Positions 1 through 37,194 of a stretch of DNA of 37,194 nucleotides are shown in pieces. Position 1 is the stretch's first letter. Every line of letters begins with the position of its first letter. The DNA is from Flavobacteriaceae bacterium (GTDB lineage: Bacteria; Bacteroidota; Bacteroidia; Flavobacteriales; Flavobacteriaceae), in assembly GCA_023954685.1 (NCBI GenBank), contig JAGSHF010000006.1:1-37194 (forward strand), read 5' to 3'. A model generated the notes under the pieces. The model made no database searches, was not told the DNA's origin, and was given only the letters and a program-made list of their open reading frames with translations. The translations under genes and the position numbers were made by a program.

Positions 1-38
1 TCAATGTTTTCTCCTTCTTTAATAATAATTTTTAGCAT
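1..38 (-). CDS. rpsU: 30S ribosomal protein bS21, first 12 codons only (runs off the window)
   Basis: On the minus strand an ATG at 38-36 opens a frame reading M-L-K-I-I-I-K-E-G-E-N-I, the N-terminus typical of flavobacterial ribosomal protein bS21, a small-subunit protein beside the anti-Shine-Dalgarno. The rest lies outside the window. The start is 17 nt downstream of the rpoD stop codon, so the two are probably co-transcribed. The leader is A-rich; the only AGGA lies about 20 nt upstream of the ATG, too far for a normal ribosome binding site. The identification rests on 12 residues plus their position after rpoD. Confidence 0.75.
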   Translation of the reverse strand, partial: MLKIIIKEGENI

Positions 39-55
39 GTAATTTTTTTTAATGA

Positions 56-919
56 TTATCCTAAATATGTTTTTAATACCTTACTTTTTGAAGTGTGTCT
101 CAACCTTCTAATTCCTTTTTCTTTTATTTGTCTTACACGTTCACGTGTTAATCCAAAAGAATCTCCTATTTCTTGAAGACTCATTGGGTTTTTATCATTT
201 ATTCCATAGTAATGGCGTAACACTTCAGCTTCTTTTTCAGATAACATGTCTAAGGCACGATTTACTTCAATATTTAGTGAATCCTGCATCAAATCGGCAT
301 CAGGTCTTGGCGATTCATTAGAATTTACAACATCATAAAGTGTTGAGGTTTCACCTTCTCTTAAAGGAGCATCCATTGACACATGTCTACCCGAAATCTT
401 CATAGATTGTTTTACATCACTTATTGAAAGGTCTAAATTTTGCGCAATTTCTTGAGCACTAGGTGGTCTTTCATGTGTTTGTTCTAAGAAAGAATAAGCT
501 TTATTTATTTTATTTATTGACCCTATTTTATTCAACGGCAATCTAACAATTCTAGATTGTTCTGCCAAAGCTTGAAGAATTGCTTGTCTAATCCACCAAA
601 CAGCATAGGATATAAATTTAAAACCACGAGTTTCATCAAAACGTTTAGCGGCTTTTACCAGACCGGCATTCCCCTCATTTATTAAATCAGGTAATGTCAA
701 GCCTTGATTTTGATATTGTTTTGAGACCGATACTACAAAACGTAAGTTAGCAGTTGTAAGTTTGTCTAAAGCTTGTTGATCACCGGCTCGTATTCGCTGT
801 GCAAGTTCTACTTCTTCTTCGGCTGTTATTAATTGGATTTTTCCAATGTCTTGTAGGTATTTATCAAGTGATTTAGACTCCCTGTTGGTAACTTGTTTCG
901 TAATTTTTAGTTGCCTCAT
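56..919 (-). CDS. rpoD: Primary RNA polymerase sigma factor (sigma-70, RpoD/SigA)
   Basis: Housekeeping sigma factor that directs RNA polymerase to vegetative promoters. From the chosen start ([10 protein letters not shown]) it is 287 residues, the usual length of the Bacteroidota primary sigma, which lacks region 1.1. Region 1.2 ([12 protein letters not shown]) is near residues 20-32. Region 2 holds [12 protein letters not shown] and the -10 recognition segment [15 protein letters not shown]. The C-terminal region 4 helix-turn-helix reads [18 protein letters not shown]. The frame stays open 10 codons further up to an ATG at 949, but [10 protein letters not shown] is the conserved N-terminus of the family. 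rpsU follows 17 nt downstream. Confidence 0.96.
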
Positions 920-1070
920 GTATTGTTTTGAGTTAAGATTAGAAGGCACAATGTAACTTTATTATTGAGAAATCCTAATAAAAGCGTAGGTTTCTTACAA
1001 ATCATCAATAATGTAGCAGCGTTGTGGCTTATATTAGAGTCGCTTTTTTCTGTTTTAATAAGCGTAAAAT

Positions 1071-1775
1071 TCAAAGGATATGAAGTTCTTCATTAACTTT
1101 TAATTTAAAACGTTTTCTGAAAAGGTAGACACCTAAATATAGTAAAGGGGTGTCTAGAGCTGCTATCATAATTTTAAATACAAACCCTGCAGCAAGTAGC
1201 CCTTTGAATTTACTCCATTCAATTATACCAAACGAGCATAGGAGGAGTAATATTGTTAATGTGTCTACAAATTGAGAAGAAAAGGTTGAGAAGTTATTTC
1301 GAAGCCATAAATGTTTGCCTTTAGTCATTCGTTTCCAAAAATGATATATATGAATATCAATAAATTGAGCTAAAAGATAGGCCATCATACTTGCAAAAAC
1401 GGCTACAATTGTATTGCCAAAAACAGTGTGAAACATATCATCTTGAACATATGACCAAGATGTGGCTGGCGCCGAATCCGCCACTAGAATAATTAAAAGG
1501 GAAAATATTGATGCAAAAATGCCAAACACTACAACATCATTGGCCCGTTTCTTCCCATAAATCTCACTAATTAAATCGGTAACTAAAAAAGTAATAGGAT
1601 ATGGCAGAATTCCAACTGATATTTCAAACAGATTCACACCAAAAAACTCAATATTAAAAGGATACCAGTAAAAAAATTTTTGAAAAATTAAATTAGAAAC
1701 CACTAATGAAGTAATAAACAAAGCCCCTAATAACATATAGATGCGTTGGGCAAGAAGTTTATCTTTTAAAGTCAT
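1071..1775 (-). CDS. yhhQ: Queuosine-precursor transporter, YhhQ/VUT family
   Basis: Inner-membrane protein of 234 residues with about six hydrophobic segments. It carries the family's polar signatures: FLVTDLISEIYGKKRAND near residues 63-80 and SQFVDTLTILLL near 166-177, both diagnostic for the VUT/YhhQ family (formerly DUF165). Known members import 7-cyano- or 7-aminomethyl-7-deazaguanine for synthesis of the tRNA wobble base queuosine. It is divergent from the folK fusion across a 70-bp gap. No other queuosine gene is in the window, so the role rests on family membership. Confidence 0.9.
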   Translation of the reverse strand: MTLKDKLLAQRIYMLLGALFITSLVVSNLIFQKFFYWYPFNIEFFGVNLFEISVGILPYPITFLVTDLISEIYGKKRANDVVVFGIFASIFSLLIILVADSAPATSWSYVQDDMFHTVFGNTIVAVFASMMAYLLAQFIDIHIYHFWKRMTKGKHLWLRNNFSTFSSQFVDTLTILLLLCSFGIIEWSKFKGLLAAGFVFKIMIAALDTPLLYLGVYLFRKRFKLKVNEELHIL

Positions 1776-1845
1776 GTAAATTGTGAATAAATAGCGTTGG
1801 TAAATATAACTTAATAATTTTTCTTTTAGTTATTTTGTCTTTCCT

Positions 1846-2976
1846 ATGAATAAATCACATACTGCATATATCGCTATTGGAAGTAACAAGGGTGACAAAT
1901 TTAAAAATTTACAGTTAGCACTAGACGCTATTCATGAAAAGGTGGGTCGTATAATCGCCATTTCAAAAGTGTATCTATCGAAAGCAATAGGGTTTGATGG
2001 TGATGATTTTTATAATGGATGTATAGGGGTTGAAACTTTTATGGAGCCAGATCAATTGCTTGAAACACTTCTTGATATTGAAACTGATTTAGGTCGAACA
2101 AGATTGCAAACTAAAACATATGAATCAAGATCTATTGATTTAGACGTTGTTTTGTTTGATGACGCCGTTGTAAAAACAAAAGCATTGCAAATTCCACATC
2201 CAGAAATGAGGAATCGAAGGTTTGTTTTACTTCCACTAAATGATATTGCTGCTAGTGCAGTTTGTCCTGAAACGCATAAAACAATGACAAACCTGTTGGA
2301 GCAGTGTAAAGACCAAAGTGATTTAAAGCCTATTAATATTTGGCTAAAAAACCCATTAAAGTCAATTGATTTTTCAAAATACAATTACATGGCTATTGAG
2401 GGCAATATTGGTGCTGGAAAAACGAGTTTATCAACTATGATTTCCAATGACTTCAACGCTAAATTAGTTTTAGAACGTTTTGCTGATAATCCTTTTTTAC
2501 CCAAGTTTTATGAAGATGCGCAACGCTATGCATTTACTTTAGAAATGTCTTTTTTGGCGGACCGGTATCAGCAAATTAGTGATGATTTGTCACAATTAGA
2601 TTTGTTTAAAGATTTTATAGTTAGCGACTATGATGTATTTAAGTCTCTTATTTTTTCAAAAATAACATTACAAGAAGATGAGTTTATACTCTATAGAAAA
2701 CTTTTCTATTTGATGTATAAGGATATTGCAAAACCAGATTTGTATGTGTATTTATACCAAAATACAGCAAGACTCCAAGAAAATATTAAAAAGCGAGGCC
2801 GTGATTACGAGCAAAATATAGAAGATGATTATCTCGAAAAAATAAATACTGGCTATTTAATGTTTTTAAAAAGTCAAACAGAATTTAACGTTAAGATTAT
2901 TGATATTTCTAATTGTGATTTTGTTAAAAGCAGGAAGGATTATCTATGGCTTTTAAGTGAAATTTGTAAAGAATAA
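1846..2976 (+). CDS. folK: Bifunctional HPPK (FolK) fused to a deoxynucleoside kinase
   Basis: Two enzymes in one 376-residue chain. Residues 1-160 are 6-hydroxymethyl-7,8-dihydropterin pyrophosphokinase, the folate-pathway step that pyrophosphorylates the pterin: AYIAIGSNKGDK at the N-terminus, SRSIDLDVVLFDD at 94-106 and PHPEMRNRRFVLLPL at 117-131. Residues about 180-376 are a deoxynucleoside kinase of the dGK/dAK type: P-loop GNIGAGKT at 186-193, ERFADNPFLPKFYED after it, and a lid-like KKRGRDYEQNIEDDYL near 312-327. The fusion recurs in Flavobacteriia. It is divergent from yhhQ and precedes an unrelated barrel protein. Confidence 0.93.
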   Translation: MNKSHTAYIAIGSNKGDKFKNLQLALDAIHEKVGRIIAISKVYLSKAIGFDGDDFYNGCIGVETFMEPDQLLETLLDIETDLGRTRLQTKTYESRSIDLDVVLFDDAVVKTKALQIPHPEMRNRRFVLLPLNDIAASAVCPETHKTMTNLLEQCKDQSDLKPINIWLKNPLKSIDFSKYNYMAIEGNIGAGKTSLSTMISNDFNAKLVLERFADNPFLPKFYEDAQRYAFTLEMSFLADRYQQISDDLSQLDLFKDFIVSDYDVFKSLIFSKITLQEDEFILYRKLFYLMYKDIAKPDLYVYLYQNTARLQENIKKRGRDYEQNIEDDYLEKINTGYLMFLKSQTEFNVKIIDISNCDFVKSRKDYLWLLSEICKE

Positions 2977-3092
2977 TTTCATATACCCTTGCATCTCCTA
3001 GATTTCTTTTTAGCTACTTTTAGTAAATAAAAATGTTAATTTTATTTTTTTTCATTAACTTCGTTTTCAAATTAAACTTTAATTAATCTATT

Positions 3093-3524
3093 ATGAAAAA
3101 AATTACTTTATTATTTGTTATTGCGTTAATGTTTAGTGCAGTAAACGTTTTTAGTCAAGCAAGAAAGGAATTGAATTTTGGTCTTATTGGTGCAAATTAT
3201 GAGTTTCCAGTAAGTACAGATATAACAATTGCACCATTTGCAGGAACTAATCTAGATTTAGATTGGCTAACATTTGGGGTAAGAGGAAACTACTATTTTG
3301 ACAACTTATTTAATATTACAGCTGATGCTTGGGATGTATATGGTGGTGTTGGTGCTGGTTATTCAATTTATAATGGCAACGGAAATAACTCCAGTGATTT
3401 AGATATTGGTCTTTATGCTGGTGGTAGATGGTTTTGGAATGATAAATGGGGCTTATTTTTAGAAATAGGCGGCGGAAGTACGCAAGGAGCAACTGGCGGC
3501 CTTGGGTTGACGGTAAAACTATAA
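3093..3524 (+). CDS. Small secreted outer-membrane beta-barrel-like protein
   Basis: A 143-residue protein with a clear signal peptide (MKKITLLFVIALMFSAVNVFSQ, cleavage near residue 22). The rest is glycine/aromatic-rich alternating sequence (FGVRGNYYFDNLFNI, GAGYSIYNG, GLYAGGRWFWND), ending in hydrophobic GGLGLTVKL, as in small porin-like barrels with short strands. It probably sits in the outer membrane. It is monocistronic: a strong terminator lies 20 bp after the stop. No specific function can be assigned. Confidence 0.75.
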   Translation: MKKITLLFVIALMFSAVNVFSQARKELNFGLIGANYEFPVSTDITIAPFAGTNLDLDWLTFGVRGNYYFDNLFNITADAWDVYGGVGAGYSIYNGNGNNSSDLDIGLYAGGRWFWNDKWGLFLEIGGGSTQGATGGLGLTVKL

Positions 3525-3544
3525 ACAACTAGAACTATAAATTG

Positions 3545-3582
3545 AAGTCGTTTAAGCATTTTGCTTAAACGGCTTTTTTTTT
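3545..3582 (+). terminator. Rho-independent terminator of the small barrel gene
   Basis: A 12-bp stem GTCGTTTAAGCA / TGCTTAAACGGC (one G-U pair) with a TTT loop, followed by a run of nine T, 20 bp after the stop codon at 3524. Confidence 0.92.
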
Positions 3583-3599
3583 ACATAGAAATTGAAATT

Positions 3600-4259
3600 T
3601 TAAAACAGTTGATATAGAGTTGTTACGATACGTCCATTATTATGTGCTAGAATATACTCGCAAAGCTGTTTTTTATCTATGATGTTTAAATCAAAAGGAG
3701 TTTCCAATAGGTTAACACCACTATTTTTTTTCAACCTAATCCCTTGTCCAGAAATGATGTCTTTGTTTGGAACAAAATTTCCAACTGGAATATGTTCCGT
3801 TAGGATCATGTATTTATAAGACACTAATTTTTTAATAACACCTTGTATTTCTATATTAGATAGGTGTTGTAATACTTGTCTTAATATAATACAATCTCCA
3901 TTTGGAAGTTCATCTTTTGAAATATCCAAACAATGAAATTCTAAATTGTTTTCTTTATATAGTTTTTGATTCCTTATTATAAGGGGTTCAACAATATCTA
4001 TTCCTATATATTTTTTAGTGTACTTAGTTAGGTGTTTTCCAATATTGAAATCGCCACAACCTAGATCACATACTATTAGAGGAGAATGATAAGACTTTAA
4101 AAAGGCAATTATGACCTCTAAATAGGGGTTGATAATTTCGGGATCATGTGAACCTGCACCCGAATAAAAATCAAACGTTGTCCCACCCCAAAGGTTCAAG
4201 TCATAAATTTGATGCATGACCGCTTTAGTAGGCCAAGGTTGTTTTGGGTTTTTTGCCAC
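3600..4259 (-). CDS. Class I SAM-dependent methyltransferase
   Basis: A 219-residue soluble protein with the Rossmann glycine loop VCDLGCGDFNIG at 63-74, an acidic post-motif (GIDIVEP at 86-92) and the later strand GDCIILRQVLQHLS at 121-134, all typical of class I methyltransferases. The substrate is unknown. It starts with GTG at 4259-4257, directly against the TAA of the upstream RNA methyltransferase with no intervening base, so translational coupling is likely. The GTG is preferred over the ATG 14 codons in, because NPKQPWPTK looks like conserved coding sequence. Confidence 0.85.
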   Translation of the reverse strand: MAKNPKQPWPTKAVMHQIYDLNLWGGTTFDFYSGAGSHDPEIINPYLEVIIAFLKSYHSPLIVCDLGCGDFNIGKHLTKYTKKYIGIDIVEPLIIRNQKLYKENNLEFHCLDISKDELPNGDCIILRQVLQHLSNIEIQGVIKKLVSYKYMILTEHIPVGNFVPNKDIISGQGIRLKKNSGVNLLETPFDLNIIDKKQLCEYILAHNNGRIVTTLYQLF

Positions 4260-4799
4260 TTATTGATGAGGTATGATTAATTTACTATAAACATCCCACA
4301 CTACAACACCACAACTCACCGCAATGTTCAAGGAATGTTTGGTGCCAAATTGTGGAATTTCAATAACGAGGTCACTGGCATCAACAACCATTTGTTGCAC
4401 GCCTTTGACCTCGTTACCAAAAACCAAAGCGTATTTTGTTTTGGATTGCGTTGTAAACTCATTGAGCATTGTTGCATTTTCAGCTTGCTCAATTGATATC
4501 ACTCTAACGCCATCAGCTTTTAGTTTTTCAACAAGCGTTAAGGTGTCTTCAATATGTTCCCAATCTACTGCTTCGGTACTACCAAGTGCGGTTTTATGTA
4601 TATCCTTGTGCGGCGGTTGGGCAGTAATACCACAGAGGTATATTTTTTCAACTAAAAAGGCATCGCTGGTTCTAAATACAGAGCCAATATTATTTAAACT
4701 TCTAATGTTATCTAGCACAATTATAATGGGCGTTTTTTCTGAAGATTTAAAACCTTCAATGGTCAACCTGTCTAATTCGCTATTTTTTAATTTACGCAT
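4260..4799 (-). CDS. TrmH/SpoU-family RNA 2'-O-methyltransferase
   Basis: SPOUT-fold RNA ribose methyltransferase of 179 residues. The three SpoU motifs are present: LDNIRSLNNIGSVFRTSDA at 29-47 (N36/R43 type), LVFGNEVKGV at 125-134, and IEIPQFGTKHSLNIAVSCG at 146-164, which forms the knot and binds SAM. It has no N-terminal L30e-like substrate domain, so it is a minimal TrmH-type enzyme. It probably methylates a tRNA or rRNA ribose; which one is not visible. It heads a two-gene unit with the class I methyltransferase, whose GTG abuts its stop codon. Confidence 0.9.
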   Translation of the reverse strand: MRKLKNSELDRLTIEGFKSSEKTPIIIVLDNIRSLNNIGSVFRTSDAFLVEKIYLCGITAQPPHKDIHKTALGSTEAVDWEHIEDTLTLVEKLKADGVRVISIEQAENATMLNEFTTQSKTKYALVFGNEVKGVQQMVVDASDLVIEIPQFGTKHSLNIAVSCGVVVWDVYSKLIIPHQ

Positions 4800-4816
4800 G
4801 TCAAAATAAGGTGTCT

Positions 4817-4883
4817 GTCATTTTGAAAGCAACGGATTTGGCAATCTTTTTAAAGAAAGATGTTTCATTTTGTTCAGAATGAC
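4817..4883. repeat. Degenerate ~67-bp intergenic palindrome with GTCATTYTGAA ends
   Basis: The outer arms are GTCATTTTGAA at 4817-4827 and TTCAGAATGAC at 4873-4883, inverted with one mismatch. The centre holds a further ATCTTT / AAAGAT stem. It lies between the divergent RNA methyltransferase and mutS genes. It looks like a worn short palindromic intergenic repeat rather than a site for either gene. Confidence 0.55.
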
Positions 4884-5024
4884 AATTATTAATGTTGAAA
4901 TGTCTCAATAATTGTAAATAACTTCTATTATTATGCCTTTACAAAGCATCAAATAATATTTACATTAGCGTTCTTGCAATGTCGAGACTTTGGAACAAAA
5001 GTAACACATAAAAACCACTTACAA

Positions 5025-7634
5025 TTGGCTAAAAAAACGAAAAAAGTAACCCCTTTAATGCAGCAGTATAATGCGATAAAAGTAAAGTATCCAGATGCTA
5101 TGTTGTTGTTTAGGGTGGGTGATTTTTATGAAACTTTTGGAAGTGATGCTATTAAGGCATCCAAAATACTAGGAATCATATTGACCAAAAGAGGAGCAGG
5201 TAGTGAAACCGAAACTGAATTGGCTGGTTTTCCGCACCATTCTATAAATACCTATTTGCCAAAACTAGTTAAGGCCGGCGAGCGGGTTGCTATATGTGAC
5301 CAGTTAGAAGATCCTAAACTCACCAAAACCATAGTAAAACGAGGTGTTACAGAATTAGTTACACCTGGTGTGGCATTGAATGATGAGGTCTTGCATTCTA
5401 AAACTAATAATTTTTTAGCATCTGTATATTTCGGTAAGTATATAGGGGTCTCTTTTTTAGATGTATCCACAGGTGAATTTTTAACCTCTCAAGGAAATGC
5501 AGAGTATATTGATAAATTACTCCAAAATTTCAACCCAAGTGAAGTGCTCATTGAGAAACAAAAGCGTACCATCTTTAAAGACACCTTCGGCGATAATTTC
5601 CACACGTTTTATTTAGAAGATTGGGTGTTTCAAGATGACTATGCTAATGAAACTTTATGCAATCATTTTGAAACTAAAACATTAAAGGGGTTTGGTATAC
5701 AGGATCTTTTTGAAGGTGTTGTGGCTTCGGGGTCAATTTTGCATTATTTAGCTGAAACGCAGCATCATAAATTACAACATATCACCCGCATTCATCGTAT
5801 TGCTGAAGATGAGTACGTTTGGATGGATCGATTTACCATTCGTAATTTAGAATTGTATCAGTCTACTAATGCAAATGCGGTAACCTTGCTTAATGTTATT
5901 GATAAAACAACATCGCCAATGGGTGGACGTATGCTTAAGCGCTGGCTGGCGTTACCATTAAAGCACGCAGAGAAAATCAAACAGCGCCATGAGGTCGTTA
6001 AGTATCTATTGGCTCATGAAATTACGCTTCAAAAGATTCAGCATCAAATTAAACAAATTGGTGATATTGAGCGTTTAATTTCTAAAGTCGCTACGGCAAA
6101 AGTTGGCCCACGAGAAGTTATTCAATTAAAAAATTCTTTAGAAGCTATTGTACCCATTAAGGCTTTAGCAAGTCAATGTGAAAATGAAGCACTAAAAGTT
6201 ATTGGAGATGCGATTTTAGGCTGTGATGTGCTTCGAGAAAAGATTAAAGCGACTTTAAATGAAGAAGCACCGGTAAATATTTTAAAAGGAAACACCATTT
6301 CTTCTACATTTTCTTCTGAATTAAAAGCGTTAAGAGCTTTAGCTTTTTCTGGCAAAGATTATTTAGACAAAATGTTGGCGCGTGAAAGTGAACGCACTGG
6401 TATTACCTCGCTAAAAATAGCTTCCAATAATGTATTTGGGTATTATATTGAAGTGAGAAATACACATAAGGATAAAGTGCCTGAAGAGTGGATTAGAAAG
6501 CAAACACTTGTAAATGCAGAGCGCTATATTACAGAAGAACTCAAAACTTATGAATCACAAATATTAGGTGCTGAAGAGCGAATTTTAGCTATTGAACAAC
6601 AATTATTTTCAGAGTTGGTAGGCTGGATGAATCAATACATACAACCCGTACAACAAAATGCGCAATTGATTGGGCAATTAGATTGCCTTTGTGGATTTGC
6701 ACAATTAGCCGAAGATAACAACTATGTTTACCCAGTTATTGATGAGTCTTATGATTTAGAAATTAGGGACGGTCGTCATCCTGTAATAGAAAAACAATTG
6801 CCTATTGGTGAAGATTATATTGCAAATGATGTGTATCTAGATAGAAGTACACAGCAAATAATTATGATTACTGGACCTAATATGTCTGGTAAATCAGCAA
6901 TTTTAAGGCAAACGGCTTTAATTGTATTGCTCGCACAAATGGGGAGTTTTGTACCGGCACAAAGTGCTAGAATAGGATTGGTAGATAAAATATTTACTAG
7001 GGTAGGGGCCAGTGATAATATTTCTATGGGCGAATCTACTTTTATGGTTGAAATGAATGAAACGGCGTCTATTTTAAATAATATTTCTGAACGCAGTTTG
7101 GTATTGCTTGATGAAATAGGAAGAGGCACAAGCACTTATGATGGTATTTCTATAGCATGGGCAATTAGTGAGTATTTGCACGAGCATCCTTCAAAAGCTA
7201 AAACTTTATTTGCCACGCATTATCATGAGCTTAATGAGATGACCGAAACATTTGAGCGAATCAAAAACTTTAATGTTTCTGTAAAAGAGCTAAAGGATAA
7301 TGTGTTGTTTTTACGAAAACTGGTTGCAGGTGGCAGCGAGCACAGTTTTGGAATTCATGTGGCTAAAATGGCAGGAATGCCGCAGCAAGTGATTCAAAGA
7401 GCCAACAAAATATTAAAGCAATTAGAAAAGTCCCATTCCAGTGATGAGCTTACAGATAAGATTAAAGGATTAAATGATGACATGCAGTTGAGTTTCTTCA
7501 ATTTGGATGACCCACTTTTAGAGGAAATTAAAGATGAAATATTGCATATTGATATTAACACGTTAACACCTGTTGAGGCCCTAATGAAGCTTAATGAAAT
7601 TAAGCGAATGCTCGAAAAGAAAAAAAGAGCATAA
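5025..7634 (+). CDS. mutS: DNA mismatch repair protein MutS
   Basis: Mismatch-recognition ATPase of methyl-independent repair. Numbered from the chosen TTG start it is 869 residues. The mismatch-reading Phe-X-Glu is in GDFYETFG (about 33-39). Walker A is GPNMSGKS near 617-624, Walker B is [10 protein letters not shown] near 691, and the helix-turn-helix dimerisation tail follows, so domains I-V are all present. The frame extends 17 codons upstream to an ATG at 4974, but [17 protein letters not shown] is unlike the family, whereas (L/M)[15 protein letters not shown] is the normal N-terminus. A tRNA promoter follows 17 bp after the stop. Confidence 0.96.
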
Positions 7635-7650
7635 AAAGTTTAAAAAACCC

Positions 7651-7680
7651 TTTGGTATTTTAAGAATTGTATTAAATTTG
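7651..7680 (+). promoter_or_regulatory. Bacteroidota-type promoter for the tRNA-Gly/tRNA-Leu unit
   Basis: TTTG at 7651-7654 and TAAATTTG at 7673-7680, with an 18-bp spacer. This is an essentially perfect match to the Bacteroidota consensus (TTTG ... TAnnTTTG) and lies 38 bp before the first tRNA. Confidence 0.8.
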
Positions 7681-7717
7681 CATCCGCAATCAGGAGATTG
7701 TGCGTTCATTAAAAACT

Positions 7718-7789
7718 GCGAAAGTAGCTCAGGGGTAGAGCATCACCTTGCCAAGGTGGGGGTCGCGGGTTCAAATCCCGTCTTTCGCT
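7718..7789 (+). tRNA. tRNA-Gly (anticodon GCC)
   Basis: A 72-nt cloverleaf. The acceptor stem GCGAAAG (7718-7724) pairs with CTTTCGC (7782-7788). The anticodon stem is TCACC / GGTGG with loop TTGCCAA, and the GCC anticodon is at 7750-7752. The T arm is CGGGTTCAAATCCCG. CCA is not encoded. Confidence 0.96.
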
Positions 7790-7836
7790 CTATACACTAA
7801 AAATATACCAGCGATGTGCTTAGCATATCGAAGCCT

Positions 7837-7920
7837 GCTGAAGTGGTGGAATTGGTAGACACGTTGGACTTAAAATCCAATGTCCATTAGGACGTACGGG
7901 TTCAAGTCCCGTCTTCAGTA
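7837..7920 (+). tRNA. tRNA-Leu (anticodon TAA)
   Basis: An 84-nt class II tRNA. The acceptor stem GCTGAAG pairs with CTTCAGT (a G-U at the first pair). The anticodon stem is TTGGA / TCCAA with loop CTTAAAA, giving anticodon TAA. The long variable arm is GTCC-ATTA-GGAC and the T arm ACGGGTTCAAGTCCCGT. CCA is not encoded. The last 14 bases plus one flanking base recur at 8072-8086. Confidence 0.95.
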
Positions 7921-7928
7921 CAGATGAA

Positions 7929-7956
7929 AAGCCGAAACGAAAGTTTCGGCTTTTTT
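7929..7956 (+). terminator. Rho-independent terminator of the tRNA unit
   Basis: The stem GCCGAAAC / GTTTCGGC with a GAAA loop is followed by six T, starting 10 bp after tRNA-Leu. Confidence 0.93.
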
Positions 7957-8005
7957 GTTTTAAAAATATACGGAAAGCTCGCTTTTAAGTATATTTTTAA
8001 AACAA
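7955..8005. repeat. 51-bp near-perfect palindrome
   Basis: TTGTTTTAAAAATATAC (7955-7971) is perfectly inverted at 7989-8005. The 17-nt loop between can itself fold (AAAGC-TC-GCTTT). It overlaps the T-run of the tRNA terminator. It could form a cruciform or a long RNA hairpin. No coding function is visible. Confidence 0.85.
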
Positions 8006-8008
8006 TAA

Positions 8009-8033
8009 AGCCATCCAATATTTTGGATTGGCT
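8009..8033. repeat. Third stem-loop downstream of tRNA-Leu
   Basis: AGCCATCCAA (8009-8018) pairs with TTGGATTGGCT (8023-8033) with one bulged base and a TATT loop. No T-run follows, so it is not an obvious terminator; it may be a decayed one. Confidence 0.6.
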
Positions 8034-8071
8034 ATTCTCAAGATGTTGATAGGGGACTCGCCGAAGGCAAT

Positions 8072-8086
8072 TCCCGTCTTCAGTAC
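8072..8086 (+). repeat. 15-bp direct copy of the tRNA-Leu 3' end (possible att remnant)
   Basis: TCCCGTCTTCAGTAC matches 7907-7921, the 3' T-stem and acceptor end of tRNA-Leu plus one base. The preceding bases (8054-8076, GGGACTCGCC-GAA-GGCAATTCCC) fold into an imperfect hairpin where a T arm would be. It could be an attachment-site duplication made by an element inserted at the tRNA, or the tail of a decayed second tRNA-Leu copy. Confidence 0.6.
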
Positions 8087-8091
8087 CTAGA

Positions 8092-8130
8092 AAATCCGTA
8101 ACAACTTATTAATTAAGATGTTGCGGATTT
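8092..8130. terminator. 17-bp stem-loop after the tRNA 3'-end copy, probable terminator
   Basis: AAATCCGTAACAACTTA (8092-8108) pairs with TAAGATGTTGCGGATTT (8114-8130) with one G-U and one mismatch. The loop is TTAAT and a weak T-rich tail CTTGTTTCT follows. It sits behind the tRNA-end copy just as the first terminator sits behind the true tRNA. Confidence 0.6.
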
Positions 8131-8503
8131 CTTGTTTCTAATTTGGGCAATAATTTCTCTGCCAAAATAAAATAAATACATTTTTTACTAATTAGTTGGT
8201 CGCCCTTAAATTATAAGTTTAGTCTTAATTCGCCATTGGTGAATGCCCTAACGAACTGTGTTTGTATTTATTTTTATGGGCTCTCCTATTTCTGAAATTC
8301 CGCCATGCTTAATAAAAGCGTTGGAACTTTTACATTCAATTCAATTACCCTTTGCTTGATATGTAAGAAAATTATGTAATTTTAAAGAAATAAATATAAT
8401 GGATATAAAAATTGTCTTTATCCATACGTTGGCGTTCATTAAAAGGACGTGATAACAATTATTAAAGGATAGATTAAGGTTCAAAAAAGGCATAGGGATA
8501 ATA
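8131..8503. other. 373-bp non-coding stretch at the start of the accessory region
   Basis: No credible gene on either strand. CATACGTTGGCGTTCATT at 8423-8440 matches the right core of the repeat family described at 11459-11589 (consensus near TATACAAACACGTTGGC). Upstream, CTAACGAACTGTGTTTGTAT near 8248-8267 may be a worn left core. The remainder is AT-rich with no recognisable promoter. Confidence 0.5.
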
Positions 8504-9328
8504 ATGGTTAAAGCTTCTAATTATATAAAGTTCTTTTTTACAATCCTGATATTAGCTCAAGCGTCAATAAACGTTTATGCTCAGAATTCAAAAGAGGAAA
8601 AGTACTATACAAATAGTAATAGACACTGGTTAGCTGAAATACCTATTTGGGTTCCGGGTTTTAGAGGTCAACTTGCTTATGGCAATTACAATTTTTCCTC
8701 CTCAGGTAGCGATGAAGAAAAAGAATATGAGCAGCTACAAAATGAATCTGGAATTCAGTTTTATTTTGTTGGTAGAATAGTAGCGAGGTATAATAATTTC
8801 TGGGTCAATGCTGATGCTTTTTCAGGAAAAGTAAATAGTGCTTTTAGCTATACGTCATTGATTGAAAATAATGAAAAAGAAATAGTTGATATCACTGCTA
8901 GTGGAACAATTCCAAGATTGGTTGCAGGTTATTCTGTATGGCAGCAATCAAATGAGAATCACTTTAAAATAGAAGCAATCCCTTATTTAGGAATTAGATA
9001 TGTCAATATCTATTTGCAATCAGAGGTTTTTGATTTGACAAGCATAATTGATGTAAGGCCAAATTGGGTTGAGCCATTAATTGGGTTGTATGTTCCACTT
9101 ATTTACAAACGTTTCAAAATAGAAATGCAGGCCGACTATGGAACAACAGGAACAAAAAATTCTTGGGTAATTAGTAATCGTTATCGCTATCGCATCTCAA
9201 AATTAGTTGATGTGCAATTGGGATGGAACCTTATTAGATTATATCATAAAGGAATTGTTGGCAGCCAAGAATTAGAGTCAACAATTAGACTATTCGGACC
9301 TACAGCAGGGGTAGGTTTTAGATTTTGA
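8504..9328 (+). CDS. Secreted outer-membrane beta-barrel protein of unknown function
   Basis: A 274-residue protein. Residues 1-26 are a signal peptide (hydrophobic FFFTILILAQASINVYAQ). The mature part has amphipathic strands rich in Tyr, Trp and Gly (GFRGQLAYGNYNF, RIVARYNNFWVNADAFSG, IPYLGIRYVNIYLQ, VQLGWNLIRLYHKG) and ends in the outer-membrane signature GPTAGVGFRF, with a C-terminal Phe. I recognise no specific family; it looks like a monomeric barrel of 10-14 strands. It stands alone and is followed by a complete inverted-repeat site. Confidence 0.8.
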   Translation: MVKASNYIKFFFTILILAQASINVYAQNSKEEKYYTNSNRHWLAEIPIWVPGFRGQLAYGNYNFSSSGSDEEKEYEQLQNESGIQFYFVGRIVARYNNFWVNADAFSGKVNSAFSYTSLIENNEKEIVDITASGTIPRLVAGYSVWQQSNENHFKIEAIPYLGIRYVNIYLQSEVFDLTSIIDVRPNWVEPLIGLYVPLIYKRFKIEMQADYGTTGTKNSWVISNRYRYRISKLVDVQLGWNLIRLYHKGIVGSQELESTIRLFGPTAGVGFRF

Positions 9329-9385
9329 TAGAAAGAAAGAATTGAATCCAGACTTTACAGGTGTGATGATTAAAAAAGAACGAAA

Positions 9386-9509
9386 CGCCAACAATGTATA
9401 AAAATAATAGCCGAACAGTAGTAAATTCAAGGACTATGTCCCGTTTCAACGATTCTATAATTTGATATAAAAGCACCACGCAGTCGGCTACTATTCTTAT
9501 ACAAACCGT
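9386..9509 (+). repeat. Cassette-type inverted-repeat site 1 (after the barrel gene)
   Basis: The left core is GCCAACAATGTATAAAAA. TGTATAAAAATAATAGCCGA (9395-9414) is inverted at 9484-9503 with 18 of 20 positions matching, and the right core TTATACAAACCGTAAGC follows. About 70 bp without a strong GAAAAT hairpin lie between the arms. The remaining leader to 9696 holds nothing recognisable beyond a weak imperfect hairpin near 9591-9647. Confidence 0.75.
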
Positions 9510-9696
9510 AAGCCCCTATTTATAGATAAAAAGAATGTACTACCAAATCGTTCATTTTTTATTTAGCTATCATCGTAAACTACAAGTAATTAGTATTTGG
9601 AATAAGAAAACACCCTCTGAATGGAAGAATTAAAATACTGGACGACATCCACAGAAAATTATTTATTTTGCATGTATATAAAGTTAACTTAGTGTC

Positions 9697-10542
9697 ATGT
9701 TTGAATCTTTGGCGAATAGAAAAACAACCATGTGGCCAAAAGGTAGCAGCATTTACATAGAAACAGTTGTTATTATTTTACTAGCCATAGTTTCAATGTC
9801 CCTCGAGTACGGCAAGCTCGATTCTACCTTTTTGCGAAGCCCTCAATTGGGAGTGAGGGTCGTTGGAAGCTTATGCATATGGTTTGCGAACAAATTCACT
9901 CTAGATTATATACTTCAGTCCAGAATTGACTCCAATAAGGTGTCCCAATACCTGCCATTTGAGATGACTATAGCTTCTGTTGCCGTGACATCGATAATCT
10001 ACCTTGTTTTTTATCCGATTTTACTCCATCTAAACGATTTGAGTTTTGTATGGACCAAATTTCTTCATGGGCTTTTTGTTACCTCAGGTCTCAGTTTACT
10101 AATTGTGATTTTTTATGCTGGTATTCATATTTGGAGATCTTGGTGGAGCGATGGCGAATTCTTATTCCGTATAAAAATTAACGAACAAGCTGAAAACGAA
10201 TGGAAAGACTTTATAACGATAAAAAATTCCAGAGAGACGGTCAATATTGAGCTCACTAAAGTGAACTACTTCATAAGTGAATTTAAGATTGTATTTTTGG
10301 TCGATACATCGGGAAAAAAATGGATCACCCAATACAATCTCTCTGAGCTTGAAAAGAGCCTCGATGACAGGTTTTTTAGATTGAATCGAAGAATTCTGGT
10401 TAGTCGTCAGATTATCTCCCATATTAAAAAGCTGTCAAATCATCGGCTTCTCGCAACCATTGGTCAAGAAAATGAAAGTCACAAAGAGACGATTAGCAGA
10501 TATAAGTCCACGAGATTTAAACAATGGTTTCACAGCGATTAG
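9697..10542 (+). CDS. Membrane-anchored LytTR-family DNA-binding regulator
   Basis: A 281-residue protein. The N-terminal half has about four transmembrane helices (SIYIETVVIILLAIVSM, LGVRVVGSLCIWFA, MTIASVAVTSIIYLVFYPIL, LFVTSGLSLLIVIFYAGIHI). The C-terminal half, about 165-275, is a LytTR domain: FITIKNSRETVNIELTKVNY, a short beta-rich core, NLSELEKSLDDRFFRLNRRILV and the tail SRYKSTRFKQWF. It has no receiver domain, so the membrane part is probably the sensor. A tandem direct repeat of LytTR-operator geometry lies just after the stop, before the CPBP gene. An ATG 11 codons in is an alternative start. Base composition looks richer in G+C than the neighbours. Confidence 0.88.
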   Translation: MFESLANRKTTMWPKGSSIYIETVVIILLAIVSMSLEYGKLDSTFLRSPQLGVRVVGSLCIWFANKFTLDYILQSRIDSNKVSQYLPFEMTIASVAVTSIIYLVFYPILLHLNDLSFVWTKFLHGLFVTSGLSLLIVIFYAGIHIWRSWWSDGEFLFRIKINEQAENEWKDFITIKNSRETVNIELTKVNYFISEFKIVFLVDTSGKKWITQYNLSELEKSLDDRFFRLNRRILVSRQIISHIKKLSNHRLLATIGQENESHKETISRYKSTRFKQWFHSD

Positions 10543-10547
10543 CAATT

Positions 10548-10582
10548 AGTGACCATTCAGTAATAATTCAATGACCATTCGG
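10548..10582. promoter_or_regulatory. Tandem direct repeat, probable LytTR operator
   Basis: AGTGACCATTCAG (10548-10560) and AATGACCATTCGG (10570-10582) match at 11 of 13 positions. The identical 9-mer TGACCATTC starts at 10550 and 10572, 22 bp apart or about two helical turns. Known LytTR sites (such as those of AgrA) are paired 9-bp direct repeats with 12-13 bp between. It lies between the LytTR gene and the CPBP gene, about 75 bp before the latter's ATG. Confidence 0.65.
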
Positions 10583-10654
10583 AAAATGATTTGCCCTAGC
10601 GTTAATAATTAACATGACAGTGTTGGTTATTTGCACTTATAAACAAATCATTTT

Positions 10655-11284
10655 ATGGATAATAAAAAAACACTCATCGGATTAATCGTATTTCTCGGGA
10701 CACCATTTATTTTTAAGTTTTTGCACATTGAGAACATTTTGTTACGCGAAGTAGGTATATGGTTTCTTCTACTATTTTCCTTAATTTCATGGATCTATTT
10801 TGTTGAGAAGCGAACTATTGCTTCCATTGGATGGAAAAAAATAACAGCAAAAACGGTCTTTGTTGGAATAGGGCTCGGACTAGTTGCTTTTATTCTTTTC
10901 GGTATTTCAAACGTTGTTATTCAAGCACTAGGACTTGAACTCAGCCAAGAAACGGGGGAGCTATTTGCAAGCCAGCCCTTTCTCGTGCTCATGTTTATAG
11001 CACTTAGAGCAGCTGTAGTTGAAGAAGTACTCTTTCGAGGATATGCCTTCGAGAGGATTAACGAATTGATAAAGTCTAAATGGATTGCGGCACTTGTGCC
11101 TGTAATCATTTTCATGTTATTGCACTTGTCCTGGGGTATTGGACATCTCATATTCGTATTCTTTGTCGGCGGATTATTCATGCTCATTTATATTTCAAAA
11201 AGAAATCTGGGAATGGTAATGATTGCACATTTTATAATTGATTTTATTGCTATACTTATATTGCCTATGATGCTAGACGCTTAG
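10655..11284 (+). CDS. CPBP-family intramembrane glutamic endopeptidase
   Basis: Polytopic membrane protein of 209 residues with six to seven helices. The CPBP/Rce1 catalytic motifs are intact: EEVLFR with E123, E124 and R128; H157 in FMLLHLSWG; and H192/D196 in IAHFIID. Relatives are CAAX-type proteases or bacteriocin self-immunity proteins; some are chaperone-like. It lies 112 bp behind the LytTR regulator with the tandem operator in the gap, so regulation by that protein is likely. No bacteriocin-like small ORF is visible next to it. Confidence 0.88.
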   Translation: MDNKKTLIGLIVFLGTPFIFKFLHIENILLREVGIWFLLLFSLISWIYFVEKRTIASIGWKKITAKTVFVGIGLGLVAFILFGISNVVIQALGLELSQETGELFASQPFLVLMFIALRAAVVEEVLFRGYAFERINELIKSKWIAALVPVIIFMLLHLSWGIGHLIFVFFVGGLFMLIYISKRNLGMVMIAHFIIDFIAILILPMMLDA

Positions 11285-11458
11285 CAAAGCCCCGCCCCCA
11301 TGACTTTAAATTGCTCTAATTATTTCATAATCATTGCCTTATTATGCTTTTGTCATCACATTAATTTATCAAGATTAAATAGGATTTCTTCATAAAAAAG
11401 AAAGCTATATATACCCAGAAAGTATTATGTGGCAATGGTAAACTGAGGGAGAATAGGT

Positions 11459-11589
11459 GCTAACACTTGGTATAACCAATTTCTTGTTCTGTGTGTACTC
11501 GGAAAATCCTACGGATTTTCCTCTGGTTTGTTTTCTTTTGCTAACTTAGTTCTTGCCAATGGAACTAGCCATACACAAACACGCAGGCA
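11459..11589 (+). repeat. Cassette-type inverted-repeat site 2 (after the CPBP gene)
   Basis: The left core is GCTAACACTTGGTATAACC. A perfect central hairpin GGAAAATCC-TAC-GGATTTTCC lies at 11501-11521, a CTAACTTAGTTCTTG box at 11541-11555, and the right core CATACACAAACACGCAGGCA ends at 11589. From 11489 about 40 bp match the site at 14819 with one mismatch. The stretch 11285-11458 before it holds no gene or clear signal. Confidence 0.85.
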
Positions 11590-11663
11590 ATGCTAAAAGA
11601 ACATCGAATAGTACAAATAGAAAAGAAGTTTACAGCAATCTTTTGAACTTAAAGAACCGTTTT

Positions 11664-12971
11664 ATGAATTCAATAAAGTTATCACTACTTACCTTTTTTT
11701 TAGGCATTTTAATGTTTCCCGCTTTTGGTCAATCTACAAATAGCAAAGAAATAAAAGTCAATGAGCAGCGAATTGAAAGTAGAATCTTTGAACTTTCAGA
11801 ATTTGGAAAAGACCAAAATGGTAAAGCCTATCGCATAGCTTTTAGCGAGGGCGATATTAAAGCTAGAAATTGGTTTATTCACTTGATGAAAAAAGCTGGA
11901 CTTCAAGTTAAAATTGATGAAGTAGGAAATATTATAGGAAGGCGAAACGGCAAAAATTCAAAACTCAAACCGATAGCGTTCGGTTCGCATATGGACATGG
12001 TACCGGACGGAGGTAATTACGATGGCTGTGTCGGTTCTATCTCTGCCCTTGAAATAATTGAGGTGCTCAATTATAATAATATAATAACAGAGCATCCTTT
12101 GGAAGTCATCGTTTTCGCAGACGAAGAAACTGGATTTACAGGGTGCTTGGGCATGACAGGGAAATTAACCTCCGAGGATTTGAAAGCAAGGAGTAATAGT
12201 GGACTTTTGGTGTCCGAAGGTATCAAAGCCATTGGTGGAAACCCTGACAAATTTTTAGAAGCTGCCAGAAATAAAGGCGACCTAAAAGCCTTTTTAGAGT
12301 TGCATATTGAACAGGGTGGGATTTTGGAAAAAGAGAAAATTGAAATCGGTGTTGTAGAGGGTATTGTAGGTGTTGCGGATTGGAATGTTACCTTTCAAGG
12401 AACGGCAAATCATGCAGGTACAACACCAATGGGTTTGCGAAAGGATGCTTTACTGGCAGCATCAAAATTTATAGTAGCCACACACGAAGTAATCAACAGC
12501 TATAAAGGTGCACAAGTGGGGAATATCGGAAAGATAATAGCTCTGCCCGGAGCATACAATGTCATCCCGGGGAATGTTGTCCTTGGTCTTGAATTAAGGG
12601 ACTTGTCGGACAAAAAAATCGCGGCAATGTTTAAGGACATTCAAAAGCAAGCTGATGAAATAGAAAAGAAATCAGGAGTAACTATTGAATTTCAACAGCC
12701 AACTACACCGGGAAAGGCTGCATTAACTGACAGAAAGTTACGCGAAATAATTACTGAATCTGCGACAAAACTGGCTTTGAGCAGTAAATTAATGCCAAGT
12801 GGTGCTGGTCACGATTCACAAGAGATAGCCACAATTGCGCCCATAGGAATGATTTTCGTCCCGAGTGTTGGCGGAATAAGTCATTCCCCAAAGGAATTTA
12901 CAAAAGCAAGTGATATAGCAAATGGAGCGAACGTATTGCTTCAAACTATTTTGGCATTAGATAAAGAATAG
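11664..12971 (+). CDS. Exported M20-family amidohydrolase (allantoate / N-carbamoyl-amino-acid hydrolase type)
   Basis: Metal-dependent C-N hydrolase, 435 residues from this ATG. A signal peptide (residues 1-23, ending PAFGQ) points to the periplasm. The metal site is complete: GSHMDMVPDGGNYDG (H109, D120), FADEETGF (E154/E155) and LELHIEQGG (H215). The lid domain follows (NHAGTTPMGLRKDAL), then GAGHDSQEIA and GISHSPKEFT with the last His. HIEQG and GHDSQE place it in the AllC/HyuC/beta-ureidopropionase group; the substrate is open. The frame is open to 11553, but that stretch overlaps the end of the upstream repeat and the signal peptide starts at 11664. Confidence 0.9.
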   Translation: MNSIKLSLLTFFLGILMFPAFGQSTNSKEIKVNEQRIESRIFELSEFGKDQNGKAYRIAFSEGDIKARNWFIHLMKKAGLQVKIDEVGNIIGRRNGKNSKLKPIAFGSHMDMVPDGGNYDGCVGSISALEIIEVLNYNNIITEHPLEVIVFADEETGFTGCLGMTGKLTSEDLKARSNSGLLVSEGIKAIGGNPDKFLEAARNKGDLKAFLELHIEQGGILEKEKIEIGVVEGIVGVADWNVTFQGTANHAGTTPMGLRKDALLAASKFIVATHEVINSYKGAQVGNIGKIIALPGAYNVIPGNVVLGLELRDLSDKKIAAMFKDIQKQADEIEKKSGVTIEFQQPTTPGKAALTDRKLREIITESATKLALSSKLMPSGAGHDSQEIATIAPIGMIFVPSVGGISHSPKEFTKASDIANGANVLLQTILALDKE

Positions 12972-12992
12972 ATTTAGATTAAAAAAAACAAT

Positions 12993-13044
12993 GCCTACAA
13001 CAAAAAATAAACGCTTTTAAAACAGATGGTTATTAAGACCGTTA
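12993..13044 (+). repeat. Short degenerate cassette-type site between the M20 gene and the next gene
   Basis: A left-core-like GCCTACAACAAAAAA at 12993-13007 and a right-core-like AAGACCGTTAC at 13034-13044. The hairpin and box are missing; it may be a collapsed copy. Confidence 0.3.
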
Positions 13045-13054
13045 CAAAATATGA

Positions 13055-13717
13055 ATGAGAAATCAATTATTTATCATTTTACTAGTCCCAATCTTATCCT
13101 TTTCACAAAAGGAATATGACTTCGATTATTTGATTACTTATGAATCTATTTTTAATGATTCAATTAAGAAATCATCAAAACAATTCCTAACAAACTCTAA
13201 AGACAACAGTTATTTTGCTATAATAAGTAAAAAGTCTGAATCAGAAAGTGAGTTGCATTTTACCGATCAAAATGGAATTCATCTAAATGTTTTTTTCAAT
13301 AATACTGAATTAACAAACGCCGAAATAATAAATATCAAATGTAAATTTGTGTTCAATTTTAAAAATGATACTAATAAATATAAGAATCATTACGATTATA
13401 GTATTTTGAATAATCCAAAAAGTGAAGGCGAAAACTCTTATGATTATAAATTACAACCAATAAATGAAAAAAGAGCGAGACGTAAAAAAGTTGGAACTTA
13501 TAAGTATATGTTGTTAGACACATTAAAACTTCACCTGCCAATATTAATATCACATTTAGAATTTGAGGAATGGAAATCCAACCCAATTATCCCGAATGGA
13601 ATTTTTAAAGAAAGAATTTTTGTAAACTATTTGGGAAACATTGAACACCAATATATTCTTATAAAAATCGAAGAAATTACCAAAAAAATTATAATACCTT
13701 CAAATTGTGAATTGTAA
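13055..13717 (+). CDS. Secreted protein of unknown function
   Basis: A 220-residue protein with a short signal peptide (MRNQLFIILLVPILSFSQ, cleavage near 18). The mature part is Lys/Asn/Tyr-rich, starts FDYLITYESIFNDSIKKS, and has several predicted beta strands (SELHFTDQNGIHLNVFF, FVNYLGNIEHQYILIKIEEI). It resembles the loosely related secreted proteins common in Flavobacteriaceae, but I recognise no family. The gene is strikingly AT-rich even for this window. It is bracketed by a short degenerate repeat upstream and a complete one downstream. Confidence 0.7.
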   Translation: MRNQLFIILLVPILSFSQKEYDFDYLITYESIFNDSIKKSSKQFLTNSKDNSYFAIISKKSESESELHFTDQNGIHLNVFFNNTELTNAEIINIKCKFVFNFKNDTNKYKNHYDYSILNNPKSEGENSYDYKLQPINEKRARRKKVGTYKYMLLDTLKLHLPILISHLEFEEWKSNPIIPNGIFKERIFVNYLGNIEHQYILIKIEEITKKIIIPSNCEL

Positions 13718-13730
13718 GTATTATCATTTT

Positions 13731-13857
13731 GTATCAGCGTATAGCTAATTGCTAGAATTCGCCTACTTACGAAAATTCTCGCGGATTTTCTATTTGGTTT
13801 GTATTTTCTTAATTAATTACTTAAACACGCAACGAAATCATACATAAACACGTTGGA
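13731..13857 (+). repeat. Cassette-type inverted-repeat site 3
   Basis: The left half is ATCAGCGTATAGCTAATTGC. The central hairpin GAAAATTC-TCGC-GGATTTTC (one mismatch) is at 13771-13790, followed by TTTGGTTTGTATTTTCTT as in the other copies, and the right core ACATAAACACGTTGGAC ends at 13857. Here the core (GTTGGAC) happens to fit the classical attC GTTRRRY. Confidence 0.75.
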
Positions 13858-13896
13858 CTTAATATGGACAAGGGGCTTTAAACAAACAATCAACTT

Positions 13897-14775
13897 ATGA
13901 ATGCAGTCGAACTTATTAGTAAAGTATTCTTACCTTTATCTCTTGCTATTATAATGCTAGGCATGGGAATGACTTTAATTCCAGCTGATTTTACTAGAAT
14001 TATAAAATATCCTAAAGCAATTTTAATTGGACTTACCAATCAACTTATATTTTTACCTGTTATTGGATTTTCATTAGCCATAGTTTTTAATTTAAATCCC
14101 ATAATGGCAGTTGGATTAATGATTTTAGCAAGTTGTCCTGGTGGTCCAACTAGTAATTTGATAACACAAGTTTGTAAAGGAAATATTGCATTATCGGTCA
14201 CATTAACAGCTATTGCCAGCATTTTAAGTATTTTGACTATACCATTTATTATATCTTATGCATTGGAGTATTTTGGCAGTAACACAGATATTACAATTAA
14301 ATTACCCATAATTGATACTATAATACAAATAATGGGAATAACAGTGATTCCAATTTCGATAGGAATGTTCATTCGTAAACACAAAACCAATTTTGCAAAA
14401 CGGATGGAAAAACCAATGCGAACAGCTTCAACTGTAATTTTTATTTTAGTATTTATTGCAGTATTAGCAGCCAATGCTGACAAACTAGTAGATGGGATGA
14501 AAGAAGCTGGACTAGTGACATTATTACTTAATATTGCGACTATGGGATTAGGATATCTTACAGCTCGATTATTTAAATTAAATTTAAAAAATGCTATTTC
14601 AATCACCATTGAGAGCGGCATACAAAATGGGACGTTGGCACTGGTAATTGCAACTTCTATATTAAATAATGTAGAAATGGGTATTCCAATTGGAGCCTAT
14701 GCTATATGGATGTTTCTTACAGGTGGAATTTTAATGTGGCAATTGGGGAAAAGACCTGATGTAGATAACAAATAA
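13897..14775 (+). CDS. Bile acid:sodium symporter (BASS) family transporter
   Basis: A 292-residue integral membrane protein with nine to ten hydrophobic segments. The BASS signature ILASCPGGPTSNLI is at 77-89, in the crossover helix that binds sodium, and the second repeat contains ESGIQNGTLALVIATSIL near 240-257, the matching E-x-G-x-Q-N motif. Relatives co-transport sodium with bile acids, pantoate, pyruvate or other organic anions; in a flavobacterium the substrate is unknown. It lies alone between two complete inverted-repeat sites, the clearest single-gene module of the array. Confidence 0.9.
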   Translation: MNAVELISKVFLPLSLAIIMLGMGMTLIPADFTRIIKYPKAILIGLTNQLIFLPVIGFSLAIVFNLNPIMAVGLMILASCPGGPTSNLITQVCKGNIALSVTLTAIASILSILTIPFIISYALEYFGSNTDITIKLPIIDTIIQIMGITVIPISIGMFIRKHKTNFAKRMEKPMRTASTVIFILVFIAVLAANADKLVDGMKEAGLVTLLLNIATMGLGYLTARLFKLNLKNAISITIESGIQNGTLALVIATSILNNVEMGIPIGAYAIWMFLTGGILMWQLGKRPDVDNK

Positions 14776-14787
14776 AAAAAACACTAA

Positions 14788-14917
14788 GCCCAACACCATG
14801 TAAAGCCAATTGCTGGTGCTGTGTGTACTCGGAAAATTCTACGGATTTTCCTCTGGTATGTTTACTTTTATTAACTTAGACCTACCAACGTAACTTTCCA
14901 TATACAAACACGTTAGC
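14788..14917 (+). repeat. Cassette-type inverted-repeat site 4 (after the BASS gene)
   Basis: The left core is GCCCAACACCATGTAAAGCC. The central hairpin GGAAAATTC-TAC-GGATTTTCC (one mismatch) is at 14831-14851, the TTAACTTAGA box at 14871-14880, and the right core TATACAAACACGTTAGCA ends near 14918. It is almost identical to site 2 over the hairpin segment. Confidence 0.85.
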
Positions 14918-14939
14918 AAAAATTTAAAAACCACCCGAG

Positions 14940-15452
14940 ATGAATAAAATATTACTGACATCAATTATCATATTTTTTTCCTGCAGTTCAATTTTTGGAC
15001 AATCTAAGGATGAAAAATATGTGAAAGATGTTAAATCAATAGATGCAATAATAAATGCATATTATGATGTTGTTTCAGGTTCAGGTAATGAACCATGGGA
15101 ATTTGAAAGAGATAAATACATTCATTCAGAAAAAGCTGTAATTACTAGACTGGACGAAAATGGAAAAGCTGAATCGCATACTCTTGAAGCAGAATATATA
15201 CCAATAGGATTATCACCAAAAGAGGATTTTTATGAAAAAGAATTGAAAAGAAAAGTCAGCAATTATGGAAATATTGCACAAGTTTGGAGTGCTTTTGAAA
15301 TACGAACTGACCCAAACGCTGAATCTAAAATTAAAGGACTTAATAGTATCCAACTACATTATGAAAATGAGAGATGGTATATTGACAGTTGGACTTGCCA
15401 AATGGAATCTGATAAAAACACTATTGTGACTGACTTTTTAAATAAAGAATAA
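14940..15452 (+). CDS. Secreted NTF2/SnoaL-like protein
   Basis: A 170-residue protein. The signal peptide ends near residue 21 (SSIFGQ). The mature domain has the order of an NTF2-like cone fold: helix SIDAIINAYYDVVSGS, strands with KAVITRLDENGKAESHTLEAEY, and a final sheet IAQVWSAFEIRTDP ... GLNSIQLHYENERWYIDSWTCQ. These domains act as small hydrolases or isomerases, or only as binding modules; no catalytic residue can be picked with confidence. It starts 22 bp after the right core of site 4. Confidence 0.75.
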   Translation: MNKILLTSIIIFFSCSSIFGQSKDEKYVKDVKSIDAIINAYYDVVSGSGNEPWEFERDKYIHSEKAVITRLDENGKAESHTLEAEYIPIGLSPKEDFYEKELKRKVSNYGNIAQVWSAFEIRTDPNAESKIKGLNSIQLHYENERWYIDSWTCQMESDKNTIVTDFLNKE

Positions 15453-15463
15453 AAAACTATTGC

Positions 15464-15530
15464 TAACGTCTGTGACAACCCGGAAACTAACGTCTGTCAA
15501 CCCATAACTGACTGTTATACAAGACCGTCA
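15464..15530 (+). repeat. Divergent cassette-type spacer with a doubled TAACGTCTGT
   Basis: The left-core-like GCTAACGTCTGTGACAA begins at 15462. TAACGTCTGT occurs at 15464-15473 and again at 15488-15497. A right-core-like TTATACAAGACCGTCAT follows near 15514-15530. No central hairpin is present. Confidence 0.4.
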
Positions 15531-15564
15531 TATACAATAACCCAAAATTAATCGATAAAGTTAA

Positions 15565-16011
15565 ATGAAAAGATCAATAATTTATAAAATACTATTTGTG
15601 ATTGTTGGTTTTTTATGCACCAAATCCAATGGACAAAACTTGAATGATCATAAATGGACAAATAGAGTCCTTATTGTGAAAACCTCAAATAATGATTTTG
15701 ATAAGTTTAATGAACAGCTAAATGAATTCAAGAATATAAACAAAGCACTTAAAGAGAGAAAAATCGTTTTATATAAAGTAATACAAGATGAATTCTCATC
15801 AATCAATTTCATAAATAATGGTCTGACCAATTCAGGAAAGGTCAGTGAAATTAAGATGCAAAATATCCTGAATAAAAATCGCGATTTTGAAGTAATTCTC
15901 ATTGGGCTGGATGGAGGAATAAAACTGAAACAAAGTGAAGTTCTATTTAAAGAAGATCTTTTTAGAATTATCGACTCTATGCCTATGCGTGAAAATGAAA
16001 TAAAAAATTGA
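15565..16011 (+). CDS. Secreted DUF4174-family protein
   Basis: A 148-residue protein. The signal peptide ends near residue 23 (TKSNGQ). The domain opens with LNDHKWTNRVLIVKTSNND and ends with the family signature FEVILIGLDGGIKLKQSE plus the C-terminal IIDSMPMRENEIKN, as in DUF4174 (a thioredoxin-like fold of unknown function; no CXXC is present). The short spacer after it (16012-16079) holds CACCGTTGGCTGTCAT near 16031, a right-core-like sequence. Confidence 0.8.
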   Translation: MKRSIIYKILFVIVGFLCTKSNGQNLNDHKWTNRVLIVKTSNNDFDKFNEQLNEFKNINKALKERKIVLYKVIQDEFSSINFINNGLTNSGKVSEIKMQNILNKNRDFEVILIGLDGGIKLKQSEVLFKEDLFRIIDSMPMRENEIKN

Positions 16012-16079
16012 CAATGCACAGCACCGTTGGCTGTCATTTGAAAATAGCCCATTATTTAGATAAAAATAATTAGAACATC

Positions 16080-17324
16080 ATGCCCAATAATGATAAAAGC
16101 AAAACTCCATTTTTCCAAAAAATAGTTGATATTGGTGCTAATAAGGAGTTTTCTATAACTGAGAATAGGTATCTGCGCATAACAAATATCGCTTCTGTCC
16201 TTGGCATCTTGTTCATGGTGATGTGGATGATTACTGCTTTTTGTATTACAGATTCCCCAATACTTTACGGAAGCAATGGATTGTTAGCATTGATGTTTTC
16301 ATTCGTTCTAGTCTTCAATGGCAAAGGTTGGCGGGTATTGGCTTCAACTTGGTTTACGGCTACGTCCTATATTGGAATTATTCTATTTCTTTATTTGTTG
16401 GGTTACTCGTCAGGGGTTTGGGTCATTTGTTTTGTCATCATAATTACGCCATACATGACTTTTCCCAAAAGTGCGAGGAAATTAGCTGTTGGTTTCAGTA
16501 TACTCGGGGTCTTGACTTTGATTATTTCGGTTACGTTTCAATCCAAATTTAATCCGCACTATGATGTACTTGACCCGTATTTCCTCCAAATGTTTAACAT
16601 CAGCACAACTGGATTGATTTGCCTTACAATAGCATGGACTTTGTCTGTGCTGATTGATCGGTCAGAGGAGTCTTTGGGGGTTGAGCAAAAAAGATCAGAT
16701 GATCTTCTGCATAATATTCTTCCTGTAAATGTGGCAAGAGATCTAAAAGATACTGGTAAAACAGTGCCCAAAAGGCATAAAAATGTAACTATTCTGTTTA
16801 CAGACTTCAAAGGCTTTACGGAGTTAGTAGCCAGCATTCCGGCAATCACTTTGGTCAATGAGCTCAATGATATTTTTGGCCGATTTGATGATATTGTTGA
16901 GGAGGCAGGCGTAGAAAAAATTGAAACAATTGGGGATGCATATATGGCTGCATGTGGCCTTGAAGAAGATATTAAAGATCATGCCATTAATTGTATTAAA
17001 GCTGCACAACAGATGCTGTCCTATCTGGAGGAGAGAAATAAGAAACATGAAATAAAATGGAGGATGAGAGTTGGGATACATTCGGGACCAATAGTGGCTG
17101 GCGTAGTTGGAAAGAAGAAATTTAACTATGATCTCTTTGGAGATACAGTTAATACGGCAAGTCGGATGGAATCATTAGGGGAGCCTGGTAAAATAAATAT
17201 ATCAGAAACCACCTACCAGCTTGTCAAAAATGATATCACCTGCGAAAGCAGGAGGAAAATTCAAGCTAAAGGGAAAGGAGAATTGGAAATGTATTTTATT
17301 AAAGATAGCCAGAAATATGTATAG
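16080..17324 (+). CDS. Membrane class III nucleotide cyclase
   Basis: A 414-residue protein. About six transmembrane helices span residues 35-192; a connecting helix (LLHNILPVNVARDLKDTG, 209-226) and a cyclase catalytic domain (235-405) follow. Metal ligands D242 (FTDFKGF) and D286 (IGDAYMA) and transition-state residues N358 and R362 (NTASRMES) are present, so it should be active as a homodimer. The purine-specifying pair is mixed: E282 (KIETIGD) is of the guanylyl-cyclase type and D351 (NYDLFGD) of the adenylyl-cyclase type, so cAMP or cGMP is undecided. The layout resembles MASE-like sensor cyclases. No CRP-like regulator is nearby. Confidence 0.92.
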   Translation: MPNNDKSKTPFFQKIVDIGANKEFSITENRYLRITNIASVLGILFMVMWMITAFCITDSPILYGSNGLLALMFSFVLVFNGKGWRVLASTWFTATSYIGIILFLYLLGYSSGVWVICFVIIITPYMTFPKSARKLAVGFSILGVLTLIISVTFQSKFNPHYDVLDPYFLQMFNISTTGLICLTIAWTLSVLIDRSEESLGVEQKRSDDLLHNILPVNVARDLKDTGKTVPKRHKNVTILFTDFKGFTELVASIPAITLVNELNDIFGRFDDIVEEAGVEKIETIGDAYMAACGLEEDIKDHAINCIKAAQQMLSYLEERNKKHEIKWRMRVGIHSGPIVAGVVGKKKFNYDLFGDTVNTASRMESLGEPGKINISETTYQLVKNDITCESRRKIQAKGKGELEMYFIKDSQKYV

Positions 17325-17401
17325 TGAATAGAACCCTGCGGGATGCTAAGGCACCATACGCAACATCGTTAAACACATTATAACCCAAACAATAAAATGC
17401 T

Positions 17402-17799
17402 ATGAAAGCGATTATAGGACATATTATTCTTAATGTAAAAGAATTTAATGAATCTGAATTATTTTATGATAAGCTCCTTACCGAAATGGGATTTGAAATT
17501 AACCACGTGAGCGAAGGTGAATTTGGGATAATAAAATCATATAAACAAGGGGAACATAATCTCTATATACGATTAGACAAAATAAAGAAAGCGAACAATT
17601 TGTTCGCAATGTATGACTAGACCATGTGGCATTTGAATTAAATAGCGCATCCGATGTGGATAAAATTTTCGGTTTGATTAAAAAATTGAATGTAAAAATA
17701 ACCCGTGAACCAAAAACACATCCTGAATATTCAGAATCCTATTATGTATTTTATTTTTGAGACCTAAATGGAGTTCCATTAGACGTTTATTTGCAGTAA
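17402..17799 (+). pseudogene. Broken VOC (glyoxalase/dioxygenase superfamily) gene
   Basis: The first frame reads MKAIIGHIILNVKEFNESEL and stops at TAG 17618-17620. Two bases into that stop codon, in another frame from 17620, the family continues with DHVAFELNSASDVDKIFGLI, then an in-frame TGA at 17758-17760, then DLNGVPLDVYLQ and TAA at 17797-17799. Adding one G at about 17615 (TATGAC to TATGGAC) restores Y-G-L-D-H-V-A-F, so the lesions are a one-base deletion and one nonsense change. The metal-site positions H7, the His of DHVAF and the acidic residue of LDVY are still recognisable. Confidence 0.8.
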
Positions 17800-17829
17800 A
17801 ATGATTTTAAAATTACAAACTGAATAAAA

Positions 17830-17912
17830 TTCGGTGTGCAATGAATTATAGGTTTCTTTCTTTTTTCTAACTTAGTTCTTGATGCAACTTACTATACGCG
17901 AGCACGTTGTGC
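17830..17912 (+). repeat. Partial cassette-type site (right half only)
   Basis: TTTCTTTCTTTTTT, then the box CTAACTTAGTTCTTG at 17867-17881 identical to site 2, then the right core CTATACGCGAGCACGTTG near 17891-17910. The central hairpin is missing. The stretch 17913-18115 up to the next gene holds no other recognisable feature. Confidence 0.65.
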
Positions 17913-18115
17913 TTTATTTTGAAAAACTGAAAGGGTTTTAGTGAATCGGGAGTTATTAAGCAATTAATGATGCACGTTGTTACTCGAGTTTTTCTTGGCA
18001 GAAAGACTTTTTTTATGAGTTAAATTGTCTTTTACTATGACGGAATTATCATTTCTTCAGCTTTTGTTAACTAGTTGACTGTAATTCGCAGTAAAATTAG
18101 AAACATACTTATACA

Positions 18116-19357
18116 ATGAAGTCAGGAAAAAAAATTGGAATAGGAATAGTTATAGGCATAGCCTTTGGCACTGTAATAGGATTAGTCACAAATAATATAG
18201 CAATTTGGATGGGTATTGGGATGGCACTAGGCGCAGGTATTGGAGCTACTTTTATGCTTAGAAAGCACCCTAAAATTAAATGGACATTAATTTCAATCTT
18301 TGGTGTAATTGTTTTTCTTATTTCATTTGGAGCGTGGTTTATAAATCTTCTGCCAATAGAAGAAATGAAAAACGATTTGACACATAGCAAAGTTGAAGAA
18401 ATTCAATATTTATCTCAAAATATAACACCTAAAAGAGGGAAAATACTAACAGTTGTTACTAGTAGCAAGACTATGGGAGATAGCGGTAAAAAGACAGGCT
18501 ATGAGTTAACTGAATTGTCTAGGGCGTACTATGTGTTTGAAGCAAATGGTTTTGAAGTTGACATTGCAAGCCCTTTAGGAGGACAACCCCCTGTTGTTCT
18601 TGATGATGATGATATGGGCATATATGATTACGCTTTTTTAAACGATTCAATTGCTCAATATAAAACAAGCCACACCATCGCTATGAAGGACATAAATCCT
18701 GAAGAGTATAGCGCTGTATTCTTTGTAGGCGGGAAAGGCGCTATGTTCGATTTTCCAGAAAACAAATCCATTCAAGACATTGTAAAGACTTATTATCAAA
18801 CTGGAAAAGTTGTAGGAGCGGTTTGTCATGGCCCTGCAGCATTAGTCAATGTAACATTGGATAATGGCACACATCTTCTAGAAAACAAGACCGTAAGTAG
18901 TTTTACAAATGAAGAAGAATTGCTTTTAATTCCTGATGCGAAATCAATTTTCCCTTTTCTTTTACAAGATAAATTAACCTCAGGAGGAGCCAAATTCAAT
19001 GAGGGAGGAATGTATTTAGAAACGATTAGTCATGATAATAATTTAATCACAGGACAAAATCCTTGGTCCACATGGAAATTAGCAGAGACCATTATAGAAC
19101 AATTGGGTTATACACCAAAAAATAGAGCAATAACGGGTGAAGAAAATACAGGTAAGATTTTATTAGTTTATAAAAAAGAAGGTTCAGATAGCGCAAAAGC
19201 ATTAATAGATAAATTGTTAGTCCAAGAGAAAAAACCTGTAGATAGGTTATTAATGGCTACTCATGTTATTGTTGCAGCAATGAATGGAGAAATTAATCAC
19301 TTTTTTGGATTACTTGGATTGACTTCTTATGCAAAAAATAAATCTAAAATGATTTAG
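18116..19357 (+). CDS. Membrane-anchored DJ-1/PfpI (class I glutamine amidotransferase-like) protein
   Basis: A 413-residue protein. Residues 7-45 are a glycine-zipper hydrophobic region (GIGIVIGIAFGTVIG) and residues 55-75 a further helix, so the enzyme domain is membrane-bound. The DJ-1/PfpI domain (108-335) has TGYELTELSRAYYVFEANG at the substrate side and the nucleophile elbow GAVCHGP with C237 and H238, closest in layout to Hsp31-type chaperone/glyoxalases. A C-terminal stretch (340-413) is unassigned. Its TAG stop is followed in the same frame, without another stop, by the AraC-type gene, suggesting a functional pair. Confidence 0.88.
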   Translation: MKSGKKIGIGIVIGIAFGTVIGLVTNNIAIWMGIGMALGAGIGATFMLRKHPKIKWTLISIFGVIVFLISFGAWFINLLPIEEMKNDLTHSKVEEIQYLSQNITPKRGKILTVVTSSKTMGDSGKKTGYELTELSRAYYVFEANGFEVDIASPLGGQPPVVLDDDDMGIYDYAFLNDSIAQYKTSHTIAMKDINPEEYSAVFFVGGKGAMFDFPENKSIQDIVKTYYQTGKVVGAVCHGPAALVNVTLDNGTHLLENKTVSSFTNEEELLLIPDAKSIFPFLLQDKLTSGGAKFNEGGMYLETISHDNNLITGQNPWSTWKLAETIIEQLGYTPKNRAITGEENTGKILLVYKKEGSDSAKALIDKLLVQEKKPVDRLLMATHVIVAAMNGEINHFFGLLGLTSYAKNKSKMI

Positions 19358-19369
19358 ATCGTACTGTTT

Positions 19370-20503
19370 TTGATTGCTTTAGAAAGCATAAATTCTGAAG
19401 TAATTTGTGCTTTCTTTCTAGTAAATATTCCTAAATTTGAGAAAAATAGTCTATTGAGTTATTTAGAGATACTCCTTATCATTATTAGTAGTGCAGGTCT
19501 TTTGCATGGGGTATTATCTGCACTTTACTTATGCTTTTTCAAAAAGAAGAAAACAATAACCAACCTTTTGTCAGGGCTAATTTTAGTCTTTATGGCTTTT
19601 AGGGTTGGTAAATCTGTAATGAAAAATTTTGGTGATGATTTAGAACCTATATTTATTTTTACCGGATTGGCTTTTTTACTTTTAATAGGCCCATTTTTGT
19701 ATTGGTATATGTTAGGAATGACAAGACCTAACTTTAAATTAACAAAGAAGTATCTGTTAGAATTAATTCCTTTTGGATTACTATTTATTTCAAGTTTCTT
19801 TATAACCAAAGCATGGTTTACTACCAACAGTAGAGAGGCAATCTTCTTATTTGCCAGTGTGCTTCTCTTTATCTATTTACATTTTGCTTTTTATATTTTC
19901 CTATCATGGAAAACCGTAATAGTGGTGAAACGAAACTATAAGGAAGACGAACTTACAAAGTCTCAGAAAGCAATTTTTGATTGGTTACGATTGATTATTA
20001 TTGGCTTCATAATGATCTGGATGTCTTATGTATTAAATATATTGGATGACCAAGTGCCATACATAATAGGTCCAATTGTATATTCTATAGTTATCTATTT
20101 TTTGAGCTACAAAGCCTTTCAATTAAAAACCACCGAGATTAATGGAGAGGCTTTTAAAGCGGATGATAGCAGCACTTTATTTAAAGAGATTTCAAAATTA
20201 ATTGTAGAGGATAAATTATATCTAGAATCAGATTTGTCGCTTTCAAAATTAAGCGGATTAATAGGGCAAACGAATCAAAAAACATCGTCTATAATAAATC
20301 AATATGCAAAACGAAATTTTAATGATTTTATTAATTATTATCGCATTCAAGATGCAAAAAACATACTTGCGGATATTGAAAATCAGAAATTTACCATTTC
20401 TTCAGTAGCCTTTGATACTGGGTTTAGTAGTCTGTCTTCTTTTAATAGTGCTTTTAAAAAGTTTGAGGGTAAAACACCTTCTATGTATAGAAAACTTACA
20501 TAA
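19370..20503 (+). CDS. AraC-family regulator with a membrane N-terminal domain
   Basis: About 377 residues from a TTG at 19370. The N-terminal part holds seven or so hydrophobic helices (LEILLIIISSAGLLHGVLSA, FIFTGLAFLLLIGPFLYWYM and others). The last 100 residues are the AraC/XylS DNA-binding domain: DLSLSKLSGLIGQ, FNDFINYYRIQDAKNIL and the second helix-turn-helix ISSVAFDTGFSSLSSFNSAFKKFEGKTPSMYRK. There is no ATG before the third helix, so the start must be non-ATG; TTG at 19454 (S-Y-L-E-I following) is the best alternative. The gene lies 12 bp after, and in frame with, the DJ-1-like gene and probably controls it. Confidence 0.82.
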   Translation: MIALESINSEVICAFFLVNIPKFEKNSLLSYLEILLIIISSAGLLHGVLSALYLCFFKKKKTITNLLSGLILVFMAFRVGKSVMKNFGDDLEPIFIFTGLAFLLLIGPFLYWYMLGMTRPNFKLTKKYLLELIPFGLLFISSFFITKAWFTTNSREAIFLFASVLLFIYLHFAFYIFLSWKTVIVVKRNYKEDELTKSQKAIFDWLRLIIIGFIMIWMSYVLNILDDQVPYIIGPIVYSIVIYFLSYKAFQLKTTEINGEAFKADDSSTLFKEISKLIVEDKLYLESDLSLSKLSGLIGQTNQKTSSIINQYAKRNFNDFINYYRIQDAKNILADIENQKFTISSVAFDTGFSSLSSFNSAFKKFEGKTPSMYRKLT

Positions 20504-20528
20504 TTAGCCATACCTCATTAGCTAGAAT

Positions 20529-21344
20529 TTACTTATTTTTTGAGGTATAATTTTCTTTTATAAATGAAACATCTTCTATTTTTTTCCATTCAGTTGGTCT
20601 TTCAAAATCTTGACCAGACTGTAATACTAAAGCATTAGGATAATTGTCTTTTATGTATTTCCATTTCACATCTTTCCAATTGCTATTGTCCATTTCTAAG
20701 AGATTAACATTTTTTAAAGGACCAGATACTGCTTTGCCAATTAAAGGCCACCAAAGGCTTTCTGTTTCTCTATCCCAAAGTATGAAACCATCCAAACCGT
20801 CCCATACTTCCTCATCATAATAGGTATAGCCACTTAATGCAAAAGTTAGTTCTTGATCGCCATAATTTCGTTCGTAAATTGCACCTAAATCAGCAAGTAT
20901 ACAATAAGCTGCCATTATGGGTTTTCCATTTAAAACGTCATTTACAACTTCATGTCGGGTTAAATCTTTAATTGAATATGCTTTGACATCTTCACCCGAA
21001 TAGGCTAATAAAAATCTCGTGCTATCAGCCCAAATGGCATCGGCCTCTTTAACAGAGATAAAAGAAGGCTCTAGTAATGCTGGAAATTTTTCTCTTCCAA
21101 TACCATAATGAAACTGATCATCTTTTAATAGATAATTACTGATGTCAAAATGTTGGCTTTCATTTTCTCCTCCATATAACATTTTTTTACCATTTATATC
21201 AAAGAACTTTCCGCCCTCAACGGCCACAGGCCGTTGCTTTTTTACATTTTCCTTTGTGTCTTTCAGTAATTCTTTTTCTTTATTATTTTCATCTTTACAT
21301 CCAAATAATACGACTGCAGTAATTAACAAGATAATTTTTTTCAT
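20529..21344 (-). CDS. DUF3179-family lipoprotein
   Basis: A 271-residue protein with a lipoprotein signal: MKKIILLITAVVLFGCKD, with the acylated Cys at 16. The DUF3179 features are GKPIMAAYCILADLGAIYER near 139-158, TFALSGYTYYDEEV, FILWDRETESLWWPLIGKAVSGP near 188-210 and a C-terminal NYPNALVLQSG. The function of the family is unknown. It is last in a minus-strand row behind a small membrane protein and a molybdopterin oxidoreductase. It ends 25 bp from the convergent AraC gene; a weak 7-bp inverted pair (20511-20517, 20541-20547) lies at the junction. Confidence 0.82.
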   Translation of the reverse strand: MKKIILLITAVVLFGCKDENNKEKELLKDTKENVKKQRPVAVEGGKFFDINGKKMLYGGENESQHFDISNYLLKDDQFHYGIGREKFPALLEPSFISVKEADAIWADSTRFLLAYSGEDVKAYSIKDLTRHEVVNDVLNGKPIMAAYCILADLGAIYERNYGDQELTFALSGYTYYDEEVWDGLDGFILWDRETESLWWPLIGKAVSGPLKNVNLLEMDNSNWKDVKWKYIKDNYPNALVLQSGQDFERPTEWKKIEDVSFIKENYTSKNK

Positions 21345-21453
21345 GAGGATTTTTAATGTTTGATAATGTTCATGTTTGTTTCGTGTTGTGTCTATTTATG
21401 TCTTGTAGACCATCAAGTATTTTACTTGTGAACGTAATTTTAATGGTTATAAT

Positions 21454-21840
21454 TTAAGTTGCAAAGAACCCATAATACCCAAAGAAAACACTCAATATTA
21501 TAAGTAAAACCAAAATATACTTTTGATTTTCTGCTTTTAATATAGGGGTTTTATTAGTGCTAAACATTTGTGGAAATGCAAAGAGTACGATTCCTTTTAC
21601 AAGCGATATCCACCCACATATGGTTATAATTACGGTCCAATCTGAACGCCAATGGTTGTGGAATTCTAAAATTAAATACCCAAAAACAATGGCCATAAAT
21701 CCTCCGAGTAAGAGATAGGAAGTGTTATCAACTAATTTTGGGAGTTTTTCTTTATAATATGAACTACTAAAGATCAGTCCTAAAGAAAATGAAAAATAAA
21801 CGGTTGCTAAAATTTTTGCTATTAGTATTGAAGTTGCCAT
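21454..21840 (-). CDS. Small four-helix membrane protein of unknown function
   Basis: A 128-residue protein, almost entirely four transmembrane helices (ILIAKILATVYFSFSLGLIF, YLLLGGFMAIVFGYLILEF, WTVIITICGWISLVKGIVLF, YILVLLIILSVFFGYYGFF). HNHWRSDWT lies in the loop between helices 2 and 3. I recognise no named family. It lies 35 bp behind the molybdopterin oxidoreductase in the same direction and could be co-transcribed or serve as its membrane partner, but no heme- or quinone-binding pattern is clear. Confidence 0.7.
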   Translation of the reverse strand: MATSILIAKILATVYFSFSLGLIFSSSYYKEKLPKLVDNTSYLLLGGFMAIVFGYLILEFHNHWRSDWTVIITICGWISLVKGIVLFAFPQMFSTNKTPILKAENQKYILVLLIILSVFFGYYGFFAT

Positions 21841-21875
21841 ATGTATTGGTTTTTTACATTGTTGGTGATCGTTTT

Positions 21876-24044
21876 TTAGACCTTTATTATTTCGACTTTG
21901 GCATCTTGAATAGCTCCTCCTCGCCCCATATCTGTTAAGAGATCATCCGTGAGTGCATTAGCTGAGGACCCACCTTTTAACATAGAAGGCCAATATCCAT
22001 GAGGCATACAAACTACACCTTGCATGACTTTTTGGCTCACTCGTGCCGTTATATATACTCTACCTCGTTGATTGTATACTTTCAATTCATCACCATCTTC
22101 TATATGCCTTTTGGATGCATCAGTAGGATTCAACTCTAAAAAAGGCTTCCCTTCCTTTTTAAGAATATGTTCAATATTTGCGTGACTACTATTTAATAAA
22201 TATTTAGGAGTTTTAATGGTCAACAAATGCAATGGGTATTTCTCTGTATCTGTTTTACTATACGCTTTGGGAATATAGGTTGGAAGCTTAGGTTCAACAT
22301 CCTCATTGTAGAAATGGCATTTACCTGTTTTGGTTTTGAAATTACCGGTAGCATGTGGCATCCATTTATCAGGCAGGTTTAACCTTTGTCCTCCCAATTT
22401 TCTCAGCGACTCAAAAGTGATTCCTTTTAAATAGTGATGATCACTTTCCAGTGTTTTCTTTACAATATCAATATCTGATTCGTAGAGGTATGATTCAGTA
22501 AACCCCATTTCTCGAGCGAGCAATCTAAAAAGTTCCGAGTTAGGTTTTGATTCACCTAAGGGTTTAATCGCAGGCTCATTGATGTTTATATATGGTGTCC
22601 CCCATGAATCTAATATGTCCCAATTTTCAAGAACGCTTGTTGCAGGAAATATATAGTCTGCATATCGTGCTGTATCGGTCATAAAGTGCTCCGAAACAAT
22701 GGTCAAAAGGTCCGCTCTTTCCAGTCCTTTAAGAATCAAATTTTGATTAGGAGTGGTGACCGCTGGATTTGAATTAAATACAAATAGTGCATCTACTCTA
22801 GGGTTTAGTTCTTTGTTATTTAAAGCTTTACCCAATTCTATCATATTGATGGATCGGGTTGTCTTGCTCGTCAACGCCTTAGGTAAGTTTATGCTTTCCC
22901 AATTTAGTGATGCTCCAAACAACTCATAAGTCATGTGCATCAATCCGCCGCCAAAATGCCTCCAGGCACCTGTTAATGCAGGTAACATGGCTACTGTTCT
23001 AAAGGCACTTGCCCCATTTACTTGATGTTCCATACCTATAAGGACTCTAATTAGGGAGGGTGAGCTTTGCGCGTATGTTTTTGCTAATGAAATGATAGTT
23101 TCCTTTTCGAGGCCAGTAATTTGTGCAACGGATTCTGGATCATATTTTTGAACATGTTCTTTTAATTCTTCAATACCAACCGTATAAAGGTCAATATATT
23201 CTTGGTCTTGTAAGTTGTCTTTAAGTATGACATGCATTAAACCCAAAGCAAGGGCTGTATCGGTGCCTGGATAGGGTTGAATATGCCAATCTGCTTGCTC
23301 TGAAGTTTCAGAACGGAAGGGATCCACAGCAACTATTGTGGCACCATCGTTTTTAGCTTTCTGTATAAAAGGCCAGAGATGTTGGTTCGATCGAATTGGA
23401 TTAGTACCCCAAAGAATAATATATCGACTATGGACGATGTCTTGAGGTAATACGCCCGTTGTTTGTCCGTTTGTTGCCAAAATACCTGCTACTGCTGCAT
23501 TACCGCAAATTGTTCTTTCCAATTGACTGGCTCCAATATGTGTAAAAAATCTATTAGGTATGGCCTTGCTCTGGACTTTACCTTGATTGCCACCAAAACT
23601 ATATGGGAGTATGGCTTCACCTCCTTTTTTATCAATGATATCCTCAAGTTTGGCAGCCACTTCACTTATGGCTTGCGCCCAGCTTATTTTTTTAAATTCC
23701 CCTTTTCCTTTAGGACCTTGCCTTTTTAAGGGCGTAAGTATTCGATTAGGGTGGTAGGTCACATCGTTAGGGAAATCTACCATTTTATTACACAGTTTTC
23801 CTGCGGTATATGGGTTTTGGCTTGCTTCAAAACCAATTATCTTATTATTTGAGGTGGTTATTTTCCAACTACATCGATCTGGACAATCGTGATAACATGC
23901 ACCATGCGAGGTTTTAATAGTTGTGTTTTTACTGCATGAGGAGGTCAAAAACGGTATAGAAGTGAGACCGATACCAATGGCAGTCTTACCTGTAATTTCT
24001 AAAAAGTCTCTTCTATCAATACCTTTATTTTTCTTTGAGCTCAT
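21876..24044 (-). CDS. Tat-exported molybdopterin oxidoreductase, catalytic subunit
   Basis: A 722-residue enzyme of the DMSO-reductase superfamily. A twin-arginine signal (DRRDFLEITGK then hydrophobic IGIGLTSIPFL) exports it folded, and a Cys at 37 (TSSCSK) could be lipidated. A [4Fe-4S] site follows: C50, C54, C58 and C85 in CYHDCPDRC ... GKLCNK. Next come the molybdopterin domains (PYSFGGNQGKVQ, HSRYIILWGTNPIRSNQH, ATSVLENWDI) and the C-terminal dinucleotide-binding domain. CPDRC groups it with the poorly characterised CPDxC branch of COG0243. The substrate is unknown. No FeS or NrfD-type partner is adjacent. A complete inverted-repeat site lies just upstream. Confidence 0.88.
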   Translation of the reverse strand: MSSKKNKGIDRRDFLEITGKTAIGIGLTSIPFLTSSCSKNTTIKTSHGACYHDCPDRCSWKITTSNNKIIGFEASQNPYTAGKLCNKMVDFPNDVTYHPNRILTPLKRQGPKGKGEFKKISWAQAISEVAAKLEDIIDKKGGEAILPYSFGGNQGKVQSKAIPNRFFTHIGASQLERTICGNAAVAGILATNGQTTGVLPQDIVHSRYIILWGTNPIRSNQHLWPFIQKAKNDGATIVAVDPFRSETSEQADWHIQPYPGTDTALALGLMHVILKDNLQDQEYIDLYTVGIEELKEHVQKYDPESVAQITGLEKETIISLAKTYAQSSPSLIRVLIGMEHQVNGASAFRTVAMLPALTGAWRHFGGGLMHMTYELFGASLNWESINLPKALTSKTTRSINMIELGKALNNKELNPRVDALFVFNSNPAVTTPNQNLILKGLERADLLTIVSEHFMTDTARYADYIFPATSVLENWDILDSWGTPYININEPAIKPLGESKPNSELFRLLAREMGFTESYLYESDIDIVKKTLESDHHYLKGITFESLRKLGGQRLNLPDKWMPHATGNFKTKTGKCHFYNEDVEPKLPTYIPKAYSKTDTEKYPLHLLTIKTPKYLLNSSHANIEHILKKEGKPFLELNPTDASKRHIEDGDELKVYNQRGRVYITARVSQKVMQGVVCMPHGYWPSMLKGGSSANALTDDLLTDMGRGGAIQDAKVEIIKV

Positions 24045-24060
24045 ACCTTATGTTTAATAA

Positions 24061-24193
24061 TCGCCAGTGTGTTTGTGTATAACCAGTTATGTAGATTCAC
24101 AACTAAATTAATAAAAGAAAATGACCCAAAAGAAAATTAGTGCGATTTTCATAGTACTCACAAAACGCGTCACTAATTATAAACACTGTTGAT
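24061..24193 (-). repeat. Cassette-type inverted-repeat site 5, minus orientation
   Basis: Read on the minus strand: left core ATCAACAGTGTTTATAATT (24193-24175), central hairpin GAAAATCGCACTAATTTTC (24150-24132), box TTATTAATTTAGTT (24113-24100) and right core TATACACAAACACACTGGCG (24080-24061). It lies between the DHFR-like gene and the oxidoreductase gene, with the same internal order as the plus-strand sites. Confidence 0.8.
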
Positions 24194-24203
24194 ATTTCTT
24201 ATT

Positions 24204-24743
24204 TTACTGCTTTCGCTGATAATGATTTTGTGTCAATTGATTCAAATATGTTTTCGCTTTGACAAGTTCGAATTTTAGTGCTTTTGGAAGTTCTGAAAAT
24301 AAAGGTGAACCACCACCTAACAGTATTGGAATGGTCGTAATTCGCATTTCGTCAATTAAGTCGGCTTTTAGAAAATTTTGTATGGTAGTACCTCCATCAA
24401 TATAAAGGTGATGATACCCTTGCTCGTAAATCTGTTCTAAAATCTCAGTCAATGTGCCTTTCACTAAAAACACTTTTTCATCATGACTTTTAGGGACTTT
24501 ATTTAAAGTACCACTTAAGAGGAATACGGGTTTAGTATATGGCCATTCACCATCAAATCCACAAACAGTTTCAAACGTTTTTCTTCCCATAACAATGGCG
24601 TCAATAGCGTTGGTAAATTCAATATATCCCATATCATCATTATTGGGATTTGGTGTTGAATTAAGCCAGTCAATACCACCGTTTTTATCGGCGATATAGC
24701 CATCTAAACTTGTAGCGATAAACACACTATTTTTCTTATTCAT
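24204..24743 (-). CDS. Dihydrofolate reductase-like / RibD C-terminal-domain reductase
   Basis: A 179-residue protein of the DHFR/RibD-C superfamily: VFIATSLDGYIADKNGGIDWL at 7-27, AIVMGRKTFETV at 49-60, YTKPVFLLSG, the nucleotide loop HHLYIDGGTTIQNFLKADLIDEM at 111-133, and IPILLGGGSPLFSEL near 138-152. It is too divergent to be the housekeeping FolA and no riboflavin-pathway gene is close, so it is probably an NADPH-dependent reductase of unknown substrate. It ends 10 bp from site 5. Confidence 0.88.
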   Translation of the reverse strand: MNKKNSVFIATSLDGYIADKNGGIDWLNSTPNPNNDDMGYIEFTNAIDAIVMGRKTFETVCGFDGEWPYTKPVFLLSGTLNKVPKSHDEKVFLVKGTLTEILEQIYEQGYHHLYIDGGTTIQNFLKADLIDEMRITTIPILLGGGSPLFSELPKALKFELVKAKTYLNQLTQNHYQRKQ

Positions 24744-24804
24744 TGTTATCTGGATTTAGTATGTCAATAATATAACCCTTATTTATATATAAAAAGTAAC
24801 AGAG

Positions 24805-25734
24805 TTAGTAGCCTCTTTTTAATGATACAACGTTTTGTAATGCTTCATTTTGTAAAAACAGATTATAATTTTCTGTAACCTGTTCAATGGCGGAGTCTAC
24901 CTTTGTCAAACTTGCTATATGTGGTGTCATTTGAATTTTTGGATGCTTCCAAAACAAATGGTCATTGGGTAATGGTTCTTCTGAAAAAACATCTAAGAAA
25001 GCGCCAGATAGCATAGATGCATCTAGTGCGTTGATTAAATCTGCATCAACGAGATGTTCTCCTCTACCAACATTAATAAGAAATGAATCTTTAGGTAATT
25101 TTTGAAAAGTAGTTGTATTTAAAATGCCTCTGGTTTTATCTGTTAACGGCAATAGATTAATTAAAAAATTAGAATTATTTAAAAATGTATCAAATTCATG
25201 TTGGTCATGATAGCTTTTAACATTTAGAATCTGTTTTTTAGAATGACTCCAACCTTTCACGTTAAATCCCATTTGAGCAAATTTTTCAGCTACAAAACCA
25301 CCAATTTTACCTAAGCCTAATATGGAAACGGTTGTATTATCAATTGTTTTATAATTATGCTGTTTCCAAGTAATTTCTTTTTGTTGTTTTAAATAAATTT
25401 TTGTGTTTTTTAATTCTGACAAAACAATGCTGAGTAGAAACTCCCACATATCGTTTGACAATTGTTTGTCAACGATACGCGTTATTACTGTGTTTTCGTT
25501 AATAGTTTGTGTGCTTGTAATGTGTTCAACAGAAGCGCCTACAGACTGGATGACTTTAACATTTGGAAAGTGCTCTAGCACCTTTTTTTTTGGTTTCCAA
25601 CATATCACAAAATCTACGGATTGCTTATTTTTCACATTTGGATATACTTCTATTGTTGTATTTGGTAATTTCTTCTTTAATACTTTTTCCCATGGAATAG
25701 GGTTTTTATTTTCAAAGATTAAAACAATGCTCAT
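24805..25734 (-). CDS. D-2-hydroxyacid dehydrogenase, GhrA-type glyoxylate/hydroxypyruvate reductase
   Basis: A 309-residue NAD(P)H-dependent reductase of 2-oxo acids. The nucleotide motif is VSILGLGKIGGFVAEKF near 132-148. The catalytic Arg lies in NVGRGEHLVDADL, the Glu in DVFSEEPLP and the His in MTPHIAS near the C-terminus, all as in GhrA. GWSHSKK after the second strand suggests NADPH preference, as in GhrA. It lies 61 bp upstream of the DHFR-like gene in the same direction; no shared pathway is evident. Confidence 0.88.
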   Translation of the reverse strand: MSIVLIFENKNPIPWEKVLKKKLPNTTIEVYPNVKNKQSVDFVICWKPKKKVLEHFPNVKVIQSVGASVEHITSTQTINENTVITRIVDKQLSNDMWEFLLSIVLSELKNTKIYLKQQKEITWKQHNYKTIDNTTVSILGLGKIGGFVAEKFAQMGFNVKGWSHSKKQILNVKSYHDQHEFDTFLNNSNFLINLLPLTDKTRGILNTTTFQKLPKDSFLINVGRGEHLVDADLINALDASMLSGAFLDVFSEEPLPNDHLFWKHPKIQMTPHIASLTKVDSAIEQVTENYNLFLQNEALQNVVSLKRGY

Positions 25735-25824
25735 GTTTTCGAATTTTTATACAATAGTATCAGTGCAATACTAAAATGTAAAATTGATTTTATCATTTTT
25801 AACGATATTGATCATTGAAAAGAT

Positions 25825-26070
25825 TTATTCACTATCCGGTAAAGCATTAAATTCATCACGCTTCTTTTTTATCCAGTTCTTCATCGCTTCAGAGTCTGGC
25901 GTTTCCATCAATACTCTCATTCTATTCATGGCTTCAAGATGTGCTTCATCTTTTTTTTGAAACATGTCCATCCCATGTTGTTTGCTCATTTCCGAAATGT
26001 CTTCAAAGGTATTGGCATTGAATTCTTTTTCACATGCGCCGCCTAATTGTCTGCAAGTCATTGTTTTCAT
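25825..26070 (-). CDS. DUF1059-family small protein
   Basis: 81 residues from the preferred start MKTMTCRQLGGACEKEF. The family motif is MTCRQLGGACE...F.A.TFEDI with two cysteines that could bind metal. A helical C-terminal extension (HLEAMNRMRVLMETPDSEAMKNWIKKKRDEF) follows. The function is unknown. The frame is open 21 codons further (to 26133), but that piece runs through the right core of the neighbouring inverted-repeat site and is lysine-rich non-family sequence. Confidence 0.82.
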   Translation of the reverse strand: MKTMTCRQLGGACEKEFNANTFEDISEMSKQHGMDMFQKKDEAHLEAMNRMRVLMETPDSEAMKNWIKKKRDEFNALPDSE

Positions 26071-26091
26071 TTTTCTAGTTTTTTTAAGTAT

Positions 26092-26223
26092 TGCCAATGT
26101 TTTTGTGTGTGGTTTGTGCGACTTAGCATTCAAAGAGTTTTGAGTCGTTGCAAATCAGTTGTTTAAATATATAAATATTAATTGAAGTAGCAGTGCAGTT
26201 TTTATTATATACAGTGTTGAGCT
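26092..26223 (-). repeat. Cassette-type inverted-repeat site 6, minus orientation
   Basis: Read on the minus strand: left core GCTCAACACTGTATATAAT (26223-26205) and right core CACACACAAAAACATTGGCA (about 26111-26092). A hairpin ACTCAAAACTCTTTGAATGC-like segment lies between. The site spans the gap between the DUF6090 gene and the DUF1059 gene. The central hairpin differs from the GAAAAT type. Confidence 0.7.
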
Positions 26224-26230
26224 TTCGTTA

Positions 26231-26941
26231 TTATATTTCTTTCTTTATTAAATTCTGTATTTTTTCGATTGTCCTAATCCCGCGAGTAATAATATGAATT
26301 CCGCCGCCAAAATTGTTACGATTAAGTTTTATAATATTATACACTTTTGAGGGATTTAATAGAATACTGTAATCTTTTAATTCTACAGATCTTTTAAATT
26401 CAAACTCCACTATTTCTTCTACTAAAATGGGTGTCCAATGTTGATTAAAAGCAAGTTCAACATCATTTATCGCCTTAATCATAAGTGAGGCTTCATCATC
26501 GTAATATGTACCTAATAAAAAGCGTAGTTCTTTGTTTGAAATTTTATCCAATCCATTGGAATTTAAAACTTCGTAGGCATTAGTTAGAGGTTGAAACCTG
26601 TCAAATTGTATTATTGCTCCGAGCCAAATCTTAATGCTATCTTCTGGTTTTTCAGATAATTCAGAATTTAAGATTTTATCCGAAGATGTAACGGCATTAT
26701 CAAAACTTATTAAAATTTTTTCTAAAGTGAGCTTATCCTTTTTAAGATTTAATTGAATTTGAGTAAGCATTTCTTTTTCAAATTCCTTATTTTTTGCATT
26801 CTCGTTTAGATTATTAATCTGCAAAGCAATTAAAATTCCAATAACAACAAGAATTATTTCGCCTAGTGCATATTTAAAATACATTCCATTTTTGTCTTTC
26901 TTCATAAGGTTGTAACGAATTTTTCTAAAGAATTTTATCAT
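26231..26941 (-). CDS. DUF6090-family membrane-anchored protein
   Basis: A 236-residue protein. It starts MIKFFRKIRYNLM, followed by YFKYALGEIILVVIGILIALQINNLNE (about 21-47), the single transmembrane helix and signature of the flavobacterial DUF6090 family. The rest is a helical soluble domain (QIQLNLKKDKLTLEKIL, GAIIQFDRFQPLTNAYEVLNSNGLD). The function of the family is unknown; members often occur in scattered single copies. It is followed 8 bp later by site 6. Confidence 0.85.
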   Translation of the reverse strand: MIKFFRKIRYNLMKKDKNGMYFKYALGEIILVVIGILIALQINNLNENAKNKEFEKEMLTQIQLNLKKDKLTLEKILISFDNAVTSSDKILNSELSEKPEDSIKIWLGAIIQFDRFQPLTNAYEVLNSNGLDKISNKELRFLLGTYYDDEASLMIKAINDVELAFNQHWTPILVEEIVEFEFKRSVELKDYSILLNPSKVYNIIKLNRNNFGGGIHIITRGIRTIEKIQNLIKKEI

Positions 26942-27086
26942 TGTGGGTGAGTTCGTAGTTTTAAAGATAATTAAATCCTAAATCCTGAGTTTTTGAAATA
27001 AAAAAAGTGATTAAGTGTCCAATTTAAGGCTTTTATATTAACCAAATAGTATGTGGTCTATTGAGATAATCGGATGTGTTTTAGTC

Positions 27087-27110
27087 GTTAATTACACACG
27101 TGGTTGTGCC
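27087..27110 (-). repeat. Isolated left core of a cassette-type site
   Basis: The minus strand reads GGCACAACCACGTGTGTAAT, the left-core pattern, just after the stop of the DoxX-like gene. No clear hairpin or right core follows in 26942-27086, so it may be a decayed copy. Confidence 0.4.
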
Positions 27111-27135
27111 TTGTTAATTTTAGCGATAAGTTTAA

Positions 27136-27708
27136 TTACCCTTTTCCATACCCAAACCAATTCACTAACAGCTGATTAATAGTAAAAAAGACAATACATA
27201 AGACTAGGACATAGGAAAACTTAACAAACTTTTCTTTTGCTGATGTTTTTGTAAGTGCATCAAAATGAGTTAGCGTTTTAATTATTTTTATAACCGTCTC
27301 TTTGTTAATCCATAAAATGATTAGTAGCATGATAAAATATATTATTGCACTAGCTAATGCACCATATTCATCAAGAAAGAAAATATCGAAAACAATGACA
27401 TTAACCATTATTGGAATTAGGATCAAGGTTCCAATTAGTTTAGTTCTATTAAAGAGCAGCAATAATGCTCCTATAAGTTCACCAATGCCTATAAATAGCA
27501 TATAGCCATATGAACGCCCCATAAAAACCCAAGCCAAATCAAAATCAGGAATTTTATTGATAGGCATTGTTTCTATTTCTGCGGGTATTAAGTCTGGCGT
27601 ATAGAACTGGGCGCCTAGTATTTTTCCTAACCCATAGAAGGCAATAAAAAAGAAGACGTATAAACGGCATACCATTTCAATGGTGTCTTTATAATTTATT
27701 TTTTTCAT
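27136..27708 (-). CDS. DoxX-like membrane protein
   Basis: A 190-residue protein with five hydrophobic helices. The middle part (GELIGALLLLFNRTKLIGTLILIPIMVNVIVFDIFF, about 76-111) has the DoxX-family pattern of a conserved Gly-Glu followed by a hydrophobic pair. Known DoxX proteins are either a thiosulfate:quinone oxidoreductase subunit or uncharacterised membrane proteins; the latter is more likely here. It is isolated in its direction. Confidence 0.7.
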   Translation of the reverse strand: MKKINYKDTIEMVCRLYVFFFIAFYGLGKILGAQFYTPDLIPAEIETMPINKIPDFDLAWVFMGRSYGYMLFIGIGELIGALLLLFNRTKLIGTLILIPIMVNVIVFDIFFLDEYGALASAIIYFIMLLIILWINKETVIKIIKTLTHFDALTKTSAKEKFVKFSYVLVLCIVFFTINQLLVNWFGYGKG

Positions 27709-27801
27709 TAATTATTTTTTGTCGATTTACATTAATGAGACTCTATTTCTTAATAAAATGTTACAGAAAATAGTATGATCTTTTTATTCATATAGGTGGT
27801 T

Positions 27802-28065
27802 TTAGGTGTTTAAATGCATCTTATAAAGTAAATCACTAGGTTTGAGGTTACCCGTTAGCCCTGATAATTCCCGTTCTACATTGAGTAAGATGATGTCGTA
27901 TTTATAATATTGGTCAGTGCCTTTATTGGCCGCTTTAGATTTATTTAAACCACTTATAACACCTTCCAAAAAAATGATATTCATCATAAGTCTAAACTGA
28001 TGCTCTTCTAATAGCGGTTGTCCATTTTCTTGGACTATGAATGAAAAATATTTTGTGTATTTCAT
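27802..28065 (-). CDS. Small protein of unknown function
   Basis: An 87-residue frame, MKYTKYFSFIVQENGQPLLE onward, with no signal peptide and no transmembrane helix. It is likely helical (HQFRLMMNIIFLEGVISGLNKSKAANKG, YDIILLNVERELSGL). I recognise no family. Codon use looks normal for the window and no larger frame overlaps it, so it is probably real. Confidence 0.6.
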   Translation of the reverse strand: MKYTKYFSFIVQENGQPLLEEHQFRLMMNIIFLEGVISGLNKSKAANKGTDQYYKYDIILLNVERELSGLTGNLKPSDLLYKMHLNT

Positions 28066-28226
28066 AATTAGTTAATACTTGCAAAGTTAGTTTAGAATTC
28101 ATTTAATGATTGCTTGAGTTTGTAGTAAAATTTTAGAAAACTATTGATTAAGTAAGCATAAAAAGTAGTAGGATAGATAGGCGATTTTTAAAGTGAGCAT
28201 ATACTTCATCGCTTAAAATTAGGCAC

Positions 28227-28258
28227 AAAAAAAAGCTCTAGAATTTCTAGAGCTTTTT
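28227..28258 (-). terminator. Terminator of the Ala/Glu-rich lipoprotein gene
   Basis: AAAAGCTCTAG (28231-28241) pairs with CTAGAGCTTTT (28247-28257). Read on the minus strand the stem is followed by eight T. It lies 20 bp after the stop at 28278, and the plus-strand T5 could make it work both ways. Confidence 0.9.
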
Positions 28259-28277
28259 AAATCAATAAATCGTATGC

Positions 28278-28697
28278 TTAGTTGTCGCCTTTTACCAACG
28301 CTGCAGTTTCCTTAGCGTCTTCAGTAGTTTTTTCAACTTCAGCAGCAGTTTCATTAGCTGTTTCTGTTGCACTTGCTGTTAAAGCTTCAAGCTTTGCTTT
28401 TGCTTCTTCAACAGCTTTATCAGCAGCTTCTTTTGCTTCTCCTACTGCATTCTTAGCTACTTCTTCAGCATCTATTAACGCTTGTTTAGCAGCATCGATA
28501 GCTTCTGTTGTAGCTTCACTTGCTTCATCCATTGTGTCAGCAGCTTCAGCTATAACTTCTTCTGTTTCTTCAACAACATTTTCTGTTGCTTCAGTAACGT
28601 CAGCTACTACTGCTTCAGCATTTTTATTGTCTTTACAAGATGTCAATGATACTGAAAGTGCAAGTACTAATACCGCGATTAAATTTACTTTTTTCAT
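28278..28697 (-). CDS. Ala/Glu-rich coiled lipoprotein
   Basis: 139 residues from the preferred start MKKVNLIAVLVLALSVSLTSCKD, a lipoprotein signal with the lipidated Cys at 21. The rest is almost wholly Ala, Glu, Lys, Thr and Asp in repeating helical units (EEAKAKLEALTASATETANE-type), predicted as one long amphipathic or coiled helix, acidic, with no fold-specific motif. It resembles LEA-like stress lipoproteins by composition only. The frame extends 19 codons upstream to 28754, but that part is not signal-like. A strong terminator follows. Confidence 0.8.
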   Translation of the reverse strand: MKKVNLIAVLVLALSVSLTSCKDNKNAEAVVADVTEATENVVEETEEVIAEAADTMDEASEATTEAIDAAKQALIDAEEVAKNAVGEAKEAADKAVEEAKAKLEALTASATETANETAAEVEKTTEDAKETAALVKGDN

Positions 28698-28822
28698 TTT
28701 AGTGTTTTTAGTGTTAATTAATATTGTACAAGTATGAACTTGCAAAAAAGCCACATTTTTTATAAATGTTGCACCTTATTTACGCGTGGTTTAATGATTT
28801 GGATGTTTTATCGATGAAATAC

Positions 28823-28854
28823 AAAAAGCCATTCAAATTAATGAATGACTTTTC
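28823..28854 (-). terminator. Terminator of the M14 peptidase pair
   Basis: On the minus strand GAAAAGTCATTCATTAATT begins a stem with TGAATGGC and a TTTTTG tail: outer AAAAG/CTTTT and inner CATTCA/TGAATG, one mismatch. It lies about 30 bp after the stop at 28885. Confidence 0.7.
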
Positions 28855-28884
28855 TTCACACAATAGAATAGTATGTAATATATT

Positions 28885-30627
28885 TTATTTTTTAGAATAG
28901 TTGGCCATGCCACCTTTTTCACTATCTACAGTAATGGTATTCCATGAAGAGCCTTTAATAATCCATCTTACCTTAGTTACATTATTTCCAGGGATGTTAG
29001 CAACTTTGATTTTTTCTGGAGTGTTAACCTGCTCTGTAGTGACTCCAAAATCTTCATTGTTTACCAACATGCCGCTAATAACTTTTGCTCCATTTATACT
29101 AATGTAATCTGGTCTTGAGATGTTGTATTTTAAATCCTGACTCGCGTGTGTAGGCATCATGCGATCATTATTAATATAGGCCGTAATCTCGGTAAGTCCG
29201 CCATTGAGCTTTTTTTCTTTTACATCACTTATTGTAAGCCGTGGCATATGATGCGCATGATAAAAAGTAAATGCCATATTACGATGAAGTTCTTCTTCTA
29301 GCATAAAACCAGGGGTTGCACGCCCAATGTTTTTTCTAAAACCACCAATTTCAATCTCGCCATATGTTGGGTGATCATATGGTTTCCATTCACTAAAAGC
29401 ATCGCCCATAAGCAAGTCTTTTTCAAACTTGTACATTTGATTTCGATCTCTTTCCTTGGTTTTGTAATAGGCAAATGAACTAAAAATTTCATTGGTAAAC
29501 GTATAGATACCCCTACCACCATAGAACCAATCTAATTCACCACCAAATACAGAATATAAATCTTTATACACTACCATATAGCGATATCCGGGCATCATTT
29601 CTTCACCTTTTTTACCAATGGCATCATAAATAGCAATATCTGCTCTATTGTAGGTAGATAAATCTTCTTCTGCTCCAGGGCCTCTTAAAATCATCCCTCC
29701 TGAATTATGATAACTTTGCGCTCCGGCTATGTTTGGATGACTTAATACAAAATCGGCAACGGCTCTTGTCTCTGGAGCTGAGAAGGGATATTTATAGGCG
29801 CCACGTTGTACATAATCTGGTTGCCATTTCCAACCCCAATCTCGATTTGGATCATAATACCCAGGACGATCTTCATTAACCAATCCATCGCCATCATTAT
29901 CGATGCCTTCTGAACCCAAAAATTCATAACGCTGTCCTGTTACAACATCGTCAGGCCCTATTTCTATCATCATTCTTGGGTCTTTTGGATCTACAATCAT
30001 ATTCCCATTAGGGTTTTTACGACGCATTCTAGTCACGGATCCGTCACCGTCTAAATCTTCTAAACCATCTTCATCAAACAATCCATCTCTATCATCGTCA
30101 AGCGCAATCATACCTGCCCTTGGGCTACTTCCGGTATTCGCTTCTTTCATATAATTGTTTCTAGCATCTGGATTGATAGTAGGTACGATATAAAAGACGC
30201 GTTCGTTTAACATGTCTGTAATATAATCTATGTCTTCAAAATTTTCGGTAAGGTACCAAGCGGTATATGTGCTAATTTCTCCTCCTTGAATTTCATTAGA
30301 ATGGATGTTTCCATCTATATAAAACCCAGGTTTCCTGTCGGCATCACCAACCTTATAATTGGTAATGGCTAACATCCAAATATCACGTCCTTCAGTAGAT
30401 TTTCCAATAGATTGACGTTTAACCAGGTTAGGATATGCATCAGCAATTTTTTTACTTAATGCCGCTAAACCTTCAGCCGTATAATATTTGTTAAAGGCGA
30501 TTTGAACTTTTGGGTTATGAGGTGAACCCGCAGCTCTAAATATATCTTCTTGTTTTTGTGCTTGTACAGCTAGTGGTAAAATCATCACTAGCATCAGTAA
30601 TTGAATTATTTGTCTTTGTAAGTTCAT
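28885..30627 (-). CDS. Secreted M14-family zinc carboxypeptidase
   Basis: A 580-residue protein. The signal peptide ends near 23 (LAVQAQ). The zinc site is intact: H109 and E112 in GNIHSNEIQG, H307 in QSYHNSGG; E380 in FTNEIF is the catalytic glutamate. An acidic Asp-rich insert at 177-255 (LDDDRDGLFDEDGLEDLDGDG, IDNDGDGLVNED) resembles calcium-binding type-3 repeats. A C-terminal beta domain follows (440-580). It acts in the periplasm or outside the cell on peptide C-termini; the substrate is unknown. It starts 4 bp after the related gene upstream, so the two form one operon. Confidence 0.9.
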   Translation of the reverse strand: MNLQRQIIQLLMLVMILPLAVQAQKQEDIFRAAGSPHNPKVQIAFNKYYTAEGLAALSKKIADAYPNLVKRQSIGKSTEGRDIWMLAITNYKVGDADRKPGFYIDGNIHSNEIQGGEISTYTAWYLTENFEDIDYITDMLNERVFYIVPTINPDARNNYMKEANTGSSPRAGMIALDDDRDGLFDEDGLEDLDGDGSVTRMRRKNPNGNMIVDPKDPRMMIEIGPDDVVTGQRYEFLGSEGIDNDGDGLVNEDRPGYYDPNRDWGWKWQPDYVQRGAYKYPFSAPETRAVADFVLSHPNIAGAQSYHNSGGMILRGPGAEEDLSTYNRADIAIYDAIGKKGEEMMPGYRYMVVYKDLYSVFGGELDWFYGGRGIYTFTNEIFSSFAYYKTKERDRNQMYKFEKDLLMGDAFSEWKPYDHPTYGEIEIGGFRKNIGRATPGFMLEEELHRNMAFTFYHAHHMPRLTISDVKEKKLNGGLTEITAYINNDRMMPTHASQDLKYNISRPDYISINGAKVISGMLVNNEDFGVTTEQVNTPEKIKVANIPGNNVTKVRWIIKGSSWNTITVDSEKGGMANYSKK

Positions 30628-30631
30628 AATG

Positions 30632-32257
30632 CTATTTTAATGTAATGGTTTTTGAATCTGTTCCAGTATGTGATGTTCCTGCTTTAAGCGTCACATTCCC
30701 GCTACCTTGAACCAGCCATGTGAATTGTTTAGAACTGTCACCATCAATGGCGTCTATAAGATCTATTTTTTTACCAGAAATCAACGTTTGATTCTTATTA
30801 AGTGAAAGTTCTATTTTTATTTTCCTCAACCAACGTGATCGTTTACCCATGTCCGTATGAGTTGGTAAAAATCCGTTGTTATGAACGTCCACGGTAATAC
30901 GTGTCAATTCGTTATTAACGCCTTCTATAGCAATATTTTCTATAGAAATATTAGGTTGTAATTTCGCGACCTCTAAAATGAAATCAGTATGTGTCTTACT
31001 AAGTTCTGCGACCTTATCATATGAAGGGTTTTGCATTACAAACGGAGAAATACCACCAACTTCAACGGTTTTATTAGGAAAATCTGGGTGATCAATTTTA
31101 GTCCAATCTACAAACACATTACTTAAATCGTTTTGATTGGCGAATTGCAAATAATTTGCTTTTACATTCTTATGAGCTTTAACTGTTGAATCCCCTTTAA
31201 ATTTTGCTGGCCACCATCCTGGTGTGCTTAGCGCAAGTCGTCCAAAATGGAAATAGGACCATTCAAAGAAACCACCACCTTTTGCCATTGCACTTGGCGC
31301 ATCTTTGGCAGTATTAATTTTATTATACTGTTTAGATACATACGCGTTCAGCTTAGCGTCATTTTTTAAAATACTAGTCACAACACGCTTTGATGCGCCT
31401 TCACGATTAAATTTTAACGGTGATGATAAATTGTTTTCAGGCCCGAGAGAAATTATAGCATATAAATTCCATTGTTGGTATAGAAAATCTAATAGTGCGC
31501 GGTGTTCTTTTTCAGAAACGGGATGCTCTCCAGCACCGGGTTTGAAGTACGGGAAATTAAAACTAAAGTTTTTATTAAACATAATTCCACCTGGCCCATC
31601 TTCATTATACTTCCCGTCTTTATCATTATCAATGCCTTCAGAAAAAACTTTATAGTTTCCAAGTTCGCCATCGGCAGCATCGGCTTTCACCATAATTCGG
31701 TCATCTTCTTTGGATTTTACATAATCTCCGGTAACGTCTTCCACACGAATTAATGTAATTAATCCGTCTTTGTTTAAATCTTCAAACGGATCTTCATCAA
31801 ATGCGCCATCACGATCGTCATCTGTTGATTTGGCATTGCCTTTATGTTCATATTTTAAATCTTTAAAATACTGTTCAGAGGCATTAGGACTCATATTTGG
31901 AAAGATATAGAATGTCGTATTTTCTAAAACTTCCGAGTGATTTTTAAGAATGTCTTCTGCCATAGTAATGGCCATTTCAGTACTTAAAAGAAGACTGCCG
32001 TCTATACCACCAACAATTGCAATTGCTGGATGATCTTGTGGGTCGCCTGAAGATAAGGTAAGTGCCCAAATATCATATCCTCCAACGGTTTTGGTTAGGG
32101 ATTGAAGTTTGGCTTCAGGGTGATTACTTTGTAAACGCTTAAGAGCATTCGTTTGTTCGTTAAAGTTCCTGTAATTAGACTGTCCAAAGGAAACTGCAGA
32201 ACAAAAGAACAGGAGTACCCAAAAGCTTTTGGGGATAAAGGAGTTGGTTTTAAACAT
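30632..32257 (-). CDS. M14 peptidase paralogue that has lost its zinc site
   Basis: A 541-residue protein, signal peptide ending near 26 (AVSFGQ). It aligns end to end with its neighbour: YDIWALTLSS, the Asp-rich insert (TDDDRDGAFDED, IDNDKDGKYNED) and a C-terminal beta domain. At the first zinc motif it reads GGIDGSLLLSTE instead of GNIHSNEIQGGE (His to Asp, Glu to Leu). At the second His it reads ISLGPENN, and the TNE glutamate segment is not recognisable. It should be a non-catalytic pseudopeptidase, perhaps a binding or scaffold partner of the active enzyme 4 bp downstream. Confidence 0.85.
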   Translation of the reverse strand: MFKTNSFIPKSFWVLLFFCSAVSFGQSNYRNFNEQTNALKRLQSNHPEAKLQSLTKTVGGYDIWALTLSSGDPQDHPAIAIVGGIDGSLLLSTEMAITMAEDILKNHSEVLENTTFYIFPNMSPNASEQYFKDLKYEHKGNAKSTDDDRDGAFDEDPFEDLNKDGLITLIRVEDVTGDYVKSKEDDRIMVKADAADGELGNYKVFSEGIDNDKDGKYNEDGPGGIMFNKNFSFNFPYFKPGAGEHPVSEKEHRALLDFLYQQWNLYAIISLGPENNLSSPLKFNREGASKRVVTSILKNDAKLNAYVSKQYNKINTAKDAPSAMAKGGGFFEWSYFHFGRLALSTPGWWPAKFKGDSTVKAHKNVKANYLQFANQNDLSNVFVDWTKIDHPDFPNKTVEVGGISPFVMQNPSYDKVAELSKTHTDFILEVAKLQPNISIENIAIEGVNNELTRITVDVHNNGFLPTHTDMGKRSRWLRKIKIELSLNKNQTLISGKKIDLIDAIDGDSSKQFTWLVQGSGNVTLKAGTSHTGTDSKTITLK

Positions 32258-32358
32258 GTGGTTAGTGAGTTTAATGAATAAATGCCAAGTTTATCTACAA
32301 AACCTAGCCTTAACAAACCTATTTGTTATTTAGATATTATCCAAAAAAAGCAATTGCT

Positions 32359-33630
32359 TTAACGTAATTTAACGTTTGATAAATAGGCCGTGATGTGATT
32401 GACTGCACCTTTATTTTGATTGATGTAATTACGATTGATATCACCTGCCTTTTTTCGTGCGATAGAATCTTTAATCAAATGATCTAAACACATTTTAAGA
32501 GTGGCGTTGTCAGTGACAGAAAACATACCGCCTAAAGCAATCATATCAAAAGCTTCGGGGAATTTAGTATAGTGCGGCCCAATAAGTATGGGAACACCAA
32601 AAACGGCTGCTTCCAAGGTGTTATGAAGTCCTGTTTTACCCATAGCGCCACCCACATAGGCAAGATCAGCATAATTATAGATTTTCGCGAGGAGACCAAT
32701 AGTATCAATAATTAAAACCTGGTAGGAACTTATATCTTTATCTGCTTTTTCTGAAAATAAGGTGGCCTTCTTGTTTAAGGTTTTAACAAATGTATTAATT
32801 TGATTAGGCTTGATATTGTGAGGTGCAATGATGAATTTTAAGTTTTCAGGCGCTGTATTTATGTAATGACCTAAAATAGCTTCGTCTTCAGGCCAAGTGC
32901 TTCCTGCAACTAGACACAATTGGTCTTGTTTAAATTCTTCTATAAAGTCTAGCGTATTATTTTGATTGAGTTGATTGCTAACACGATCAAATCTCGTATC
33001 ACCAGAACAACTTACATTATTAAAATTAATAGATTTAAGTAATTCCTCTGACTCTTGATTTTGAACAAAAATATGATCGAATGATTTTAAAGCTCTTAGC
33101 GTTAATTTACCTTGAGGTTTAAAGAAACTCTGATTTTTTCTAAATGAAGCAGAGATTAGAATGGCTTTTATTTCTTGCTGTTTGAGTTCTAAAAGATAAT
33201 TTGGCCAAATTTCATATTTTACAAAAATGACAAGCTCAGGATGCGTGGCTTTAATGAATTTTTGAGCATTAGTTTTGGTGTCTAAAGGAAGATAAACCAC
33301 GGCATCAGCAATGGGCGTGCTTTTTTTTACTTCGTAGCCAGATGGTGAAAAGAAACTTAAAACAAACTTATATCCAGGATGCTCTTTTTTAACGGCTTCA
33401 AAAACAGGTAAGCCCTGTTCGTATTCACCCAATGAAGCGCAATGTGCCCAAATAACGGTATCCTCATCTTTAATATTGGCATGTAGAATATCAAATGTTT
33501 CAGCACGACCTTTAACCCCTAATTTTAATTTTTGATTAAAATTGGAGATCAAATTTAAATGGAATGAAGCAATGTGAGTGAGTATGTTATATAGGGTTCT
33601 CAATCTTTTTTCTTTGTTGCTAAAATACAT
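32359..33630 (-). CDS. waaA: 3-deoxy-D-manno-octulosonate (Kdo) transferase
   Basis: A GT30 glycosyltransferase that adds Kdo to lipid IV-A in lipopolysaccharide assembly, on the inner face of the cytoplasmic membrane. 423 residues: N-terminal membrane anchor, acceptor motif CASLGEYEQGLPV near 62-74 with the catalytic Glu, GSTWPEDE near 246, and the CMP-Kdo-binding end AYVGGAMGKTGLHNTLEAAV followed by FGVPILIGPHYTKFPEA. A TTG at 33603 (L-R-T-L-Y-N) is a possible alternative start, as related proteins begin close to there. It is divergent from the DegT gene. Confidence 0.94.
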   Translation of the reverse strand: MYFSNKEKRLRTLYNILTHIASFHLNLISNFNQKLKLGVKGRAETFDILHANIKDEDTVIWAHCASLGEYEQGLPVFEAVKKEHPGYKFVLSFFSPSGYEVKKSTPIADAVVYLPLDTKTNAQKFIKATHPELVIFVKYEIWPNYLLELKQQEIKAILISASFRKNQSFFKPQGKLTLRALKSFDHIFVQNQESEELLKSINFNNVSCSGDTRFDRVSNQLNQNNTLDFIEEFKQDQLCLVAGSTWPEDEAILGHYINTAPENLKFIIAPHNIKPNQINTFVKTLNKKATLFSEKADKDISSYQVLIIDTIGLLAKIYNYADLAYVGGAMGKTGLHNTLEAAVFGVPILIGPHYTKFPEAFDMIALGGMFSVTDNATLKMCLDHLIKDSIARKKAGDINRNYINQNKGAVNHITAYLSNVKLR

Positions 33631-33727
33631 TCTTTATCTTAATTTGATTGAATTAGATGTCTGAATTTTGTATTTTCGCTGTCATTGAAATCGCTAAGAT
33701 TTCAAATTTGAACTTCAAAGCATCGGC

Positions 33728-34882
33728 ATGAGAAAAATACAAATGGTAGACCTAAAAGGTCAATATGAAGGCATAAAAGATCAGGTCAACACTTCGATTT
33801 TAGATGTCATTGAATCAACGGCATTTATTAATGGCCCTCAAGTACATGCATTTCAAAAAAATCTTGAAACGTATTTGAATGTAAAGCATGTTATTCCATG
33901 TGCTAATGGAACTGACGCATTGCAAATAGCGATGATGGGGTTGGGACTAAAACCAGGAGACGAAGTTATTACAGCCGATTTTACTTTTGCTGCTACTGTT
34001 GAGGTTATAGCATTATTAGGATTAACACCGGTCTTGGTTGATGTAGAGCCTGATACGTTTAATATTGATGTGGAAGCGATAAAAAACGCCATAACAGAAA
34101 ATACAAAGGCAATTGTACCCGTTCATTTGTTTGGTCAATGTGCCAATATGGATGCTATTATGGAAATAGCCGAAGTGCACAATTTATTTGTGATTGAAGA
34201 TAATGCCCAAGCAATTGGGGCGACATATACGTCTGCCAATGGGAGCAAAGCAAAGGCCGGAACTATTGGACACGTGTCTTCTACGTCATTCTTTCCCTCA
34301 AAAAATTTAGGTTGCTACGGTGACGGAGGCGCTATTTTTACTAATGATGATAACTTGGCACATATTATTAGAGGTGTTGTCAATCATGGTATGTATGAGC
34401 GTTATCATCATGATGTTGTGGGTGTGAATTCGAGATTGGATTCTATTCAAGCGGCAGTATTGAATGCTAAATTACCAAATCTAGATACTTACAATAATAC
34501 CAGACGTGATGCCGCTAGAAAATATAATGCAGCTTTTGCCAAGCATACAAAAATTGTAACTCCAAAAACGGTAAATGGATGTGGACAAATATGTGATACC
34601 TGCGACTGTCATGTATTCCACCAATACACATTAAAAATATTAGACTGTGATAGAGATGCTTTGGTTAAACACTTAGGCGAACAAGGCATTCCGTGTGGCG
34701 TATATTACCCCATTCCACTGCATAAACAAAAGGCCTATGTAGATGCGCGTTATAATGAAAAAGATTTTGCAGTCACAAATCAATTAATAAAAGAAGTGAT
34801 TTCGCTACCAATGCATACAGAATTAGACGATGAGCAAATTGAATTTATAACATCAACAGTAATAAAATTTGTAAATGCATAA
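33728..34882 (+). CDS. DegT/DnrJ/EryC1/StrS-family PLP aminotransferase
   Basis: A 384-residue sugar aminotransferase-like protein. PLP contacts: GTDALQIA at 61-68, D158 in IEDNAQAIGA, and the Schiff-base lysine K192 in SFFPSKNLGCYGDGG. Such enzymes aminate keto-sugar nucleotides for surface polysaccharides. It has an unusual cysteine cluster, CGQICDTCDCH, at 284-294 (C284, C288, C291, C293) just before the conserved HVFHQYT. It overlaps galE by 8 bp (ATGCATAA), so the two are translationally coupled, which supports a nucleotide-sugar role. Confidence 0.9.
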   Translation: MRKIQMVDLKGQYEGIKDQVNTSILDVIESTAFINGPQVHAFQKNLETYLNVKHVIPCANGTDALQIAMMGLGLKPGDEVITADFTFAATVEVIALLGLTPVLVDVEPDTFNIDVEAIKNAITENTKAIVPVHLFGQCANMDAIMEIAEVHNLFVIEDNAQAIGATYTSANGSKAKAGTIGHVSSTSFFPSKNLGCYGDGGAIFTNDDNLAHIIRGVVNHGMYERYHHDVVGVNSRLDSIQAAVLNAKLPNLDTYNNTRRDAARKYNAAFAKHTKIVTPKTVNGCGQICDTCDCHVFHQYTLKILDCDRDALVKHLGEQGIPCGVYYPIPLHKQKAYVDARYNEKDFAVTNQLIKEVISLPMHTELDDEQIEFITSTVIKFVNA

Positions 34883-35894
34883 AGTTCTGGTCACAGGAGG
34901 CTTAGGTTTTATAGGGTCTCATACTGTCGTAGAGTTACAACAAAAAGGTTTTGAAGTTATAATCATCGATGATTTGTCTAATTCTTCAATTGAAGTGTTA
35001 GAAGGTATTTCTTCAATAACCAGCGTGAAACCTCATTTTGAAAAGTTAGATTTAAAGGACAAACCTAAAGTTCAAGGGTTCTTCAATAAGCATAAGGATA
35101 TTAAGGGTGTGATTCATTTTGCAGCGAGCAAAGCTGTAGGCGAAAGCGTTGATGAGCCTTTAATGTATTATGAAAATAATATAAATACTTTGGTTTATGT
35201 ATTGCAAGAATTGTCTCGGCTTGAGGGTGCTAATTTTATTTTTAGTTCGTCTTGTACGGTTTATGGTCAAGCAGATACGTTACCCATTACTGAAGATGCA
35301 CCTGTAAAAATGGCCGAATCGCCCTATGGAAACACAAAACAAATAGGTGAGGAAATAATTCAGGATACTTGCAAAGTGACCAGTCACTTAAATGCGATTG
35401 CCTTAAGGTACTTCAATCCAATTGGTGCACATACAAGCGCAATTATAGGAGAACTCCCAATAGGGGTGCCTCAAAATTTGGTGCCATATATTACTCAAAC
35501 GGGTGCTGGAATGCGTGAAGAATTATCGGTTTTTGGAGATGATTACCCAACAGAAGACGGGACTTGTATTCGCGATTACATTCATGTCGTTGATTTGGCA
35601 AAAGCGCATGTCATAGCTCTAGAACGTCTATTGTCTCAGGTCAATACTGAGAATTTCGAAACCTTTAATTTAGGAACAGGGACAGGCAGTTCTGTTTTAG
35701 AAGTTATTAAATCTTTTGAAAAAGTATCCAATAAACCATTGAATTATAAGATCGTTGCGAGACGGCCTGGTGATATAATTTCAGCCTATGCAGACACCAC
35801 AAAAGCAAATGATGTATTAGGTTGGAAAGCGGCATCTTCTTTAGATGATGCCATGGCATCTGCTTGGAAATGGGAGCAAAACATTAGAAAATAA
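34875..35894 (+). CDS. galE: UDP-glucose 4-epimerase
   Basis: A 339-residue short-chain dehydrogenase-type epimerase interconverting UDP-glucose and UDP-galactose (possibly also the N-acetyl forms). NAD motif TGGLGFIGSH at 7-16, FAASKAVGES near 90, catalytic SSSCTVYG near 123-130 and Y-x3-K in SPYGNTKQIGE near 148-158, RYFNPIGAH, and DGTCIRDYIHV near 229-239. The length is normal for GalE. Its ATG lies inside the end of the DegT gene. Confidence 0.94.
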   Translation: MHKVLVTGGLGFIGSHTVVELQQKGFEVIIIDDLSNSSIEVLEGISSITSVKPHFEKLDLKDKPKVQGFFNKHKDIKGVIHFAASKAVGESVDEPLMYYENNINTLVYVLQELSRLEGANFIFSSSCTVYGQADTLPITEDAPVKMAESPYGNTKQIGEEIIQDTCKVTSHLNAIALRYFNPIGAHTSAIIGELPIGVPQNLVPYITQTGAGMREELSVFGDDYPTEDGTCIRDYIHVVDLAKAHVIALERLLSQVNTENFETFNLGTGTGSSVLEVIKSFEKVSNKPLNYKIVARRPGDIISAYADTTKANDVLGWKAASSLDDAMASAWKWEQNIRK

Positions 35895-35940
35895 TTACCT
35901 ACATTAGTAGTCTAATAAATTTCTTAACTAACCATTAATC

Positions 35941-37194
35941 ATGAAAAAAATTATTTTTCTACTTGCTGTGATGCTTTGTTCAAGTGTTATAGCTCAAGAC
36001 ACTTATTTACATTGCGGAAAATTAATTGACACTAAATCTGGTCAAGTTTTAACAAACAAAACCATTGTAGTAAGTGAAAATAAAATCACATCAGTTGAAG
36101 ATGGATTTATAAATCCTAAAAACTCAGATGATTTGGTAATTAACTTGAAAGATAAAACTGTAATGCCTGGTTTTATTGATATGCACGTACATATTGAAGG
36201 TGAAACAAGTCCAACACAATATTTAGATGCCTTTACAAAAAATGATACTGACGTGGCTTACGATGCTGCAGAAATTGCATATCGAACCTTATTAGCTGGA
36301 TTTACAACGGTAAGAGATTTAGGAGGGTCTGGTGTAAACGTTGCTTTGCGTGATGCTATTAATAAAGGAAAGGTTCCTGGTTCGCGTATTTTTACCGTTG
36401 AAAAAGCTATTGGAACTACTGGTGGACATGCCGATCCAACCAATGGAATGCGTTTAGATATGATGGGAGACCCTGGACCAGTCGAAGGCGTTATAAATAG
36501 TCCAGCTGATGCCAGAAAAGCAGTGAGACAACGCTATAAAAATGGAGCGGATTTAATCAAAATTACGGCAACAGGTGGTGTTTTAAGTGTAAGTAAGAAT
36601 GGAGTTAATCCTCAATTCACACAAGAAGAAGTTGATGAAATTGTTAAAACTGCCAATGAATATGGAATGAGTGTCGCAGCGCATGCACATGGTATAGAAG
36701 GCATGAAACGAGCTATTAAAGCAGGGGTGCAAACAATTGAACATGGATCTTTAATGGACACAGAGACAGCTCAATTAATGAAGCAATACAATACCTATTT
36801 GGTGCCAACACTTTCCGCTGGACGTTATGTTGCTGGTAAAGCAGATGTTCCAAATTATTATCCTGAAATCATTGTGCCTAAAATAAAATTGATTGATGCT
36901 CAATTGAGAAAGACTTTTGCAATGGTGCAAAAGGAAGGTGTCAATATCGCATTTGGTACTGACGCAGGTGTATTTCCACATGGAGAAAATGCAAAAGAAT
37001 TTGGTTATATGGTAGAAACCGGTTGGTCATCAATGTTTTCAATTCAATCGGCTACAATTACTAATGCAATGCTTTTAGATATGGAAAATGAATTGGGGCA
37101 ACTTAAACCTGGATTTATTGCAGATATTGTAGCTACAAATGATGATCCAACAAAAAATATTAAAACAACAGAAAATGTTGTTTTTGTAATGAAA
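35941..37194 (+). CDS. Exported metal-dependent amidohydrolase (Xaa-Pro dipeptidase/imidazolonepropionase-like), truncated by the window end
   Basis: 418 codons are present and the frame is still open at the last base. A signal peptide (MKKIIFLLAVMLCSSVIAQ, cleavage near 19) sends it to the periplasm. Metal ligands: H82 and H84 in GFIDMHVHIEG, K207 in LIKITATGG (the carboxylated lysine position), H248 and H268 in AAHAHG and IEHGS, and the Asp of FGTDAG near 341. This is the binuclear amidohydrolase pattern of the exported Xaa-Pro dipeptidase-like group. It starts 46 bp after galE, so co-transcription is possible but a functional link is not obvious. Confidence 0.9.
   Translation, partial: MKKIIFLLAVMLCSSVIAQDTYLHCGKLIDTKSGQVLTNKTIVVSENKITSVEDGFINPKNSDDLVINLKDKTVMPGFIDMHVHIEGETSPTQYLDAFTKNDTDVAYDAAEIAYRTLLAGFTTVRDLGGSGVNVALRDAINKGKVPGSRIFTVEKAIGTTGGHADPTNGMRLDMMGDPGPVEGVINSPADARKAVRQRYKNGADLIKITATGGVLSVSKNGVNPQFTQEEVDEIVKTANEYGMSVAAHAHGIEGMKRAIKAGVQTIEHGSLMDTETAQLMKQYNTYLVPTLSAGRYVAGKADVPNYYPEIIVPKIKLIDAQLRKTFAMVQKEGVNIAFGTDAGVFPHGENAKEFGYMVETGWSSMFSIQSATITNAMLLDMENELGQLKPGFIADIVATNDDPTKNIKTTENVVFVMK

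Follow-up and report, generated by a model that had tools for sequence, protein, structure and literature searches.

A membrane-anchored LytTR regulator, a tandem-repeat operator, and a CPBP protease gene conserved as a two-gene module in Flavobacteriaceae

The Regulator Gene and Its Protein

The window, that is, the whole stretch of 37,194 nucleotides from a Flavobacteriaceae bacterium analyzed here, harbors on its forward strand two neighboring genes with a pair of direct repeats between them. The first gene (9697..10542, +), an open reading frame kept in six loci that make up clade 1, encodes a membrane-anchored LytTR one-component regulator of 281 aa. The protein consists of a membrane half of about four helices, as deduced from hydropathy and low-confidence AlphaFold helices (residues ~18–145; 9748..10131, +), followed by the LytTR DNA-binding domain (10234..10530, +), which matches PF04397 over residues 180–278 with an E-value of 2.9e-12 and a score of ~47–49 bits, above the curated cut-off of 22.6. 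The FxRxNR and SRY residues of this domain are invariant among 29 homologues. LytTR is the sole Pfam match of the window regulator, in which a receiver domain is absent according to the Pfam search, and no Pfam domain match was found for the membrane half. The original prediction of a LytTR protein with a membrane half and without a receiver domain is thus confirmed by the Pfam match and the hydropathy profile, its position included.

By hydropathy, the window copy has three strong transmembrane segments, compared to four for most homologues. An AlphaFold model of the regulator built with four sequences displays four long helices at a mean pLDDT of 52, a low confidence that makes it too poor for a fold search, and a sequence search against solved structures returned no match. 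Since the sensor half is almost devoid of extramembrane parts, the signal for the regulator probably lies in the bilayer or on another membrane component. Thirteen of the 15 LytTR domains of the genome are found in proteins that start like ordinary receiver–LytTR response regulators, and the only membrane LytTR proteins are the window regulator and a member of a different family on C157. This other membrane LytTR family, which also lacks a receiver domain and bears a PYPFY motif near its start, is represented by L041:1125–2033 and by the protein on G000:C157 (L096).

The CPBP Protease Gene

The second gene (10655..11284, +) encodes a CPBP/Rce1-like intramembrane protease of 209 aa with seven predicted transmembrane segments, whose match to the Rce1-like family (PF02517) has an E-value of 4.6e-17 and a score of 62.5 bits against a cut-off of 22.4. 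The protein contains the catalytic motifs EEVLFR (EExxxR; 11021..11038, +) and FMLLH (FxxxH; 11111..11125, +) as well as the motif HFIID (HxxxD; 11228..11242, +), and the corresponding residues, namely E123, E124, and R128 in the first, F153 and H157 in the second, and H192 in the third, are shared by at least 95% of 29 homologues from two clades. Both the Pfam match and the three motifs bear out the earlier view of an intact CPBP intramembrane protease gene.

In bacteria, CPBP proteins are chiefly known for their roles in bacteriocin immunity and peptide processing. By analogy with the immunity proteins, the CPBP protein of the module might act as a protease and, once induced, alter or protect the envelope, a proposal that is held tentatively. 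The CPBP protein might instead be a non-protease membrane enzyme or partner, e.g., an acyltransferase or a sensor cofactor, a reading that would leave the regulatory part of the module the same and that is regarded as unlikely. A study on a two-component acyltransferase reportedly deals with CPBP proteins and was counted for this alternative. The induction of hemolysis by Abx1 is also independent of protease activity (PMC3578759). However, the conservation of the catalytic residues at this level over clades whose CPBP proteins share 22% identity points to the usual catalysis.

Between the window and the Eudoraea locus L039, the regulator, the spacer, and the flanks are ~90% identical, whereas the CPBP genes (10655–11284 in the window and L039:5964–6590) are only ~72–80% identical, and four-fold sites are identical at 31/60 positions in the CPBP gene versus 70/91 in the regulator gene. 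This looks like the replacement of a CPBP allele beside an unchanged regulator, and such a swapped allele would fit a fast-changing effector.

An Operator Conserved between the Two Genes

The intergenic region contains two exact copies of TGACCATTC, at 10550 and 10572, with a period of 22 bp. Within them, repetition, conservation, and the operator search described below define half-site 1, ACCATTCAG (10552..10560, +), and, 22 bp further on, half-site 2, ACCATTCGG (10574..10582, +). In the window sequence alone, the repeat is only moderately unlikely as a product of chance, with a 9/9 match at an offset of 19–24 bp arising in 1.2% of mononucleotide shuffles of the window intergenic region; it is the comparison across loci that provides the proof. 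Over the six clade-1 spacers, mean identity amounts to 88% in the repeat columns, 69% in the bases between the repeats, and 62% in the remainder, compared to 29–67% at the four-fold-degenerate codon sites of the clade-1 loci. Moreover, among all possible placements of two 9-bp blocks at a 22-bp period in these spacers, the best conserved one coincides exactly with the repeats.

The other loci of this clade were recovered by protein searches. Relatives of the regulator from a search of 84,980 genomes comprise those of a Eudoraea (91%), a Saprospiraceae MAG (66%), and a Flammeovirgaceae MAG (57%), all of them with the same gene order and with a 9+9-bp repeat of 22-bp period between the genes; the closest named relative of the window locus is the uncultured Eudoraea, a member of the Flavobacteriaceae. 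Gene order and repeat are also kept in two Flavobacteriaceae loci (L049 and L050) found with the membrane half alone, so that the order LytTR gene, repeat, CPBP gene holds in 5/5 further close homologues of the regulator retrieved by protein search. The joint conservation of the gene pair and the spaced repeat, which had been set beforehand as the test of the module, is therefore found in all close homologues. The regulator gene of the Saprospiraceae MAG (L040:3751–4601) shows a frame break after ~46 codons, attributable to a sequencing error or to decay. When 395 genomes of the class were searched with the clade-1 membrane half, the window was the sole match and, thus, clade 1 appears to be rare. 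No relative was found in viral contigs, and plasmids yielded merely LytTR-domain matches of less than 35% identity.

A second clade (L010 and L012) emerged from weak protein matches of ~21–23% identity over the entire regulator (~20–25% for the clade), met by protein search ahead of any operator search. Its regulators likewise contain membrane helices, with a CPBP gene next in order, and the spacers carry ACCATTCAG...ACCATTCAG and ACTATTCAG...ACCATTCAG, respectively, with the same 22-bp period directly after the regulator gene. The two clades share 16% identity in the membrane halves, 33% in the LytTR halves, and 22% in the CPBP proteins; despite this divergence, the operator is nearly identical in both. 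Since the second clade lacks the leading TG of TGACCATTC, which is confined to clade 1, while the operator is otherwise nearly identical, the true core conserved across both clades is ACCATTCRG, and the operator was refined to ACCATTCAG-N13-ACCATTCRG. Therefore, of the repeats originally noticed 22 bp apart after the LytTR gene, the two positions, the exact copies, and the period, which is kept in the homologues, have stood up to the comparison, but the leading TG does not belong to the core. The statement that no other LytTR gene has a CPBP neighbor was withdrawn, since the clade-1 CPBP profile on which it relied was too narrow and missed the neighbors of L010 and L012, which Pfam confirms as CPBP genes.

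A Blind Operator Search in Flavobacteriaceae

The association between operator and genes was also approached from the DNA alone. When 399 Flavobacteriaceae genomes were scanned for ACCATTCAG-N13-ACCATTCRG, allowing one mismatch at most and using no protein information, 33 sites in 32 genomes were retrieved versus 4 for a reversed-pattern control. Twenty-nine of these 33 sites are flanked on one side by a LytTR gene and on the other by a CPBP gene, all on the same strand, and the four remaining ones equal the control rate. Of the 30 sites recovered as loci, 27 are preceded at 2–27 bp by the end of a LytTR gene and followed, on the same strand, by a CPBP gene; as for the last three sites, two are the module and one is not. 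The loci were chosen by their operator, which renders the information content of the operator circular in this set, while its association with both genes is not circular. In the 27 loci, the CPBP start codon lies 72–77 bp past the operator, and their flanks (~640 bp upstream and ~760 bp downstream) contain no protein family common to any two of them. The module is present in 29/399 genomes, so that 7% is a lower bound for its frequency in the sampled Flavobacteriaceae, and its distribution is patchy within genera (1/9 and 1/4 genomes in two cases).

In all loci examined, the operator separates the regulator gene from the CPBP gene that follows it, and a strong match occurs about once per genome, between these two genes. 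The possibility of a second operator site in the window genome was considered and discarded, the two-mismatch matches being located inside coding frames and looking like chance. It could be argued that the locus is a mere adjacency of an ordinary LytTR gene, an unrelated protease gene, and a coincidental repeat, and the 1.2% of shuffles that yield the window repeat would be compatible with this. Nevertheless, the conservation in all close homologues, the second clade, and the 29/33 sites found blindly refute chance adjacency, which was rejected with practically no probability left to it. The comparison confirms the two-gene module and extends it beyond one locus to further Flavobacteriaceae and some relatives.

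Promoter Geometry and Proposed Mode of Action

LytTR sites are built of 9-bp direct repeats 10–13 bp apart (PMC11347149), a pattern to which ACCATTCAG-N13-ACCATTCRG conforms in both clades, and the LytTR protein very probably binds this operator. The homologue conservation and the 29/33 operator sites lend good comparative support to the original suggestion that the regulator would control the protease gene. On these sequence-based grounds, the module is probably a one-component membrane switch dedicated to one main target, in which the operator-bound LytTR protein would control, and most likely activate, the CPBP gene. The regulator would be anchored by about four membrane helices with its LytTR domain on the cytoplasmic side, and it would sense a signal in or at the membrane. 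Two LytTR domains would then bind the two ACCATTCRG half-sites, located two helical turns apart just after the regulator gene, and the bound regulator would govern the transcription of the adjacent CPBP gene, activation being the most likely outcome.

The region downstream of the operator bears on this last step. A promoter-like element conserved in position, TTATTTG (10627..10633, +), follows the operator by 44 bp and is a candidate -7 element, and TTATTT-like elements are found 43–44 bp past the operator in 24/27 operator-found loci. TTATTTG agrees poorly with the flavobacterial consensus TAnnTTTG, perfect boxes of which lie upstream of the regulator gene in 9/27 loci and upstream of the CPBP gene in 1/27. 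In eight clade-2 loci, the TAnnTTTG box is located ~35 bp upstream of the regulator. In L040 (~3738–3753) and L049 (~1489–1503), it precedes the regulator ATG by a few bases, which suggests that the regulator mRNA of these two loci is leaderless or nearly so.

Activation of the CPBP gene is deemed likely, since the operator lies well upstream of the sole strongly conserved promoter-like element and since perfect -7 boxes are found upstream of the regulator far more often than upstream of the CPBP gene. Most LytTR proteins bound upstream act as activators (PMC11347149), which also argues against the regulator being a repressor of the CPBP gene that is released on a membrane signal. Such a repressor would resemble CoxC, a characterized membrane-bound LytTR regulator that represses its target (PMC11347149), and repression would be feasible if CPBP transcription started closer to the repeats. 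However, the CoxC operator overlaps the -35 box, whereas here the operator ends 43–44 bp upstream of the promoter-like element, and repression is considered rather unlikely.

Possible Feedback from the Protease to the Regulator

The protease might also act back on the regulator, the original suggestion being that it cuts or senses the regulator in the membrane. In such a closed loop, which would add to the activation of the CPBP gene by a membrane-bound regulator without excluding it, the CPBP protein would also cleave the membrane half of the regulator, or bind it and hold it off. Both genes encode membrane proteins and only these two are conserved. Moreover, in clade 2, the divergence of the CPBP protein tracks that of the membrane half beyond that of the LytTR half, with a partial correlation of 0.45 (permutation p 0.002) against 0.21 (p 0.14) for the comparison correlation, although the former may merely reflect the greater variability of the membrane half. 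A precedent exists in the Abi/CPBP protein Abx1, which binds to CovS, a histidine kinase, and modifies its signaling (PMC3578759). Nevertheless, the window and L039 tolerate a changed CPBP protein (~72%) beside a nearly unchanged regulator (~90%), and the apparent swap of the CPBP allele argues against a tight co-adaptation. On balance, a closed loop is more doubtful than not, and it is best regarded as a minor possibility.

Two further ideas on the function of the module were examined. No convincing common frame indicative of a conserved small peptide gene emerged from the short ORFs that flank or separate the genes in the window and in L039, with a short common reading frame over the spacer as the sole exception. 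A role as a defense system was rejected, since neither protein of either clade has a PADLOC match.

Relationship to Known LytTR and CPBP Systems

Several characterized systems share part of this arrangement. The LytTR regulatory systems (LRS) HdrRM and BrsRM of Streptococcus mutans also comprise two genes for a LytTR protein and a membrane protein, with no kinase or receiver, and 9-bp direct repeats 11–13 bp apart with half-sites that start with ACC and have the same orientation towards the promoter (PMC6193735). The HdrR and BrsR sites, ACCTCTTAG-N12-ACCACTTAA and ACCACTTAT-N12-ACCGCTTAT (PMC6193735), have half-sites that resemble those of ACCATTCAG-N13-ACCATTCRG in sequence and orientation. 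However, LRS employ a distinct membrane inhibitor encoded downstream of the regulator, whereas here the regulator itself spans the membrane; LRS repeats lie upstream of the operon promoter and mediate autoregulation, whereas here they lie between the genes; and the second gene here encodes a CPBP protease. The module is not an LRS, since it has no separate membrane inhibitor and its repeats are not upstream of the regulator. Similarly, CoxC of Afipia carboxidovorans (MHYT–LytTR) is a single-component, membrane-bound LytTR protein without a receiver, but it has a 7-TM MHYT domain, three repeats, and a function as a repressor of CO oxidation genes (PMC11347149), whereas the module described here has about four transmembrane segments, two repeats, and a CPBP target. 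Since Pfam detects no MHYT domain (PF03707) in the regulator, the module is not CoxC-like.

With regard to the target gene, the closest parallel is SilA–SilX of Streptococcus anginosus, in which a LytTR regulator controls a neighboring CPBP/CAAX protease gene, silX, with a predicted tandem-repeat site upstream (PMC9298176). In that case, SilA is a soluble response regulator that is paired with the kinase SilB, and its quorum-sensing and bacteriocin locus also contains a peptide gene (PMC9298176), whereas kinase, receiver, and peptide genes are lacking here. Finally, Abx1–CovS of Group B Streptococcus also ties a CPBP/Abi membrane protein to a membrane sensor, but there the sensor is a histidine kinase, the interaction has been shown, and the genetic arrangement and the operator differ (PMC3578759). 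By its mode of action, the module belongs to the LytTR one-component systems, with a CPBP gene as its target. As originally supposed, no described system has exactly this make-up, at least in the titles, abstracts, and passages searched, which exclude subscription literature and preprints.

The module thus represents a compact regulatory unit defined by an operator sequence, two proteins, and one predicted main target. It makes kinase-free signaling from a membrane-embedded LytTR protein to DNA testable, as well as the role of bacterial CPBP proteases outside bacteriocin loci and their talk-back to a sensor, and its operator motif provides a handle for identifying further members that lack protein similarity.

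Possible Mobility and attC-like Repeats

The module appears to have a cassette-like extent. The block common to the window and the Eudoraea locus L039, as delimited by BLASTN (9512..11465, +), stops sharply on both sides, and its right border coincides with an attC-like repeat of approximate extent (11462..11600, +), recognized by its recurrence and its hairpin. Further copies of the segment 11462–11549 are found in the window at 14792, 17851, and 24166 as well as outside it, bringing the number found in the genome to about eight; the predicted fold of the element is an imperfect hairpin (z -3.0). The repeats of the window (11462–11600, 14792–14940, 17851–17910, and 24101–24166) have a consensus near CAACAACGTGTATAATTAATTGC ... 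GGAAAATCC..GGATTTTCC ... CATACACGAACACGTTG. Groups of unrelated genes lie between them, giving this part of the window the appearance of a gene-cassette array.

attC-like elements accompany the module, at its edge or nearby, in the window, L039, L116, L123, and L130, and a strict attC pattern beside the module was detected at 2/30 loci upstream and 2/30 downstream versus 0/70 controls, being absent at most loci. No integron integrase was recognized in the window genome, which is ~80% complete and whose tyrosine recombinase scored 82.8 against an IntI cut-off of 265 bits. Cassette arrays can lack an integrase. Thus, the module seems to travel as a gene cassette in some genomes, which is not claimed as its general mode.

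A bolder picture combines several of these elements into a mobile, self-contained switch, in which a four-helix LytTR protein would sense a disturbance of the bilayer or a membrane-active peptide and, from a dedicated operator, induce a single intramembrane protease that removes the offending membrane substrate and also silences the sensor. This scenario is improbable as a whole; if true, it would define a separate class of kinase-free sensors in Bacteroidota. Another type of repeat accompanies one of the clade-1 loci, as the region downstream of the G760 module (L050:1–400) contains several near-copies of a non-coding repeat, CATTCC..GGAATGGACCAGA..CTCCTGCAAA.
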